From an uncultured Pirellulaceae bacterium (lineage in GTDB: Bacteria; Planctomycetota; Planctomycetia; Pirellulales; Pirellulaceae): DNA of 64,000 nt. Below the pieces are notes generated by a model, which was given only the letters and a program-made list of their open reading frames with translations, searched no databases and was not told where the DNA came from. The translations under genes and the position numbers were made by a program. The stretch spans positions 62,001 to 126,000 of the forward strand of contig CALDHM010000005.1 in NCBI GenBank assembly GCA_937941455.1, given 5' to 3'. This document shows, piece after piece, positions 1-64,000 of this stretch; positions within the stretch are counted from its first letter, which is position 1; every line of letters starts with the position of its first letter.

Positions 1-2223
1 CAGCTGTGGCAGGCGGTCCTCGAAAAATGCGGCGATACGTTGTATTCTCAGGACGACATCACCTACTATTCGATGATCGATCAAGTCGAGGGGACGCTCG
101 CGTCGCTCCCCGCCGAGGCTCTCCGTGTCTACCGTGTTACGGCCGACGCCGAGGCCAAACAGATCCTGGCCCGCGCTGGGAACCCCTTGGACGCCACCGC
201 TCTCGGCCAAGTTGTCCGCCGCTATTTCCTCAGTAGTCTCGGCGACGATGCAGCCCTGCAATTGGCGTCCGTATTGATGGATCGCCACGATTTCGTCGGA
301 GCGTTACGCTTGCTCGAAAAAGTGCGCGATCGTCATCCCGATCCTTCGGTGCCGCCATTCGAAGTGCAGGCCCGCCTGGCCCTTTGCCATTTGCTGGTCG
401 GTGAATACGAGGTGGGAGTACAACTGGCGAAGGAGCTTTCGGCAAGCGACGGCGGCGGCGATCTGGCCCGCGCACTGGCCCCTTTGCTGGCTCGGTCCGC
501 TGAGGAACTCGCGACCGAGTTCCAGCTGGCATCGTCGAGTTCGTATCGCAGTTTCCGGGTCCAACCGAACGTTCCCGAGGATTTTCTGGCCGGAAATTTG
601 TACGGTGGCTGGCAGCTGTATCATGACCTGTCGGCCGATGGCGTCGTCAGGTATCCCGATGTTAGGGGGAACGTTATCACGCCGGCCGAGGGCGAAATCG
701 ATTCGGTGGCGGAATCGGTTTCCCAAGAGGAGCGGGCGTTGACGGACGCTTGGGAGCAGTACCAATGGCGACCGAGCCCGGCGGTCCTGATCGACGGCGA
801 GCGGGTCTACTTCAAGACGATCGCTAATTTGATGAGCCTTCCTACGACGCTCGCCAGCGGTCCGGCCTGGCGCAGCGTGTGGTTGAATCAATTCGAATAC
901 GACGATCTCACGCGTGCCATGGAGCAAATCCGCAACAGCTATGGCAACCAACCGGGCTTTGATCGTCCCCGCGACGGCACGCGTCTCCCCGGTGCGCTCC
1001 GTGAAATTCAGCATTTCGGCGACTTGATCCCCTGGCAAATGACAAAGGTAGGCAACACGATTTACTCGCTGGAGGGGAAGAACTATGACATCAATGACAA
1101 TCCTCAGGCGGACTTGGCCCGCCGCCGTGGCTTTCAATACAACACCGCCCTGCGAAGAACTCGCTCCAACGTTCTGGTGGCTTATGATGCCGACACGGGG
1201 CGCGTCTTGTGGACGCTCCCCAAAAATAGCACGTTGAATTTCCGCTCCCCCATCGATCGCCGCGAGCCCGCACCGGCGGCCAACGACCGAGCGGACAATC
1301 CCGCCGCGACGCCACCAAATGCGGAAGAACCGTGGCTCACCAACGGCGGTTTCATGGGAGCACCGCTGGCGTTCAATAAACTGTTGCTGGTCCCCGTCAA
1401 TGTGGGTGGGGCTGTCTATGTGTATTGCTTGGATCCGGCTCAGCAGGGTCAAACCGTTTGGCGGACCTACTTGTGCGACGAGCCGGAAACCGGCGCACCA
1501 CCGTGGGCCCCGATCACCCTGTCGCTGGACGGGACCGACTTGTTCGCCGCCAGCGGGATGGGGGTGCTGTTCGTCCTCGACCCGGCCAACGGAGCGATCC
1601 GTTTCGCGAAACGTTACCGCCGGGATGGAACCACGAATCAAGCTCTGGCGAATATCGGCTGGCAGATGAGCCGTCTGGATTTTGATGGCTGGGAAGAAGA
1701 TTTGATTGTCCCTTACGGCCGACAAATGATTTGCTTTTGTTCCGATTCCCAGCAGATTTTCGCCATCGATCGGTCGACCGCCGAGCGAATTTGGGAAACG
1801 GACATCAATCCGCTGGGCTATCGCGTCGATTACTTGATCGGCGTGCAAAATGACGTGCTGTATGCTGGTGGACGGCACACGCTGATTGCCTTCGACTTGC
1901 AAGGCGAGGGGCGCATGCTGTGGGGGGGGGAGCAGTTTTTCGACGGCGGCACCTCGATGGGCCGCGCCATGCTCTGCCAAAACGGCCTATATGTCCCCGT
2001 CAACGATACGATACTCCGCTTCGATATTTCCAGGCCCCAGGAAGAGCCCCGCCTCGATCGCATCGCCCATGTCAATCTCGGCAACCACGGGCCAGTCGGC
2101 AATCTATACAGCGACGGACAGCGAATTTGGATCCAAGGGCTGAATCGCCTGATCGCGACCATGCCGGTGACCAAAGGCCAGGAACAGTCGGCTCCCGCCA
2201 AACATAAAATGAGGAACCCATGA
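1..2223 (+). CDS. PQQ-like beta-propeller repeat protein, 5' partial
   Basis: The reading frame is open from base 1, so the true start lies upstream of the window; the first possible internal start is a TTG at 40. The N-terminal third (to about residue 180) is helical and TPR-like, with a segment reading RHDFVGALRLLEKVRDRHP. The rest has recurring beta-propeller blades of the PQQ/quinoprotein-like type, for example VLVAYDADTGRVLWTLP, LFVLDPANGAIRF and IFAIDRSTAERIWETD. Family knowledge: such propellers are usually extracytoplasmic and act in binding or envelope assembly; few are real PQQ enzymes. The stop overlaps the next start by 4 bases (ATGA), so it is translationally coupled to the VWA gene and heads a visible four-gene operon. 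A run of eight G at 1921-1928 sits inside the gene without breaking the frame. Fold call is good; the ligand and role are unknown. Confidence 0.8.
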   Translation, partial: QLWQAVLEKCGDTLYSQDDITYYSMIDQVEGTLASLPAEALRVYRVTADAEAKQILARAGNPLDATALGQVVRRYFLSSLGDDAALQLASVLMDRHDFVGALRLLEKVRDRHPDPSVPPFEVQARLALCHLLVGEYEVGVQLAKELSASDGGGDLARALAPLLARSAEELATEFQLASSSSYRSFRVQPNVPEDFLAGNLYGGWQLYHDLSADGVVRYPDVRGNVITPAEGEIDSVAESVSQEERALTDAWEQYQWRPSPAVLIDGERVYFKTIANLMSLPTTLASGPAWRSVWLNQFEYDDLTRAMEQIRNSYGNQPGFDRPRDGTRLPGALREIQHFGDLIPWQMTKVGNTIYSLEGKNYDINDNPQADLARRRGFQYNTALRRTRSNVLVAYDADTGRVLWTLPKNSTLNFRSPIDRREPAPAANDRADNPAATPPNAEEPWLTNGGFMGAPLAFNKLLLVPVNVGGAVYVYCLDPAQQGQTVWRTYLCDEPETGAPPWAPITLSLDGTDLFAASGMGVLFVLDPANGAIRFAKRYRRDGTTNQALANIGWQMSRLDFDGWEEDLIVPYGRQMICFCSDSQQIFAIDRSTAERIWETDINPLGYRVDYLIGVQNDVLYAGGRHTLIAFDLQGEGRMLWGGEQFFDGGTSMGRAMLCQNGLYVPVNDTILRFDISRPQEEPRLDRIAHVNLGNHGPVGNLYSDGQRIWIQGLNRLIATMPVTKGQEQSAPAKHKMRNP

Positions 2224-4763
2224 GCCGATTCCTCGCCACCGATTCTTGGTTGGGACCCTTTTTGCGAGCCGATGTCGAACGCGCGGGCGAATTGCGCTGG
2301 CAGTGGCTGAATTTGCCTGAAAGCTGGTGGGTCTTCGTCTGGTTGCTGATTTTCGCGGGGATCATCGGCATCGCGGTGTGGCTCTACCGCCGCGAATCAT
2401 CGGTCTGCCCCATGCCGATTCGCATGACCCTTGCGGGTTTGCGGGTGGCGGTGCTCGTATTTTTGCTGTCGCTGCTCTTCAAGCCGTCGGTCTATTTTCA
2501 AGAGGTGACCATCGTTCGTCCGACGTTCGCCCTGCTCCGCGATCGATCGCTATCGATGGGACGCCCCGACGTGTATCGCGACCAGGAGCAACTTCAAAGA
2601 CTTGCGGCGATCACCGGGGCGAGTCCGGCGGAACTCGAACAACGGACACTCACGCGGGCTGATCTCGTCAATCGAGCACTGGGACAGCCTCAATCGGCCA
2701 CCGTCGGCAGCATCCGGGACAAGGGTGTGGTGCAAATCATCGATTTCGACGATCGCGTGGAGCCATTGACGCTGATCCCGGATCGAGCCACCGCGGCGAC
2801 CGAGCCGCCATCGGAAGGCGAACGGCCTGCGGAGCCAGTTGACAATCCGGCCGCTATTCCGCCGCTGAATCCTGCCGGGGTCGGCACCGATATTTGGTTG
2901 GCCTTGCGTCAAACGCTCAGCGATACCAAACGGCTGGGGGGCATCATTTTGATCAGCGACGGGCAACACAAGGGGAGCGAAAATCCGTTGGAAATGGCCA
3001 AGCGGGCGGCGGAGCTCGACGTTCCCATCTTTGCGATTGGAGTCGGCGATCCGACCCCCGAACGGAACTTGGCGGTCACCGAGGTCAACGTCCCTAATCG
3101 TGCGTATCTCAATGAGCCTTTTTTCATCGAAGCCGTCTTGCAAACCAGCCTCGCGCCGGACGATCCCGCACGGCAACAGCCGATCGAGGTCCAGCTGCTC
3201 CAACAAGTGATCGATCCCCGCACCGGGCGACCGGGCGAGGCCCAAGTCGTCGATACGCAGACGTCGCCCATCCCCGAAGGCGGTAATCGCTTGCGATTGC
3301 AGTTCAGCCGTTTGCCGGAGGAAGTCGCCAAGTTCGTCTATTCGATTCGCGTCAACGCGATCGAGGGCGAAACCAATCTGGAAGATAACCGCAAGTTGTC
3401 CGCGATCATGGAGGTGGTTGACGAGAAAATCCGCCTGCTCGTGATCTCTGGGCTACCGAACTGGGATTATCAACAGCTGTATCGTTTGCTGATGCGTGAT
3501 CCGACGATTCTGATCAGTTGCTGGTTGCAATCGATGGATGAAACTCGCCTGCAAGAAGGAGACGAGGTGATCGTGGCGTTGCCGCGAACTATGGAGGAAC
3601 TCGGCAAATACAACGCCGTGATCATGATCGACCCGAACCCCGAGGAGTTCGACGAAGCGTGGATTAAGTTGTTGCAGGATTTTTGCCGCCAAAAGGCGGG
3701 TGGACTCGTTTACATGGCCGGACCTCAGTTTTCAGGCGAGTTCCTCTCCATGAACCGGCTGGCGGGAATACGCGAGATCTTGCCGGTTCGCTTTGCGGAT
3801 CCCGGCACGATCGCGGCGTCGCAGGTCATCGCTGAGTCGACCGGCAACACGTCGGGAAGCATGCAGATCGTGCCCTATAATTTGGAGCATCCGCTGATGA
3901 AACTCGCCAAGGATCCCGAGGACGTGCAGCGGATCTGGAGCCAAATGCCAGGATTCCTGTGGAATTTCCCGACCTTGGCGGCCAAGCCGACGGCGCGAGT
4001 CTTGATCGAGCGCGGCGATCAACCGGGGAGTGAAGGGAACCAGCCCATGCTGGTCGACGGTAAATACGGGGCTGGGACCGTCCTGTACTTTGGCTTCCAA
4101 GGGACTTGGAGGTGGCGGAGCGTGGGGGTGCAAGCCCAATACTACAACACCTTTTGGATACAAACCGTGCGGTACCTGGTCGAACAGCGGTCGCTGCAGG
4201 GCAATCGCCGCGGCTACCTCGATGCCGATCAAATCGAATACGAATTGGGCAGCCGCATCACTCTCCTGGGTGAAGCCGTCGATGAACAATTTCGACCGCT
4301 GCAAGCGGACGCGATCAACGCCATCGTTCGCGACGAGGAAGGTCGCACGCAGCGCGTCCGCCTCAAGCAGGTCCCCGGGCGAGTCGGAAAGTACACCGGG
4401 ACACTCAACGCGACCCGCATCGGCAGCTTCGAGGCAAATTTCGAGATCGAAGGGGCCGCGCCGAATCAACTAGAACCGGCGACGTTCCGCGTCACCCCCC
4501 CCCGCGCTGAAGTCACGGCAACTTGGCTGAATGAACGCCTGCTCCGCGACTTGGCCGAGCAATCAGGGGGGGCCTACTTGCATCTCAGCCAACTCGATCA
4601 ACTCGCCGCCAAGCTCCCGCAGCTCGAAACGCGCGCCGAGTTCAATAGCCCACCGCAACCGGCGTGGGACCTCAACCGCTGGTCCCGCGGCCTGGCGTTC
4701 CTGTTCCCTGTCCTGTTGTTGTGCCTCGAATGGGCCCTCCGGAAATGGTACAAACTTTTGTGA
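2220..4763 (+). CDS. VWA/glutamine-amidotransferase-like membrane protein (BatA-like)
   Basis: 847 residues. Two N-terminal membrane segments (about residues 36-60 and 70-90) are followed by a von Willebrand A-like region in which the MIDAS-like segment reads LLRDRSLSMG and a later strand reads GGIILISDGQHKG. A class I glutamine-amidotransferase-like (ThuA/DUF-type) fold follows from about residue 400 (LLVISGLPNWDYQ), and a last membrane helix near the C terminus ends in LEWALRKWYKLL. This order is typical of planctomycete BatA-like proteins encoded beside MoxR and DUF58 genes; those partners would lie upstream of the window. The start is fixed by the ATGA overlap with the preceding gene. A paralogue with the same layout lies at 34951-37236. 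Probable role is envelope assembly or stress tolerance, by family analogy only. Confidence 0.8.
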   Translation: MSRFLATDSWLGPFLRADVERAGELRWQWLNLPESWWVFVWLLIFAGIIGIAVWLYRRESSVCPMPIRMTLAGLRVAVLVFLLSLLFKPSVYFQEVTIVRPTFALLRDRSLSMGRPDVYRDQEQLQRLAAITGASPAELEQRTLTRADLVNRALGQPQSATVGSIRDKGVVQIIDFDDRVEPLTLIPDRATAATEPPSEGERPAEPVDNPAAIPPLNPAGVGTDIWLALRQTLSDTKRLGGIILISDGQHKGSENPLEMAKRAAELDVPIFAIGVGDPTPERNLAVTEVNVPNRAYLNEPFFIEAVLQTSLAPDDPARQQPIEVQLLQQVIDPRTGRPGEAQVVDTQTSPIPEGGNRLRLQFSRLPEEVAKFVYSIRVNAIEGETNLEDNRKLSAIMEVVDEKIRLLVISGLPNWDYQQLYRLLMRDPTILISCWLQSMDETRLQEGDEVIVALPRTMEELGKYNAVIMIDPNPEEFDEAWIKLLQDFCRQKAGGLVYMAGPQFSGEFLSMNRLAGIREILPVRFADPGTIAASQVIAESTGNTSGSMQIVPYNLEHPLMKLAKDPEDVQRIWSQMPGFLWNFPTLAAKPTARVLIERGDQPGSEGNQPMLVDGKYGAGTVLYFGFQGTWRWRSVGVQAQYYNTFWIQTVRYLVEQRSLQGNRRGYLDADQIEYELGSRITLLGEAVDEQFRPLQADAINAIVRDEEGRTQRVRLKQVPGRVGKYTGTLNATRIGSFEANFEIEGAAPNQLEPATFRVTPPRAEVTATWLNERLLRDLAEQSGGAYLHLSQLDQLAAKLPQLETRAEFNSPPQPAWDLNRWSRGLAFLFPVLLLCLEWALRKWYKLL

Positions 4764-4790
4764 TGAACCTGTGACGAGACGGCTCCCGAT

Positions 4791-7010
4791 ATGACATCGA
4801 TCCCCAAGACCACGACTGCCGACAACGCCATCGCCTGGGTGCGATCGCGACTGTCCGCGCTGCGCTGGCAACTCCGGTGGTGGGTTTCGGTGCATGGCCT
4901 TGGCCGCTGGCTCTGGGTGGTCCTGGCGATCTTATTGGCGGATATGGTGCTGGACCGCTTCTTCAAAATGGACCTGCCCCAACGGTCCATCATGTTGATC
5001 GTGATGGTGGCAATCGCGGGTTACATCTTGTTTCGATCGGTGATCAAGCCGTTGCGCAGGAAGGTCAGCGACCTGGGGTTGCTGCACGAGGTCGAGCGGC
5101 AGCATCCCGCGCTCGATCAGAGCTTGATCTCGAGTTATCAGCTCGCTCAGGAACGCGATCTCGAATCGCGGGGCGTTTCGCCAACATTGGTACAGTCAAC
5201 GGTGCACCTGGGTCTGAACCAAGCGAGGTCGGTCGATTTCGCTGCGATCTTCAATCGGCAACAGACGTGGCGCGATGCCTTGATCCTGGCCGCGGGAATC
5301 CTGGCGGCCGCGGGGCTTGTCGTGGGATCGTTGACCAATGACTTTTTGCGTACTTGGTCGCGGCGAAATCTCTTGTTGACGGGCGATCGTTGGCCCCAAG
5401 TGACCAATCTCGAGATTGTGGGAGCTAGCGATGGTCGCATTGTGGTCCCGATCGGCACCGATTATCGGCAACTGGTACGCGTGACTGAAAATAGCTCCGT
5501 GACGAACGTGGAAGTCACGCTCGAAGCGGAGCATGCCGGCAACCGCACACTGCAGAAGATGCGACCGACAGGGCGAGAGTCGGGGCGGGAACATGTTTTT
5601 ATCTTTCACAGCATCGCAACCCCCTACCGCATTCGAGCCAGTGGAGGGGATGCCGTCACCGATTGGGTTGAATTCCAATTGGTCGAACCGCCGGCCGTTC
5701 TACAGATGGAACTCGTCGAGCACCTCCCCGCCTACACGGGGCGCGACCCGACTCCCCTCAGCGGCAGCGGGCCCCATCGCATCCTCGACGGCAGCCGCGT
5801 GCAAGTGAATCTCACAACCAACAAACCGGTTGCCGTTTGCGAACTAAAGCATGACCAGCGCTCGATCGCATTCTTGGAGCCTGTCGACGAAACCCGCATG
5901 CGTTTTCAGACCTGGCTGGATAAAACCACGGGCACTTTGCTGGGAGGAAAATACTCGATCGGGTTGATCGATGACTCGGCGCTGGCCAATATTCGCGACT
6001 TTCATTTCGTGCTCCGCAACAGCGAGGACAAACCGCCGGCGGTCCGCGCTCGAACGCTCGGAATCAGCGGTCTAGTCGTTCCGCGGGCGGTTGTCCCCGT
6101 CGAGTATTCTGTGGAGGATGACTATGGCCTGATCCGTTTGGCGTTCGAAACGGCCTGGGTCAATGACGATGCCAGCCAGAAATCGGAAGCGAATTTTCCC
6201 GTGACGACTTGGCCGAACCGCCCCCCAGTGGCTGAAGCGGAAGATGTCGCGGTGCTCGAACTTGAGCGCCTGAAGCTGACGCCGGGAACCAGTTTGCGGT
6301 TCGCGCTCGCCGCCGATGATCATCAGCAACCTGCCGCGACGGGCCGCAGTCGAGAATTTTTGATTCGAATCGTGTCCGAGGAAGAATTGCGGGCCGATTT
6401 GTTGCGCCGCGAGATCGAGCAACGGAAGTCGTTCCAGCAGGCGTACGACGCCCAGATGAACTTGATTGCCGAGGTTCGCCAAGTGGCCGCCATCCCCAAC
6501 GAAGGGGGCACTGCGGAGCAGATTCGCGAACGCATGCAAAACGCATTGGTCAACTTGTTCCGGTCGCAGCGCGGAATTGGGACCAGCGTCAATCTGATCG
6601 CCAAACGCTTCGAAGAATTTCTGGTCGAGGTCCAGAACAATCGCCTGGACGAAGAAACGGCCAAAATCGACCCCGCAAGGACGATTCAAAACCGCTTCGA
6701 GCGCGAGATCATTGTGCCGATCCGGAACATGGACAACGGGCCCATTGCGGATGCTGCTCGCACGCTCGATCTGTGTCGTCGGCATATCGACCAAAGCGAG
6801 CCGTTCCGAGCGGCCATCAGCCAAACTTTGGAAATCCAAGAACAGATTCTCGAACAAATGCGTCAAATTTTGGCGGCCATGGAATCGTCGGAAACTTTCC
6901 AAGAGATGGTGAACCGGCTCCTGGAAATCAAGCGGATCGAGGAATCGCTGCGCAAACAGTTGGACGGCAAGGGGAATCTCAAAGGGATCTTTGATGATTC
7001 ATCGAAATGA
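4791..7010 (+). CDS. DUF4175-like membrane protein with C-terminal coiled coil
   Basis: 739 residues. Three hydrophobic helices lie in the first 180 residues (about 38-57, 65-85 and 156-180). A beta-rich extracytoplasmic region follows (about 200-500), then a long charged helical tail rich in Glu, Gln and Arg that is likely coiled coil. The gene starts 27 bases after the VWA gene, and its end overlaps the reading frame of the next gene, so it is part of the same operon. Proteins of this shape in planctomycetes are often annotated DUF4175 or hypothetical. Family membership is suggested by topology rather than by a catalytic motif; no enzymatic motif is visible. Inference: a structural partner of the VWA and coiled-coil proteins encoded on either side. 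Confidence 0.65.
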   Translation: MTSIPKTTTADNAIAWVRSRLSALRWQLRWWVSVHGLGRWLWVVLAILLADMVLDRFFKMDLPQRSIMLIVMVAIAGYILFRSVIKPLRRKVSDLGLLHEVERQHPALDQSLISSYQLAQERDLESRGVSPTLVQSTVHLGLNQARSVDFAAIFNRQQTWRDALILAAGILAAAGLVVGSLTNDFLRTWSRRNLLLTGDRWPQVTNLEIVGASDGRIVVPIGTDYRQLVRVTENSSVTNVEVTLEAEHAGNRTLQKMRPTGRESGREHVFIFHSIATPYRIRASGGDAVTDWVEFQLVEPPAVLQMELVEHLPAYTGRDPTPLSGSGPHRILDGSRVQVNLTTNKPVAVCELKHDQRSIAFLEPVDETRMRFQTWLDKTTGTLLGGKYSIGLIDDSALANIRDFHFVLRNSEDKPPAVRARTLGISGLVVPRAVVPVEYSVEDDYGLIRLAFETAWVNDDASQKSEANFPVTTWPNRPPVAEAEDVAVLELERLKLTPGTSLRFALAADDHQQPAATGRSREFLIRIVSEEELRADLLRREIEQRKSFQQAYDAQMNLIAEVRQVAAIPNEGGTAEQIRERMQNALVNLFRSQRGIGTSVNLIAKRFEEFLVEVQNNRLDEETAKIDPARTIQNRFEREIIVPIRNMDNGPIADAARTLDLCRRHIDQSEPFRAAISQTLEIQEQILEQMRQILAAMESSETFQEMVNRLLEIKRIEESLRKQLDGKGNLKGIFDDSSK

Positions 7011-7044
7011 ACCGCATCGCGAATCAACGCCTGTGAGGTGCACT

Positions 7045-9075
7045 ATGCATGCTCGTATCGTAATGGTCGGGCTCCTGTTGAGCTTGTTTGGACTGGGGCA
7101 TCCCATCAAGTCCATCGCACAGCCGCCGCAGACTCCGGCGAAAGACCCAGCTGGTGACGTCAAGAGCGTTCTGGGGGAACGCCAACGGCTCGTCGAGCGG
7201 AAGATGAGCGAGCTGGAGGCCCGTTTTGCGGCCATCGCCGAGCAACTTCGCGAAAGGGAGCCCGAGCGAGCCAACCGCTTGGTCGCCGCCTATCAGCGGG
7301 CCAAGGAAACGTTACTCACCGAACGGATGGCCCGAATCTCGCAACTGATCGATCAGGGGCAAACCGGCGAGGCCCTCGTGCTTCTCGATCAGGTGATCCT
7401 CTCGCTCGACGAGCTCGTCAAGATGCTCGTGGATACCCGCGGCAATCAGCTGGACCGCCAGCAAGAAATCAAAATGCTCGAAGAATGGCAGAAGGAGATT
7501 CGCCAAATCCAAGCGGAGCAGCAGAAGGAAAGTCGTGAGACCGAAAACGTCTCGCAGAAGGACGCAGCGCTGCAGCGTCTCGATGCTCAAATCAAGGAAT
7601 TGGAGAACTTGATCGGGCGGCAAAAAGACCTGCGCGAAAAAACGCAAGGTGCCGCCGGCTCGGGCCTGCGGGCGCTCGACAAAATTGCCGACGAGCAGTT
7701 CGAGGTCCGCAAACAGACCGAAAAATTATGGCGCGATGTGGCCGGACAACTGCCCGGGGAAGCGGAAAAACGCGCGGACATCAACGCCGGTGCAGAGCAA
7801 CCGAACCAGGGCAAACCGGCGGATCAAAATGCTCCCCAGAAAACTGGCGATGGAAAATCATCCTCTGGCGACGCGCAGCCCGGTAAGCAAAGAAGTGGTG
7901 ACAACCCGAATCCGCCGAATCCCACCGGCAATCCCTCTGCCGAGAACCCCGTAGTCTCACCCGCTCCTGGGCAAAAGCCTTTGCAACAAGCCGAGCAGGC
8001 CCAACGCCGCGCCGAGGAAAAACTAGCCAGCGGCAAATCTCTCGACGCGGAGCGGCAACAGGATCAGGCCATCAAGAGCATGGAGGAGGCGAAGTCGGAA
8101 CTCGAAAAAGAAAAACGGCGGATCGCCTCGCTGCCTCCAGAGGCCCTCAAACAAATCGCCCAAAATCAAAAGCGGCTGCGCGACAAATCCAGGGAAATCG
8201 CCCAAAAGATGCGCGACGCCCCCAAGCCGAAGCCCAATCCCGACCAAGAGTCGGCGGGAAACAACCAGCCCCAGCAACCTGGCCAACAATCGATGAACGA
8301 GGCCGGCGAGTCGATGCAGAAAGCGACCAATGACCTCAATCAAGACAATCCCGAAGACGCTGGCAAAAACCAAAAAGAAGCCGAAAAAAACCTGCAAAAG
8401 GCGCTCGACGAAATCGAGGAACGCCTCAGCCAGCTGCGGGAGGAAACCCGCGAGGAGAAACTGGCTCGCCTCGAGTCCCGCTTTCGCGAAATGCTCGATC
8501 GGCAAAAGGTCGCCAGTACGATGACCATCGAGTTGGACGATCGCCGGAACAGCTTTGGCAAATTCGAGCAACGCGACCGGCTGGTGTTGATCCGCCTGGC
8601 CACGGAAGAAACAGAAATCAACGAAATTGGCCAACAGGCTTATGATCTGCTGCTGGAGGATGGTACCAGTGTGGTTTTTCCTGAAATCGTCTACCACCTC
8701 AAGAACGATCTGCTCCGCGTCAGCCAACTCCTGGCGTCAGAAAAGACCGATCAACTGACGCAAATGATCCAACGCGACATCGAATCCAACCTCGAGGAGT
8801 TGCTGGACGCTCTCAAGAAAGCCAAAAAGAAAGGCGGGGGCGGGGGCGGTGGAGGTGGCAGTTCAAAACAACCGCTTCTCGAAAAATCTGCCGAATTGAA
8901 AATGCTCCGCGCGGCCCAACTGCGCATCAATCGCCGCACAAAACAAATCGATACGCTCCAGGCTGAGCGAGGTGCGGACGCCGATTTGGCTCGTGAGGCG
9001 GAAAACCTTTCGCAACTCCAGGCGCAATTGCTGGAGATGGCCGAGCGAATCATGGCGGCCGATGACGATCAATAG
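7045..9075 (+). CDS. secreted coiled-coil protein of the VWA operon
   Basis: 676 residues from the ATG at 7045. That start is preferred to the in-frame ATG at 6991 because it begins directly with a signal peptide (MHARIVMVGLLLSLFGLG, ending near SIAQ). The mature protein is almost entirely charged helix: long coiled-coil stretches rich in Glu, Lys, Gln and Arg, a low-complexity Pro/Asn/Gly-rich linker around residues 255-330, and a run of nine glycines followed by SSKQP near residue 595. It is the last gene of the operon begun by the PQQ-like and VWA genes. No enzymatic domain is seen. It may be an elongated periplasmic scaffold, which is inference from composition and context. Confidence 0.65.
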   Translation: MHARIVMVGLLLSLFGLGHPIKSIAQPPQTPAKDPAGDVKSVLGERQRLVERKMSELEARFAAIAEQLREREPERANRLVAAYQRAKETLLTERMARISQLIDQGQTGEALVLLDQVILSLDELVKMLVDTRGNQLDRQQEIKMLEEWQKEIRQIQAEQQKESRETENVSQKDAALQRLDAQIKELENLIGRQKDLREKTQGAAGSGLRALDKIADEQFEVRKQTEKLWRDVAGQLPGEAEKRADINAGAEQPNQGKPADQNAPQKTGDGKSSSGDAQPGKQRSGDNPNPPNPTGNPSAENPVVSPAPGQKPLQQAEQAQRRAEEKLASGKSLDAERQQDQAIKSMEEAKSELEKEKRRIASLPPEALKQIAQNQKRLRDKSREIAQKMRDAPKPKPNPDQESAGNNQPQQPGQQSMNEAGESMQKATNDLNQDNPEDAGKNQKEAEKNLQKALDEIEERLSQLREETREEKLARLESRFREMLDRQKVASTMTIELDDRRNSFGKFEQRDRLVLIRLATEETEINEIGQQAYDLLLEDGTSVVFPEIVYHLKNDLLRVSQLLASEKTDQLTQMIQRDIESNLEELLDALKKAKKKGGGGGGGGGSSKQPLLEKSAELKMLRAAQLRINRRTKQIDTLQAERGADADLAREAENLSQLQAQLLEMAERIMAADDDQ

Positions 9076-9284
9076 AATCCAAAAATTGCCGCGGCGAGCG
9101 AGATGGTTTATAACCAAGGCGGCGACGGGTGGTACGCTGGCAATGCCGCAGGATGGTTGGCGGTGATGTGGTGAACACGCTGTAGCCAATGTTTCGCTTG
9201 CGGAGCAATGCAGGTGCCGTTGGGGACCTGAACCAGTACGGTCAGCGGCCGTAAGTCGATGTGAACGTTTTGAAGGTGTTTTTT

Positions 9285-9430
9285 CTCGTAGCCCGCCGCG
9301 TTAGCAAGGGGAATTTGGGAGCTCGTAGCCGCAGTGAGTTTCCCTCGCTGACGCGTCGGGCTGCGGGGTTTGTCATTGCTTACGCTTCGGCCTGGGGATT
9401 TTTCCCTCGCTGACGTGTCGGGTTACGAGC
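9285..9430 (+). repeat. dispersed repeat family D, cluster of three related units
   Basis: The 457-base gap between the envelope operon and the hydrogenase operon holds no convincing gene. It contains inverted and direct copies of a short element: one unit reads CGTAGCCCGCCGCGTTAGC, and two others contain TTCCCTCGCTGACGCGTCGG (about 9350) and CCCTCGCTGACGTGTCGGG (about 9406). The opposite orientations would allow large hairpins. Elements of this CCCTCGCTGACGCGTCGGG type are, from general knowledge, abundant in Rhodopirellula-like genomes. Copies related to this one occur at about 25796, 45964 and 59202. Confidence 0.65.
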
Positions 9431-9532
9431 ATGCCGTTGCTGGCGAGTCGGATCGCGCTTTTTTCTGTGAAAACGGCATTGTCGCTACGCCGTTGGAAGG
9501 GGAGCGACGGCTCCAGCAGAGGGTTTTCGAAC

Positions 9533-10030
9533 ATGTCGCAAGAATTGTCTGAATTCGATTTCTGCCGGGGACTTAGCGACACCAGCCGTATTCGTTTGGC
9601 GGAGTTGATTTCCCCCGTTGAACTGGGTGAGCATCAAATCGTCTTTCGCACTGGCGATCCTGCGGAAAACAGTTATCTGATTGCGGATGGTTTGGTAGCG
9701 CTGGAGATCTGCGCCCCGGGCGTTGGCTGCCGACGCATGATGACGGCCGGGCCGGGCGAATTGATCGGTTGGTCGCCGCTGGTGGAGGGGGCCCGTTATG
9801 CAGCGACAGCGCGGACGGTGGGCCGATGCCGTTTGCTAAAAATTTCCGGCTCCGCTCTGCGGCAGGCCTGCATGGCCGACTCACGTTTCGGCTTCGAAAT
9901 CATGCGGAGCATCGTGAACGTCCTCTCAACTCGGATCAATGCCGCCCGTCTGCAGTTGCTCGACATGTTCGGTCCTGAGGGCGTGGGCCAAGGGGGAGAA
10001 CCAGCTTCCGTCACTTCACCACGGGGATGA
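9533..10030 (+). CDS. cyclic-nucleotide-binding-fold (Crp-like) protein without HTH, leads hydrogenase operon
   Basis: 165 residues from the ATG at 9533, chosen because an AGAGGG ribosome-binding site lies 9 bases upstream and the longer frame adds only a non-homologous extension. Residues 10-125 form a cupin/CNMP beta-barrel like that of Crp/Fnr proteins (ELGEHQIVFRTGDPAENSYL, then GPGELIGWSPLVEG). The protein ends after the long C-helix (about residue 150), and the winged helix-turn-helix of true Crp/Fnr regulators is missing. The stop overlaps the hydB start (ATGA), so it is coupled to the hydrogenase genes. It is therefore more likely a small-molecule or redox-responsive partner of the enzyme than a DNA-binding regulator; that is inference. 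Confidence 0.75.
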   Translation: MSQELSEFDFCRGLSDTSRIRLAELISPVELGEHQIVFRTGDPAENSYLIADGLVALEICAPGVGCRRMMTAGPGELIGWSPLVEGARYAATARTVGRCRLLKISGSALRQACMADSRFGFEIMRSIVNVLSTRINAARLQLLDMFGPEGVGQGGEPASVTSPRG

Positions 10031-11241
10031 TCATGGCCGACATCGACATCGGAAAGCGGTATTGGCTGGCCAAGCCTGCGTTCCAGAACTTGCTCGATGC
10101 CCTGCGTGAACTCGGCTATCAAGTCGTCGGCCCGACGATTCGCGATGAAGCGATCATCTACGGGCCGATCGAGCGTGTCGCCGAGTTGCCCATCGGCTGG
10201 TGGGACGATCAAGAGGGGGGGCGATACCGTCTGCGACAAGCTCCCACCGACGCATGGTTCGAATTCGTGGTCGGCCCGCAGTCGTTGAAGCACTATACGT
10301 TCCCGCCTCGGCAAACGGTGCTCGAAGGGAACCAACAAGCCGACGGCCAATGGAAACTGACGGCAATCAAGCCGGAGTCGCCGCCGACCGCGATTCTCGG
10401 CGTGCGGGCTTGCGATCTGGCTGCGCTGGTCATCCAAGACCGCGTCTTTCTCGGCTCGCAGTACCGCGATGAAAGCTTTGCCGCGCGGCGCGAGCGATTG
10501 TTTCTCGTCGCGGCGAACTGCCAGCGGGCGGCGCCGACCTGTTTTTGCAAGAGCATGAATTGCGGGCCGCGGGTGACACAAGCCTTCGATATGGCGCTCA
10601 CTGAAGGGGCCGATGGTTTTGTTGTTGAGGTCGGTTCGGCGGCTGGTGCTGCCGTGGCCGAGCGGTTGCCTTTGAAACTTGCGTCCCAGTCTCAGGTGAC
10701 ACAAGTCGAGCAGCGGCTCGCCGCGTTGATCGAGCAAATGTCGCAGGGCTCCGAGAGCCAAACATCGGCAGAGCCCGACTCCGCGCACCACAACGGCTGC
10801 CGATCCCAGCGGCAGCTGGACACCGCCGGGCTGCGCGATTTACTGTTTGGCAATTTGAATCATCCGCATTGGGATGAGGTGGCGAGTCGCTGTCTGTCAT
10901 GCGGGAATTGTACGATGGTCTGTCCCACGTGCTTTTGTAGCACCGTGGAAGAGGTTCCTCTGCTGGACGATTCGCAAGTCCTCCGCGAGCGCGTATGGGC
11001 ATCCTGCTTCACCAGTGAACATTCCTACATGGCCTCGGGCGTTGTGCGGCAGACGACCCGTTCTCGTTACCGACAATGGCTCACGCACAAGCTGGCGGGC
11101 TGGATCGACCAGTTCGGCGTGTCGGGTTGCGTCGGTTGTGGCCGTTGCATCACCTGGTGCCCGGTGGGTATCGATATCACGGCCGAGGTCGCCGCGCTCC
11201 GCTCGCCTCAGGAAATCGACAGGAGCAACGGCCATGAGTAA
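10027..11241 (+). CDS. hydB: [NiFe]-hydrogenase group 3b beta subunit, 4Fe-4S electron-transfer protein
   Basis: 404 residues; it resembles the beta subunit of soluble NAD(P)-linked hydrogenases (sulfhydrogenase I type) and the 4Fe-4S dicluster/coenzyme F420 hydrogenase-beta-like N-terminal region. Cysteine groups are visible at TCFCKSMNC (about residue 175), at [16 protein letters not shown] (about residue 292) and at [15 protein letters not shown] near the C terminus; the last two are ferredoxin-type [4Fe-4S] sites. It passes electrons between the gamma flavoprotein and the delta small subunit. The start overlaps the previous gene by 4 bases (an ATG 6 bases downstream is also possible), and its end overlaps hydG by 8 bases. 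Confidence 0.88.
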
Positions 11242-12082
11242 GAGCTGTGCGGCAACGAGAGTCTCGGATCACAACGCTTGGTTGCCCACAGAATTCCGCA
11301 TTGTCGCTCGACGGAATGAATTGGCCGATGTTTTCACGCTGGAACTGGCGGGGCCGGAACCGTTTCGGTTCGCGCCGGGGCAATTCAATATGTTGTACGT
11401 ACCGGGCTTCGGTGAGGCCGCCATCTCGATCAGCTCAGATTCTGATCGCCCAGAGCGTTTTCAACACACGATCCGCGTCGTGGGGAACGTGACGCGCCGC
11501 TTGCAAAAATTTTCCTCTGGTGACCGCCTGTTTCTGCGAGGCCCGTTTGGGACAGGGTGGCCCATCGATCGTTGCCCGAGCCGTGATGTGGTGATCGCCT
11601 GCGGTGGCCTGGGTTTAGCACCGTTGCGACCGGTCATCTACTACCTGTTGCATCGGCGGTCGCAATTCGGAGCGATTCATCTGCTGTACGGGGCCCGTAC
11701 GCCGCGAGATTTGCTGTATGCCGAGGAGTTCGCCGTTTGGCAATCGCAGGGTATTGAAGTGCGCGTCACGATCGATCGCGGCGACGAATCGTGGCGAGGC
11801 GCGATCGGTGTAGTCACTCAATTGATGAAACCCCTCCGTTGGCGACCCGAGTCGACCATGGTGCTGACATGCGGCCCCGAGGTGATGATGCGGTTCGTCG
11901 CCCAAGAGGCTCTCGCCCAGCAAGTTCGTCCCGATCATGTTTTCCTGTCGATGGAGCGGAACATGAACTGCGCGGTCGGTTGGTGCGGGCATTGCCAACT
12001 GGGCCCAAGCTTTGTTTGCAAGGACGGGCCCGTCTACACGTATGCCCAGATCGAACCGTTTCTGTATGTGGAGGACCTGTGA
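11234..12082 (+). CDS. hydG: [NiFe]-hydrogenase group 3b gamma subunit, FAD/NAD(P)-binding reductase
   Basis: 282 residues from the ATG at 11234, which has AGGAGC as ribosome-binding site and lies inside the end of hydB; a longer open frame upstream is only out-of-frame hydB sequence. The N-terminal half is a flavin-binding barrel of the ferredoxin-NADP reductase family (APGQFNMLYVPGFGEAAISI). A NAD(P)-binding fold follows (CGGLGLAPLRPVI). The C terminus carries four cysteines in MNCAVGWCGHCQLG plus FVCKDG, the [2Fe-2S] arrangement of PyrK-like subunits. This is the module that exchanges electrons with NAD(P)H. The stop overlaps the GTG start of hydD. Confidence 0.9.
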   Translation: MSKSCAATRVSDHNAWLPTEFRIVARRNELADVFTLELAGPEPFRFAPGQFNMLYVPGFGEAAISISSDSDRPERFQHTIRVVGNVTRRLQKFSSGDRLFLRGPFGTGWPIDRCPSRDVVIACGGLGLAPLRPVIYYLLHRRSQFGAIHLLYGARTPRDLLYAEEFAVWQSQGIEVRVTIDRGDESWRGAIGVVTQLMKPLRWRPESTMVLTCGPEVMMRFVAQEALAQQVRPDHVFLSMERNMNCAVGWCGHCQLGPSFVCKDGPVYTYAQIEPFLYVEDL

Positions 12083-12942
12083 GCCCACCGATTCCCGCAC
12101 CCGATGTGTTTCCGAACAAGTCGCCAGTTCCGGCGGAGCAATCCGGGAGTAACCGGCCGAAACTTGGGGTTTACAAATTTGCTTCGTGCGACGGCTGCCA
12201 ATTGGCACTGCTCAGCGTCGAGAACCATTTGCGACAACTGGCCGACTCGGTCGAGATTTGTTACTTTCTCGAGGCTTCATCGCGGATTGTGCCTGGTCCC
12301 TACGATATTGGCATTGTTGAGGGATCGGTCACGACGGCCCATGACGCCGAACGAATCCGCGGCATTCGCCGCGATTGCCGCTACTTGATTGCGATCGGGG
12401 CCTGTGCGACGGCCGGCGGCATTCAAGCCCTTCGCAATTGGGCCAACGTCGAGGAGTATTTGAGTTATGTCTATGCGGAACCGCAATACATCGATACCTT
12501 GGCAACCAGCACGGCGATTTCCGAACACGTGCCGGTGGATTTCGAGCTGCGGGGCTGTCCCATCGAGCCCCAACAGTTGCTCCGCGTCATCAGCGATTTG
12601 TTAGTCGATCGGCAGCCGCGATTGGCTCGGCATAGCGTGTGCGTCGAGTGCAAGCTTCGCCAGAACGTTTGCGTGGCCGTCGCCCGTGGAATTCCTTGTC
12701 TCGGTCCGATCACGCAGGCCGGCTGCGGGGCGATTTGCCCCTCGTTCGATCGCGAGTGTTTCGGCTGTTTTGGACCGCAAGAAAACATCAATGCCGCTAG
12801 CTGGATCGGACATTGCCGGTCGACCGATCACGCGACCTCGCGCTTGGTTCAACTGCTCCGCAACGTCAACAGCTACGATTCTCATTTTCGCGAGGCGGGG
12901 GATGGTCTGATCGCGAAGTCGATCTCGGTGGAGCCATCGTGA
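12079..12942 (+). CDS. hydD: [NiFe]-hydrogenase group 3b delta (small) subunit
   Basis: 287 residues from a GTG at 12079, which overlaps the hydG stop (GTGA). The small-subunit signature CDGCQLALL lies at residues 37-45. Further cluster ligands are seen at GACATAGG and GCPIEP, and in the C-terminal group CVECKLRQNVC, CLGPITQAGCGAICPS and ECFGCFGP. Together these can hold the proximal, medial and distal [4Fe-4S] clusters. No twin-arginine signal is present, so the enzyme is cytoplasmic, as expected for group 3. The gene ends 16 bases before hydA. Confidence 0.9.
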   Translation: MSPPIPAPDVFPNKSPVPAEQSGSNRPKLGVYKFASCDGCQLALLSVENHLRQLADSVEICYFLEASSRIVPGPYDIGIVEGSVTTAHDAERIRGIRRDCRYLIAIGACATAGGIQALRNWANVEEYLSYVYAEPQYIDTLATSTAISEHVPVDFELRGCPIEPQQLLRVISDLLVDRQPRLARHSVCVECKLRQNVCVAVARGIPCLGPITQAGCGAICPSFDRECFGCFGPQENINAASWIGHCRSTDHATSRLVQLLRNVNSYDSHFREAGDGLIAKSISVEPS

Positions 12943-12958
12943 CGATAAGTGAGTACGC

Positions 12959-14287
12959 ATGACTGAGGTGAGAAAATTCAGTGTCGGCGCTCTCACGCGC
13001 GTCGAAGGGGAGGGGGCTCTCGAGATTCACCTGCGAGGTTCGCAGGTGGAGCGAATCGAGCTGAGAATCTATGAGCCTCCTCGGTTCTTCGAGGCGCTGC
13101 TGCGCGGCCGCGACTTGCGAGAGGTTCCCGACATCGTGGCGAGGATCTGCGGGATCTGCCCAGTGGCCTATCAAATGAGCGCTTGCCAAGCGTTAGAAAA
13201 AGCCCTCGGCATGACGCTCCCCCCCGAGATTTCGCATTTGCGGCGATTGCTGTATTGCGGCGAGTGGATCGAAAGTCATACGCTGCACATGATCATGCTG
13301 CATGCCCCTGATTTTTTGGGCTTCGAGAATAGCCTTGAGATGGCGCGCAAGCATCCCGATTTGTTTGACAGCGGTCTGCGGATCCGCAAATTGGGTAACG
13401 ACTTGTTGACGATCCTCGGCGGCCGCGCTATTCATCCGATCAACATTGCGGTTGGCGGTTTTTATCGAACTCCGTCGGCGGAGCGGCTACGCGGGCTATT
13501 GCACGAAATCGTCTGGGCCAAAACGAAGCTGCCTGAGTTGTTGCGGCAGATGGCCGACTGGAACTTTCCACAATTTGAGCAAGACTATCAGTTCGTCTCC
13601 TTGCACGAACCCCACGAATATCCTCTGAATACCGGTTGCGTTGCCGCGTCGGATGGATTGTCGATACCGATCGAGGACTATGAACAGCATTTTCGCGAGG
13701 TACATCAGCCTCACAGCACGGCGCTGCAAAGCCTGCGCCTGCCGAGCCTGACGACGTACTTGGTGGGTCCGCTGGCTCGATTTCAATTGTGCCGCTCGCA
13801 ACTGACTCCTGCGGCTGCCAGTTTGGCGAACCAATTGCTCGGGTCTGTTCCGTTGCGAAATAATGCGTTCAGCCTTCTGGTGCGGGGGATCGAAGTGCTG
13901 TTCGCGATCGAAACCGCTGAGACATTGATCCGATGCTATCGGGATCACGGTTTTCCCTGCCGAGTCGAGATTCCTCGCCGCAGTGGCTGGGGGTGTCATG
14001 CCACCGAGGCTCCTCGAGGTCTTCTGTACCATCGCTATGAAGTTGATGAGCAAGGGCAGATTTCAACCGCTACCATTATTCCGCCCACATCGCAAAACCA
14101 AGCCCAAATCGAAAGCGACCTGCGGGCACTCGTCCCTTCTCTATTATCCGCCAGTGACGCCGAGGCGACGCGAGCCTGCGAGAATTTGATTCGTCACTAC
14201 GATCCGTGCATCAGTTGTGCGACACACTTTCTACGCGTTCGCTGGAGGCAAAACGGCACCCTGCGGCGCGAGGGTGAGCCGGTGTAG
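12959..14287 (+). CDS. hydA: [NiFe]-hydrogenase group 3b alpha (large) subunit, NiFe active site
   Basis: 442 residues. The L1 motif ARICGICPVAYQ places two active-site cysteines at 64 and 67, and the L2 motif DPCISCATH at 415-423 supplies the other two, so all four NiFe ligands are present. After the His of L2 a 19-residue tail remains (ending REGEPV); in many hydrogenases the tail after this His is removed by a maturation protease, and neither such a protease nor hyp genes are found in this window. The order CNMP-beta-gamma-delta-alpha and the soluble subunits fit a bidirectional NAD(P)-linked 3b enzyme. The 3b assignment is from gene order and motifs, not from a tree. Confidence 0.9.
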   Translation: MTEVRKFSVGALTRVEGEGALEIHLRGSQVERIELRIYEPPRFFEALLRGRDLREVPDIVARICGICPVAYQMSACQALEKALGMTLPPEISHLRRLLYCGEWIESHTLHMIMLHAPDFLGFENSLEMARKHPDLFDSGLRIRKLGNDLLTILGGRAIHPINIAVGGFYRTPSAERLRGLLHEIVWAKTKLPELLRQMADWNFPQFEQDYQFVSLHEPHEYPLNTGCVAASDGLSIPIEDYEQHFREVHQPHSTALQSLRLPSLTTYLVGPLARFQLCRSQLTPAAASLANQLLGSVPLRNNAFSLLVRGIEVLFAIETAETLIRCYRDHGFPCRVEIPRRSGWGCHATEAPRGLLYHRYEVDEQGQISTATIIPPTSQNQAQIESDLRALVPSLLSASDAEATRACENLIRHYDPCISCATHFLRVRWRQNGTLRREGEPV

Positions 14288-14356
14288 CGGGTTTAGCTCC
14301 CGCTGGATTATCCAGGATTATCAGTGCTCTACGGCGTGTTCCGTCTCCTTCCCGAT

Positions 14357-14396
14357 CGGGCCGACTCTCCCAGGGGGAGAGTGGAGAAGAGGATAT
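14357..14396 (+). repeat. dispersed repeat family C (GGGAGAGT hairpin type)
   Basis: A GC-rich element with GGGCCGACTCTCCCAGGGGG followed by AGAGTGGAG, which folds on itself (CTCTCCC with GGGGGAGAG). The same style of element recurs in most long gaps of the window, at about 21981, 23661, 23991, 32920, 37249, 44191, 48813 and 60250. Confidence 0.6.
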
Positions 14397-14418
14397 CGGT
14401 TTTCGTCAGGGCAGTCTT

Positions 14419-14511
14419 ACTTGTACTCAGTGCAACGGTACTCGTACTCGAAAGGATCGTACTCGTACTCGAAATGATCGTAGTGGCAGAATCGATCTTC
14501 GACCATGAGCG
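14419..14511 (+). repeat. dispersed repeat family A, copy 1 (GTACTCG type)
   Basis: The gap after the hydrogenase operon (14288-14616) holds no gene. Its main feature is an element whose first 42 bases (14419-14460) are identical to 21546-21587. A 21-base unit starting ACTCGTACTCGAAA is tandemly duplicated here (14440-14460 and 14461-14481) with one mismatch. A flank resembling that of the second copy follows (GCAGAATCGATCTTCGACCA). Confidence 0.8.
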
Positions 14512-14616
14512 ACTGTCCGCCGAACATTGCCGGAGGCAATGACAAGCAAAAGGGAGGAGTGCGTTGGGTAGAGGCCCGTTGATTGTTGATTGTTTCGCAG
14601 CCTTGATCCCTCTGTC

Positions 14617-15429
14617 TCACGCATTGAAGGTTTCGGGCTCGGCCGAGGAGATCCCGCGGATGTGGGGATTGTAATCTTCCCCCTCGTGCAGTTTGAGTTC
14701 TTGCGAAAAGCCTTCGCCGGCGACAACGATGATGTCGCCATCCGGGTCATCTTGCTCTGCCCGCACGTTGTGATGCCGCGTCAATTCGAGAACTGCCAAG
14801 AAGACTCCGATCATCGCCGACTTGTGCATCCCGGGCCGGAAGAGATCGCTGAAGACCACACGCTGGCGTTCGAGCAATTGGCGATGAATCTCTTTCATAT
14901 AGACCGTAATCGGTGTCTCGTCGTAGTACACCTTTTCTGGTTGCGAGCGGCGATTGTCGCGCAGTACGCGACCGAAGGCGCTGACGAGGTCCCACAGTTC
15001 CACCGTGCGGATCGGTTGCTCGGCCAGGTCGATAATGCGCGGCGGCAAGTCGTCTTGAATACGTGGAAATCGCTGGCGCCAAGCTGCGGCGCGTTCGTCG
15101 AGCAGAACGGCCGCTTCGCGGAAACTTTTGTACATCAGCAACCGCTGAACAAGGTCTTGCCGTGGGTCCGTGTAGACTTCGTCGGTTTCGGGAGTCGGAT
15201 CCTCGGGGAGTAGCAGTTTCGCCTTGATTTCGATCAACCGGCTGGCCACGTTCAAGAAATCGCCAACCGAATCGATATCGATTTCTTTGAGCACCTCGAT
15301 GTACTGCGAATACTGGTCCACGATTTTGGACAAGCCGATGGCGGTGATGTCGAGTTCGTTCCGCCGCACCAGGAAGAGCAGCAGGTCAATCGGTCCCTTG
15401 AATTCGATGGTTTCGACGCGAAAGCTCAT
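14617..15429 (-). CDS. scpA: segregation and condensation protein A
   Basis: 270 residues. The N terminus matches ScpA kleisins (FKGPIDLLLFLVRRNELDIT), followed by SRLIEIKAKLLLPED. A variable middle region and a C-terminal winged-helix-like part (SAMIGVFLAVLELTRHHNV) that would bind the SMC head complete the protein. ScpA bridges SMC and ScpB in chromosome condensation; neither smc nor scpB is in the window, so it stands alone here. Start is the ATG at 15429. Length is normal for the family. Confidence 0.93.
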   Translation of the reverse strand: MSFRVETIEFKGPIDLLLFLVRRNELDITAIGLSKIVDQYSQYIEVLKEIDIDSVGDFLNVASRLIEIKAKLLLPEDPTPETDEVYTDPRQDLVQRLLMYKSFREAAVLLDERAAAWRQRFPRIQDDLPPRIIDLAEQPIRTVELWDLVSAFGRVLRDNRRSQPEKVYYDETPITVYMKEIHRQLLERQRVVFSDLFRPGMHKSAMIGVFLAVLELTRHHNVRAEQDDPDGDIIVVAGEGFSQELKLHEGEDYNPHIRGISSAEPETFNA

Positions 15430-15714
15430 GAGCTTAGTTTGGTGGAATGGACGTGTTTTCGGCGGATAAAAATTCGGAAATTGCGCGAGAATCTACTTAG
15501 AAACGCCGCGCCTAAAAGTCTGCCTGGTCGGATTATGTGAGTTTTGTTTTCAATTTCGCCCAGCTTCACTAACCCTTAAAAAAAATACACTTTTTCAGCG
15601 ACCAATGCTATCACTCGCGGACGATACTCGGGGTTAGACCCAACCGGTTTCTTTGGTTGTTCACTCGACTCGCGTTCGTCGCAGCGGGAATAAACGAAGG
15701 AGACTTAGCCGACC

Positions 15715-16002
15715 ATGCGGCAAGACATTCAAGTCAGAAACCTTATTGAGTTACGAAATTTCGTTTCTCAAAAGTTGTGCCAAATAAATGATTTCGAAGA
15801 TGGAGTTTTTCAGGTTACGGAGCGAATTTTGATTCGATGCGGGAAGGCTTGCGGCATCCTGTTCTGTCTGCACGGCCCCCGCAGTGTCAAATCGACGGCT
15901 GTCTGGGAAACGGTAACCAATACGATCATTTTCTATGGCTCGACTGGCGAAAAAGTTCATCGAACCCAATTGCCCAATCAATCCATCGCAACGGCATCAT
16001 AA
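15715..16002 (+). CDS. conserved-looking small protein encoded directly upstream of csrA
   Basis: 95 residues from the ATG at 15715, with AAGGAG about 12 bases upstream. The product has no signal peptide or membrane helix. It includes the segments IELRNFVSQKLCQ, RILIRCGKACGILFCLHGPR and NTIIFYGSTGEKVHRTQL, which look like a small alpha/beta fold with three cysteines. It ends 32 bases before the csrA start with no terminator between, so the two are probably one transcript. I cannot name a family. The context suggests a partner or target of CsrA control, which is inference. The 285 bases upstream hold no other gene; they contain an A-rich stretch near 15580-15595. Confidence 0.7.
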   Translation: MRQDIQVRNLIELRNFVSQKLCQINDFEDGVFQVTERILIRCGKACGILFCLHGPRSVKSTAVWETVTNTIIFYGSTGEKVHRTQLPNQSIATAS

Positions 16003-16034
16003 ATCCATCATTCAAATCCAGGAGTCCATCACCA

Positions 16035-16226
16035 ATGTTAGTTCTTTCCCGGAAGGAAAGCGAAAAAATCAAACTCGGAGATTCGATCGTGCTGACGATT
16101 GTGCGAGTCTCGGGTGATCGAGTCCGGTTAGGCATCGAAGCGCCCGACGACATGCTGATCCTCAGACACGAATTGGACTGTACCAGCGTGCAGGGGAATC
16201 GGCAGGATGACATTGCGGTCGCGTGA
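16035..16226 (+). CDS. csrA: carbon storage regulator CsrA
   Basis: 63 residues from the ATG at 16035, preceded by AGGAG about 11 bases upstream; longer upstream frames are not homologous. The sequence begins MLVLSRKESEKIKLGD and contains the RNA-contact positions Leu4, Arg6 and Arg44 (LILRHELD). CsrA is a dimeric RNA-binding protein that blocks translation at GGA-containing leader hairpins. It is followed by a strong terminator at 16297-16336. Confidence 0.96.
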   Translation: MLVLSRKESEKIKLGDSIVLTIVRVSGDRVRLGIEAPDDMLILRHELDCTSVQGNRQDDIAVA

Positions 16227-16296
16227 TCTGGTCTTCACGAAATCGCAACGGATCATTCTGGCGGATTGACTGCACGCAGAATCACCGTTAACAAAA

Positions 16297-16336
16297 CTGG
16301 CAGTGTGGGGGTTCCCTCACACTGCCAATTTTTTTT
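16297..16336 (+). terminator. rho-independent terminator of the csrA transcript
   Basis: A stem with arms GGCAGTGTG and CACACTGCC, extended by G-C pairs around a short loop, is followed at once by eight T residues. It lies 70 bases after the csrA stop. The remaining bases to 16536 show no gene. Confidence 0.9.
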
Positions 16337-16536
16337 GCGCGTCTCAGCGAAAAGGATCTCTTTGATTGGTTCGGCGTTGAAAGGCACCGCTGACCAGATT
16401 TGCAGTCTGGTCCTCGCTTACCGTTGCAAGGTTGGGGTGGCCGATGATGTCTAAGTTCGTCTTGGCCAGAACCTATCCGAGCGCCGGAGAGTAGAGTGGC
16501 CGCGATTGCCACCCTAGTTCATGATAGTTGTAAGGA

Positions 16537-17106
16537 CTAGCGGTAGTTATTGCCAGCATTGGCGGTAGTCTGGGCCTCAGCTTGGTAGGTTGAGCGGAAG
16601 TTCGGGGCGCCGCTCGACGGATTGGCCACCATCCCGGCACGGGTTGGGATCACTGTTTTGGGGTTTTCGGCCAATACCTGCAGGAGCTTGGAGATGCAGA
16701 GCTTGTTCATGCTCGTGTTGTGGTCGTTGGCTTCGGCCTTGAGGGCCTCGTGGAGGCTCTCCGGCAGCCGAACGGTGATCACACGAGTCGGCTCGTTGAC
16801 GGCGTTGGGGCTGATTTTGCGGTTTCGCAAGGCGTTGACCAACCCTTGAATCTCGGCGAACTCCGGGGATTTTTCGAAAGCGATGTATTCCTTCTGAGTT
16901 TTGAAAACACTGCGAGCCGCTCCGTCGACACCCAGGACCTCGCGGAAGAAGGTGACCCAATCCGGGTTGCCATGGTACAGTTGTTTCGCCACACCCAAAA
17001 TCTTCTGGCAGCGGCTGGTGAAATCCTCGTTGTTTTCACGCTGGGCCGGAATGTTGCCGTGGTTGCTGGTTTGCTGGCTGATGGGGAGGGAATTCATTTC
17101 GTTCAT
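16537..17106 (-). CDS. ribbon-helix-helix (HicB-like C-terminal domain) protein
   Basis: 189 residues from the ATG at 17106, chosen because AAAGGAG lies just upstream on the minus strand; an upstream in-frame extension to 17238 is not supported. The N-terminal 110 residues are an unrecognised helical region. At about residues 107-146 a ribbon-helix-helix segment is seen (TRVITVRLPESLHEALKAEA followed by NDHNTSMNKL) like the DNA-binding half of HicB antitoxins. No HicA toxin gene is adjacent, so a toxin-antitoxin role is not supported. A perfect palindrome at 17232-17249 is a possible operator for self-regulation. Confidence 0.75.
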   Translation of the reverse strand: MNEMNSLPISQQTSNHGNIPAQRENNEDFTSRCQKILGVAKQLYHGNPDWVTFFREVLGVDGAARSVFKTQKEYIAFEKSPEFAEIQGLVNALRNRKISPNAVNEPTRVITVRLPESLHEALKAEANDHNTSMNKLCISKLLQVLAENPKTVIPTRAGMVANPSSGAPNFRSTYQAEAQTTANAGNNYR

Positions 17107-17231
17107 GGGGACTCCTTTCGGGGGTCGAGTGGTCTGTTCTGAAAACGCGAGTTCGTTGGAATCGTGGCTGAACCACGACCGTTTGCCCCAAGTTTTCAGG
17201 GGGCGGCAATCGACCCCAGCAATGTCACTGC

Positions 17232-17249
17232 ATTGCAAGCACTTGCAAT
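17232..17249. promoter_or_regulatory. perfect palindrome upstream of the RHH gene, candidate operator
   Basis: ATTGCAAG and CTTGCAAT face each other across two bases, 126 bases upstream of the RHH protein start. Ribbon-helix-helix regulators commonly bind such short inverted repeats in their own promoters. The assignment rests on symmetry and position only. Confidence 0.4.
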
Positions 17250-17550
17250 CATTTCCCGAGGGTGCAAATCCGTTGTGCAGGCGTGCCTAAAAACGCGGCA
17301 TCGCAAAGATGCTTAAAAAATATGCAGATCGATTTGTTGCAAATCCCAGGTGTCCACAGACATTTCCCGAGATGTTCTCCAGAAAGAATTGCTGAGATTT
17401 TCAAAATTCGCAAGAATTTTGCAAAAAGATGGGGCTTTAGGGACTATAGAGAAGCCCGCCATCTAACTGGAGTCTGCAGGTTTGGCCGCGGAATTAAAAA
17501 TGGCCATCGATCGGAGAAGGCTGAATCTAGGCTTCTTTCGAAAACCCGTC

Positions 17551-17652
17551 AGCTGCAGCGCGGTAGCCCGCGGTTCTTGAGGAAACCAGCGCTGTCGCAT
17601 TCCGGCCAAGGGAAACAAAGCCGAAACCGGACGCTGGCGCGTTTCGGCTATA
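17551..17652 (+). repeat. dispersed repeat family B, copy 1
   Basis: The 570-base gap between the RHH gene and the M50 protease gene has an AT-rich half without a gene and then this element. It contains GGTAGCCCGCGGTTCTTGAGG and ends with AAACCGGACGCTGGCGCGTT. The same pattern (AGCCCGCGGTT, AACCGGACG, GCGTT) appears at 23761-23850 and, inverted, at 42751-42855. Confidence 0.65.
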
Positions 17653-17676
17653 AATTTCGGGACTAATCCTTATTCT

Positions 17677-18405
17677 TCACAACGGCAGGTTTGCCTGCGG
17701 CGGCTGGTCGGAGGTAGCGTTCGAATCCGTAGCGATGCCCGTCCATCGGCGTTGCTCAGCGTAACCGATCATCAGCACCGCCAATCCTAGCGCGATCCAC
17801 ACCCAGCTCCCAAGCATCACACCGTATCCAATCGCGACGCAGGCGAGTCCCTGCCCGAGATGCACCGCCCAGCGGGTCGCTTGCTGGTATCCCAGTTTCG
17901 TGGCCAGGAGAGCCCTCAACACCCGTCCGCCGTCCATTGGATAGGCCGGTATCAAATTGCAACCAAACAGAACCAAGTTCACGCGGATGGCGAATTCGAT
18001 CAGCCATTCCATCGGACTTGAGGACGCCTCCTCGATGCCTCCATTGAGCCACCAGCCCGCGATCCCTAGCAATGCCGCACAGACCACGTTGGTCGCCGGT
18101 CCGGCCAAGGCGACGACGAGCTCCACCCACGGCAATCGGTTCATACCCACCAGGTAGGCGATTCCTCCGATAGGTGACAGAACGATTTCTCGGGTTTGCA
18201 CCTGAAACTGCTGGGCGGCCAACGCGTGCCCCAGTTCGTGCATCAGGACAAATAGGAATACGAGGACAAGTAACCCTTGCATCTCGACGATATCCTGCAA
18301 ACCGCCGCCGGCCTGCCAGCCAAGGATCGCCACCCATGCCATTGCGACCAAGAAGGTCCAATGGAGGTGGACCTGGATTCCAAAATAGCGTCCGATGGGG
18401 ATCAT
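17677..18405 (-). CDS. site-2-type zinc metalloprotease, family M50
   Basis: 242 residues with about six membrane segments. The zinc-binding HELGH lies at residues 56-60 in a membrane helix, and the third ligand motif NLIPAYPMDGGRVLR lies near residue 160. Both are hallmarks of M50B intramembrane proteases of the small, PDZ-less SpoIVFB/Rip3-like group. No CBS domain follows, and the C terminus is a short hydrophilic tail. Substrate unknown; such enzymes often release anti-sigma factors or process membrane proteins. Start ATG at 18405. Confidence 0.88.
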   Translation of the reverse strand: MIPIGRYFGIQVHLHWTFLVAMAWVAILGWQAGGGLQDIVEMQGLLVLVFLFVLMHELGHALAAQQFQVQTREIVLSPIGGIAYLVGMNRLPWVELVVALAGPATNVVCAALLGIAGWWLNGGIEEASSSPMEWLIEFAIRVNLVLFGCNLIPAYPMDGGRVLRALLATKLGYQQATRWAVHLGQGLACVAIGYGVMLGSWVWIALGLAVLMIGYAEQRRWTGIATDSNATSDQPPQANLPL

Positions 18406-18622
18406 GTCGCTGAAAAAGTCCGGTACTGATAGTTGCGAGAAGCTTCCGAGATTTTCCAGCTTCGCCGCTGGATGGGATAGTCCCCGGTCCGATGTGTCGC
18501 GTCGATTGTATGGCTTGTGCCGATTTCTCGTGCCGGTCCCCTGGCGACTCGTTGGCGTTCCTCGGAAAAATCACTACGAAACGGTCGCCGGTTGACTACC
18601 ATAAAAACGTTCAGTCTTGGAA

Positions 18623-19792
18623 ATGCATCACACTTCGCCATTGAGATCCATTCGCTTGCGGCGCATCTATTTAGACTACAACGCGACGACCCCCATCGCC
18701 CCTAGCGTTCTCGAGGCGATGGAGCCTTTTCTGCAGACGCACTATGGCAATCCCTCAAGCTCTCATTGGATGGGGCGGGCGGCAGCCGAAGGTGTCACCG
18801 ACGCCCGTGGGATGCTTGCCAGCCTGCTGGGCTGCGATGAAGACGAAATCGTATTCACCAGCGGGGGGACCGAAGCCAATAACTTGGCGATCAAGGGAAT
18901 CATGCTTCGCGAGCCTCCCTCAGCCGGAGGACATTTGATCATCAGCGCGATCGAGCATCCCGCGGTCACCTCGCCCGCGGATTTCTTGCGGCGGATGGGC
19001 TACGACGTCACGATCGTCCCGGTCAACAAGGACGGTATCGTCGAACCCGATTTGCTGATCAAGGCCATCAAGCGGAAGACTCGGCTTGTCAGCATCATGC
19101 ACGCGAATAACGAAATCGGAACGATTCAGCCGATTCGACGAATCGCCGACTTTTGCCATTCGCGGTCGATTCTGGTCCACACCGATGCGGCGCAGAGCGT
19201 CGGCAAAATTCGCACTGATGTCGATCAATTGGATGTCGATTTGCTGACGGTGGCGGCCCACAAATTTTATGGTCCGAAAGGGGTCGGGGCGTTGTTTATT
19301 CGTGGTGGTGTTGATCTGGAACCGCTGCATCACGGTGGCGATCAAGAGTTCGGCTTCCGCGCCGGCACGGAAAACACTGCGGCCATCGTTGGGCTGGGCC
19401 GCGCGGCGTTGCTGTGCAACAAAGCGCTGGAGGAATCCGCCAAACGCATGGAGTTTCTCCGAGCCGATTTGCTCGAGCGGCTGGAACAAGGAATCGGCAT
19501 GCCTCTGACGGTCAACGGCGCTGCAGCACCGCGGCTCCCGAACACCCTGAGCGTGGTCTTTCCGTCGGTCAATGCCCGCTTGATGCTTGAACGCCTACCG
19601 CAATTGGCGGCGTCGACCGGATCGGCCTGCCACAGTACGACCGGAACCAGTGGCACGTTGCAGGCCATCGGCCTGTCCCCAGCTGCAGCGCAAGGCACGA
19701 TGCGACTGAGCCTTGGCTGGTACACTTCGCAAGAGGACATCGAGTTGGTCGCTGATTGGCTGATCGAGGCGTGGACGGCACTGACTCGCTAG
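18623..19792 (+). CDS. cysteine desulfurase (NifS/IscS family)
   Basis: 389 residues from the ATG at 18623 (an in-frame TTG lies 6 bases upstream). It is a PLP enzyme of aminotransferase class V that removes sulfur from cysteine for Fe-S cluster and thio-cofactor synthesis. The N terminus reads IYLDYNATTPIAPSVLEAM. The PLP lysine is Lys214 in VAAHKFYGPKG. The catalytic Cys336 is in STGSACHSTTGTSG, the extended loop of the IscS/NifS group. HANNEIGTIQPI is also conserved. No iscU, iscA or suf genes adjoin it, so whether it serves general or special sulfur transfer is open. Confidence 0.92.
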   Translation: MHHTSPLRSIRLRRIYLDYNATTPIAPSVLEAMEPFLQTHYGNPSSSHWMGRAAAEGVTDARGMLASLLGCDEDEIVFTSGGTEANNLAIKGIMLREPPSAGGHLIISAIEHPAVTSPADFLRRMGYDVTIVPVNKDGIVEPDLLIKAIKRKTRLVSIMHANNEIGTIQPIRRIADFCHSRSILVHTDAAQSVGKIRTDVDQLDVDLLTVAAHKFYGPKGVGALFIRGGVDLEPLHHGGDQEFGFRAGTENTAAIVGLGRAALLCNKALEESAKRMEFLRADLLERLEQGIGMPLTVNGAAAPRLPNTLSVVFPSVNARLMLERLPQLAASTGSACHSTTGTSGTLQAIGLSPAAAQGTMRLSLGWYTSQEDIELVADWLIEAWTALTR

Positions 19793-19933
19793 GATTTTTC
19801 CCAAACCGGTCAAGTGTCGGCAACGCGAATTCGCGGGGACTTGTTTTCTCTTGGGCGATCGAACATAGTTGCACCAGGGAAATTTTCCTGTGGGATGCCG
19901 AGCTGAAGGCCAATCCATTTCAAGAGGTTCACC

Positions 19934-21490
19934 ATGCAAAGCTTGAATCGTCCACGAGTCTCATTAACATCTGTTCACGCCCTTTTTTGTCGTTTGACCT
20001 GCCTCATCGCTCTGGGCTTGGCTTGGATCCTACCCGTTGTGGTCGCGGCAGATGATTTGACGCCAGAGGCTCGCCGGGCATTAGCTGAACGTTTTGGATT
20101 GAGCTTGGAACGTACCGACGCAGTTCTAAAGATCATTGCGGAGGGGAAGAATAACAACCAAACTATGAAGCATCTGACCTACCTGTGCGAGGAGATCGGC
20201 CCACGGCTGACCGGTTCATCTCGACTGGAGCGAGCCAATAACTGGGTCGCAGATCAATTTCGCGAATTCGGTTTGCAAAATGTTCACTTGCACGAGTGGG
20301 GGCAAATTCCAGTCCGCTTCGATCGTGGACCTTGTACCGGCGGGATGCTCAAGCCAGTCGAACGAAAATTCGAATTCACATCCCGAGCTTGGTCGGCCGG
20401 CACCAATGGTCCGCGGCAAGGCCCGGTGATTCTCGAGCCAGGCACTGAGGCCGAACTCGATGCCTTGGCAGACAAGTTGAATGGCGCTTGGATTTTGCGA
20501 AAGCCCCGCGCGCAACAAGAGTCTCCCTTCGCGGCCCGCCTCGAAAGTGCCGGGATCGTCGGCTACATCGTTCCCGCTCAAGGGGAAACCGTGACGACCG
20601 GCGGCGTGCGCGGCTTCACGCAACTCGACATCAACAACCTGTCTCCGACGGTGACAGTTTTCGTTCGCCGATCGGACTACGATGCCATGAATAGTCGAAT
20701 TGCCGATGGCGAAGAGGTTGTTGTCGAGTTCGATTTACAGCATCAATTCGTTGCCGGTCCGATTCCCGTCTACAACACGATTGGTGAGATTCCGGGAACT
20801 GAGCTTCCTGATGAGGTCGTGATCATTTCGGCGCATCTTGATAGCTGGGACGGGCCGGGCTCGCAAGGAACGGTCGATAATGGAACCGGATCGAGCGTCA
20901 CCATCGAAGCCGCTCGGATTTTGATGGCGGCTGGTATCAAGCCGAAACGAACCATTCGTTTCATACTCTGGTCGGGTGAGGAACAAGGGTTGCTTGGCTC
21001 GCGGGCCTACGTCGCCAGTCTGTCCGAGGAAGAGCGGGCCAAAATCTCGGCCGTCTTCGTCGACGATAGCGGAACGAATCAACAAGCGTCGCTGACCTGT
21101 GCCGAAACGATGGCCGAGATGCTTCGCAAGGCGATCGAGCCGATGAATTACGCCTTCCCCGACATTCCCATCACCTTGAATATTCAACCCCGCATGCCGA
21201 CACGCGGCGGGGCCAGTGATCACGCCTCGTTCAATGCAGTGGGAATCCCAGGATTCTTCTGGGGGAAGACCGGCAAGGCCGACTACCGTTACGCGTGGCA
21301 CACGCAACACGATCGGCTTGACCAGGCGATTCCCGAGTACTTGATGAAAAACTCGACCGTCTCGGCTTTGGCAGCCTACATGCTGTCCGAGGCTGACACA
21401 TTACTGCCTCGTTCACCGGCGCCTGCCGCTGGAGAAGAAACCGATGAGCGACGTCCGCGTCGCCGCGACGGCGATGGCAATGGGAATTAA
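19934..21490 (+). CDS. secreted M28 family zinc peptidase
   Basis: 518 residues with an N-terminal signal peptide (about residues 1-38, ending VVVAADD). A protease-associated-like insert lies between about 130 and 270. The co-catalytic zinc motifs of M28 follow: SAHLDSWDGPG, GTVDNGTGSSV, WSGEEQGLLGS, a VDDSGT segment and HTQHDRLDQ. It probably acts as an aminopeptidase or carboxypeptidase outside the cytoplasm. The last 30 residues are low complexity, rich in Asp, Arg and Glu. The gene stands alone, with a repeat-rich gap behind it. Confidence 0.9.
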   Translation: MQSLNRPRVSLTSVHALFCRLTCLIALGLAWILPVVVAADDLTPEARRALAERFGLSLERTDAVLKIIAEGKNNNQTMKHLTYLCEEIGPRLTGSSRLERANNWVADQFREFGLQNVHLHEWGQIPVRFDRGPCTGGMLKPVERKFEFTSRAWSAGTNGPRQGPVILEPGTEAELDALADKLNGAWILRKPRAQQESPFAARLESAGIVGYIVPAQGETVTTGGVRGFTQLDINNLSPTVTVFVRRSDYDAMNSRIADGEEVVVEFDLQHQFVAGPIPVYNTIGEIPGTELPDEVVIISAHLDSWDGPGSQGTVDNGTGSSVTIEAARILMAAGIKPKRTIRFILWSGEEQGLLGSRAYVASLSEEERAKISAVFVDDSGTNQQASLTCAETMAEMLRKAIEPMNYAFPDIPITLNIQPRMPTRGGASDHASFNAVGIPGFFWGKTGKADYRYAWHTQHDRLDQAIPEYLMKNSTVSALAAYMLSEADTLLPRSPAPAAGEETDERRPRRRDGDGNGN

Positions 21491-21545
21491 TCGTTTTCCG
21501 AAGTGATGACGTTGGTCTCGCTTGCCGATTCGTCAGGGGAGTCGT

Positions 21546-21616
21546 ACTTGTACTCAGTGCAACGGTACTCGTACTCGAAAGGATCGTGATAGCAGAAACG
21601 ATCTTCGATCATAAGC
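21546..21616 (+). repeat. dispersed repeat family A, copy 2
   Basis: Bases 21546-21587 are identical to 14419-14460. This copy has a single ACTCGTACTCGAAAGGATCGT unit where copy 1 has two. The following flank (GCAGAAACGATCTTCGATCA) is a close relative of the copy 1 flank. The gap 21491-22117 holds no credible gene. Confidence 0.8.
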
Positions 21617-21840
21617 GAAGGGACGTGTATCGGATCGCGAGTGAATACGTTTCGTTCGCCGATGGGATTGCCAAGATTCTCGGCGCTGCTAATCGATCGG
21701 CTCGTGAACAAGGGCTACGCTCTGCCCAATCGATTGACGATGAATTCAGTCATCACGGCAAATCGAAGTTAAAACGAATCGTGTCGATGTTGACCAGACT
21801 GAGTCAAAGCACAGAAACCTTGCCGCGGGTCGACTCAATT

Positions 21841-21920
21841 ACGAGTACCGCGATGCTGAGTACGAGTACCGCGATGCTGAGTACGAGTACGAGTACGGGT
21901 ACGGGTACGGGTACGAGAAA
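21841..21920 (-). repeat. dispersed repeat family A, copy 3, with 21-base and 6-base tandem units
   Basis: Two perfect 21-base units ACGAGTACCGCGATGCTGAG plus T (21841-21861 and 21862-21882) are followed by hexamers ACGAGT twice and ACGGGT three times. Read on the minus strand this is the GTACTCG motif of copies 1 and 2. The unit length of 21 is the same as in copy 1. Confidence 0.8.
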
Positions 21921-21980
21921 GGCCACACCGCAAATTAAGTTGCGGCTATCAAATCTATCGGAGGCGAGTCCTCGTTTCTT

Positions 21981-22020
21981 CCTCCGGGAGAGTCGGGCTG
22001 CTAGGCCCGGAGAGGGTGGA
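21981..22020 (+). repeat. dispersed repeat family C
   Basis: CCTCCGGGAGAGTCGGGCTG followed by CTAGGCCCGGAGAGGG. It has the GGGAGAGTCGG ... GCCCGGAGAGGG pattern shared with the other family C copies. Confidence 0.65.
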
Positions 22021-22117
22021 CGCTTGTCCTTTTTCCATTTCCGCATATCGTTACCCGATCGGCTCGGCTACAATCGCGGGCATTTAACCGAGATTCAGCG
22101 CAAGGAATCGCAACGCA

Positions 22118-22562
22118 ATGATGAGCGAACATGTTGGCCCGTGGGCGCAGTGGACTCGCGAAATCCTCCAAGGTGGTAATTTGGATCGCGAGCAGGCCAG
22201 GGCGATCTTGCAAGCAGCGGACACCGAGTTGCTCGATATCGTGGCGGCCGCCGATTGTCTTCGCCGCGAATATATTGGAAATACTGTCCAGTTGTATTTT
22301 TTGATGAACGCCAAAAGCGGTCTTTGCCCGAAAAGACGGCCATTATTGTTCGCAGTCGAAAATCTCGGACGCTGCGATACCCAAATACAATTTGTTGAAC
22401 CGAAAAAAAATGCTGGACGGTGCTCGTATCGCTGCCGAAAGAAACTCACAAACTTATTGCATCGTAATATCGGCTCGCGGTCCCAATGAGCGCGAGTTGC
22501 GGGCGGTCGAAGAAATCGTGCCTGAAATCAAAGCCCGCTACGGCCTGCAGATTTGGGCTTAG
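22118..22562 (+). pseudogene. bioB: biotin synthase remnant, frameshifted and truncated
   Basis: The first 72 residues from the ATG at 22118 resemble the BioB N terminus (WTREILQGGNLDREQARAIL, then YFLMNAKSGLCPK). Just after CPK a run of four A (22331-22334) shifts the frame. In the next frame the BioB sequence resumes (HYCSQSKISDAAIPKYNLL) and continues to a TAG at 22560 after KARYGLQIWA. The radical-SAM CxxxCxxC motif of BioB has lost its middle cysteine: GGC (Gly) at 22338-22340. About 145 residues remain of a protein normally near 320-370 residues, so the C-terminal half of the barrel is missing. This cannot be functional as biotin synthase. Why it persists next to the DUF808 gene is unknown. 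Confidence 0.87.
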
Positions 22563-22653
22563 TCGTTACGAAGTCCGAAGAAATCGCCGCGTCAGCCAGA
22601 TGTGCGGCCTCAATTGTCAGAAAGTGGGATGAGTCAACGGGGAGTGGCAACGC

Positions 22654-23583
22654 ATGAGTTCAGGCTTATTAGCATTGCTCGACGACGTCGCCGCGATTGC
22701 CAAATCAGCCGCGGCGTCGCTGGATGATGTCGCTGCTCAAGCGGTGAAGGCGAGCGGCAAGGCGGCCGGCGTCGTGATTGATGACGCTGCGGTAACTCCC
22801 AAGTATGTCATTGGGCTGTCACCAAAACGGGAGTTGCCGATCGTTTGGAACATCGCCAAGGGATCGCTGCGAAACAAAATTGTCATCTTGCTCCCGTTGC
22901 TGCTGGTCCTGGGTTACCTTGCGGGTTGGCTGATCGTTCCCTTGCTGGCGATCGGCGGGCTGTTTTTATGCTACGAAGGCTACGAGAAGCTGCATCATTT
23001 ATTCCAATCTTGGTGGAGCAAAGCGAGGCCGTCGACCGAATCGAAGCGACCCATCGAAATTATGCCTGCCGAACTCGAGCGGCTGCGGACTAAGGGTGCG
23101 ATTCGTACGGATTTTATTCTGTCGGCAGAGATCATGGCGATCGCGTTCAACGAGGTGAAGACGCAAGGTTTGGCGATTCAAGTCACGATTCTCTTGGTGG
23201 TGGCCGTTGTGATCACCGCCGGGGTCTACGGTTTTGTAGCTCTGATTCTGAAGGCTGATGATCTGGGACTGTATTTGGTCAAAAAAGAAAACGCATCGAC
23301 GTTGTCCCGTTTAGTTGGCAGAGGGTTGATTCGCGGAGTGCCGCACCTGTTGAAGATTTTAGGACTCGTCGGTACGCTAGCGATGTTGTGGGTCGGCGGA
23401 CAGTTGGTGATCCATTCCGTCCCGTGGCTGTACCACACCGTGTCTCATTGGGTGCATGATCTCGACCTGACGGGATTTCTGGCCTGGTGCTTTGAGGCTG
23501 GTTTGGGATTGGTGTTGGGGACGTGCTGTGGACTGGTGATCCATGTGATTTGGTCCCTTTTCCGCAAACCGAGTCACGCGTAG
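22654..23583 (+). CDS. DUF808 family (YedI-like) inner membrane protein
   Basis: 309 residues. The N terminus SSGLLALLDDVAAIAKSAAA is the signature of DUF808/YedI proteins. An amphipathic segment follows, with KYVIGLSPKRELPIVW, then five or more membrane helices (about 72-110, 170-200, 225-260, 275-300). Function in the family is not established. A GGGGAG site lies upstream of the ATG. No partner genes are evident; the neighbouring bioB remnant is unrelated. Confidence 0.88.
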   Translation: MSSGLLALLDDVAAIAKSAAASLDDVAAQAVKASGKAAGVVIDDAAVTPKYVIGLSPKRELPIVWNIAKGSLRNKIVILLPLLLVLGYLAGWLIVPLLAIGGLFLCYEGYEKLHHLFQSWWSKARPSTESKRPIEIMPAELERLRTKGAIRTDFILSAEIMAIAFNEVKTQGLAIQVTILLVVAVVITAGVYGFVALILKADDLGLYLVKKENASTLSRLVGRGLIRGVPHLLKILGLVGTLAMLWVGGQLVIHSVPWLYHTVSHWVHDLDLTGFLAWCFEAGLGLVLGTCCGLVIHVIWSLFRKPSHA

Positions 23584-23660
23584 CCCGATCATTAAGGGAC
23601 GATTCGTTTCGCACGCTCGCAATAAATGTGACGGGAAGGCGTGGCAGGACGATTGTTTTG

Positions 23661-23711
23661 ACTCCACTCTCCCTCTGGGAGAGTCCGGCGGTAGGCCCTG
23701 AGAGGGGGGGC
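23661..23711 (+). repeat. dispersed repeat family C
   Basis: CTCCACTCTCCCTCTGGGAG, then AGTCCGGCGGTAGGCCCTGAG and a run of G. It belongs to a gap (23584-24145) that carries repeats B and C and no gene. Confidence 0.65.
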
Positions 23712-23760
23712 TGGTAAAAACGCTGTTGTGTAACGGTCGAGACAATCGGCTCAAGGCCAA

Positions 23761-23850
23761 GGCTTGTCAGCCGCAGGGCGCTAGCCCGCGGTTCTCGCGA
23801 AAACCGGACGTTAACGCGTTCCGGCTAATAGTTTTGGCGAAAAGCCTAGT
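23761..23850 (+). repeat. dispersed repeat family B, copy 2
   Basis: Contains CAGCCGCAGGGCGCTAGCCC, GCGGTTCTCGCGAAAACCGG and TTAACGCGTTCCGGCTAATA, and ends AAAAGCCTAG. It is the fullest copy of family B; the inverted copy at 42751-42855 shares the same blocks, including the terminal AGGCTT/AAGCCT. Confidence 0.75.
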
Positions 23851-23990
23851 TTTGCGGGTAACCGGTGTTAGTTGTTTTAACGGCTCTCTTCCCCCGGCCT
23901 CGGCCCGCCTTCCCCTCGTCCATGCTCCCCTTTCCTCGACCTCGCCGTGCTTGGCCTCGACCCTCACGGTGAGAGGGTAGAGATTGAGCC

Positions 23991-24021
23991 TGTCTATCCT
24001 CCCGGTGGGAGAGTGGAGATA
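23991..24021 (+). repeat. dispersed repeat family C, partial copies around 23886-24021
   Basis: TCTATCCTCCCGGTGGGAGA followed by GTGGAGAT, preceded by a CCTCGGCCCGCCTTCCCCTC stretch and a GGTGAGAGGGTAGAG stretch. These are degraded family C units in tandem. Confidence 0.5.
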
Positions 24022-24145
24022 GAAACGGTCCGTCGTTTTGGCCGGAGCGGGAAATAAAAAACCGTCAACCGTCACGCGGTGCGGGTCGAGCTGGAGCGGG
24101 GGGGCTGTGATGACGTTGCAGCTTCGCCGATGGTCCAAGGAGCGG

Positions 24146-24643
24146 TTAGCGGTGCGGTTGTACTTCGAAATGGTCCGCTGCTTGGGGCGGGATGTGATAT
24201 TTATCGATATCCAGTGTTTGCGGCTGGATGAATAGGGCCCGTTTTTGGTTGGGCAAAGAGTAATCGAAACCGCAGCTGCGAAAGAGATTTTCTGAGGCCG
24301 AGATCGCCATCACCTCTTGGACCCCCTTCTCTTTGGCCAAGGCCACGCACATTTTCACCAGTGCGCGGCCGATACCGATGTCTTGAAAATCGGGATCGAC
24401 CGCCAGGCATTGAATCTCGGCCAGCTTCCGCGAGTAAATTTCGACTGCTGAGAAGCCGACGATTTTTCGTTTCGAGCGAGCGATGAAGGCGTGCTTCATC
24501 AAGTGCTCGATTTCGCCCGCTGATCGCGGGAGGATATGTTTAGCGGCCACGAAGGGCTTAAGGAATCTCGCCACGGCGGCAGCATTTTCGAACCGAGCGG
24601 GAAAGATCTTGATATGTCGCCGACTCCATTCTGCTTCGCTCAT
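24146..24643 (-). CDS. GNAT acetyltransferase, N-acetylglutamate-synthase-like
   Basis: 165 residues. The segment LAEIQCLAVDPDFQDIGIGR followed by ALVKMC is the GNAT acetyl-CoA-binding motif A (Q/R-x-x-G-x-G/A). The N-terminal part (FLKPFVAAKHILPRSAGEIE) is typical of short ArgA-type N-acetylglutamate synthases. The start at 24643 overlaps the stop of the upstream M20 peptidase gene by 4 bases (ATGA), so the pair is one operon. Together they could add and remove acetyl groups on glutamate or ornithine. Specificity is inferred from the pairing and motif style. Confidence 0.8.
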   Translation of the reverse strand: MSEAEWSRRHIKIFPARFENAAAVARFLKPFVAAKHILPRSAGEIEHLMKHAFIARSKRKIVGFSAVEIYSRKLAEIQCLAVDPDFQDIGIGRALVKMCVALAKEKGVQEVMAISASENLFRSCGFDYSLPNQKRALFIQPQTLDIDKYHIPPQAADHFEVQPHR

Positions 24644-25773
24644 TCACAACACCAATATTGAATCATTTTCGCGTATACCTCAGCACCTCGATTGAGCTGA
24701 TCGAGAGAAATCCACTCGTCGGACGTATGAGCCTGCGCAATTTGACCGGGTCCGAGAATAATCTTGTCGAACAGTTCGTCGAAGACGCCCGCGTCGGTCG
24801 CATAGCTGACGGTTTTCGACTGGGTTCGATGCAGTAGTTTTAGCGTCTGTTTGACGAATTCGGAATTCGGGTTTTTGTAAAATGGTTCGCAAGCCCGGAA
24901 AACCTTGAATTCGAGCCCTTGTTCGACCGCTACTTTTTGGCAGCGAGCGATCAGCAAGTCCACATCGGTATTCGGCATCGGGCGGAGATAGGCGGAGGCG
25001 TCGCTGCGACCGGCCTTGACATTCAGCGCTGGAGAATTGTCGCGGATCCCGATGTTCAGTGACAGCGTCGGTGGATCGAATTGCGAGTCGTGCCACCGCC
25101 CGTCCGTTTCGGTCAATTGGTAGATATCGTACAGTTCCTTGAGGAAGGGAATCATGGCCACGTTGGCATTCTTCCCCTCGCGTGAACTGGAATGAGCCTC
25201 TTTGCCGTAGCTGGTCGCTGTCAAACGGTAGGAGCCCTTGTGCGCGTGAACGACCTCTAGGCCGGTTGGTTCGCCGACGATGCACTTGGGCTGATGCTCG
25301 ACCATCTCGCGATAAAATTCGCTTTCGGCCACGATCGCCCGCGCACCGTGGAAGCCGACCTCCTCGTCAGCGGTGCACACGTAATAGAGCGGCCGCTTGA
25401 GTTGCTCCCAGTCGAATAACTGCCCCGCGCTCAACATGCAGGCCAGTGAGCCTTTCATGTCGCAAGCCCCTCGGCCGTACAACCGCTCGTTGTGAATCGT
25501 TGGAGTGAGAGGCCCCCCCTTCGGGAAATCCCAAAAATCGTGGGGCACCGTGTCCATGTGGCCGAAGTAGGCGAGTCCCCCTTGGCCCGAGCCTTTCTTG
25601 GCGACCAGGCAGACCTTGAGCACCTTTTGCTCGTCGCGGTAGCGGATTTTTTCGACCACAAACCCATGCTTGGCGAGTTTCATCTCAAGGTACTTGGCAA
25701 TCACTTGATTCGACAAGTGACTAACCGAGTCGAACTGAATCAGTCGGCTGGCGTAACGCAATGTCTTTTTCAT
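24640..25773 (-). CDS. M20 family metallohydrolase, acetylornithine-deacetylase-like
   Basis: 377 residues. The dinuclear metal ligands of M20 are present: FGHMDTVP, GRGACDMKGSLA, TADEEVGFHGA, IVGEPTGLEVVHAHKG and the C-terminal GQIAQAHTSDEW. The dimerisation domain lies between about 185 and 290. ArgE/DapE-like enzymes remove the acetyl or succinyl group in arginine or lysine synthesis. The adjacent, overlapping acetyltransferase gene favours the arginine pathway. Confidence 0.85.
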   Translation of the reverse strand: MKKTLRYASRLIQFDSVSHLSNQVIAKYLEMKLAKHGFVVEKIRYRDEQKVLKVCLVAKKGSGQGGLAYFGHMDTVPHDFWDFPKGGPLTPTIHNERLYGRGACDMKGSLACMLSAGQLFDWEQLKRPLYYVCTADEEVGFHGARAIVAESEFYREMVEHQPKCIVGEPTGLEVVHAHKGSYRLTATSYGKEAHSSSREGKNANVAMIPFLKELYDIYQLTETDGRWHDSQFDPPTLSLNIGIRDNSPALNVKAGRSDASAYLRPMPNTDVDLLIARCQKVAVEQGLEFKVFRACEPFYKNPNSEFVKQTLKLLHRTQSKTVSYATDAGVFDELFDKIILGPGQIAQAHTSDEWISLDQLNRGAEVYAKMIQYWCCE

Positions 25774-25795
25774 AAGGTCGAATCGTGATTTGACG

Positions 25796-25870
25796 TAAAG
25801 CCTATCCCAAAACGATCAGAGTCCGTAACCCGAAGCATAAGCGAGGGCACGTTTGGGGATTGGCTCTTAC
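25796..25870. repeat. dispersed repeat family D, palindromic copy
   Basis: The ends are imperfect inverted repeats (GTAAAGCCTATCCCAAAACG against the reverse of GTTTGGGGATTGGCTCTTAC), and the core reads CCGTAACCCGAAGCATAAGC followed by GAGGGC. The last 46 bases closely match 45964-46010. It lies between the M20 gene and the divergent pterin-binding protein gene. Confidence 0.7.
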
Positions 25871-26030
25871 GAAGCGACCGATCGATGGCCGCTTCACACT
25901 GGAAGGGTTTTCGTTTGTTCGTTAGTTCGAGTTCGCTTCGTTATCCTGTAAAAGGCCCGCCGCATCGTCTATTATTGTAATCACGGTCGCTGCCAATGGC
26001 CTATTCTCGATTTTTTTCTACAGAAACTTC

Positions 26031-27428
26031 ATGGATCTGGCCTCGGAAGTCATTCATTTCGTCACCGGCCGGCTTGCCGAACGAGCGCTGCGGGAGGAGG
26101 TCGAGCGACTGGCCCAACGATTCGGTTTCCGGTATTCGATCCAAGTACTCCCCATCTCCGTCGCGGCGCTGATGACACCGCAATGGATCGCCCCCCGCCT
26201 GGAAGCCCCCCCCGACGCGACCCTGGTGATCATTCCGGGCTACGCCCTCGGGGACTTGGGGCCCATTCAAGCCGCGGTGCCGATCCCTGTCTGCCACGGG
26301 CCGAAGGATTTGCGGGAACTTTCGGAATTTTTCGGCGTGTCGCGGCAAGGCGTTTCGCTCGATGCCTACGACATCCAGATCATCGCCGAGATCAACCATG
26401 CCCCAGATATTCCTCCGGAGCGGCTGCTGGCAGAAGCCTTGGCCTTGCGGCAGTCGGGGGCCGACGTGATCGATCTGGGATGTAACCCGGGCGCAACCTG
26501 GCACGAGGTCGACGAGGCCGTTCGCCGACTTCTCGAGTCGGGGTTGCAGGTGTCGATCGACAGCTTCAATCCGGAGGAAGTGCGTCGCGCGGCCGCTGCG
26601 GGAGCGGAGTTGGTCTTGAGCGTAAATTCGAGCAATGTTCACGCGGCTGCGGAGTGGGGGATCGAGGTCGTGGTGGTCCCCGACGATCCGCAGCGTTGGG
26701 AAGCGATGGAATCGACCCTCGAAATTTTAGACCGGGCCCGCGTTCCGTTTCGCATCGATCTGATTCTGGAGCCGATCGGCTTTGGTTTTGCCGCAAGCTT
26801 GCTGCGCTATCAAGCGGCGCGGCAACGCTGGCCGCAGGCAGCGATGATGATGGGAATCGGCAATCTCACCGAATTGTCGGACGTCGACTCGGCGGGGTTG
26901 AATTTTATGCTGCTGGCCCTCTGTCAAGAATGGCAGATCGACAGCGTGTTGACGACTCAGGTCATCAATTGGGCGCGTTCCAGCGTGCGCGAATGCGACC
27001 TGGCCCGGCGCATGGTGCGTCACGCGATCGAGCAGCGGGTGCCCCCCAAGCGGTTGTCGGAGGATTTGGTGATGCTCCGGGACCCGAGGATGCGCGAGTT
27101 TTCCGCGGAGATCATCGAGCAAATGGCGAGTGAGATTCGCGACGCGAACTATCGTATCATGAATGCCGCGGGCTTGACGCATGTCTTGGGCCACGGCGAC
27201 CGAGTGAGCGGGAGCGATCCGTTCGAGATTTTCGACCGTCTGGTGGAACTCGCTCCCAAGGGAATTGACCCGTCGCATGCCTTTTATTTAGGTTATGAAC
27301 TGTGCAAGGCGGAGCTTGCGCGGCTCCTCGGCAAACAATACAGCCAAGATGAACCGCTGCGTTGGGGCTTTTTGACGCCTTCGCTGGAGCCAAAGCACCG
27401 CTTGTCTCGTCGCCGACATCGCGACTAG
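26031..27428 (+). CDS. dihydropteroate-synthase-like pterin-binding protein (methanopterin C1 pathway type)
   Basis: 465 residues. The N-terminal 120 residues match the DUF6513 style (IHFVTGRLAERALREEVERL). A DHPS-like pterin-binding barrel follows (ADVIDLGCNPGATWHEVDEA, QVSIDSFNPEEVRRAAAAGA). In planctomycetes and methylotrophs this dihydropteroate-synthase-related protein sits among tetrahydromethanopterin-dependent C1 genes and is thought to act in cofactor synthesis. No other such gene is in the window. The gene is followed after 37 bases by the addB-like gene. The ATG at 26031 has no strong ribosome-binding site. Confidence 0.83.
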   Translation: MDLASEVIHFVTGRLAERALREEVERLAQRFGFRYSIQVLPISVAALMTPQWIAPRLEAPPDATLVIIPGYALGDLGPIQAAVPIPVCHGPKDLRELSEFFGVSRQGVSLDAYDIQIIAEINHAPDIPPERLLAEALALRQSGADVIDLGCNPGATWHEVDEAVRRLLESGLQVSIDSFNPEEVRRAAAAGAELVLSVNSSNVHAAAEWGIEVVVVPDDPQRWEAMESTLEILDRARVPFRIDLILEPIGFGFAASLLRYQAARQRWPQAAMMMGIGNLTELSDVDSAGLNFMLLALCQEWQIDSVLTTQVINWARSSVRECDLARRMVRHAIEQRVPPKRLSEDLVMLRDPRMREFSAEIIEQMASEIRDANYRIMNAAGLTHVLGHGDRVSGSDPFEIFDRLVELAPKGIDPSHAFYLGYELCKAELARLLGKQYSQDEPLRWGFLTPSLEPKHRLSRRRHRD

Positions 27429-27465
27429 GCAGCGGCGGGAACACGATCGACAGGAGGAACCTACG

Positions 27466-30252
27466 GTGGGGCAGCCGCAACAAGTTGCGTTGGATTGGAA
27501 CCGACCCCCGTTGCACTCGGCCGCGACTTGGTTAGTGGCAAAGTTGACCAACCAGCAACTATCGGCGGACGCGATTTTGGTCCTACCGACCACTCGATCT
27601 GGCCAACGTCTACGACAACTCCTCGCCGAGCGATCGGTGGCGACGAAGACATTATCGTTTGTCACCGTGGGATCGTTGCCCGAATATCTCTATCGCCAGG
27701 TGCACCCGAACGCGTCGCGTTTGCGAAGGCATCTGGCTTGGGTCGAGGCCCTGCGGAAATTGCCGCCGCGACGGTGCCAGGAAGCTTTCCCGAACTTAGA
27801 GATCGAGGACCTGGCGCGGCTGTCGTCACTCGCGACTCGGCTGCAGTCGCTGCACGAGCGGCTAGGGGCTGAGACCTCCAGCTTTCAGACGGTTGCTCGC
27901 GAGGTTAAGAAATTGCAGGACTTTCCTCAGGTCGCCCAGTGGCAGGCCTTGGCCGAACTGCAGGACCTCTACTACCGCGAGCTACAATCGCGACAACTGT
28001 GGGATCCCCAAGCCGCTCGAAATGTGGCGATTCACAAACGAGAATGCGCGACGCAGCGGCCTATCGTGCTGATCGGCCTTGTAGACATCAACCGCGGACC
28101 GCAGGAGATGCTCCAGCAGGTCGCCGATCAAGTCACGGTGTTGACATTTTGCGACCCGCAAGACCGCGCGGGATTCGACTCCCTTGGCTGTCTGGTGCCG
28201 GACTATTGGATCAAGCGGCGTTTGCGGATTGCTGACGCGCTGATTCGCATCGTCGATCGACCGGTAGACCAAGCGCGGTTGGTCGGCGATTTTTTGGCGA
28301 AACATCGGCGGATCCTTCAGCCGCGCGAAATGGCCGTCGGTATGCCCGACGACGACGTATGGCGTCAAGTCGAACGAGAGACCTCGCGGCGGGGCATCAC
28401 TACGTACTATGCCAAGGGATTGTCGCTGCGATCCGGGGCCGTGATGCGCTTGCTGCAAAAGGGGGCCGAGTATCTCGACGATCGCTCTTACCGGAATTTC
28501 GCGGAGCTGGTACGGCACCCCGACATCGGACGGTTAATCACCGAACGACTCGGTAGGGATGATTGGTTGGAGAAACTGGACGAATTCCAAAATTTTGCTA
28601 TCCCGGCGTTTGTGGATTTGGCCAAGCCTGAGTTTTACGAATCACGCGATTTGGCAGATTACCCCGTCGCCGACATCCTGCGGATTCTCGCCGATGTGCT
28701 GCGGCCCGTGCTGCCGGCCGAGCGAAGCGTGCAGGATTGGGCGCGGGGATGGTGCGATGTGCTGCAGGGACTTTTCCAAGAGATTATGACCCAGCCTGCC
28801 TGCGAACTTGATCCCTACGATCAAAATGCTTCCACAGCAGCTCGCCAGATTTCGGCGTCGTTGTCTGACATTGCAAACGATGACGAGGCGACGCTGTTGC
28901 TGGAGTCGGCTAAACAAGCGCTCCAGTTTTGTTTCCAGTTCATCGAAGATCCGTACATTGAAGAGGCGGAAACCGACGAGACGGTTCCGGTGCTCGGCTG
29001 GTTGGATTTGCCGCTGGAGGATGCTCGCGCGATGATCGTCACCGGTATGAACAATCATGTCGTCCCGATGGTGGAGGCTTCATTCGCCTTTTTGCCGGAC
29101 TCCGTCAGCCGACAGTTGGGGTTGCTCAATCCGGATCGTCGCTTGGCTCGCGACATTTATGCGACCAGTCTGCTCGTCGCTTGTCGCCAGGATATTCTCT
29201 TCGTTGTTGGTCGACGCAATGCGAAAAAAGATCCCTTGCAAATCAGCCGCTTGCTGCTGCACGTGTCCGATGAGGAACTCGTTCGCCGCGCGCGGGCGTT
29301 TTTTGACTTTGATCGGCTCGCTGCCGACAAGGCCTCCCCCGCGGTCGAACCGGTGAGGCGGCGGCCGCAGAAGCAGCGGTTGGTGGTGCCACGGCCAGAG
29401 ACTTGGCCTACGATTCGCAAGTTGAGCGTGACGCGGTTTCGAGACTACTTGAAATGTCCCTACCGCTTTTACTTGACGGTCGCCCTGCAACTCGCGGAAG
29501 TAAGCGATGACCTGCGCGAGCTCGACGGCGGCGCGTTTGGCGATCTCGCGCACAACGTCCTCGAAAAATTCGGAAATTCCGCTGCCCGCGACAGCGACGA
29601 TCCCGGGATGATCCGCGAGTATCTTCAGGATACGTTGCACGACATGGCACGCCCCATGTTGCGTCGTTCGCAGATGCCGAGCTTGACCTTACAAGTCGAA
29701 AACTTGAGCTTTCGTTTGGAGCGTTTCGCCGATTGTCAGGCGCGGCAGCGGGCCGAGGGATGGAGCATCGTGGCCGTCGAAAACAAGTTCCAGTATGACT
29801 TCGACGTCGATGGACAACGGTTTACTGTGGTCGGGAAGATCGACCGGATCGATCGGCATGAAGACGGCCGGATCGCGGTGTGGGATTACAAGACCAGCGA
29901 CGCTGGCAAGTCGGCCATGGAGGTCCATTACAAATCGAAAATGAAAGAGTGGCTCGATTTACAACTTCCCCTCTACCGGCACTTGGTCAGCAAGCTCTAT
30001 CCCGACATCGATCGCGACGCCGTCGGGCTCGGCTATATCTTGCTCCCTCGCAGCACCTCAAACATCAAATTCGATCCAGCGACGTGGGAGCGGGCCGACC
30101 TGCAATCGGCTGACGAGTGTGCGTTTGACGTGATGCGAAGTATCCTGAACAACGTTTTCTGGCCGCCGAATCCGGAGCCCCCGGATTTTTCGGAAGCGTT
30201 CGCGGCGATTTGCCAGGACAATGTCTTCGAACGGTGGGAGATCGGAGAGTAG
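27466..30252 (+). CDS. addB: AddB-like PD-(D/E)XK nuclease subunit
   Basis: 928 residues from a GTG at 27466, supported by AGGAGG 8 bases upstream. The N-terminal two thirds are an inactivated helicase-like fold typical of AddB; it begins with a short SAM-like ILVLPTTRSGQRLRQLL. The C-terminal RecB-family nuclease domain has GDLAHNVLEKF, GKIDRIDRHEDGRIAVW, DYKTSD and WLDLQLPLY, so the catalytic residues are in place. The leading cysteine of the AddB iron staple is present (DYLKCPYRFYL), but the trailing CxxCxxxxxC group near the C terminus is absent. It overlaps nothing but is followed after 2 bases by addA. Confidence 0.83.
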   Translation: MGQPQQVALDWNRPPLHSAATWLVAKLTNQQLSADAILVLPTTRSGQRLRQLLAERSVATKTLSFVTVGSLPEYLYRQVHPNASRLRRHLAWVEALRKLPPRRCQEAFPNLEIEDLARLSSLATRLQSLHERLGAETSSFQTVAREVKKLQDFPQVAQWQALAELQDLYYRELQSRQLWDPQAARNVAIHKRECATQRPIVLIGLVDINRGPQEMLQQVADQVTVLTFCDPQDRAGFDSLGCLVPDYWIKRRLRIADALIRIVDRPVDQARLVGDFLAKHRRILQPREMAVGMPDDDVWRQVERETSRRGITTYYAKGLSLRSGAVMRLLQKGAEYLDDRSYRNFAELVRHPDIGRLITERLGRDDWLEKLDEFQNFAIPAFVDLAKPEFYESRDLADYPVADILRILADVLRPVLPAERSVQDWARGWCDVLQGLFQEIMTQPACELDPYDQNASTAARQISASLSDIANDDEATLLLESAKQALQFCFQFIEDPYIEEAETDETVPVLGWLDLPLEDARAMIVTGMNNHVVPMVEASFAFLPDSVSRQLGLLNPDRRLARDIYATSLLVACRQDILFVVGRRNAKKDPLQISRLLLHVSDEELVRRARAFFDFDRLAADKASPAVEPVRRRPQKQRLVVPRPETWPTIRKLSVTRFRDYLKCPYRFYLTVALQLAEVSDDLRELDGGAFGDLAHNVLEKFGNSAARDSDDPGMIREYLQDTLHDMARPMLRRSQMPSLTLQVENLSFRLERFADCQARQRAEGWSIVAVENKFQYDFDVDGQRFTVVGKIDRIDRHEDGRIAVWDYKTSDAGKSAMEVHYKSKMKEWLDLQLPLYRHLVSKLYPDIDRDAVGLGYILLPRSTSNIKFDPATWERADLQSADECAFDVMRSILNNVFWPPNPEPPDFSEAFAAICQDNVFERWEIGE

Positions 30253-30254
30253 CC

Positions 30255-32837
30255 ATGGCCAAGAAAAAGACGCGCCGCCAACAGCCAACCGGTTCCCCCT
30301 TCCCGAGCACCATCGTGGAAGCCTCCGCGGGGAGCGGCAAAACGTTCGCGTTGAGCAATCGCTATCTCAAATTATTGGCGGCCGGGGTTCCCTGCGAGAA
30401 AATCCTAGCGACGACCTTCACCCGCAAGGCGGCCGGCGAGATTCTCGATCGCATCATGTTGCGATTGACGGTTGCAGCGGAAGACCCCGCCGCTTGCCGC
30501 GAATTGAGCAAGTATCTCGAAACAATGCTGACGCCCGACGCTGCCGTCGCGATTCTGCGGACGGTCGCCGAAAATCTGCACCGTCTGCTTGTTTCGACGC
30601 TGGACAGTTTCTTTTATCAAATCGCCCAAGCCTACAGCTTCGATCTGGGATTGCCGGTCGCTTGGAAAATCGCCGAAGACGGACAAATCGGCACGTTGTC
30701 GGAAATCGCCATTCGCAATTTGCTGCATGACGACAATGTTCGGGAATTTCTGCACTTGATTTTCCAGAGTGAAACGGATCGCAAAATCGCTGACTTAATG
30801 CTGAATCAGGTGGAGGCCTATGCGGACGTTTATGCCGACTCGACCCCGTCGGCTTGGGATCATCCGGTACCGCAGAATTTCAACGTCGCCGCAGCCGTCA
30901 GCGAACTCCTGGAGAAAGGCTCGGCGATCACGATCGCCAGCGAGCGAATAGGGAACGCTTTGGCGAAAGACCTTGAGAGAATCGAAGCCGGAGATTGGGA
31001 CGAAATCGCCGGATCAACACTCTTGAATAACGTTCTCGCGGGAAACTATACCTTTTCCCGATCACCCTTGCCTGATGATGTTCGCGAGTTTTATGGGGAA
31101 CTAAGTGAAGCCTGCCGGAACCACTTCACGACCCGTTTCGCCCTGCGAACCAAGTCGGCCTGGCGTTTGCTCGACTCCTATACGCAAGCCCTCTGGCCCT
31201 TGAAGTTATCCGTTGGTGAATTTTCGTTTGCCGACGTCGCCAAACTTGTCAAGAACCTCGTGCACCGCCCAGGGTTCCAGCCCGATGCGCGGTTGGATAT
31301 GCGAATCGATCACATGCTGCTGGACGAGTTTCAAGATACGTCGGGAACTCAATGGCAAATCCTGCGAGTCTTCGCGAACCGGTTGTTCGCGGGTGAGCGG
31401 CCAGGCTCCTTCTTCTGCGTCGGTGATCGCAAGCAAGCGATTTACGCTTGGCGCGGCGGGGTCTCGCAGATGTTCGATGTCGTGCAGCAAGAGTATGGCC
31501 ATCATTTGGTGCCAAGCGAGCCGCTGACGACGAGCTACCGCTCCAGCCCCGTCGTCATCGATTTCGTCAATCAATTGTTCGGAAATTTGGACTGTTGGGA
31601 GGGTGATGACGAGATCGACCGCAAATCGATAGGCAGTTGGTCCAAGCAGTTTCGCCAGCATACCACGGCGCGTACCGAATTGCCCGGATTTGTTCTGGTC
31701 GAGCGAGTTGGCGATGGGGATGGCGACAAGGACGCCAAAACCGCCATCTTTGATCGAACCGCCGAGGCCATTGAAGAATTGTATCGGCAGGCTCCCCAGC
31801 GGACGATCGGTGTGCTCGTCGAACGCCACAGCGATATCGCTCATCTGCTGTTCTTGCTCCACCAGCGAGGAATCCCAGCCAGCGAAGAAGGGGGGAATCC
31901 GCTCACCGATTCCGCCGCGGTCAACGTGATCAATGCCGCGCTGCAATTGGCCGATCATCCGGGGGACAGCGTCGCTCGTTACCTGCTTTCTCACAGTCCG
32001 CTCGGGCCAGAATTCGGCTTGGTTCCCGAGGACCATCAAAATGGGGCCCTCAATGCCGCCGCCGCGCGTCGGATATCCGAACAAATGGGACGAGAACTGC
32101 TGCGGTTCGGTTTCGGCAAGGCCATCGAGCGACTGGCCGCTGTTTTGGATCCGCACCTGACGTCGCGGGAGAGGCGGCGCGTCGACCAGCTGGTGGAGTT
32201 CGCCTACGAGTACGACCAGCCGTGGACCTTGCGGACCCAACATTTTCTGCAGGCGGTTCGCGAAACGAGAATTTTAGAGCCCAGCGCGGCCTCCGTCCGC
32301 GTGATGACAGTGCATGGATCAAAAGGTCTCGAATTCGACGCTGTTTTCGCTCCCTTTTTGAGTTTCTCCAAGAGCTGGGTCGGTACGGCACCGCGTTTGG
32401 TCTATTCCCGTTCCGATCCGGGCCAGCCCATCGATTTCGTCCATTTGTACTGTAACGAAAACCTGCGTCCGTTTTTGCCCCCACGCGTGCAACAGATCTT
32501 TGCGGGATACCGCCAGCAAATCGTCCAGGAGCGGATTTGCCTGTTGTACGTTTGGATGACGCGTGCGATCCATCATTTGCATGTGATCGTTCGGCGAAAT
32601 GTCCGTTTGGACAAGTCCACTCTCACTTCGCTGCTTGCTACCGTGCTGCAGAAAACGCAAGAGAAGTCGGCCGGTGATGAAGGCGCCGACGTGCTGTACC
32701 GCAAGGGCAATCCTGCTTGGTTCCGCGAGGGCAACCCAGGGCGGTCCACGAAACCGAAACAGCGGCGAGCCAAAACGGGGGTTGACACAGCAACGGCGCA
32801 ATTTGGTGTTTTTTATGCAGGTGTGGGCGACGAGTGA
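30255..32837 (+). CDS. addA: AddA-like UvrD-type helicase subunit without nuclease domain
   Basis: 860 residues from the ATG at 30255, 2 bases after the addB stop. Superfamily 1A helicase motifs are complete: EASAGSGKTFAL (Walker A), TTFTRKAAGEI, MLLDEFQDTSGTQW (Walker B), FFCVGDRKQAIYAWRG, LTTSYRSSPVV, VRVMTVHGSKGLEFD and LLYVWMTRAIHHLHV. AddA proteins usually continue for a further 300 or so residues into a RecB-type nuclease; here the chain stops about 100 residues after motif VI, with no DYKT-type motif and no open frame continuing beyond the stop. The pair would thus have one nuclease, in AddB. Role: processing of DNA double-strand breaks for RecA. Confidence 0.85.
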   Translation: MAKKKTRRQQPTGSPFPSTIVEASAGSGKTFALSNRYLKLLAAGVPCEKILATTFTRKAAGEILDRIMLRLTVAAEDPAACRELSKYLETMLTPDAAVAILRTVAENLHRLLVSTLDSFFYQIAQAYSFDLGLPVAWKIAEDGQIGTLSEIAIRNLLHDDNVREFLHLIFQSETDRKIADLMLNQVEAYADVYADSTPSAWDHPVPQNFNVAAAVSELLEKGSAITIASERIGNALAKDLERIEAGDWDEIAGSTLLNNVLAGNYTFSRSPLPDDVREFYGELSEACRNHFTTRFALRTKSAWRLLDSYTQALWPLKLSVGEFSFADVAKLVKNLVHRPGFQPDARLDMRIDHMLLDEFQDTSGTQWQILRVFANRLFAGERPGSFFCVGDRKQAIYAWRGGVSQMFDVVQQEYGHHLVPSEPLTTSYRSSPVVIDFVNQLFGNLDCWEGDDEIDRKSIGSWSKQFRQHTTARTELPGFVLVERVGDGDGDKDAKTAIFDRTAEAIEELYRQAPQRTIGVLVERHSDIAHLLFLLHQRGIPASEEGGNPLTDSAAVNVINAALQLADHPGDSVARYLLSHSPLGPEFGLVPEDHQNGALNAAAARRISEQMGRELLRFGFGKAIERLAAVLDPHLTSRERRRVDQLVEFAYEYDQPWTLRTQHFLQAVRETRILEPSAASVRVMTVHGSKGLEFDAVFAPFLSFSKSWVGTAPRLVYSRSDPGQPIDFVHLYCNENLRPFLPPRVQQIFAGYRQQIVQERICLLYVWMTRAIHHLHVIVRRNVRLDKSTLTSLLATVLQKTQEKSAGDEGADVLYRKGNPAWFREGNPGRSTKPKQRRAKTGVDTATAQFGVFYAGVGDE

Positions 32838-32919
32838 GCGATTGTGGGGAGAGGCTGGTGGCTGCATGACTTGCCATTCTCTGGCGATGACATGAGATGG
32901 CGTCCGCCCCCCCCCTTTT

Positions 32920-32965
32920 CCGGCCCTGGCGGGCCGACTCTTCCGCTTGCGGGTGGAGAGTGGAG
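32920..32965 (+). repeat. dispersed repeat family C
   Basis: CCGGCCCTGGCGGGCCGACT followed by TTGCGGGTGGAGAGTGGAG, after a run of nine C at about 32907. It lies in the gap between addA and the convergent carboxyltransferase gene; no gene is seen there. Confidence 0.6.
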
Positions 32966-33100
32966 CGTGTTGATGGCCCTGCCCACTTGCGAGTTGAGAA
33001 TTGAGGATTTGCAATGATATTTCCAAGACGCCCCCGCGCTGAAGCTTCGGGTTAATACATTGGTCAGTTTGGGGCTAGGCTCTGATGGTGCGGCCTTCGA

Positions 33101-34702
33101 CTAGACCTGCAACACGCCGGTGCGGAACGGTTCGTCGGGAACGTGGCGCGTGACGATTTCCAGCGAGCGGATCAACACGTTCCGTGTGTCCGCCGGAGCA
33201 ATAATCCCATCGACCCACAAACGGGCTGCGGCGTAGCGAATGTCGGTCGACGTCTCGTAGGCTTGCGTCACCCGTTCCCGCAGTTCTTCCAGCTCGCGCG
33301 CGTCCGGCTCGCGGCCCGCTCGTTTGATCGCGGCGATGTTGACATCGAGCAGTGTCGAAGCCGCTTGCTTGCCACCCATCACGGCGTATTTGGCGTTGGG
33401 CCAGGCGAAGATGAAGCGCGGATCGAACGCCTTGCCGCACATTGCGTAATTCCCCGCGCCGTAACTGCCGCCGGTGATCACGGTCAATTTCGGGACGCGG
33501 CTGTTGCTAATGGCGTTGACGACCTTGGCCCCGGCCCGGATGATCCCCGCATGCTCGCTGTCGCGGCCGACCATGAAACCGAAAACGTCTTGTAAGAAAA
33601 CCAGCGGTGTCCAGGTTTGGTTGCAATCCATGATGAAGCGGGCTTCTTTGTCGGCGCTGTCGTGGTAGATCACGCCGCCGAACTGCATTCCCTCTTCGGC
33701 GCTCATCACGGGCTGCCGCTGATTGGCCACGATTCCCACGCGATAGCCCCCGATGCGAGCGTAGCCGCAGACGATCGTCTTGCCGTACTCGGCCTTGTAC
33801 TCCGAGAAGGTGTCGGCATCGACGAGGAACTTGATGAGCTCCCGGATGTCGAAGCGGGCTTGCGGCTCCATGGGAATGGCGTCGTAAATTTCGGTTACCT
33901 TGCGAGCTGCTGCGCGCGGCTCCGCGCGGCCAAAAACATCCGCATGAGGGTTGGGCGGAAACATCGAAACCAGCTCACGTACGCGGGCCAGGGCCGCGTC
34001 GTCGTTCGGCTCGCGGTAGTCGATCGTGCCGCTAATTTCGGCATGCATTTTTGCGCCGCCGAGATCTTCGTGAGTAACTTCCTGGCCGATGGCACTTTTG
34101 ACCAGAGCGGGCCCAGCAAGGTAAAGTCCCGAGCCCTCGGTCATGATCAGTTTGTCGCAAAGTACCGGCAGGTAACCTCCGCCCGCGACGCAGTTCCCCA
34201 TGATGGCGGCCAGTTGCGGGATCCCCATGGCGGAGATCACCGAGTTGTTGCGAAAGATGCGTCCAAAGTCGTCCTCATCGGGAAAAATTTCGTCTTGCAG
34301 CGGCAGAAAAACGCCGGCCGAATCGACCAGATAGACCAGCGGCAGGCGACAATGCATCGCGATCCGCTGCGCCCGCAAAACCTTCTTGCACGTCATCGGG
34401 AAAAACGCCCCGGCCTTGATCGTCGCGTCGTTGGCGATGATCATCACGTCGCGGCCGCTGACACGCCCCACCCCGCAGATGACGCTGGCCGACGGAGCCC
34501 CACCCCACTCGTCGTACATCTCGAAGGCCGCCCACAGGCCGACCTCCAGCCAGGAGGCGGGATCGTCCAGCAATTTGGCGATTCGCTCGCGAGCCGTCAG
34601 GCGACCTTTTTCGTGTTGCCGAGCGGCGGCCTTCTTGCCACCGCCAAGTTGGATGTGTTTGCTTTGGCTGTCGAACTGTTCAAGTAGGGTTTGCCAGGTC
34701 AT
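33101..34702 (-). CDS. acyl-CoA carboxylase carboxyltransferase (beta) subunit
   Basis: 533 residues, of the methylcrotonyl/propionyl-CoA carboxylase beta family. Crotonase-like N and C domains are visible: GRLTARERIAKLLD, LVYLVDSAGVFLPLQDEIFP, GNCVAGGGYLPVLCDK, AGPALVKSAIGQEV and the C-terminal GSYGAGNYAMCGKAF and FAWPNAKYAVMGG. It transfers CO2 from carboxybiotin to an acyl-CoA. No biotin carboxylase or carrier subunit gene is adjacent. The long form and the HxxxGG motif style resemble methylcrotonyl-CoA carboxylase, but the substrate cannot be settled from the sequence alone. Note that biotin is needed for this enzyme while the window's bioB copy is broken. Confidence 0.87.
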   Translation of the reverse strand: MTWQTLLEQFDSQSKHIQLGGGKKAAARQHEKGRLTARERIAKLLDDPASWLEVGLWAAFEMYDEWGGAPSASVICGVGRVSGRDVMIIANDATIKAGAFFPMTCKKVLRAQRIAMHCRLPLVYLVDSAGVFLPLQDEIFPDEDDFGRIFRNNSVISAMGIPQLAAIMGNCVAGGGYLPVLCDKLIMTEGSGLYLAGPALVKSAIGQEVTHEDLGGAKMHAEISGTIDYREPNDDAALARVRELVSMFPPNPHADVFGRAEPRAAARKVTEIYDAIPMEPQARFDIRELIKFLVDADTFSEYKAEYGKTIVCGYARIGGYRVGIVANQRQPVMSAEEGMQFGGVIYHDSADKEARFIMDCNQTWTPLVFLQDVFGFMVGRDSEHAGIIRAGAKVVNAISNSRVPKLTVITGGSYGAGNYAMCGKAFDPRFIFAWPNAKYAVMGGKQAASTLLDVNIAAIKRAGREPDARELEELRERVTQAYETSTDIRYAAARLWVDGIIAPADTRNVLIRSLEIVTRHVPDEPFRTGVLQV

Positions 34703-34950
34703 GCGAGTGAGTCTCGTCTGGTTTCACGTAGCAAGCGGCCGTTGGAACGCTCCCGCCGGAGCCTCAAGGATAACCACCGACGGCAGGTCTCGCGACTGGG
34801 GAGCGATCGGTCGGGCAGGAACATTTTGACCAACTCGCGGCAAGGGTCGGGCAACGGCCAGCAGTCAACGACGTCGCGCCCCGTGCGGGCAATCGAAGTT
34901 CCCGTCGGGTTCCGTCTGCCGCAACAAAGCAAATTGCCTAGAATGTGGGC

Positions 34951-37236
34951 ATGGAAAGTCTGAGTTTTTATCCGATTGCCGGCCCGCTGTGGATTGCCTT
35001 GATTGTCGCGGCGCTAGCCTCGTTGTTGCTGATTGGACCAAGCTTCGAGGGGCTTACGCCAGGACGCCGCGGTGCCTTGTCGCTGCTTCGCGCTATCTCG
35101 ATTGGCCTAGTGCTGCTGGCGATGCTCCGGCCGGGTTGCTCGACGATGGTCGAGCGGCGGCAATCGGCGGTGATGTACGTGCTGGTGGACACATCTCGCT
35201 CGATGGACTTGCCCCATCGAGACGAACGGACGAAGCGGTGGAAGGCGCTGACCTCGATGCTGCTCGACAACCTCTCGGGTCTCGACCAACTGCGGCAGGA
35301 GCAGGTGGATATCCGCTTCCTGGCGTTCGACCAAAAATCGCGGCCGATCGACTACACCGATGGGATTTTGGCTCTCCCCCGCAGCCCGAACGGTGCCGAA
35401 ACCGACATCGGCCGGGCCTTGGCCGACGTGCTCGCCGGAGTGCGCAACGAGCGGTTACTGGGTGTGGTCGTCGCCAGCGACGGCGTTCAGAACGTGGCCG
35501 ATTCGGAGGTCGACCTGGTGAATGTGGCCAAGGACTTCGGCAACCTCAGCGTTCCGTTATTTCCCGTCCCGTTTGGAACGGCTGCCGAGGTGGGCCAGTT
35601 CGCTGACGTGGCAATTGCCAATCTCCCCGACCACGACACGGTGTTCGTCAAGAATCGCAAGACCGTGCGAGCGTCGCTGAGCAGTCGCGGCTACACGAAC
35701 CAGCCGATTCGGGTGCAGCTTGTCATCTCAGCCCAAGGCAAACTCGACGAGGTGGTCGACGAAAAAGTCTACACGCCGCGGCAAAGCTACGAAGAACAAA
35801 CGGTCGAACTCAACTACGTGCCGCAACAGGCGGGCAGTTACCGCATGACGGTGCGAGCGCTGAACATGCCCAATGAGCAATCGCTGTTGAACAATCAGCT
35901 CACATCGTTTTTGACGGTGTACGAGGGGGGCTTGCGCATCGCCCTGGTGGCCAACGTGGGCTGGTGGGAGCAAAGCCGACTGCGGCGCGTGCTGGCGTCG
36001 AAAGCCGACTCGGGGGGAAGCTCGCAGGGGATCGACGTCGATTTTTTCCCGATCAACCCGCAGGACTACCGCAAGCCCCTCGACTTCGTGCCGATCTTCG
36101 GCGACAAGAGCTACGACATGTTCATCTTGGTCGATGTCGACTCGCGCGTTTTCCGCCCGGGGAGCCTCGAGACGCTGCACAATGCGGTAGCGGCCGGCAA
36201 GGGGCTGATGATGTGCGGGGGGACGCACAGTTTCGGTCCAGGCTACTATTGGAACACCCCTTTGAAGGACGTCCTCCCGATTGTCATGCGACCCGAGGAG
36301 CGACAGGAATTCGAACGCGAAGTGCGCAAGGATTTCCACATTCTCGGCCCGATCGCCTTGGTCCCGGCCGCCGATTCGCCGCTGGTGCGTTTGAGTGATG
36401 ACGAAGCCGTTGCCGCGCCGTGGGCCAAGTTGCCGCCGATACCCAGCATCAACCGCTTGTTGGGGGTCAAACCGACGGCGGAGGTCTTGCTCAAGACCTC
36501 CAAAAACGAACCTGTCCTGGTGGCAGGCAAATACGGGAATGGCCGCGTGCTGGCCTTTGCCGCCAATTCGACGTGGCTATGGTACAACCATCGGAAACTC
36601 AATGAGTACAAGAGGTTTTGGCAACAAGTCATCTTGTGGTTGGCCCTGCCCGACGGGGCGACTAAGGACAGCGTGCGCATCTACATGTCCCAGCGGCGAT
36701 TCCAGCCGGGTTCGACGGTGATGTTTTCGGCCGAGGCGCGGACGGCGGCGGGCCAGCCGATTCCCGGTGCGAACTATGAAGCCCGTTTGCTGGGCCCCGA
36801 CGGTGTCGAGCATCTGGTGGCTGTCGTGCCCGGCCGCAATCTGCCCCAAGGCGAAGTCAACCGCGACTGGGTGATGGCACCGGGCATCTATTCCTTGCGT
36901 GTGGTCGCCAGTGAGGGGGGGGAGCGGATCGGCGAGTCGGAGATCGAGTTCGAGGTCAGCGATCAAGACAAAGAAAAGGCGAATCCTGCGGCTGATTTTC
37001 GGCTGCTGTCGCGGTTGGCGGAGGAAACGAAAGACGCAGGGGGACGCGTCGTGGATCCGATCGACTTCGGCAAGTTCCTGAGTGAGATCGCGGATCAACC
37101 GGGGATGCTGAAGATCGAAATCCCGCAGCGTTGGCATTTGGGGACCACACCTGCCGACGCGTCGTTATTCTTGATCGTCTTTGTTACCGTCATGTCGATT
37201 GAATGGGCGCTGCGAAAGAAATGGGGCTTAGTCTAA
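34951..37236 (+). CDS. VWA/glutamine-amidotransferase-like membrane protein, paralogue of 2220-4763
   Basis: 761 residues from the ATG at 34951; a GTG 6 bases upstream is also possible. Two membrane segments precede a von Willebrand A domain with an intact MIDAS start, VLVDTSRSMDL, and a later GVVVASDGVQN. The amidotransferase-like fold follows at about residue 320 with KGLMMCGGTHSFGPGYYW. A final membrane helix ends VMSIEWALRKKWGLV, closely like the end of the first paralogue. It stands alone, away from any operon partner. Unlike the first copy it keeps the canonical DxSxS metal-binding motif. Confidence 0.82.
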   Translation: MESLSFYPIAGPLWIALIVAALASLLLIGPSFEGLTPGRRGALSLLRAISIGLVLLAMLRPGCSTMVERRQSAVMYVLVDTSRSMDLPHRDERTKRWKALTSMLLDNLSGLDQLRQEQVDIRFLAFDQKSRPIDYTDGILALPRSPNGAETDIGRALADVLAGVRNERLLGVVVASDGVQNVADSEVDLVNVAKDFGNLSVPLFPVPFGTAAEVGQFADVAIANLPDHDTVFVKNRKTVRASLSSRGYTNQPIRVQLVISAQGKLDEVVDEKVYTPRQSYEEQTVELNYVPQQAGSYRMTVRALNMPNEQSLLNNQLTSFLTVYEGGLRIALVANVGWWEQSRLRRVLASKADSGGSSQGIDVDFFPINPQDYRKPLDFVPIFGDKSYDMFILVDVDSRVFRPGSLETLHNAVAAGKGLMMCGGTHSFGPGYYWNTPLKDVLPIVMRPEERQEFEREVRKDFHILGPIALVPAADSPLVRLSDDEAVAAPWAKLPPIPSINRLLGVKPTAEVLLKTSKNEPVLVAGKYGNGRVLAFAANSTWLWYNHRKLNEYKRFWQQVILWLALPDGATKDSVRIYMSQRRFQPGSTVMFSAEARTAAGQPIPGANYEARLLGPDGVEHLVAVVPGRNLPQGEVNRDWVMAPGIYSLRVVASEGGERIGESEIEFEVSDQDKEKANPAADFRLLSRLAEETKDAGGRVVDPIDFGKFLSEIADQPGMLKIEIPQRWHLGTTPADASLFLIVFVTVMSIEWALRKKWGLV

Positions 37237-37248
37237 CGCAGGCTGTTG

Positions 37249-37409
37249 CCCCCCCCCTCTCTCTCCAGCTTTGCCAGACCGATACTCCCGCTGCGGGTAG
37301 ATCGTGCAAGATTAAACGTTGAGCTGTTTCGGGGCTCCCAAACCTCGGAATTTCTCGCTCCATCTTCCCGCGGGGAGTGTTGAGGCGCAGCCGCGGAGAG
37401 GGCTGGAAG
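37249..37409 (+). repeat. degraded dispersed repeat family C, two units
   Basis: A C-run and CTCTCTCTCCAGCTTTGCCAG, GATACTCCCGCTGCGGGTAG, then a second unit with CATCTTCCCGCGGGGAGTGT and GAGGCGCAGCCGCGGAGAGG. The gap 37237-37492 has no gene. Confidence 0.5.
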
Positions 37410-37492
37410 CGGGGACACTCAGTCGCAGGCCGGGGCGGCTCTGCCCCGAGGAACGCAAAGGAGCAAACGCTTCCTCCCCATGCCCCTGCGAA

Positions 37493-38497
37493 CTATCCCG
37501 CCTGGCGTTTCCGGGAACTCGACAAAATTCCGAAAATTCGCTGGAATTCCTCATGATTTGCGAAATGAATGACGAATGAGCCGCGACCCGTTTTGTTCGA
37601 GCGAATGGCTACTTTCGTGCCGAGCTCGAGTCGCAAATCCTTTTCGAGCGATTCGATCTGTGGCGACTTCCCGCGGGAGGCCGAGGGAGCAGGGGTTTTG
37701 AAGGGGACCACGTCTTGGTCTTCGGCGTGAATCCTTTCGGCGACCATCTGTTCCGTCGCTCGGACGCTTAGCCCCTGATCTTTAATGATTTTGGCGAATT
37801 CGAGCTGTAAATTTTCTTCGCCGAGGGGCAACAGGGCCCGAGCGTGTCCCATCGTCAAAGACCCTTGCTGTAGGTCCGATTGAATGGCGCGCGGCAGCTC
37901 CAGCAGTCGCATCAAGTTGGCGATCGTCGAGCGGTCGATCTTCAGGCGTTGCGCCAGGTCCTCTTGGGTGCAACCGTGCTCATCGAGGTAACGGCGAAAG
38001 GACAAACCTTTTTCGATGGGATTGAGGTCCTTGCGTTGCAGATTTTCAACGATCGCCAGTTCCGCAACCAGGCGATCGTCGGCCTCGCGAACGCGTGCGG
38101 GGATGGTAGCCCACCCGGCCCGGATCGCCGCACGCAGCCGCCGTTCGCCGCTGATGAGCTGATAACGGTTGCCCACGCGGCGGACCAGGATCGGCTGGAG
38201 AATGTCGTGATCCTTGAGGCTTTCGGCCAGCGACGCGATTTCGGATTCGCTGAAGTCACGCCGGGGCTGGAATGGATTTTCTTCGATTTCGTGCACGCTG
38301 AGCCGCAGCAATCCCTCGTGAGGCCCCGCACCGGTGGGGGAGGCCGCTACCGCGGCATGCAGGGGACTTTGTTGCTCGATGTCGTTCTCGGCGATGAATT
38401 CGGCCACGCCGTCATCGGTCGAGGTGGAGTGAGTTGAGTTGAGCAGGGCTTCCAAGCCGCGACCCAGACGCTTCTTTTTTTGATTGTTAGGAAACAC
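37493..38497 (-). CDS. parB: chromosome partitioning protein ParB
   Basis: 334 residues from a GTG at 38497. The N terminus RLGRGLEALLNS is conserved in Spo0J-type ParB. The CTPase/ParB domain follows with IEENPFQPRRDFSESEI (box I) and LISGERRLRAAIRAGW (box II). The helix-turn-helix region reads TQEDLAQRLKIDRSTIANLM. It overlaps parA by 11 bases. ParB binds parS sites, and two candidate parS sites lie upstream of parA at 39622 and 39728. Confidence 0.93.
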   Translation of the reverse strand: MFPNNQKKKRLGRGLEALLNSTHSTSTDDGVAEFIAENDIEQQSPLHAAVAASPTGAGPHEGLLRLSVHEIEENPFQPRRDFSESEIASLAESLKDHDILQPILVRRVGNRYQLISGERRLRAAIRAGWATIPARVREADDRLVAELAIVENLQRKDLNPIEKGLSFRRYLDEHGCTQEDLAQRLKIDRSTIANLMRLLELPRAIQSDLQQGSLTMGHARALLPLGEENLQLEFAKIIKDQGLSVRATEQMVAERIHAEDQDVVPFKTPAPSASRGKSPQIESLEKDLRLELGTKVAIRSNKTGRGSFVIHFANHEEFQRIFGILSSSRKRQAG

Positions 38498-39248
38498 TGT
38501 CGAAGATCTCCATGCAAAGTTCTATGTAGGCCCGCGCGCCGCGAGAGCGGGGCGCGTACTCCAGCACACTTTTGCCGTGGCTGGGCGCCTCGCTCACCAG
38601 GACGTCGCGAGGAATAGTTGTTGAAAATACGATTTCACCGAAAAAATCCCGAACCTGTTCATCCACTTCTTGCGTAAGCTCTAAGTGGTGGTCGTACATC
38701 GTGAGCAAGATGCCGCCGAAGGCGAGTTGACGTTGGCTGGACCGCATGATGTCGCGAATCAATTCGATCATTTGCGTCAGCCCCTCCATCGCGAAGTACT
38801 CGCATTGGATCGGCATCAAGACCTCGTCGGAGGCCCGCAGTGCGGTTTGCGTCAGCCTGCCCAACGACGGTGGAGAGTCGATCACGACGTAGTCGAAGAT
38901 CTGGGTCCCCTCGGTCAAGTGCTCGACGACATGCTCGGCCTGTAGCGGGTCGGCATGAGCCAGTGTGTCCGCGTCGCGCGCTCGGCGGCTCCCTGGCAGT
39001 AGATACAACTCGGTGACCTCCGTGGGTACAACCCGTTGCCGCAACGGTTCGCCGACGAGCAGGGGGTGGACGTCGACGGGACGTTGCCCGACTCCGCTCG
39101 TGGCGTTGCATTGCGGGTCGAGGTCAACCAGTAGGGTGGCGTGACCGGCCAAGGCGAAAGCGGTGGCCAAATTGATGGCCGTGGTCGTTTTGCCCACGCC
39201 CCCTTTTTGGTTCGCAATGCAAAATGTCCTGGTCACGGTTGCTAGCAT
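38487..39248 (-). CDS. parA: chromosome partitioning ATPase ParA (Soj)
   Basis: 253 residues from the ATG at 39248. The deviant Walker A motif ANQKGGVGKTTTAIN, the A' motif LLVDLDPQCNATSG and the B motif DYVVIDSPPSLGRLT are all intact. It is a short, HTH-less Soj-type ParA, as in chromosomal systems. ParA uses ATP-dependent DNA binding to move ParB-parS complexes. It is the first gene of the parAB pair. Confidence 0.94.
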   Translation of the reverse strand: MLATVTRTFCIANQKGGVGKTTTAINLATAFALAGHATLLVDLDPQCNATSGVGQRPVDVHPLLVGEPLRQRVVPTEVTELYLLPGSRRARDADTLAHADPLQAEHVVEHLTEGTQIFDYVVIDSPPSLGRLTQTALRASDEVLMPIQCEYFAMEGLTQMIELIRDIMRSSQRQLAFGGILLTMYDHHLELTQEVDEQVRDFFGEIVFSTTIPRDVLVSEAPSHGKSVLEYAPRSRGARAYIELCMEIFDSVS

Positions 39249-39555
39249 GCTGTAGCGGATTAAGTGTGAAATGGGAGGGATTACTTAGCAAGTTGTCGTG
39301 GAACGGGGAAGTTCAATTTCGCGGATGGTAGCGTCAGGATTCGGACGGGACCGGGGCGGCCAAGTCAGTTGGCCGTCCCCGAGTCTGTTGGACGAGAACT
39401 CTAACTCGCAAACACAGTCCTACGCGCACTCCTAGTCGTACTCGATTCGAGCCGGAGGCCCTCCATCAAGTCGTCAACGCTGTCGACGCGGAATAGGCAC
39501 CGACCGAACTTCGCAAAGGGGGGACGGCCGAAGGTCGATTCTGTCAGCAGGTGTT

Positions 39556-39602
39556 TTTCGAGTACGAGTGCGATTACCGCGTTGCTGAGTACGAGTACGA
39601 AA
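39556..39602 (-). repeat. dispersed repeat family A, copy 4
   Basis: TCGAGTACGAGTGCGATTAC followed by CGCGTTGCTGAGTACGAGTA. On the minus strand it reads as GTACTCGTACTCAGCAACGC, matching the core of the other copies. It is 20 bases from the first parS-like site in the gap 39249-39966. Confidence 0.75.
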
Positions 39603-39621
39603 AAAGGGGACGTGTCGCGCG

Positions 39622-39637
39622 AGTTACACGTGAAACT
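39622..39637. promoter_or_regulatory. parS-like centromere site 1
   Basis: AGTTACACGTGAAACT matches the parS consensus core GTTTCACGTGAAAC at 13 of 14 positions. It lies about 375 bases upstream of parA, where ParB would be expected to nucleate. From family knowledge, parS is recognised by ParB box III/HTH. Confidence 0.8.
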
Positions 39638-39727
39638 GGGATCTGGGCTTGGCAGGACAGCCCTGGGAGCACCGATGGCAACAGGGTTTACCAAGTTGGT
39701 TGGATTTCCCCAAGTCGCAGAATCACC

Positions 39728-39743
39728 AGTTCCACGTGAAACT
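39728..39743. promoter_or_regulatory. parS-like centromere site 2
   Basis: AGTTCCACGTGAAACT also matches the consensus core at 13 of 14 positions, with the single deviation at the same position as in site 1. It is 106 bases from site 1. The rest of the 718-base gap holds the repeat A copy, an unassigned stretch and the ahcY terminator. Confidence 0.8.
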
Positions 39744-39883
39744 GCCTAGATTGCCAAATCGTTCAAAGCGATCAATCTTCGTTTTTCGCCGGGGCTTTCG
39801 CTGTGAACGCGGCATTCAATAAAAAAGGGCAGGGGCCTGATTCGGCATGAGCAGATTAGGCTGAGACTGAAAATTGTCTCCGG

Positions 39884-39912
39884 CAAAAAACAGGGGCCTC
39901 GATGGGCCCCTG
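39884..39912 (-). terminator. rho-independent terminator of ahcY
   Basis: On the minus strand, CAGGGGCC and GGCCCCTG form an 8-pair stem around a six-base loop and are followed by a run of six T. It lies about 55 bases after the ahcY stop. Confidence 0.9.
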
Positions 39913-39966
39913 TTGGTTGTTGCTGCGAGGGTTCGTCCGTCGGGTTCGCTGGACAAATGGCCAGGT

Positions 39967-41295
39967 TTAGTAGCGGTAATGCTCCGGCTTGAATGGTCCT
40001 TCGACGGGAACGCCCAGGTATTCGGCTTGCTTCGGCGTCAGCTTGGTCAGCTTCACACCGATGTGCTCCAGGTGCAGCCGAGCGACTTCCTCATCGAGCC
40101 GTTTTGGCAGCGTGTGAACGCCGACGGGATATTGGTCCGTTTCGGTCCAGAGCGAAATCTGAGCCATCGTTTGGTTCGTGAAGGAATTGCTCATCACGAA
40201 CGAGGGGTGGCCCGTGGCGCAGCCGAGGTTCACGAGGCGGCCTTCAGCCAACAAGAGGAGCGAGCGACCGGTTTTTTTGTTGGTGTAGCGGTCGACTTGG
40301 GGCTTGATTTCTTGCTTGGTCCATTTGCCGGCGGCGACTTGTTCGTTGAGCCAAGCGACTTGGATCTCGTTGTCGAAGTGGCCGATGTTGCAGACGATCG
40401 CGTCGTTGGGCATTTGCTCCATGTGTTCGCCGCGGACGACGTCGATATTGCCGGTCGCCGTGACAAAGATATTACCGATGGCGGCAGCTTCTTCCATCGT
40501 GGTGACTTGGAAGCCCTCCATGGCGGCCTGCAGGGCGTTGATCGGATCGATTTCGGTCACGATCACGCGACCGCCGTAGCGTTGCATCGAGTGAGCGCAG
40601 CCCTTGCCGACATCGCCGTAGCCGCACACCACGACAACCTTGCCGGCGATCATCACGTCGGTCGCCCGCTTGATGCCGTCAGCCAGCGACTCGCGGCAGC
40701 CGTACAAGTTGTCAAACTTGCTCTTGGTCACCGAGTCGTTAACGTTGATGGCTGGGATCTTCAATTCGCCCTTCTCGTGCATTTGGTACAAACGGTGGAC
40801 GCCCGTAGTGGTTTCTTCCGACAGGCCGCGGATGTCCGACAGCAGTTCTGGATATTTGTAGTGGACCATGTGGGTCAGGTCGCCGCCGTCATCCAGAATC
40901 ATGTTCAGCGGCTTGCCGTCAGGGAAAAACAGCGTCTGCTCGATGCACCAATCGAATTCCTCGTTGGTCATTCCCTTCCAGGCGTAGACTGGAATGCCGC
41001 GGGCGGCCATTGCGGCGGCCGCGTGGTCTTGGGTCGAGAAGATATTGCAGCTGCTCCAAGTGACCTGAGCACCGAGTTCGACCAGCGTCTCGATCAAGAC
41101 GGCGGTTTGGATCGTCATGTGCAGGCAGCCCGCAATGCGAGCGCCGGCCAACGGCTTGGAGGGGCCGTACTTTTTGCGAAGGGCCATCAAGCCGGGCATT
41201 TCATTTTCGGCCAGCACGATTTCGCGGCGGCCCCAATCGGCGAGCGAGATGTCTTTGACTTTGTACGGAAGCCGTTCGGTAGCTAGGGTGGACAC
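39967..41295 (-). CDS. ahcY: adenosylhomocysteinase
   Basis: 442 residues from a GTG at 41295, with AGGAG 9 bases upstream. It hydrolyses S-adenosylhomocysteine to adenosine and homocysteine using bound NAD. Family segments seen include [35 protein letters not shown], the NAD-binding [16 protein letters not shown] and the C-terminal KPEHYRY. The 41-residue insert of many bacterial enzymes appears shortened. I looked for an SAH riboswitch in the 243-base leader and found no convincing one. The downstream terminator defines a single-gene transcript. Confidence 0.96.
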
Positions 41296-41538
41296 AGTAA
41301 TAAACTCCTGAAAATTTCGAAAAAACCGGTTCAGAATTGGCCGTCGAGAGCCGAAAAATGTTAGCTTCCCTGCGCGCCACTTATGGTAGCCTCAACCGAC
41401 CATCTCTTTCAATCCGCAACGCGAATAAGCCCGCAAAATTCGGCAAAAATGTCGCGGAGCGGCTCTATCGCGGCGCAGACTACCTGTACGCTCAGAGCGG
41501 GGAACTGGTTCGACGAGGGGGGCTGGCTTCATGGCCGC

Positions 41539-41985
41539 TTAACGATTGGAGGGGAACTTCGATTGCTCGTCGAGGTACAGATCGTAGTCCTTTAGGCGAT
41601 CCGGCGGACGCGTCGCCTCGACGAAGCAGGCCGGGAGGCAATACAGGCTCATCACGATCCCGACCCAGATCAGCATCGCGCCGAGCAACCCGAGCTTGCT
41701 TCCCGATTCGGTCACCGCGCCGCTTTGGTCGTCGATCGTCGGTGGCTTCGTCCCGCGGACCAGCAGCCAACCCACGAGCACGGCGATGGTTGCCGCGATT
41801 TGATAGGGGCCGTACAGCGGACATGCCATCGCCAAGAAACAAAACCCGCCGATCAACGCGACCAGCCCCATCAGATGCAGCAACGAAAACCGGCGCGGCA
41901 CGACGCTGGTTAGCGGTGTCGCGTCGGCTGATATATGGGAGGAATCGGCCGAGTCACCGCTGGTTGTAGCATCCCGTTCGGTCAT
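41539..41985 (-). CDS. small membrane protein, unknown function, coupled to trpF
   Basis: 148 residues from the ATG at 41985, which overlaps the trpF stop by 4 bases. A hydrophilic Ser/Asp/Thr-rich N terminus of about 35 residues is followed by membrane helices LMGLVALIGGFCFLAMAC, IAATIAVLVGWLLV and LLGAMLIWVGIVMSLYC. No family is recognised. Its coupling to trpF suggests co-expression only; there is no clue to a role in tryptophan synthesis. Confidence 0.75.
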   Translation of the reverse strand: MTERDATTSGDSADSSHISADATPLTSVVPRRFSLLHLMGLVALIGGFCFLAMACPLYGPYQIAATIAVLVGWLLVRGTKPPTIDDQSGAVTESGSKLGLLGAMLIWVGIVMSLYCLPACFVEATRPPDRLKDYDLYLDEQSKFPSNR

Positions 41986-42686
41986 CGCTGGGCCTCCCCC
42001 TGAGCCTCGGTGAACGCCTGCAGGGCCGCCGTCACGAATTGCTGGACCAACAAGCTGCTTTTGACCCCCGGCTTGTTCTCGACGCCGCTTGCCACATCGA
42101 CGCCGTCGGGATGCGTTTCCGCAATCGCCGCGGCGATATTCGCGGGGTTCAGGCCTCCGGCAAGGATGAAATGGATGCTCGGGTAGGTGGCGCGCCATTG
42201 AGAAATCGCTTGACCAGCCGCGCTCCAGTCGAGGCTTTTGCCGCTGCCGCCGAAGCCAGGAGAGGCGGAGTCCAGCAAGAACTGTCGCACGCCGGCACTG
42301 TACCAATTGGCGATCTCGTGGGACGCGGCCGCGAAGTCATCGCCGCGAACCCGCACGGCACGGATGACTCGCTGAGGACCGATTTCTGCCGCGAATTCGC
42401 GGGGCTCATCCCCGTGCAGTTGGATCCAATCCAGCCCCACGGTGGCCGCGATTTCATTGATATCGGCCGGTCTCCGATTGACAAAGACGCCGACCAGCTG
42501 CACGGTGGGGGGGGAGCGACGTAGGGCGACGGCGGTCTCGAGAGCCCATTCGGTTGCGACGTAGCGCGAGCTGCGGGGATAAAAGTTGAACCCGATGGCT
42601 TCCGCTCCGCTCGCGGTGCAGGCCACGGCGTCGGTCAGGGAAGTGATCCCGCAAATCTTGATTCGGCTCGTGAACGGTTCAGGCAT
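41982..42686 (-). CDS. trpF: phosphoribosylanthranilate isomerase
   Basis: 234 residues, a TIM barrel that converts phosphoribosylanthranilate to CdRP in tryptophan synthesis. Motifs are KICGITSLTDA near the N terminus with the catalytic Cys, GLDWIQLHGDEP, FLLDSASPGFGGSGKSLDW with the catalytic Asp, and FILAGGLNPANIAAA. It is isolated from other trp genes, which is common for trpF outside enteric bacteria. The ATGA overlap with the membrane-protein gene makes a bicistron. Confidence 0.93.
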   Translation of the reverse strand: MPEPFTSRIKICGITSLTDAVACTASGAEAIGFNFYPRSSRYVATEWALETAVALRRSPPTVQLVGVFVNRRPADINEIAATVGLDWIQLHGDEPREFAAEIGPQRVIRAVRVRGDDFAAASHEIANWYSAGVRQFLLDSASPGFGGSGKSLDWSAAGQAISQWRATYPSIHFILAGGLNPANIAAAIAETHPDGVDVASGVENKPGVKSSLLVQQFVTAALQAFTEAQGEAQR

Positions 42687-42750
42687 TTTCGTTGATTAAT
42701 GTGCAGGCCTCCGGGGACCGCGTGAGGGCTTGGTTCCAGTCCCGTTGGAT

Positions 42751-42855
42751 CTAGACTTTGGCTTAAATCGATTGGCCGTAACGCGTTAGCGTCCGGTTTC
42801 TGCGGGAATCGTGGGCTCATACCCCACGGCCGATAGGTTTTGGCGTAAAGCCTAG
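42751..42855 (-). repeat. dispersed repeat family B, copy 3, inverted
   Basis: Contains GGCCGTAACGCGTTAGCGTCC and ends GGTTTTGGCGTAAAGCCTAG. Its reverse complement has the same block order as 23761-23850. It fills most of the 202-base gap between trpF and the divergent SDR-like gene. Confidence 0.7.
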
Positions 42856-42966
42856 TCGTCGTCATCGATTATCGCTAAAGTCTTTCACATGATTATCCGG
42901 GGTACAAACTTTGACGCAACCAAGATTCCACTGCCGGCCGCTGCGACATTCCCGTTGCTGTTTCGG

Positions 42967-43980
42967 ATGGGGGAGACCTTGCCGTTGTTGGTGACGGGCG
43001 TGTCGGGGGTGGCCGGACTGAACGCCTACGCGTTTTTCCGCCAACGCTACGGCGATGCGGTCGTCGGTCAGCGGCCTCGCAATAACTGGCCGCTGACCGG
43101 CCCGGGAATCGTGGGGGTCGACATGGAGAATCGAGACGGCTTTCGGCGCTTGATTCACGAAGGGGAATTTCGAGCCGTCCTCAGTTGCGGCGGCAGCTGC
43201 GCCCTGAAGTCCTGCGAGCTCGACCGGGACATGGCTCGCCGCGTCAATGTGGCGTCGATCGAGTCGCTGCTCGACGCGATCGAGGGGACCTCGACTCGGC
43301 TGGTTCATTTGTCGATCGATCTCGTCTACTCTGGCCGCGGAACCGGCAATCACCGCGAACACGACCCTCCCGATCCGGTCACGATTTACGGGGCGACGAT
43401 GGTGGAGGCCGAGGAGTTGATCCTCGCGCGGCGGCCGGGGGCGCTAGTTGGGCGGATTTCGCTGCCGATGGGGATCAGCTTCAATGGCCATGCTGGGGCG
43501 ATCGACTGGATTCAAGCCCGCTTTGCAAAGAAAAAGCCGGCGACCCTTTACTATGACGAGGTGCGGACGCCGACCTACGTCGAGTGCCTGAGTGAAGTCT
43601 GCGAAGAATTATTGGCCAGCCAGGCCGCGGGGCTGTATCACCTGGGGGGGACCAGGCACCTTTCGCTGAATCAAATCGCCCAGATCGTCAATCGAGTTGG
43701 AGGCTATCGGCCTGAAGACCTGCGAGGTTGCTACCGCATCGAAGCCGGGCCAATGCCACCGCGGGCCGGCAACGTGACGATGAACTCGGATAAGCTGCGA
43801 CAACTTTTGGGACGGGATCCGTTCGTCCCCTGGCCGTATTTCGACGAGTTGGTTCCTACCGATCGAAGTTGGCACTTCGACCGCTCGCGCTTCGCGGGCT
43901 CTCGGCGTTTACTGGAAAGGTTGCTCTACTGCCGCCCTTTGCCCGGCCAGCGGCTGGAGGATTTTCTGCGGGAGGGTTGA
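42967..43980 (+). CDS. SDR / RmlD-like sugar-nucleotide reductase-fold protein
   Basis: 337 residues from the ATG at 42967, which directly precedes the Rossmann strand; an ATG at 42889 would add 26 residues of no family character. The NAD(P)-binding LLVTGVSGVAGLNAYAFF lies at the N terminus. The middle matches extended SDR proteins such as RmlD (LVHLSIDLVYSGRGTGNHRE). The active-site Tyr is in VTIYGATMVEAE, but the position of the conserved Lys (YxxxK) is Met. So it may not be a normal reductase. No sugar-biosynthesis partner genes adjoin it. Confidence 0.75.
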   Translation: MGETLPLLVTGVSGVAGLNAYAFFRQRYGDAVVGQRPRNNWPLTGPGIVGVDMENRDGFRRLIHEGEFRAVLSCGGSCALKSCELDRDMARRVNVASIESLLDAIEGTSTRLVHLSIDLVYSGRGTGNHREHDPPDPVTIYGATMVEAEELILARRPGALVGRISLPMGISFNGHAGAIDWIQARFAKKKPATLYYDEVRTPTYVECLSEVCEELLASQAAGLYHLGGTRHLSLNQIAQIVNRVGGYRPEDLRGCYRIEAGPMPPRAGNVTMNSDKLRQLLGRDPFVPWPYFDELVPTDRSWHFDRSRFAGSRRLLERLLYCRPLPGQRLEDFLREG

Positions 43981-44086
43981 TTTCTCCTCAGAGCGTTGAC
44001 TTCGGAATCAAGTGCGGATTTCACCGACAAGCGCGAGGTCGCGGCGCGTTACGTTTTCGCGATCCCATCCTCCCGCAGCTCTCAAC

Positions 44087-44235
44087 AAATTTCTCCATTC
44101 TCCCGAGGAAAAGGGTCGCGGCGCAGCCGCGCGGCGGGGGGGAAGGAATTGGCGGCGCAGCGATTGCTGAAGCTCAGGGAGAATCATAATGCCCCCTCTC
44201 CGACCCTGGCGGGCCGCCTCTCCCCGAGCAGACGG
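44087..44235 (+). repeat. dispersed repeat family C, two degraded units
   Basis: TTCTCCATTCTCCCGAGGAAA with GCGGCGCAGCCGCGCGG, then CCCTCTCCGACCCTGGCGGG with CCGCCTCTCCCCGAG. They fill most of the 403-base gap 43981-44383, where no gene is seen. Confidence 0.5.
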
Positions 44236-44383
44236 GAAAGGAATGAGGTTGGAATAACAAAGGCGTGCCGAGATGAACTCGCACGCCTCCAAACCATGGG
44301 GATATTTCGATTGTCGACTGTAACCGTACGATCGGCGGTTTTACCGCACTCGAACCTCCAGCCGGCCGTTGTTGCGTCGGAAT

Positions 44384-45646
44384 TTACTTTTGCTTGTCAC
44401 CCACGATGGTGTTCGCGATCACCTGAGCCTTGAAATTTACTCGGAGCTCAGGTTGCGCTTCACTGTTGGTGCGAATCACAATGTCGTCGGCCACAATGCC
44501 TTCTTTATCGGCATTGAACTTGAAGACCACGATGTGCAAGGTTTTTGCCCCCCCGAAGTCGCGAGAGAATTCCAGCCGCGAGTTTTCGCTAATGATTTCC
44601 TGAATCTCAAACGGTTCTTTGCCGGAAATGATCAGCTTTTTCTCGTGAGATTTCCCCTTTTCGATCATGCCCAAATTGATGTCGGAGGCCGTAATCGGCG
44701 ACTCGATACTACCCGTCACGGGGACCGTCAAAATCGCGTTGTTCAAGTCATTGGTCTTGACGGTCAAAATGTCGTTGAATCTTCCGTTGGGAGCGCTCCC
44801 GCTCAATTCCAGCGTCAACAAATAGTCGGTGCGGCTGCGGCTGCGGTCCCGCATCGACTCCTTCACGTCGACGACAATGTTCGGGTTGCTGCAAACCGCC
44901 GATTCGACTCGCCAGTCGTGGCGGCCTGCATACTTGACAAGGAGCGAACGTTCCGCGGGGGTCCCCTTGGCAACGGCTCCGAAATCAATCGTGCCTGGTT
45001 CGAAGACGACGTCGGTGCGGATCAGCCCTTTGACGCTGAAGCGGACTTCGGAATACTCTGAGTAAGGCTCGCGTTTGCTGACGCCTACCGAGAGAGTCGC
45101 CGAGCGAGCCCCTGAGAAAGCCACCGTGTCGAAGCGGGCCTCGATTTTCGCGGTTTCTCCCGGCTTTACCTCGTTAGTCAGGATCCTGGCCTTGGTGCAA
45201 CCGCAACTTGTTCGCACTCCTGTCAGATAGAGGGTTGTATCCAAAGAGTTCACAAACTCAAAAATGTGAACCTGATTTGACGCCTTGGCAACCGCTCCAA
45301 AATCGTGATCCTTGTCGACCCCATCGACGATCGCCTGACTCCAATGGAACTTAGGACCGTTGGATACTCTCAAACCGGGAATGGCCCCAGACGGGGCGGG
45401 AATTTGTTGGATGCTTTGCCCTTGCGGCTGCCCGGAGATTTGGGAGGCTGCCGGATTTTGGATTATGGAGCCGCCAGGCTGAACCGGAGTTTGCTGCAAC
45501 GGACTGGCCGGCTGCACCGGGGGCCGATACTGCTGCGCCGGTGGCTGGTAGTAGTTGCCGCCGCGGCCGCGAAAGATTTGGCCGTGCAGGTCCGGGGTAA
45601 ACCAACAACAAGTGACAACGACGACCAACCATTTCCGAAAAAACAT
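44384..45646 (-). CDS. secreted DUF1573 protein
   Basis: 420 residues from the ATG at 45646, which follows GAGG by 7 bases; a TTG 12 bases upstream is less likely. A signal peptide (MFFRKWLVVVVTCCWFT) leads to a Gln/Pro-rich low-complexity region (about 35-90). Immunoglobulin-like beta-sandwich domains of the ASPM/DUF1573 type follow, with the hallmark GVRTSCGCTKARI. DUF1573 proteins are common in Bacteroidetes and planctomycetes and are exported or surface-associated; the Cys pair often binds or bonds to partners. Function unknown. Confidence 0.85.
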   Translation of the reverse strand: MFFRKWLVVVVTCCWFTPDLHGQIFRGRGGNYYQPPAQQYRPPVQPASPLQQTPVQPGGSIIQNPAASQISGQPQGQSIQQIPAPSGAIPGLRVSNGPKFHWSQAIVDGVDKDHDFGAVAKASNQVHIFEFVNSLDTTLYLTGVRTSCGCTKARILTNEVKPGETAKIEARFDTVAFSGARSATLSVGVSKREPYSEYSEVRFSVKGLIRTDVVFEPGTIDFGAVAKGTPAERSLLVKYAGRHDWRVESAVCSNPNIVVDVKESMRDRSRSRTDYLLTLELSGSAPNGRFNDILTVKTNDLNNAILTVPVTGSIESPITASDINLGMIEKGKSHEKKLIISGKEPFEIQEIISENSRLEFSRDFGGAKTLHIVVFKFNADKEGIVADDIVIRTNSEAQPELRVNFKAQVIANTIVGDKQK

Positions 45647-45963
45647 TTCAATCCTCAAAGTTGTTCAGCGAATTGACTCGGTTTCGAATTCCAGCCGCTG
45701 ACGCGAAATCCGTTGTTGAAAGCTGAATAATCATTCCCCCGACTTGACGCAAAACAAAGAAGAATCACGAAAAAAAATCGAGAAATTTCTAGTGATTTTC
45801 AGAAAGATTGCGGGGTGGCTAAAGTCGGACATTTGCAGCAGTTTTGACCGATCTGCACGGGACAACGATCGATCAAAAGAATTCGTCCAACAGAACCGCA
45901 CCCATCCCAAGCGACGGACGATATTAGAGAAATTGCAGAGCCGATCCCATTACCAACAGTGCT

Positions 45964-46010
45964 CGTAACCCGAGGGCGTAGGCGAGGGCCAATTTTGGGA
46001 TAGGCTCTTA
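45964..46010 (+). repeat. dispersed repeat family D
   Basis: CGTAACCCGAGGGCGTAGGC followed by TTTTGGGATAGGCTCTTA, close to 25824-25869. The rest of the 366-base gap 45647-46012 is AT-rich, without a gene. Confidence 0.7.
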
Positions 46011-46012
46011 AA

Positions 46013-46083
46013 TTACCCCGCTAGGATTCGAACCTAGACAGACAGAACCAAAATCTGTAGTGCTACCGTTACACCACGGGGCA
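46013..46083 (-). tRNA. tRNA-Gln (anticodon TTG)
   Basis: The minus strand folds as a 71-base cloverleaf. The acceptor arms are TGCCCCG and CGGGGTA, the D arm is GTGT/GCAC, the anticodon stem is ACAGA/TCTGT around loop TTTTGGT (anticodon TTG), and the T arm is CTAGG/CCTAG around TTCGAAT. CCA is not encoded. Confidence 0.95.
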
Positions 46084-46116
46084 ATCTGGAAGAGTGTGGC
46101 AACGACATAGAAGAAT

Positions 46117-46758
46117 TTACTCGACGATCTGCTTTTGGACAACGGCAAATACCAATTGTTCCAATTCGATCGTGAGTTCAACTGACGAGACACTGACCGA
46201 TTTCGGCAGGTTCAAATTCACAGGTGCAAAATTGAGAATTCCCAAAATCCCCGATCGAGCGATGATTTCCCCCGTTTTCTGTGCCTCCTCGGCCGGGACC
46301 GCCAGAATCGCCAGTTGAATCCCCCGCTCCCGGACCGTTGCGGCGAAATGTCGTAGGGGCAGTACCTCCAAGCCGTGGAGCCGGCGGCCGATCAAAGCGG
46401 GGTTCTCGTCAAACGCTGCTTCGATGGCGAATCCTCGCTGGCGAAACCCTTGGTAGCCGATCAGGGCTTGGCCGAGATTCCCGCAGCCGACGATCGCTGC
46501 ACGCCAGGCTCGATTGATGCCCAGGGTGTCGCGAATAACCTGGATCAAGTCAGCGCACCGGTAGCCGATTCCCGCATACCCAAGGCGATTGAATGCGGCG
46601 AAATCCTTGCGGACTTGCGCATCGCTGATCCCCAGCTGTTCGCCGAGAGCCCGCGAACTGATCGTCTCGCATCCTTGTCTGATGTGATCCTCCAGCCCGC
46701 GGAGGTAGCGGCTCAGCCGCGCGATCATCGCCTTCGAATGCCCTGACTTCATTTCCAT
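46117..46758 (-). CDS. rex: redox-sensing transcriptional repressor Rex
   Basis: 213 residues from the ATG at 46758; in-frame starts further upstream (46794) are possible because no clear ribosome-binding site decides. The N-terminal winged helix reads RLSRYLRGLEDHIRQGCETI followed by LGISDAQVRKDFAAF, and the Rossmann fold has AAIVGCGNLGQALIGY. The C-terminal domain-swap helix is present. Rex senses the NADH/NAD+ ratio and represses fermentation or respiration genes. Length is normal for the family. Rex operators (TTGTGAAN4TTCACAA-like) were looked for by eye in the hydrogenase leader and not found. Confidence 0.9.
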   Translation of the reverse strand: MEMKSGHSKAMIARLSRYLRGLEDHIRQGCETISSRALGEQLGISDAQVRKDFAAFNRLGYAGIGYRCADLIQVIRDTLGINRAWRAAIVGCGNLGQALIGYQGFRQRGFAIEAAFDENPALIGRRLHGLEVLPLRHFAATVRERGIQLAILAVPAEEAQKTGEIIARSGILGILNFAPVNLNLPKSVSVSSVELTIELEQLVFAVVQKQIVE

Positions 46759-47276
46759 GCCCGCCGATTTATTTCCGTTTCGCCACTGGCCCATCGGCCG
46801 TCCCGCGCCGACAACCCTCCGTCGGGGATGCAAGGGACTAAGATCTCGTCCAGGAGATTACCCCGCCAGGACGTTCAATCGCAGGGCTCGCCGCCGGCGC
46901 GTTCGAACTGTCGGGCAAAATTTCTGTTTCACCATAGTCCGGGGCGGTCGCTACCGTCGAATTTTACGATCCAAACGTCACAGAAATAACTCATTCTCCA
47001 AGTTTTCCAGAAAATTAATCCGCCTTTTTCTGCCCGACTAATCTATCTTGCCCTGTCCGCCGATTTTAACAGTAATCAAGGAGGACCAAATTCCAGCCCG
47101 AGTTCAACGCTTGGGACGGGACCGAAACTGGCTGATCGTTCGCGTTAAAGGATGTAAATGACGGAACACCACCGGTTGGGCATGGAGAATTATGGTACGG
47201 CAGGGCGAAACGGAAATCGCCAGACCAGATGCCGCCTCTAGGGTCAAACGTCAATTTTTTCATTTGGAGAATTGAA
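46759..47276. other. divergent leader region between rex and the YTV protein gene
   Basis: This 518-base stretch has no gene. Its right part is AT-rich (about 46960-47060) and must hold the promoter of the strongly biased YTV protein gene. An AGGAGG at 47081-47086 is not followed by a credible reading frame. Confidence 0.4.
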
Positions 47277-48593
47277 ATGAAAGTGGTACGAAGTCTGCTG
47301 GCTTCTGCAGCTCTTGTTGCAGCGATGTCGGCCAGCTTCAGCTGGGGCCAATGTTGTGGCGGCGCAAGCTACAACGCTGTTGGAGCGAGTGCTCCTGCCG
47401 TGGTTGGAGCAGACGGCGGCGCCGGGAATGGTTGCGGTCATACCGTAATGCGAACGGTCCGTCGCGTTGTCATGGAACAACAACAAGTTACTCGGACTCG
47501 AACGGTTGTTCGCAACGTTTGGGAAGAGCAACAGGTCCCGGTCACTCGGGTAATCCGCGAAACAGCTTACCGCACCGAAGACTACACCGTGCGGGTTCCT
47601 GTTCGCGAGCAATCGACTCGGACGGTTTCCTACACCGTTCGCAAGCCAGTTCGTGAGCAAACCGTCCACACCGTGAACTACACGGTTCGGGTTCCTGTTC
47701 GCGAAATGCAATCCAAAGAAGTAACCTACAATGTTCGTCGGGTGGTTAAGGAAACTCAAATGCGAAACGTAACTCGGACGGTTCGCGTTCCTTACACCGA
47801 GACACGCACAATCACCGTTCGCGGCGGTCACTGGGAAACTCGCCAAGAAGTTATCCCGGGTCGCACCTACAGCCGGTTGGTCCGTCATCGCGGTGGGTTC
47901 AGCTACGATCCTTGCAGCTGCCGTTGCCGTTGGACTCCGGGCTGCTGGGAGCGCGTTTGCTGCCAAGCTCCTGACCGCGTTGTTTGCCGACGCGTTTGGG
48001 TTCCGACCTGCGAAACTCGCGAAGTCTGCTGCACGAAGTATCGTTGCGAGACCGTTTGCGAACAAGTTCCGGTCACCGTTTGCCGGGTTGTTTGCGAGCC
48101 TTGCACGAAAGTCGTTAACTACTGCGTGACTCGCTGGGTTTGCGAAACTCGTTCGAAAGAAGTTGTCCGCTGCCACACCCGCTGGGTTTGCGAAACCTGC
48201 ACGAAAGAAGTGCCGGTTTGCACCGTTCGCTGGGTTTGCGAAACTCGTCAACGCTGCGTACCGTACACCGTTTGCCGTACGGTTACCGAAACCAAGTGCG
48301 TGCGAGTTTGCCGCAAGGTATGCGAGCAAGTTCCGTACACGGTAACGGTTTGTGTTCCTCGCGTTGTATGCGAGGAAGTACCTGTAACCGTTTGCAGTGC
48401 ACCTTGCTGCGATCCTTGCGATCCTTGCTGCGGACGTAACGGCCTGTTCAACGGCCGGATCCGTGGCTTGCTGGCTCGCGTTCGCGGTCTGCTGAGCTTC
48501 CGTCACTGCTGCGGCGGTTTCGGTGGTGGCTGCGGATGCGGCGACGCTGGCTGCGACGGCGGCAACGTTGGCGCAGGTTGCGGTTGCAACTAA
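47277..48593 (+). CDS. secreted YTV-repeat cysteine-rich cell-wall protein
   Basis: 438 residues from the ATG at 47277 (TTGGAGA lies upstream); a longer frame to 47229 is unsupported. The signal peptide (MKVVRSLLASAALVAAMSAS) ends near FSWGQ. Residues about 70-200 hold tandem YTV units such as YTVRVPVREQSTRTVSYTV and NYTVRVPVREMQSKE. The second half is packed with roughly 45 cysteines in repeats like TRWVCETRSKEV and VRWVCETRQRC. The protein ends in glycine- and cysteine-rich sequence finishing GAGCGCN. The YTV domain is known from proteins of the planctomycete proteinaceous cell wall, cross-linked by disulfides. The gene is flanked by a leader of over 500 bases and a terminator, which fits high expression. 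Confidence 0.88.
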   Translation: MKVVRSLLASAALVAAMSASFSWGQCCGGASYNAVGASAPAVVGADGGAGNGCGHTVMRTVRRVVMEQQQVTRTRTVVRNVWEEQQVPVTRVIRETAYRTEDYTVRVPVREQSTRTVSYTVRKPVREQTVHTVNYTVRVPVREMQSKEVTYNVRRVVKETQMRNVTRTVRVPYTETRTITVRGGHWETRQEVIPGRTYSRLVRHRGGFSYDPCSCRCRWTPGCWERVCCQAPDRVVCRRVWVPTCETREVCCTKYRCETVCEQVPVTVCRVVCEPCTKVVNYCVTRWVCETRSKEVVRCHTRWVCETCTKEVPVCTVRWVCETRQRCVPYTVCRTVTETKCVRVCRKVCEQVPYTVTVCVPRVVCEEVPVTVCSAPCCDPCDPCCGRNGLFNGRIRGLLARVRGLLSFRHCCGGFGGGCGCGDAGCDGGNVGAGCGCN

Positions 48594-48654
48594 TTGAACT
48601 CGGTCTGGCCCAGTCAGACCGGCTCGATAACTCACGAATCTCAAGGAGGCTCGG

Positions 48655-48681
48655 GGCCTGAAAATCCCGGGCCGTTTTTTT
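48655..48681 (+). terminator. probable terminator of the YTV protein gene
   Basis: GGCCTG and CGGGCC form a six-pair stem (one G-T pair) around AAAATCC, followed by G and a run of seven T. A second hairpin (CGGTCTG/CAGACCG) lies just upstream at 48601-48621. Confidence 0.6.
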
Positions 48682-48812
48682 GCGCGCTCTCGGGTCCCCG
48701 CCGCTGGTGTGATCTTTGCTCGCCCAAGCGTCCTTCCCTGCGGCCTCACTGCGCTCGTTTCGCGACCCGCCCAGTGGAAGGGTGATTTGGAGGGGCGAAA
48801 AAAAAGCCGCTG

Positions 48813-48862
48813 CTCTCCACTATCCCTCTGGGAGCGTCGGCCCGGCAGGGCCGAAGAGGAGG
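48813..48862 (+). repeat. dispersed repeat family C
   Basis: CTCTCCACTATCCCTCTGGG followed by AGCGTCGGCCCGGCAGGGCC and GAAGAGG. It lies in the gap 48594-49012 before the M16 peptidase gene; no gene is seen there. Confidence 0.65.
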
Positions 48863-49012
48863 CTCGATCGCCTCCCAGTCACGTCTCGACGACCTACCGA
48901 ATCGCCTCGCGATTCGCCGCCGAGCCGCTCCGAATTGAAGCGGCGTTTCGACGGCATTACACTAGGAGGGGCGAGTGGGATCGGCAAACGAATTTTCTCT
49001 TTGGAGTTCCCG

Positions 49013-51769
49013 ATGTTACGCGCGATCGTTTCTCTGGCTATCTTTTTGGCTGCGTCGCAGCTATTGGCCCAAAGCCCCACTAAAATCGCTTCGGTTGAGG
49101 GAGTTACCGAGTATCAGTACGAAAACGGAGCCAGAGTGCTGCTGTTTCCAGAGCCCTCCAAGCCGACCATCACGGTCAACATGACCGTGCTGGTCGGCTC
49201 GCGTCACGAGGGCTACGGCGAGGCGGGCATGGCGCACCTGCTGGAGCATATGGTGTTCAAGGGAACCCCGACCTTCCCGAACATCCCGACCGCTCTCCGC
49301 GACCACGGCGCCAGCTTCAACGGCACGACCAACAGCGATCGCACGAACTACTTTGAAACCCTGCCGGCGAATGACGAGAATCTCGAATTCGCCATCCACA
49401 TGGAATGCGACCGACTTGTCAACAGCAACATCCGCTCGGAAGACTTGCAGTCGGAGTTCACCGTGGTGCGGAACGAATTCGAGCGGGGCGAGAACAGCCC
49501 CCAAGGCGTCTTGATGCAGCGTGTCATGGCGGCGGCCTACGAGTGGCACAACTATGGCAAAACGACCATCGGTAACCGGACCGACATCGAGCGGGTCCCC
49601 ATCGATAGCCTGCGGGCTTTTTACAAAAAATACTACCAGCCCGACAACGTGGTGCTCATCATCACCGGGAAATTCGACGAGCAGAAGGCGTTGGCCCTGA
49701 CCAACAAATACTTGGGGTCCATCCCCCGACCGGCCCGCAAACTCGTCCCGACCTGGACCGAGGAACCTCCGCAAGATGGCGAGCGGTTCGTGTCGCTCAA
49801 GCGGGTCGGCAGCATCGGCTACGTCACCGCGGCCTACCACATGCCGGCGGCGGCCCACGAGGATTGGGCGCCACTGACCATCCTGGCCAGCGTGATGTCG
49901 GAAGATAAAGTCGGGTTGCTCGAACAAGTACTGGTCGAACCAGGAATCGCGTCGAGTGCTTCGGCCCGGGCAGACAATTCTCACGATCCGGGATTGTTCT
50001 TCGTGTCGGTCCAGCCCACCGAGGGGAACTTGGATCGCTCGCGCGAGGTCTTGCTGTCCACCATGGATGGGCTGGGGAATCAAACTTTCGAGCCGGAGGC
50101 CATTGCGCGGGCCATCGTCCGCTACCGCCGCAATGCCGAGGAACTGATGTTCGACGCCGGCCGCGTGGCCCAGGCTCTCAGCACCGCGGCATCGCTGGGT
50201 GACTGGCGATTGATGTTTATCCAACGGGACCGCATCAATGCGGTGAAACCTGAGGACGTGCAACGAGTCGCCCGGACGTATTTTCCAAGCTACAACCGCA
50301 CGGTCGGCGTGTTTACCCCGACCGACGCACCGCAACGCTTGTCGATCCCCGCGGTTTCTTCCCTCAAGTCGTTGGTGGAAAACTACACCGGCGGTGCGGC
50401 GGTCGCCGCTGGCGAGGAATTCGACCCACGACCCGAGAACCTCGAGGCGCGGATCGTCAACGTGGATGTCAACGGCATCAAGGTCGGTATGCTGCAAAAG
50501 AAGAACCGCGGCGAAACCGTCAACATGAACATCACGCTGCACTACGGCAATGAAGAATCGCTGAACGGCAAATCGACGGCGGCCAGCATGTTGTCCCAAA
50601 TGTTGATGGCCGGAACTTCGACGATGGATCGCCAACAACTGCAAGCCAAAATGACCGAGCTGGGGGTCCGCATCTCGGCCGGTGGTGGGGTCGGCGGTCG
50701 CGGTGGTGGTCGCCGTGGCGGTGGTGGCGGCCTGGCTGGCGGTTCGCCGGGCGATCTCTCGTTCTCGATTCAAGCGAAGCGTAGTTCGCTTCTGCCTGCC
50801 CTGCGGATGGTCGGTGATATTCTCCGCGATCCGGCCTTCCCCGCTGAGGAGTTCGAACAGACTCGCACCCGCATGGCGACGATGCTGAAGCAAATGGTGA
50901 CCGAGCCGCAGTTGCTGGCCCCCAGCGAATTGTCGCGGGCTCTTTCGCAGTACCCCAAGGACGATATTCGCTACGTGCCGACTCTGGAGGAGACCATCGA
51001 GCGGATCGAAGCGATGACCCTGGACGACATCCGGGCGATCTACAAGGAGCAATTGTCGGCGGGCAACGTCGAGGTGGCGATTGTCGGTGAATTCAATCCC
51101 CAAGAAATCCTGCCGGCACTGACTGAAATCCTGGACGACTGGAAATCGAACGTCGGCTACCGGTCGATCGACCGCGAGGTCGCTAAGGGTCTCCAGGGAA
51201 CAAAAAAAGAAATCAATACGCCGGACAAGGCGAATGCGTTGTTCGTCGCTGGCCTATCGTTCCCGATGAACGATAGCGATCCGGACGTCGAAGCCTTGCA
51301 ACTGGGGAATTTCATTCTCGGCGGCGGAACGCTGTCCTCGCGGCTGGGGGATCGGATCCGCCAGAAAGAGGGGCTTTCCTACGGTGTGACCTCGTCGATC
51401 GGCATTCCGTCGCGTGGCAACGACGCCCGCTTCACGATCAACGCGATCACTAATCCCGAGAATATCGACCTGGTCGAGAAGGCGGCGATGGAGGAACTGA
51501 CTCGCTTCATCAACGAGGGGCCTACGGAGCAAGAGGTGACGGACGCCCGCAACGCCTGGCTGGAGAGCCAGAAGGTCAGCCGCTCGTCCGACGAATCGAT
51601 CGCGGTGCAAATCAGCTCGAACTTGCGACTGGGGCGGACGTTCCAGTTCACCATTGAGCGAGAACGTCGCATCGCCTCGCTGACCGCAGCCGACATCCAA
51701 GCGGCATTCAAAAAGCACATCAACCCGGCGAATCTTGTTATCATCCGAGCTGGCGACTTCAAAAAATAG
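49013..51769 (+). CDS. secreted M16 (insulinase-type) zinc peptidase, full-length two-lobed
   Basis: 918 residues from the ATG at 49013, which begins a signal peptide (MLRAIVSLAIFLAASQLLAQ); the open frame upstream is repeat sequence. The inverted zinc motif HLLEH is in GMAHLLEHMVFKGTP, with the distal Glu in VVRNEFERGENSP. The inactive second lobe follows a Gly/Arg-rich linker (about residues 556-580, with GGRGGGRRGGGGG). The C-terminal lobe has the substrate-contact segment RLGDRIRQKEGLSYGV. The enzyme degrades peptides in the periplasm or outside. Both lobes in one chain is the pitrilysin-like arrangement. Confidence 0.9.
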   Translation: MLRAIVSLAIFLAASQLLAQSPTKIASVEGVTEYQYENGARVLLFPEPSKPTITVNMTVLVGSRHEGYGEAGMAHLLEHMVFKGTPTFPNIPTALRDHGASFNGTTNSDRTNYFETLPANDENLEFAIHMECDRLVNSNIRSEDLQSEFTVVRNEFERGENSPQGVLMQRVMAAAYEWHNYGKTTIGNRTDIERVPIDSLRAFYKKYYQPDNVVLIITGKFDEQKALALTNKYLGSIPRPARKLVPTWTEEPPQDGERFVSLKRVGSIGYVTAAYHMPAAAHEDWAPLTILASVMSEDKVGLLEQVLVEPGIASSASARADNSHDPGLFFVSVQPTEGNLDRSREVLLSTMDGLGNQTFEPEAIARAIVRYRRNAEELMFDAGRVAQALSTAASLGDWRLMFIQRDRINAVKPEDVQRVARTYFPSYNRTVGVFTPTDAPQRLSIPAVSSLKSLVENYTGGAAVAAGEEFDPRPENLEARIVNVDVNGIKVGMLQKKNRGETVNMNITLHYGNEESLNGKSTAASMLSQMLMAGTSTMDRQQLQAKMTELGVRISAGGGVGGRGGGRRGGGGGLAGGSPGDLSFSIQAKRSSLLPALRMVGDILRDPAFPAEEFEQTRTRMATMLKQMVTEPQLLAPSELSRALSQYPKDDIRYVPTLEETIERIEAMTLDDIRAIYKEQLSAGNVEVAIVGEFNPQEILPALTEILDDWKSNVGYRSIDREVAKGLQGTKKEINTPDKANALFVAGLSFPMNDSDPDVEALQLGNFILGGGTLSSRLGDRIRQKEGLSYGVTSSIGIPSRGNDARFTINAITNPENIDLVEKAAMEELTRFINEGPTEQEVTDARNAWLESQKVSRSSDESIAVQISSNLRLGRTFQFTIERERRIASLTAADIQAAFKKHINPANLVIIRAGDFKK

Positions 51770-51776
51770 TGGGCCC

Positions 51777-52562
51777 TTAAAACGGAGCCAGGAACCGCAA
51801 GAAGTTGCGAATCGGCTGCCCATCGACGTAGGCCTTGGGCTGCCCGACGATCCCCTGCCCCATGTAGGCGCCAGGGGGCATGTTCTGGAAGCGAATCACC
51901 GGTTGAGGGCCAGGCGGTTGAGTCGCAAACGGCTGGGTCCATGGTGTGTAGCCGGTTGTGACCGATTGGCCTGGCGGAATGACTTGGGGCATTTGAATCT
52001 GCGGCGATGCCGCAGGAGGTGATGTGACGATCGGAGCAGTCATCGGCGGGGAGAATCCAGGATTTGGGGTGCCCCCGGAAAACAACCGCGGCGGTTGCGT
52101 TGGTTGTCCGAACCAACTTGGTCGTTGAGTCGTCCGGCCGTAGTAGCCGAGATTGGGGACTTGGACCACGCCGGGATAAAAGCCGGGGGCGACGCTCGCC
52201 GGGGCTTGCGGATACGGATAAACATCTGCCGCAGGCGGCGAAGGATTCGTCGGCATCATCGCGGGCGTGGTGCTGGGCTGCACATTGGCTTGCGTTTCGA
52301 CCGGACGTTCGGCGTCGGAGGGCCGTTCGACAACGGTCGACGTCCGCGTCAGGCCGGGTGTCTCCCGATACAACACCGTCTCGACCTGTCGCCCCGGTGC
52401 AGTACGGGTGACCACCACCCCCCCTTTTTTGAGCGGCGACGACGCTTCCATGTACTCGCGGGCCGCGGCCGACTGCGCAGCGGCCGATTGGGCGAGCAAC
52501 CAGAGACTCGCCATCGCCGCGGCGGTCATCAAGGATCGTGACGTCAAGGAATTTCGGAACAT
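51777..52562 (-). CDS. secreted proline-rich protein, unknown function
   Basis: 261 residues; an N-terminal signal segment (SLMTAAAMASLWLLAQSAAA) is followed by a Pro-, Gln- and Thr-rich chain with no recognised domain. Short motifs such as YPYPQAPASVAPGFYPG and QPPGPQPVIRF look like low-complexity linker, and the tail VDGQPIRNFLRFLAPF is more ordered. It converges on the M16 peptidase gene, with 7 bases between the two stops. Probably an envelope or surface protein. Confidence 0.65.
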   Translation of the reverse strand: MFRNSLTSRSLMTAAAMASLWLLAQSAAAQSAAAREYMEASSPLKKGGVVVTRTAPGRQVETVLYRETPGLTRTSTVVERPSDAERPVETQANVQPSTTPAMMPTNPSPPAADVYPYPQAPASVAPGFYPGVVQVPNLGYYGRTTQRPSWFGQPTQPPRLFSGGTPNPGFSPPMTAPIVTSPPAASPQIQMPQVIPPGQSVTTGYTPWTQPFATQPPGPQPVIRFQNMPPGAYMGQGIVGQPKAYVDGQPIRNFLRFLAPF

Positions 52563-52869
52563 CGTTGCCTCGTGCTTTCGGACTCGTTGGTGAACGGGGG
52601 CGTCCGCAGGCGAACTTGGCCGTTGCGGCCAAGCTCTGTCGCTACGGTGACGCCACCGGATCGCTCCCCTCCTGTATCAAATCCTACGCAGCGGAACCAG
52701 TTCAGATCGCGCCGGCGCAAGAAAGCATCACAAAAAACGTCGAACTCCGTGCCGAAACGCATCACCGCTAGCATGTGCTCGGCAACTGTCGTCTTGGGAA
52801 TACCAAGCGTGACAGCGGCCGCGTTACGGCGGTCCAAAATGCAAAGAATACGCTCGGCCCTGGCCAAGC
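52563..52869. other. gap without recognised features
   Basis: 307 bases between the proline-rich protein and the cytochrome gene. No gene, strong hairpin or member of the four repeat families is seen. Confidence 0.4.
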
Positions 52870-54012
52870 TTATAGCGAGAACGACAACCAGGTCGCAAGC
52901 CATCCCGCCGTGGCAAAGATCCAGCCCCAGTAGCTGCTCACGAACCACCCGCGGACGGAGCGCGCACGCCCACGACCACCGCGCATCACCGACACGATCG
53001 TCAGCAGCAACGTGACACTGACCGCCATCAGCCAGACGGCATGCGTCCACAGCGAAAGGTGCGCCAACCAAACCATGCGCGGGCTGGTCTGCTGCGCATC
53101 CGACAGCAACTCGGTGGGGCTTGCCGCCGTAGCGTTGGGGCGTTCCGCGGTTGGTGAAGACGACGACCGCTGCGGATTCCCCGCTGCTGCCGCGTCACCA
53201 TTTACCGCCTTCGACGGGCGGGGCTGGCGGGCGTAGGTCTCCGGATAAAGACTCAGCAGGTGTTCGGCGATGTCCGCGATATGGCGATCGGAGAGATCCG
53301 GGTTATTCCCCTTGGGGGGCATCGGTTTGCCGCTCTTGTTCCGCGGGTCGTCGATGGCCCGGCCGAACTTAATGACGCGAAACAGCGACGCGCGATCGGC
53401 GCTGGCGATGAAGTCGCTGCTGCGCAGTGACGGAGCGAGATTCTCGACGCCGTTTCCGTCCGGGCCGTGGCAAGCGATGCAGTAGAGGCTGAACCAAGCC
53501 TTGCCTTTGCGCGCATTACCCGGCTCGGCTGGAACCTCGCTGCGCTGCGCGTCGTGCGCGGCACGGGACAAGAGTTGTTCCGGGACGTCGATGATCGGAC
53601 CGGGATTGGCCGCCTTGCCCGAGACTACCAGGTGCAGTCCAACCGTCGCGACCGCACTGCACAGGACGATGGCCAGGTGCCCCAGGAAGTCGAAACCCCG
53701 CGCGTGCCGCAACGCCCTGCGAGCCCAATGCAAATTCACAAGGCCCCAGGCCAGTGCGATCGTCGTCAGCAAGCCCCAAGCCCACCCGCCGGGCCACCCG
53801 TCGGCCGCCAGGAAATCGACATAAAACACCGATCGCAAGGCGACAAGTCCCGCGAGGGCGAGCAACAATAAAAACGCTTGAAGGCCGATCGCTCCGTACG
53901 ACCACAGCGGGATCCGCAAATCGAGACTTGCTTCCTGGCCGCACTGCAAAGAGTCATCCGTTGCGGATGTCGCAGGAGAACGCTGTTCTTCGTCCGTCAC
54001 CAGATGCTCCAC
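52870..54012 (-). CDS. membrane protein with c-type cytochrome domain
   Basis: 380 residues. Three membrane helices lie in the first 130 residues (about 39-60, 74-96 and 111-130), loosely like heme-copper oxidase subunit III. A cytochrome c domain follows, with the heme motif Cys178-Ile-Ala-Cys181-His182 (YCIACHGPDGNG) and a likely axial Met in GKPMPPKGNN. A Ser/Pro/Ala-rich linker leads to two more membrane helices at the C terminus. The cytochrome would face the periplasm. It is divergent from the 59-residue protein and dehydrogenase fusion genes. Start ATG at 54012. Confidence 0.8.
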   Translation of the reverse strand: MEHLVTDEEQRSPATSATDDSLQCGQEASLDLRIPLWSYGAIGLQAFLLLLALAGLVALRSVFYVDFLAADGWPGGWAWGLLTTIALAWGLVNLHWARRALRHARGFDFLGHLAIVLCSAVATVGLHLVVSGKAANPGPIIDVPEQLLSRAAHDAQRSEVPAEPGNARKGKAWFSLYCIACHGPDGNGVENLAPSLRSSDFIASADRASLFRVIKFGRAIDDPRNKSGKPMPPKGNNPDLSDRHIADIAEHLLSLYPETYARQPRPSKAVNGDAAAAGNPQRSSSSPTAERPNATAASPTELLSDAQQTSPRMVWLAHLSLWTHAVWLMAVSVTLLLTIVSVMRGGRGRARSVRGWFVSSYWGWIFATAGWLATWLSFSL

Positions 54013-54207
54013 GAGTCGTTACGAATTGCCAAGGAAAAAGTGTAAACTATTTGGGACATTGAAATCCGTTCGCCGATCAGGCCCGATGGGACCTGTTCGT
54101 TCGAACCATCGAGTTTCACCGCAGCGCATTGGTCGAGCGACGGAACGACACGGCGATGTGCGCCGCGCATCGTCGAACACTCACTTATTTATGGTACCCG
54201 AAATCAG

Positions 54208-54387
54208 ATGCTCGTGAACAACCATTGGCGTTTCGTCTGCGGCATTCTGGGCATCGTCGTCCTCGGCGCGGCGATGGTTTGGTTGAGCCGCCACGATGCA
54301 AATGCCGAGAGAAAACGCCTCGAACACCGTGGGGAGCAGGTCGGCACCGTTCTTGCCCCCGAAGAAAGCTTAAACAGGGCACGTTAA
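54208..54387 (+). CDS. small single-pass membrane protein, 59 residues
   Basis: From the ATG at 54208 to a TAA at 54385-54387. The protein has a short basic N terminus, one membrane helix (about residues 9-26, CGILGIVVLGAAMVWL) and a charged tail with Glu/Arg. It ends 16 bases before the SGNH/dehydrogenase fusion gene and is likely co-transcribed with it. It resembles the small membrane subunits of respiratory complexes in shape only; no family is recognised. Confidence 0.55.
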   Translation: MLVNNHWRFVCGILGIVVLGAAMVWLSRHDANAERKRLEHRGEQVGTVLAPEESLNRAR

Positions 54388-54403
54388 TAGGAATAACCGA
54401 TCG

Positions 54404-57400
54404 ATGCCTCGCTCCAGTGACTTGTGGAAAATCATCGCGATTCTGCTGTTGGGAACCGGGTTAATCATCGCCACCACCTACTCGGCATACCAGAACGTGA
54501 CGCAGCGCCCGGTCATGGTCTTGGTACCGGCCACGCCGCAGCCTGTCGACGCGGCACCGCCCGCGGCCGACGTTTCCGCGGCAGAAGCCCCAGCCACCCC
54601 GCCGTCGCCGTCGCACGACGGTGCCGCTGACTCCGCGAAGGCCCCAGGTGCTGCCGCGAGCTCGTCCACCGACACAGGGCCATCGCCGACCACACTCCCC
54701 GCTGCAACATCGGCGGAACAGGGGATAGAAACTGTCGCGGGCGCCAGCGATGTGCCTCCCCCCCCTCTGTTGCCGATCACCTTGCGCCGCGGTGAGAAGA
54801 TCGCATTGGTCGGGAACAGCCTGGCCGAGCGGATGAATCTGTTCGGGCACTTCGAAACGCTGTTGCACACGCGCTTCCCCGAGCTTGAATTGCAAGTGCG
54901 GAATTTCGCTCGGCCGGCTGACGAGGTGGCGATCCAGCAGCGCCCTAATGATTACACGGCGATCGATGATCCCCAAGCGGTCTTCGGCGCCGAAACCTAC
55001 CTGTGCTTTTTCGGATTCAACGAAGCGTTTGCTGGTCTTGCGGAAATCGAGCGCTTCGTGGCGAACTATCGCGAATTTCTGCGCAAGACGGCCGAGCGGT
55101 ATCCGGCCGCCGGAAAGCCGCTGCGGTTCGTCTTGATCTCGCCGATCGCTTTCGAGGCGGCGGCGGATCGTTGGTTGCCCGACGGCACTCGGGAGAATCT
55201 GCACTTGGCGGCTTACACCGATGCCATCAAGCGACTGGCGGCCGAGGAGCGGTTGCCGTTTGTCGATCTGTTCACGCCGACTTTGGAGGAGTTTGCCCGC
55301 GCGTCCGGGTTGCAACTCACCGTCAACGGCTGCCACTTGAACGAACGCGGCGATCGGCTGGTGGGGAAGCTCTTGGACGAAACCTTGTTCGGCCAACGCG
55401 AACGCTTCCCGTCGGCGGAGCAGTTCGAGGCCTTGCGTCAGGCGATCGTCGACAAAAACTGGCACCACCAACAAGATTATCGCCAAGTCAACGGCTGGTA
55501 TGTCTACGGCGGCCGCCGAACCTGGGACACCGAGACCTTTCCGCGCGAGTATGCCAAAATTCGGGCGATGGTTGCGGTTCGCGATCGCGAAATCTGGGCG
55601 ATGGCACAAGGGAAAAAAACGGTCTATCAACCCGATGATTCCGGAACGGGCGAATTGTTCACGCCACCGACGCGCTTCGGTAACCCGCAGCAGAAATACT
55701 CCGAGGCCGATGAATTGCGGATTCTGACCCCCGAAGAGTTTTTGCAAACAGTCACCGTACCTGCGGGGTTCGAAATCCAATTGTTCGCTGACGAACGGCA
55801 ATTTCCCGAATTGGCAAATCCGGTGCAGCTGAATTTCGACAACCGCGGCCGATTATGGGTGGCTTGCATGCCAACGTATCCGCAGTGGAAACCGGGCGAT
55901 CCGAAACCGAGCGACCGCCTGTTGATCCTGGAAGATGTGGACGGCGACGGCCGCGCAGATAAGTGCACGACGTTCTACGATCGGCTGCATTGCCCGACCG
56001 GTTTCGAGTTCTGGAATGGCGGTGTCTTGGTAGTGGACCAACCGCGTTTGCTGTTTCTTAAGGATACCAACGGTGACGATCGAGCCGATCAAATCGTCCA
56101 CTTGATGGACGGTTGGGCGACCGACGACACGCATCATACGTGCGGTTCGTTCCAATGGAGTCATGGCGGTTTGCTGCACATGCTGGAGGGGATCGCCACG
56201 AGCACGACGTTGGAGACGCCTTGGGGGCCGCACCGCAGTTTCGGGGCGGGTGGGGCCTACGTGATGGATCCGCGGTCACTCAAGATTCGCCAATTTCCGT
56301 TGCCCGGCCAATACAATATGTGGTGCTACTCGTTCGACGAGTGGGGACAAGGTTTTCCCGGGGACGGCACGACCGCCAATCAGGCCTGGGACACGCCGCT
56401 GTCGGGGGCGAACTTCCCCGGGCGCAAGGGGATCCGCTTCATTTATGACAGCGACGGAATGCGGCCCGCTTTGGGGAGCGAGTTCCTCGTCAGCCGCCAT
56501 TTCCCCGAGGATATCCAACGACAAATGACCTTCGCGTGCGTCATCAACATGAATGGACTCCCTCGGTTTTCCCTTCGCGACGACGGGGGGGGCTATGCGG
56601 GAGCAAGAATTCGCCGACCGGACGGAACGCCCGACGATCTGATCCGTTCGACCGACAAACACTTCCGTCCGGCGAACCCGCAAATCGGTCCCGATGGGGC
56701 CTTGTGGTTCGGCGATTGGGCCAATCCCTTGATCGGACACATGCAATACAGTCAACGGGATCCGAACCGGGACAAGACCCACGGCCGCATTTATCGTCTG
56801 ATCTATCCGTCTCGGCCGCTCGTGACGTCGGCAATTCAATTCGACAAATCGGAGTTCGAACTGCTGGAGCAATTGCGGCTCCCCGAATGGCGAACGCGTT
56901 ACCGAGCTCGCCGCGAACTCCGCGACCGCCCGACGGCTTTGGTCGAGGCGGCCCTCAAACGGTGGGAGGAATCGCTACAAGGCACTGATCCCGAGATCGA
57001 GCGACTGGGCTGCGAGGCATTGTGGATTCGCCAATCGCACGGATTGCTCGACGTAGGCATTGTGGCGACGGTCGCTCAGCAGGCACGGGCGTATCAGGCG
57101 CGGGCGGCCGCCGTGCGCATCCTGGCCGACGAGCGCGAGCGGTTCCCCTCGGCGCTGGATCTGCTGATCGCGGCGGCAGGAGACGAGCACCCGCGCGTGC
57201 GGACCGAAGCGGCTCGCGGCCTTAGCTTCTTTCCCGAACGTCGCGCGGTGGAAACGCTCCTGGCGATGGCCGACCTGGACGCAGATTATTGGTGCGACTA
57301 CACGATCTACCATGCCCTGGGCGCGACGCAGCAGGTTTGGCGACAGGACTATGTCGAGGGGCGACTTGGCCAACTCGGTCCTCGCGCTGAAACGATCGTT

Positions 57401-57949
57401 GGCGGATTGCTGGGGGACTTCGCCCTCAACCACCGCGTCCAAGGGCTCATTGACGACGCTCACAATCGTGACCTGCCGGAAGAGCAACGAAACAAAGCGA
57501 TCGCCGCGATCGGCGATATCCGGGGGATTCCAGAAAAAGGCAAGGAACTGTTCGAGCGCAATTGCGCGACATGCCATATGATCGGCGCGGTCGGCCGAGA
57601 TTTCGGGCCGAACCTTTCCGACGTCGGCGCTCGATTGCAGCGTACGAAAATCATCGAATCGGTGGTCGAGCCCAGCAAGGAGGTCAACGACAAATACAAA
57701 ACGACGTTGGTGATGACCCTCGACGGACTGGTCGTCTCGGGTTTGCTTGTCGCGGACGGACCCGAGGAGCTGCAAATCTTTGACGGCAAGGAAATGCACA
57801 AGGTAGCAGTGGACGATATCGACGAGCGGGTTACGAAGAACCAGAGCAGCATGCCCGATGACCTTGCCAAGGCGATGTCCCCCGCGGAGTTCGTCCACTT
57901 GATCGAGTACCTGTCGCGGCAAACGGCCAAAGCGACCGGGGGCGAATAA
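54404..57949 (+). CDS. SGNH-hydrolase / PVC-type membrane dehydrogenase / cytochrome c fusion
   Basis: 1181 residues. A membrane anchor (about 9-29) and an Ala/Pro/Ser-rich linker (40-125) lead to an SGNH-hydrolase-like domain (about 125-340) with LVGNSLAERM, CFFGFNEAF and NGCHLNERGD. A PVC-type putative membrane-bound dehydrogenase propeller follows (about 450-810: GFEIQLFADERQFPELANPV, LEDVDGDGRADKCTTFYD, DGALWFGDWANP). HEAT-like repeats occupy about 815-1030, and the C-terminal PVC heme-binding domain has Cys1054-Ala-Thr-Cys1057-His1058. Such fusions are a known planctomycete speciality; substrates are unknown, and the sugar-dehydrogenase-like fold suggests carbohydrate oxidation outside the cytoplasm. 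Confidence 0.87.
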   Translation: MPRSSDLWKIIAILLLGTGLIIATTYSAYQNVTQRPVMVLVPATPQPVDAAPPAADVSAAEAPATPPSPSHDGAADSAKAPGAAASSSTDTGPSPTTLPAATSAEQGIETVAGASDVPPPPLLPITLRRGEKIALVGNSLAERMNLFGHFETLLHTRFPELELQVRNFARPADEVAIQQRPNDYTAIDDPQAVFGAETYLCFFGFNEAFAGLAEIERFVANYREFLRKTAERYPAAGKPLRFVLISPIAFEAAADRWLPDGTRENLHLAAYTDAIKRLAAEERLPFVDLFTPTLEEFARASGLQLTVNGCHLNERGDRLVGKLLDETLFGQRERFPSAEQFEALRQAIVDKNWHHQQDYRQVNGWYVYGGRRTWDTETFPREYAKIRAMVAVRDREIWAMAQGKKTVYQPDDSGTGELFTPPTRFGNPQQKYSEADELRILTPEEFLQTVTVPAGFEIQLFADERQFPELANPVQLNFDNRGRLWVACMPTYPQWKPGDPKPSDRLLILEDVDGDGRADKCTTFYDRLHCPTGFEFWNGGVLVVDQPRLLFLKDTNGDDRADQIVHLMDGWATDDTHHTCGSFQWSHGGLLHMLEGIATSTTLETPWGPHRSFGAGGAYVMDPRSLKIRQFPLPGQYNMWCYSFDEWGQGFPGDGTTANQAWDTPLSGANFPGRKGIRFIYDSDGMRPALGSEFLVSRHFPEDIQRQMTFACVINMNGLPRFSLRDDGGGYAGARIRRPDGTPDDLIRSTDKHFRPANPQIGPDGALWFGDWANPLIGHMQYSQRDPNRDKTHGRIYRLIYPSRPLVTSAIQFDKSEFELLEQLRLPEWRTRYRARRELRDRPTALVEAALKRWEESLQGTDPEIERLGCEALWIRQSHGLLDVGIVATVAQQARAYQARAAAVRILADERERFPSALDLLIAAAGDEHPRVRTEAARGLSFFPERRAVETLLAMADLDADYWCDYTIYHALGATQQVWRQDYVEGRLGQLGPRAETIVGGLLGDFALNHRVQGLIDDAHNRDLPEEQRNKAIAAIGDIRGIPEKGKELFERNCATCHMIGAVGRDFGPNLSDVGARLQRTKIIESVVEPSKEVNDKYKTTLVMTLDGLVVSGLLVADGPEELQIFDGKEMHKVAVDDIDERVTKNQSSMPDDLAKAMSPAEFVHLIEYLSRQTAKATGGE

Positions 57950-58229
57950 TCAGCGTCCCGCGAAAATTTTTTGGCTATCCAGCGACGCGGTACTTGATAA
58001 AATTATGCAGGATCGAAGCGAACGGTCGGCAGCAAACCCGACGCCACCATTCGACGAGGTCGAATTCGGTTCGAGATTCTCCGAACTAGGTTTTGCACAA
58101 ACCCGAGCAGCCGCGGGTCAACTGTTCGCGTCTAACTTGCAATCCGGGCGCCAACGCGTTCCGCCTGAGAGGTTTGTGGCCACGACTAGAAACTCAAGTC
58201 ACACCGTCGCGTTAGGGAGGGGCACTTTG

Positions 58230-59138
58230 ATGTCGAAAATCCGCAATTTGTTGAGGGGGTGGATGGTGTTGCTGGTCGGTTGCCTTGCGACCCCGGCCAA
58301 TGGGCAACTGATCGGAATCGGATCACCGTTCACGACCGCCACCCATTCGTATTACGAGCATTTCGGTGTCAATTTCGGATTGCATTTCCCCAGTGGCGGG
58401 CAGGGCGCGTTCGGTGGCAGCCGTATTGTCGGCCTGCTCCCCAATGGTCAATTCGCCCCCGCGATATCTTTTACCCAAAACTCGGCTGGGGGAACTATTC
58501 CGCCCTTCGGCGGATTCGATCCCGGCTCGGCCGCGAATTTTGGCTTCGGCCGCTTCGGCAGTGGCGGCGGCTTCTCGCTTGGCCTGACCATGGGCAAGGG
58601 GAGCACGCGAATGCTGACCTCCACGACCCCCAGCCTCACGATGTTCAATGGCGCTGGCGGCTCGATGTTCCACGGCGAAGTCCGTCCCTTCGTGATGGGT
58701 GTGATCCCGGTCAACGGAGGGGGGGGGAATGTCATCACGCGGCCGGTCAACGGCGTGACGATTGCGACCTCTAGTGGTCAATTGGATTTGCGTAATCTGG
58801 GGCAGCGGGACGTGTCACGGGCGACCTCGACGGAGTTGCCTCCCTTGCCCCGTTCCTCGTCCGCCGAGCGAGCCATGGACAGCGTTGCCGAAATCAAAGC
58901 TCGCAAGGAAGCCGAGTCGCGAGCCACCTTGGAAAAAATCAAAGAGCACTTGCAGTCCGCAGCGGATGCTGTGGCGAGCCAGCACTATGGCCAAGCTCGT
59001 TCGCATCTGAAAATGGCTCACGACCTCACCGAGGATGCCGACCAGCGGCGCGAGCTCAAGGCCCAAATAGAAACGCTTCGCGGAAGAGAAAAAATCCTCC
59101 GCGAAGCGAAACGAGATTCTTCCAGATCAGGCAAATGA
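58230..59138 (+). CDS. secreted glycine-rich protein with helical C-terminal tail
   Basis: 302 residues from the ATG at 58230, with GGGAGGGG upstream; the open frame extends upstream to 58005 but lacks a start context. A signal peptide (MSKIRNLLRGWMVLLVGCLA) is followed by a Gly/Phe/Ser-rich region (about 30-190, such as FGFGRFGSGGGFSLG) and a charged, TPR-like helical C terminus (about 205-300, EKIKEHLQSAADAVASQHYG). No family is recognised. The gene stands alone behind the dehydrogenase fusion. The 280 bases before it hold no other gene. Confidence 0.7.
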   Translation: MSKIRNLLRGWMVLLVGCLATPANGQLIGIGSPFTTATHSYYEHFGVNFGLHFPSGGQGAFGGSRIVGLLPNGQFAPAISFTQNSAGGTIPPFGGFDPGSAANFGFGRFGSGGGFSLGLTMGKGSTRMLTSTTPSLTMFNGAGGSMFHGEVRPFVMGVIPVNGGGGNVITRPVNGVTIATSSGQLDLRNLGQRDVSRATSTELPPLPRSSSAERAMDSVAEIKARKEAESRATLEKIKEHLQSAADAVASQHYGQARSHLKMAHDLTEDADQRRELKAQIETLRGREKILREAKRDSSRSGK

Positions 59139-59201
59139 ATTGCGTCTGAAGAAGTTGACTAACCGCTGCCACGGCCTTTAGAAACCCAAGAAAACCGTCG
59201 C

Positions 59202-59249
59202 TGGCCGTAACCCGCAGCGTAAGCCTGGGATCGTTATGGGTTTGGCCCT
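59202..59249 (+). repeat. dispersed repeat family D, degraded copy
   Basis: GGCCGTAACCCGCAGCGTAA followed by GCCTGGGATCGTTATGGG and TTTGGCCCTC. It has the CGTAACCCGnnGCGTAAGC core of the copies at 25824 and 45964. Confidence 0.6.
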
Positions 59250-59884
59250 CAGTTGCAACCGCAACCTTCCGTCAAATAACCCGAAAATTGGCTGGTGATG
59301 GGTGAACAGGTGTCGTAGTTGCAGTGATGGCGGCTGAAGAGGCGGCAATGGTGACCGCAGCCACGCAGGCAATCTCCGTGCCCGCAGTGGCCGCCTCCTG
59401 CGACTGGACCATCGCAGCCGTAACCGGCGGTCGGCCAGCCGAAGCAATTCGCTCCGCCAACGCCGACAAATCCTCGATGGTGTCCACATCCGCCGCAGCC
59501 CCCTTGACCGTGGCGATGACGATGTCCGAAGCGCGGCCCGAAACCGCAGTCGTCGAATCCGCATTCGGTACCAGCCACCACACCATAGCCGCCGAAACAG
59601 CCACCGGCATGCCCGCAGCCGCCGAATCCGCGCCCGCAGTGGCGTCCGCAGCCGCGCAGTCCGCAGCCTCCCGAGTTCAGTGTGCAGTCGTCATCGCAGT
59701 AGCCGGCCCATAAAGCTTCGGCGTCGGCATGCGTAATCGCTCGCCCACAGTCCGCACCGCCGAAGGCATTGGCGCGGGCTTGGTGAATTCGATAGCCAAA
59801 TCCTTGGGCTGACAATTCGCCCGAGGCTGCGCAGATGGCCAACGAACCGGCGACCATCAGCGCGTGAATCATTCTCAACTTCAT
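59249..59884 (-). CDS. secreted Cys/Gly/His-rich protein ending GCGCN
   Basis: 211 residues with a signal peptide (MKLRMIHALMVAGSLAICAA). The mature chain contains about 22 cysteines, many glycines and histidines, in short irregular repeats such as GCGLRGCGRHCGRG, GGCGHAGGCFGG, RHRHGQGGCGGCGHH and GHCGHGDCLRGCGHHC. The last residues are LTEGCGCN. The YTV protein at 47277 ends in GAGCGCN. No family is recognised; the composition suggests a disulfide-linked or metal-binding surface protein. The copper-type ATPase gene nearby (same strand, about 470 bases upstream) makes a metal link conceivable but unproven. Confidence 0.72.
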   Translation of the reverse strand: MKLRMIHALMVAGSLAICAASGELSAQGFGYRIHQARANAFGGADCGRAITHADAEALWAGYCDDDCTLNSGGCGLRGCGRHCGRGFGGCGHAGGCFGGYGVVAGTECGFDDCGFGPRFGHRHRHGQGGCGGCGHHRGFVGVGGANCFGWPTAGYGCDGPVAGGGHCGHGDCLRGCGHHCRLFSRHHCNYDTCSPITSQFSGYLTEGCGCN

Positions 59885-60249
59885 GTGTGACTCCCAACCG
59901 TTTTTCGAACAAGCTGGTTGTTACCCGGCAAGGATCGATTCGTTCCGCGATTCCCTGCCGACATCTCAACCAGGAGGTGACATTCGACAATACCGCTCGT
60001 TGAATCGTCACGTCGCAACGGCATTTTGACAGTCTCTGACTGCTTTTCCGCTAACCTCGATAAATTCGTTCCTATCCTACGTTTTGGTGAAAACGGTCGA
60101 CGTCGCGCGATCGTACCGGAAAAAACTGTCGATCGGTTTGGGTAAAATTTTCTAGCAGATTCGCGTCGCTGCGTTTTTGTCTCCTTGCCGCCCCGATCGT
60201 TGGAGCAGACGGTCGGATTGTGGCACTTGAGGAGGTCGTCATCCCCACG

Positions 60250-60290
60250 CGCTCTCTGGGAGAGTCGCCCCGTCAGGGCGGGAGAGGGGG
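60250..60290 (+). repeat. dispersed repeat family C
   Basis: GCTCTCTGGGAGAGTCGCCC followed by CGTCAGGGCGGGAGAGGGGG. It is a well-preserved family C copy with inverted-repeat arms, in the gap 59885-60352 where no gene is seen. Confidence 0.7.
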
Positions 60291-60352
60291 CGGATTCGCG
60301 ACCTCGGACGACATTCAGCTCGCTCGGGAAGAAGTTCACCCAGTCGCAGGAC

Positions 60353-62710
60353 CTAGAGGCGTGACAAACGCCAGTTGAGTCGGAGCGAATTACCAATCAC
60401 CCCGAAGTCGGACAGGGCCATCGCCGCCGCGGCAATCAGCGGACCATACATTCCCAAAAGCCCCAACGCCGCAGCCGGAATCGCCGCCACGTTGTAGATG
60501 AATGACATCCACAAATTCTGCTTGATGGTGCGCAGCGTCATGCGGCTCAGCCGTAGAGTTTCCGGAATGGCCTGCAAACGATACGCCGGAATTACGACAT
60601 CGGCCGACTCTAGCGCGATGGTGGTGCCGGTGCCGATGGCGATGCCGACTCCTCCGGCAGCCCCCGCAGCTGCCAAGGCAGCCGCGTCGTTGATCCCATC
60701 CCCCACCATACCGACGGCAGCTCGCGGGCTGGCCGCCGCGCGAACCTTCGCAACTTTCTCCAATGGCGAAAGCTGAGCGTGAACTTGATCGGCAGCGATA
60801 CCGACCGCGGCACTCACCGACCGCGCGACCTCTGCCCGATCGCCGGTGACCAGTTGAATGGTGCACCCCAACTGACGCAACTGGTCGATCATCTGTTTGG
60901 CCTCCGGACGAATTTCGTCGGCGAAAACGAAGGCACCGATGATCTGTGAACCACGGACCAGCAAGGAATGCGATCCGAGGATGCGCGGCATGTCATTGGG
61001 CAGCTCCAGTCCCTCGCGCTCGGCAACGGTCCAGGAAATCAGCCGCAAGGTCTGGCCGTGAAGGCTCCCTTCCAGTCCTTTTCCCGGAATCTCTCGGACA
61101 TCGGGCAATAACTGTGCCGGGGCCCCGCGATGGACCGCGTAGTCGACGATCGCTTGCGACAGCGGATGTCGCGATCCGCGGGCAAGACTGGTCGCCAAGG
61201 TTAAAACGGTGTCATCCTCGGTATCGATCGCCGTGAACGACGTGACGCGGGGGTGTCCGAACGTCAACGTTCCTGTTTTGTCGAGCAGGATTTGAGTGAC
61301 ATGAGCGGCTCGCTCCAGGGCGCCGGCGTGTTTGATGAGAATTCCCCGTCGCCGAGCGGCCCCTACACCGACCATGACCGCTGTCGGGGTCGCGAGTCCC
61401 AACGCGCAGGGGCAAGAGATTACCAGTACGGTAGTCGCATTGATTAAAGCCGTTGCCCAGGCTTGCCAGGGCCCTCGGCTTCCGTAGGCCAAGCCGTACC
61501 AAAGCCAACCGCCGAACGTTACCGCGGCGATCAATAACACCGCCGGAACGAAGTACGCGCACACGCGGTCAGCAAGCCGCGAGATGCGGGCCTTTGAGGC
61601 TTGTGCATCGCGAACAACTTCCGCAATGCGGGCCACCGTCGTATCGCGACCATCGCTCGTCGCTTGGATCACGACACGGCCTGACGTGTTCAAGCCGCCC
61701 GCTACCACAGCATCGCCGACCGTTTTGTCTTTGGGAAGTGGCTCACCCGTGATCAACGACTCGTCGATGGACGTAGCTCCTTGCACGACGGTGCCATCGA
61801 CCGCCACGCGGTCACCGGGGAGCACGAGCAATAAGTCGCCAGGCCGAACTTCGTCAGTCGGCACCACCGACCCAGTCGATGCATTTGGCGCGGTGACGCG
61901 TGTCACTTGATCGGGTTGCAGCGCGAGGAGTTCTCTCAATGCCGAGTTGGCCGCCGAAAGTGACCGAGCCTCTAGCCAATGGCCAATGCTTATAAGCGCC
62001 AACAGCCCCGCCGCCGCCTCCCAATACATCGGCTGTCCTGTGGGGATCCCCAACAACTCGCAGACCAAGACGACGGTCGAAAACGCCCAGGCCACCGTGG
62101 AGCCGATGGCAATCAGCGTGTCCATGTTCGTCGCCCCCTGACGGGCCGCTTGCAGGGCGGACCGATAAAAAGCCCAGCCAACGAATACTTGCGAAATGGT
62201 CGCCAGCAGTGCGGAGCCCCACATCACCGGGCGATGCAACGCATGCGGCAAAGTCAACCAGCCGAAGTCCATCGGCATGTGAACCAATGCCATCGGCAAC
62301 CACAGTGCGGTCGCAACCAAGGCACGCCAGCGCCAAGACCGTTCGCGGTCCAGTTGCTGCTGCTCGATTTCGGTGCGCCATGAGGTTACGGATCGCGCTG
62401 CGGCCGCTTGGTTGACTTGAAATCCTTGCCTCGCCACTGCAGCGGTCAACTGTTGCGGATCGATCGCATCGCCATAGACCATGGCCGCGCCGCTGGCCAA
62501 ATCCACCACAGCTCGCTCGACGCCCGGAACCGATCCGAGCGCTGTTTCAACTTGTTGAACACATCCGGCACAATGCATGCCGCGGATCGACAATTCATGG
62601 GTCGGCTGCGCGTTGGGCCGATTACGAGACGCCGGCAGCGCGTCGCTGTTATTCAAACGGTTACCCTCGTCAAAAAGAAAATCAACGCCGACGGTTTTCG
62701 ATATCTCCAT
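60353..62710 (-). CDS. copper-type P1B ATPase
   Basis: 785 residues from the ATG at 62710; the open frame continues upstream to 62863 but the extra part has no family character. An N-terminal heavy-metal-associated domain has SIRGMHCAGCVQQVE. The P-type motifs follow: membrane CPC in ISCPCALGLATPT, phosphorylation DKTGTLTFGHP, ATP-binding SRHPLSQAI and the hinge GDGINDAAALAAAG. About eight membrane helices are visible. CPC with this HMA pattern fits Cu(I) export (CopA/CtpA-like). No copper chaperone or regulator gene is adjacent. Confidence 0.92.
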   Translation of the reverse strand: MEISKTVGVDFLFDEGNRLNNSDALPASRNRPNAQPTHELSIRGMHCAGCVQQVETALGSVPGVERAVVDLASGAAMVYGDAIDPQQLTAAVARQGFQVNQAAAARSVTSWRTEIEQQQLDRERSWRWRALVATALWLPMALVHMPMDFGWLTLPHALHRPVMWGSALLATISQVFVGWAFYRSALQAARQGATNMDTLIAIGSTVAWAFSTVVLVCELLGIPTGQPMYWEAAAGLLALISIGHWLEARSLSAANSALRELLALQPDQVTRVTAPNASTGSVVPTDEVRPGDLLLVLPGDRVAVDGTVVQGATSIDESLITGEPLPKDKTVGDAVVAGGLNTSGRVVIQATSDGRDTTVARIAEVVRDAQASKARISRLADRVCAYFVPAVLLIAAVTFGGWLWYGLAYGSRGPWQAWATALINATTVLVISCPCALGLATPTAVMVGVGAARRRGILIKHAGALERAAHVTQILLDKTGTLTFGHPRVTSFTAIDTEDDTVLTLATSLARGSRHPLSQAIVDYAVHRGAPAQLLPDVREIPGKGLEGSLHGQTLRLISWTVAEREGLELPNDMPRILGSHSLLVRGSQIIGAFVFADEIRPEAKQMIDQLRQLGCTIQLVTGDRAEVARSVSAAVGIAADQVHAQLSPLEKVAKVRAAASPRAAVGMVGDGINDAAALAAAGAAGGVGIAIGTGTTIALESADVVIPAYRLQAIPETLRLSRMTLRTIKQNLWMSFIYNVAAIPAAALGLLGMYGPLIAAAAMALSDFGVIGNSLRLNWRLSRL

Positions 62711-62921
62711 TTTATCCAAAATTACTGGCAATGGCCGCTGCGGTACCCAAACATTTGCGGCTAGTGACCACGCGAGCGGGCGGCTAAAATCAGGATGGGG
62801 CCGGTCAAGCCGACTCATCCGCGCGGTGGAGCGCGGTTGGTGCCGACGGCCAATCGGTGCCACGTTGTGTGTTGAGGATCGGTGCCCATTGCGGTTGATC
62901 CAGGCCGAGTTGTTTTTTGAC

Positions 62922-62957
62922 GCACGATTAATTTTTGATGCACGATCAATTTTTGAT
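62922..62957 (+). repeat. 18-base tandem repeat just before a start codon
   Basis: Two units, GCACGATTAATTTTTGAT and GCACGATCAATTTTTGAT, one mismatch apart, followed by a partial third unit (GCACAATGA) that contains the start codon region of the next gene. Confidence 0.85.
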
Positions 62958-62962
62958 GCACA

Positions 62963-63622
62963 ATGAACATGCAGATCAGTCGATTAGTCCGCGACTTTGC
63001 GATCCTCGTCATATTGAGCGTCGGGATTTGGGCGGCGTATCAAACCTGGTCCATGTTCGGCGGCACTAGCGACTACGGCGCAGTGAGCCAAGCTTTTTCT
63101 CCCGACCGAGTCGCGGCCGATTTCGCTTTTTCCGCCAATCGGTGGGCTGAAGCGATCGAGCCGTATCAACGATTGACGCAAGACGATCCGTTCAACGCTG
63201 CCGCGTGGTATCGATTGGGTGAAGCCAATTGGCGGTACGGTCAAATCTTGCTTGAAGAGCTCAAGCGTATCGAATCGTCTGAAACCGATGCGGCACAGCT
63301 TGAGGAAAAGTCTCGCCAAGTCGACGCCGTGATCGCGCAGGCTTGCGAGGCCTACGAGCAAGCCCGTTCGTTTCTGCAGTTTCGCAACGATGCGCAGATG
63401 AAGTTGGCCGAAATTGCGACATGGCGTGGCGACTATGACCTGGCGTTTCAACTGCTGCGTAAGACAATCGGTGTCGGCCATGCCACGGTGGGGATTGATC
63501 GCAACCGGTTTCTGCTCCAGTTAGATGAGATCAATCCCACCGAATTTCGGACTCTGGTGCGATTAGAACGGGAAAATTTGGAGCGTCGACGTCGTAGCGG
63601 ACAGCGGAATGTCGCTCTGTGA
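62963..63622 (+). CDS. membrane-anchored TPR-like protein
   Basis: 219 residues from the ATG at 62963; an ATG 6 bases later is equally possible. One membrane helix (about residues 12-31, AILVILSVGIWAAYQTW) is followed by helical repeats of the TPR kind (about 50-185: RWAEAIEPYQRLTQDDPFNA, AWYRLGEANWRYG, and a later pair around ACEAYEQARSFLQFRNDAQM). It probably scaffolds an envelope complex; partner unknown. The start region overlaps the 18-base tandem repeat. Confidence 0.7.
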   Translation: MNMQISRLVRDFAILVILSVGIWAAYQTWSMFGGTSDYGAVSQAFSPDRVAADFAFSANRWAEAIEPYQRLTQDDPFNAAAWYRLGEANWRYGQILLEELKRIESSETDAAQLEEKSRQVDAVIAQACEAYEQARSFLQFRNDAQMKLAEIATWRGDYDLAFQLLRKTIGVGHATVGIDRNRFLLQLDEINPTEFRTLVRLERENLERRRRSGQRNVAL

Positions 63623-63846
63623 TCCAACTAGCTGTGGCGGTGATCGAACCTTGCCGTTTGGGGGGGCGATGCTGATTAGATGAATGCCGCGTTCGGCAGC
63701 AAGTTTGCCGCATTTTGGCTAGGTTGACCGAGTTTTGTCGCGGCAACTATAATCTCGCCTTTTCGCCCATCACCTTTTGCGGCGAACCTTCGCCTCGATC
63801 GCGGCAGACGGGCAATTCTCGAATCACAACGGTGCTGCGAGCAGTA

Positions 63847-64000
63847 TGAAAATTCACGAATACCAAGGCAAAGCCCTTTTTGCTGATTACGGTGTGGCCG
63901 TCCTCAAGCATGCGGTTGCGGGGACCCCCGAGGATGCCGCGCAGGCGTTCCATAATCTCGGCGGCGGCCTGGCGGTGGTCAAGGCCCAAATTCACGCAGG
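63847..64000 (+). CDS. sucC: succinyl-CoA ligase beta subunit, 3' partial
   Basis: The first 51 codons of the gene run off the window end. The N terminus [20 protein letters not shown] is diagnostic of the ATP-grasp beta subunit of succinyl-CoA synthetase, and VVKAQIHAG continues the family pattern. It catalyses substrate-level phosphorylation in the TCA cycle. The 224 bases before it hold no gene. Confidence 0.92.

Follow-up and report, generated by a model that had tools for sequence, protein, structure and literature searches.

The window, by which we mean the whole stretch of 64,000 nucleotides that was analysed, holds five tightly packed genes on the forward strand (positions 9533 to 14287): one for a protein with a cNMP-binding fold, followed by those for the HydB, HydG, HydD and HydA subunits of a group 3b-type [NiFe]-hydrogenase. 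Because its gene accompanies the same kind of hydrogenase across many bacteria and in some archaea, the cNMP-fold protein probably acts as a regulator built into the enzyme and not as a switch for genes. More specifically, we put it at somewhat better than even that the protein is a dimer attached as an accessory subunit to the HydBG module for electron input, where it would tune the enzyme via a ligand other than cAMP or cGMP. That the operon headed by a cNMP-fold gene is real, as the sequence-only reading had claimed, is borne out by the open reading frame coordinates and the Pfam domains; in addition, the same five genes recur together in different phyla, which rules out a chance arrangement.

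The first gene (9533..10030) encodes a standalone protein of 165 amino acids. Read from an alternative in-frame ATG at 9431, the protein would have 199 amino acids, but the start at ATG 9533 was retained because the match to the family profile opens at approximately 9530. The HydB-like iron-sulfur subunit (10027..11241, 404 amino acids) contains Fer4_22 and scores 143.5 bits with sulfhyd_HydB against an equivalog cut-off of 750. Next come the HydG-like FAD/NAD(P)-binding subunit with an iron-sulfur domain (11234..12082, 282 amino acids, ATG start; NAD_binding_1 and DHODB_Fe-S_bind), the HydD-like small subunit (12079..12942, 287 amino acids, GTG start; Oxidored_q6 and sulfhyd_ShyD, 162.7 bits against a cut-off of 460) and the HydA-like [NiFe] large subunit (12959..14287, 442 amino acids; NiFeSe_Hases). 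The cNMP gene and HydB share an ATGA overlap, HydB and HydG overlap by 8 bases, HydG and HydD meet in a GTGA overlap, and 16 bases separate HydD from HydA. An Rfam scan of positions 8900 to 14800 gave zero matches.

Score rankings agree with the earlier assignment of the enzyme to group 3b. In the PDB, HydA matches Sulfhydrogenase 1 subunit alpha best (3.8e-60, 207.5 bits), ahead of 7t2r 'NiFe hydrogenase large subunit' (168.6 bits), a methyl-viologen-reducing enzyme (161.1) and an NAD-reducing one (145); F420-reducing enzymes in the PDB reach at most 128.1 bits and periplasmic enzymes at most 97.8. Among the NCBIfam models HydA ranks ShyA first (262.2 bits), then HydA (223.1), VhuA (134.8) and FrhA (131.5). 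The top models are ShyD and then HydD for the small subunit and HydB and then ShyB for the iron-sulfur subunit, while the FAD subunit finds the cytochrome-c3 hydrogenase gamma model first, followed by AsrB, ShyC and HydG. By Pfam and NCBIfam all four subunit types are encoded side by side: HydB (4Fe-4S), HydG (FAD/NAD), HydD and HydA. All subunits stay below the NCBIfam equivalog cut-offs for sulfhydrogenases 1 and 2 (HydABGD and ShyABCD; for instance, ShyA 262.2 against 700). The label group 3b-type is given by PDB and NCBIfam ranking only, the HydA tree having HoxH as its single outgroup. Cysteines 64, 67, 417 and 420 of HydA, which we take to be the ligands of the Ni site, are invariant in 13 aligned sequences.

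The AlphaFold2 model of the 165-residue protein (pLDDT 92.9) shows a barrel with its strands at residues 26 to 105 (9608..9847, forward strand) and a C-helix at residues 117 to 146 (9881..9970, forward strand), followed by coil to the end. In the alignment the C-helix carries a strongly conserved family signature (R134, R139, Q141 and D144). A DNA-binding domain had been said to be missing, and this holds: the single Pfam match covers residues 29 to 115, and the model ends in helix and coil with neither a helix-turn-helix (HTH) nor a winged HTH. Likewise, all 67 companion proteins found beside the best 80 of at least 571 HydA relatives stop within 25 residues past the matched domain. The standalone domain 3mdp (Gmet_1532) is a structural match with Z 20.6 and an rmsd of 1.6 over 130 residues, and the family profile gives it 94.1 bits. 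Phage records searched with the cNMP protein yielded zero matches.

Both the Pfam cNMP_binding match (50.1 bits) and the two top Foldseek matches, which are MtbCRP chains with cAMP, would suit a true cyclic-nucleotide sensor coupling the hydrogenase to cAMP or cGMP. We nevertheless regard such a sensor as highly improbable, the least so favoured of all readings considered here. When aligned with MtbCRP and PKG, the window protein has W at position 80 and Y at position 89, where canonical cNMP domains have Glu and Arg; of the 84 sequences compared, none has Glu at position 80 and no more than two have Arg at 89. As both contacts are replaced, the suggestion of a cyclic nucleotide as ligand is weakened, and canonical cAMP or cGMP sensing is disfavoured. 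What the analysis says about the ligand is purely negative.

The companion gene is present in 67 of 80 named HydA loci (the best 80 of at least 571 relatives) and in many phyla, including Thermoplasmatota; because these loci are the best relatives and the search patterns were derived from window-like sequences, this count describes one HydA clade and not all of group 3b. Within that clade the gene is thus not absent beside most 3b hydrogenases, but a regular companion in other phyla as well. The full set of four subunit genes was found in 75 of these best 80 loci, 67 of them with the companion, and in five of the 75 the contig starts inside HydB (L076, L082, L097, L117 and L118). Seven loci among the 80 have the four subunit genes and no companion (L061, L069, L088, L090, L107, L125 and L133), so the hydrogenase can do without it; the eighth companion-less locus, L082, is cut in HydB. 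HydB was not found at L047, nor HydG at L052, and these operons may therefore be decayed. In two Nitrospira genomes without the companion in the operon, no family member was detected elsewhere (54 bits at best, or no match).

These counts bear on the possibility that the protein is an assembly or stability factor, which would aid HydB/HydG, or the complete tetramer, in assembling or in withstanding oxygen and have no ligand-dependent role. A purely structural task would fit the replaced cNMP contacts, the conserved C-helix residues and the place of the gene inside the operon. We judge it unlikely, since four-subunit operons without the companion exist and family members are found away from hydrogenases.

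Across the 397 genomes of the window's class, 97 have both genes, 23 the cNMP gene only, 10 HydA only and 267 neither (Fisher p 1e-57); for the 250 genomes of an acidobacterial class the numbers are 38, 4, 2 and 206 (p 6e-38), though both p-values overstate independence because the genomes are related. The two genes lie within 8 kb of each other in 83 of the 97 genomes and, in the acidobacterial class, within 10 kb in 37 of the 38. A strong family member thus occurs in 97 of 107 and in 38 of 40 HydA-bearing genomes, respectively. Membership was counted from 98 bits (matches listed for the window's class extend below this value), a threshold that is a choice, as scores of 83 to 110 occur in the acidobacterial class and 3mdp reaches 94. 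Absences are approximate because only the top candidates per genome were scored (nine for the cNMP protein and four for HydA in the window's class, 15 and seven in the acidobacterial class). With window-type HydA in 107 of the 397 genomes, the view that a soluble hydrogenase is unusual for such planctomycetes finds no support and rarity is rejected for the class, even though none of the other four genomes in the window's genus yielded a match.

The gene order is HydB-cNMP-HydG-HydD-HydA in 58 of the 80 loci (again the best of at least 571), which embeds the cNMP gene in the set of structural genes, at the end with HydB and HydG. The median spacing in these 58 loci is -4 bases on both sides, with overlaps in 34 and 35 of them. 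For the window-type (planctomycete) order, cNMP-HydB-HydG-HydD-HydA, three of eight loci other than L062 overlap; start codons were chosen by script, and the L062 value (-4197) is a failed start search. The HydA tree has one change of gene order, a count that excludes L035, L059, L082, L083 (uncut, with HydA alone found there), L086, L108, L114 and the HoxH outgroup. The cNMP tree yields the same two main sets, and the companion is co-inherited with the hydrogenase clade. Distance matrices of the cNMP protein correlate with those of HydA (r 0.79), HydD (0.72), HydG (0.71) and HydB (0.48). This mirror-tree analysis is uninformative about which subunit the protein would dock to, the correlations favouring neither HydB nor HydG.

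Family members also occur apart from the enzyme, as in the 23 genomes of the window's class without window-type HydA. Among 20 hand-picked planctomycete copies away from HydA, 18 are without any hydrogenase gene; HydB adjoins the copy at L159, and at L150 there is a HydG-like match (84 bits) on the opposite strand. A PFOR-type (pyruvate:ferredoxin oxidoreductase) gene is near four of the 20. Scanned neighbourhoods contain DHO_dh and CBS as well at L148, and a universal stress protein gene at L145. By tree path the window protein is nearest to L153, one of the copies away from HydA.

Such neighbours, together with Crp-type proteins among the nearest folds, could point to a protein that serves signalling within a gene set for low oxygen or fermentation, is no enzyme subunit at all and exerts control, through protein contact, over a Crp/Fnr regulator (for instance in DNA-binding-dead heterodimers) or several redox enzymes. 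This seems doubtful to us, however, since in 58 of the best 80 loci the gene is placed between those for HydB and HydG, with tight spacing on each side, and since the trees show co-inheritance with HydA.

For the accessory-subunit reading that we prefer, the following mechanism can be envisaged. The cytosolic HydABGD hydrogenase is predicted to link H2 to NAD(P)(H). The cNMP-fold protein would be its accessory subunit, probably a homodimer through the C-helix, and would bind the HydB/HydG electron-input module. A small non-canonical ligand in the barrel may then adjust activation or coupling of the enzyme; by analogy with HoxI the first candidate would be a pyridine nucleotide, the second a redox or gas ligand. 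If the protein is indeed a subunit, any of these 3b hydrogenases that is purified or structurally solved without the companion lacks its regulator. As the canonical contacts are gone, a search for another cNMP-fold ligand coupling redox state to H2 turnover has a defined target in this family, and the HydABGD set with its companion is compact enough for expression and assay.

A cNMP-domain gene beside 3b hydrogenases has been reported before, in PMC12319191 and PMC13332983, for 'M. acidophilus' 29 and Rhodococcus equi 103S, whose clusters show the same association as the window; PMC12319191 there gives the gene the name HoxI. HoxI of Cupriavidus necator HoxHYFUI2 (group 3d) is described in PMC3702609 as a dimer attached to the diaphorase HoxFU; when two recombinant versions of the enzyme were compared, NADPH activated only the HoxI-containing one. 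Like the window protein, it is a small cNMP-fold protein without HTH, of similar size (167 against 165 amino acids), and its gene accompanies those of a soluble hydrogenase linked to NAD(P). Along with the label in print, this would suit a direct orthologue with the same NADPH-activation role. We consider orthology very improbable, though: HoxI scores 47.8 bits with the family profile, below a Crp/Fnr regulator of the same megaplasmid (50.5) and the 98-bit membership level, it is without the C-terminal signature of the family, and in the cNMP tree it falls outside the family, as does E. coli CRP, its long branch being of unsure placement. Orthology is rejected by profile and tree for a single HoxI sequence (coverage of at least 80% of HoxI was found only in two C. 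necator H16 records), and because both put it outside, HoxI looks like an analogue. The label HoxI transfers an NADPH role onto the window family, for which we found in the literature no biochemistry, including any test of that role.

A broader reading, which we hold only tentatively and at a little under even, is that an unnamed cNMP-fold family, distinct from HoxI and with neither a DNA-binding part nor cyclic-nucleotide contacts, may be the ligand-sensing regulatory subunit of one large bacterial and archaeal 3b clade. The Crp-type fold would thus have been recruited twice, to HoxFU and to HydBG, two diaphorase modules with no relation to each other. Planctomycete copies would have passed to other redox enzymes such as PFOR.

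Compared with known systems, the partner module of HoxI is HoxFU, of the Complex I kind, whereas that of the window protein would be HydBG; by eye, HoxI also retains the phosphate-cassette Glu that the window family has lost. Crp/Fnr regulators (MtbCRP, GlxR and DNR) and Gmet_1532 have the barrel and C-helix in common with the window protein, but the regulators carry an HTH, and both differ from the family in the C-terminal signature and the replaced ligand contacts. Rhodococcus and Burkholderia plasmid loci have the order HydB-cNMP-HydG-HydD-HydA, unlike the window's planctomycete clade, in which the cNMP gene comes first. Pyrococcus furiosus SHI (group 3b, HydBGDA) shares its four subunit types and their domains with the window operon. 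To our knowledge its four-gene operon is without a cNMP gene, and the extra gene sets the window operon apart from it.

The sequence-only reading placed a group 3b-type [NiFe]-hydrogenase operon of five tightly packed genes at 9533-14287, and this layout is confirmed. Matches to Pfam and NCBIfam identify, all on the plus strand, a cNMP-binding domain protein of 165 residues (hereafter the companion; 9533-10030, ATG start), a HydB-type iron-sulfur protein (10027-11241), a HydG-type FAD/NAD protein (11234-12082, ATG start), the hydrogenase small subunit HydD (12079-12942, GTG start) and the [NiFe] large subunit HydA (12959-14287). Neighbouring genes overlap by 4, 8 and 4 bases, followed by a single 16-base gap. 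Upstream of the operon TCCCTCGCTGACGCGTCGGG is found twice, at 9341-9360 and 9403-9422 (0 and 1 mismatch; 0.02 expected by chance in the window), and downstream of HydA a tandem repeat, GTACTCGTACTCGAAAGGATC, occupies 14438-14482 (period 21, 2.1 copies).

The best PDB match of the large subunit is Sulfhydrogenase 1 alpha (207.5 bits), followed by 7t2r 'NiFe hydrogenase large subunit' (168.6 bits) and methyl-viologen-reducing (161.1), NAD-reducing (145) and F420-reducing (128.1) enzymes, with periplasmic hydrogenases at 97.8 bits or less. Sulfhydrogenase alpha subunits are also the top NCBIfam models, at scores below their equivalog cut-offs. Four cysteines, which we take to be those of the NiFe site, are unchanged across an alignment of 13 relatives. 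The proposed group 3b type can thus be regarded as well supported, because the PDB and NCBIfam ranking and the set of subunits agree.

No protease gene adjoins the window operon. In the whole genome HycI-type protease and HypD give a single match each, on contig C4, where an additional [NiFe] hydrogenase of group 1-like type (small and large subunit; L053 5204-15649) is accompanied by the HycI-type maturation protease, HypC, HypD and HypE.

The companion was also said to lack a DNA-binding domain, and this holds. An AlphaFold2 model built from 62 aligned family members (pLDDT 92.9, pTM 0.82) consists of a barrel, a helix (117-146) and a loose tail, and has no HTH. Foldseek and VIA-align return Crp/Fnr proteins and standalone domains, the best by Z being 3mdp (Z 20.6, rmsd 1.6 over 130 residues). 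Since each of the 67 companions from named genomes (among the best 80 of at least 571 HydA relatives) ends no more than 25 residues beyond the matched domain, lack of the DNA-binding domain characterises the whole family and does not result from truncation in the window.

Ligand contacts were compared in a companion alignment of 84 rows set against MtbCRP and PKG. In the majority of rows Gly-Trp replaces the Gly-Glu of the phosphate-binding cassette; position 80 is W in 71 rows, V in 6, A in 5, and F and L in 1 each. The canonical Arg is Met in 15 of 23 rows with the window's gene order, cNMP-B-G-D-A (planctomycete order), and Trp in 48 of the 61 other rows; the window companion has Tyr. Judged from these residues, a canonical mode of cAMP or cGMP binding is unlikely.

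A search of other phyla, proposed with the sequence-only reading, shows the companion beside such hydrogenases there too. It is present in 67 of the 80 loci taken as the best of at least 571 HydA relatives in named genomes, 58 of them ordered B-cNMP-G-D-A (common order) and 9 cNMP-B-G-D-A. Among the companion-bearing phyla are Pseudomonadota, Acidobacteriota, Chloroflexota, Planctomycetota, Bacteroidota, Actinomycetota, Deinococcota, Verrucomicrobiota and the archaeal Thermoplasmatota. The 13 loci without it comprise eight B-G-D-A (one, L082, on a contig cut in HydB), four cut contigs and one at which only HydA was found (L083). Two Nitrospira 3b operons (L088, L090) lack a companion, and no family member was found elsewhere in their genomes. 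In a set of 60 genomes, the window's own counted, 19 have a HydA match above 300 bits; among the other 18, the companion lies upstream of HydB in 13 and is missing there in four (L047, L048, L051, L052), while the remaining locus, L035, is on a cut contig.

Within the window's class (397 genomes), 97 of the 107 genomes with HydA also have a strong companion (at least 98 bits to the family profile; 120 genomes in all). The two lie within 8 kb in 83 of these 97 and on separate contigs in 13 of the remaining 14. In the acidobacterial class of locus L105 (250 genomes, HydA above 600 bits) 38 of 40 HydA genomes have a strong companion (42 in all), within 10 kb in 37. In four further acidobacterial genomes HydA scores lower (359-391 bits); three of these lack a companion match at the limit applied, and in G489, the fourth, the match is on a different contig. 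Fisher's p-values for co-occurrence are a guide only, since the genomes share ancestry and do not count as independent samples.

A single change accounts for the two gene orders on the HydA tree (102 rows), and six changes for order plus absence (60, 23 and 11 rows). In the companion tree the two main sets recur (SH-aLRT 85 and 88), its mere 136 columns leaving many forks weak. The companion distance matrix correlates with those of HydA, HydD and HydG about as highly as these three do among themselves, and more weakly with HydB. This agreement of matrices and trees indicates co-inheritance of the companion with the hydrogenase, and is no proof of contact. In the 58 common-order loci of the best 80 of at least 571, the spacing on the HydB side and on the HydG side of the companion has a median of -4 bases, with true overlaps in 34 and 35. 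In a Candidatus Brocadia 3b locus (L118 3684-6997) about 3.3 kb separates HydD and HydA, through insertion or an assembly join.

A hydrogenase-only role is opposed mainly by family copies without the enzyme, some near PFOR. Related proteins occur without a 3b hydrogenase in 23 of the 397 planctomycete genomes, and non-hydrogenase copies are dispersed through both main sets of the companion tree. In a chosen set of 20 copies distant from HydA, HydB adjoins one (L159), a HydG-like match on the opposite strand is near another (L150), and the remaining 18 have none of the hydrogenase genes nearby. A PFOR-type gene is near four: L148, the only one whose PFOR-type protein was scanned (7056-13278: PFOR, DHO_dh and CBS genes, then the family member downstream), and L146, L150 and L153, assigned by shared blastp cluster. 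By tree path the L153 copy is the nearest relative of the window companion. At L152 6637-7617 (genome G063) two cNMP-family domains are adjacent and divergent, the second inside an open frame of 489-510 aa.

Summarizing, the companion-hydrogenase arrangement is real, conserved and already noted in print. The hypothesis that the companion may sense a ligand and act on the enzyme directly is sound, its mechanism being one we infer. The present analysis adds how broadly the arrangement occurs, the companion's separation from HoxI, the loss of its ligand contacts and the existence of family copies that lie outside hydrogenase operons.

In print, the gene beside the 3b hydrogenase of 'M. acidophilus' 29 is named HoxI (PMC12319191), and the R. 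equi 3b cluster is listed as including a protein with a cyclic nucleotide-binding domain (PMC13332983); Rhodococcus and Burkholderia plasmids also carry the companion gene. HoxI is the small cNMP-fold protein of the Cupriavidus necator soluble hydrogenase, described in PMC3702609 as a dimer on the HoxFU diaphorase, where only the HoxI-containing enzyme version was activated by NADPH (HoxI is also treated in PMC3189943, PMC12809855 and PMC7363133).

Identity of the companion with HoxI was considered and rejected, on one HoxI sequence (from pHG1): the family profile gives it 47.8 bits, below a Crp/Fnr regulator on that plasmid (50.5), and the companion tree places it outside the family, with CRP, on a long branch. 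In 16 further genomes family members exceed 125 bits and other domains stay under 70, a gap partly filled by scores of 83-110 in the acidobacterial class and by 3mdp (94). The literature searched, whose coverage excludes most subscription papers, yielded no statement of this distinction. From the single HoxI sequence, we read the two proteins as separate recruitments.
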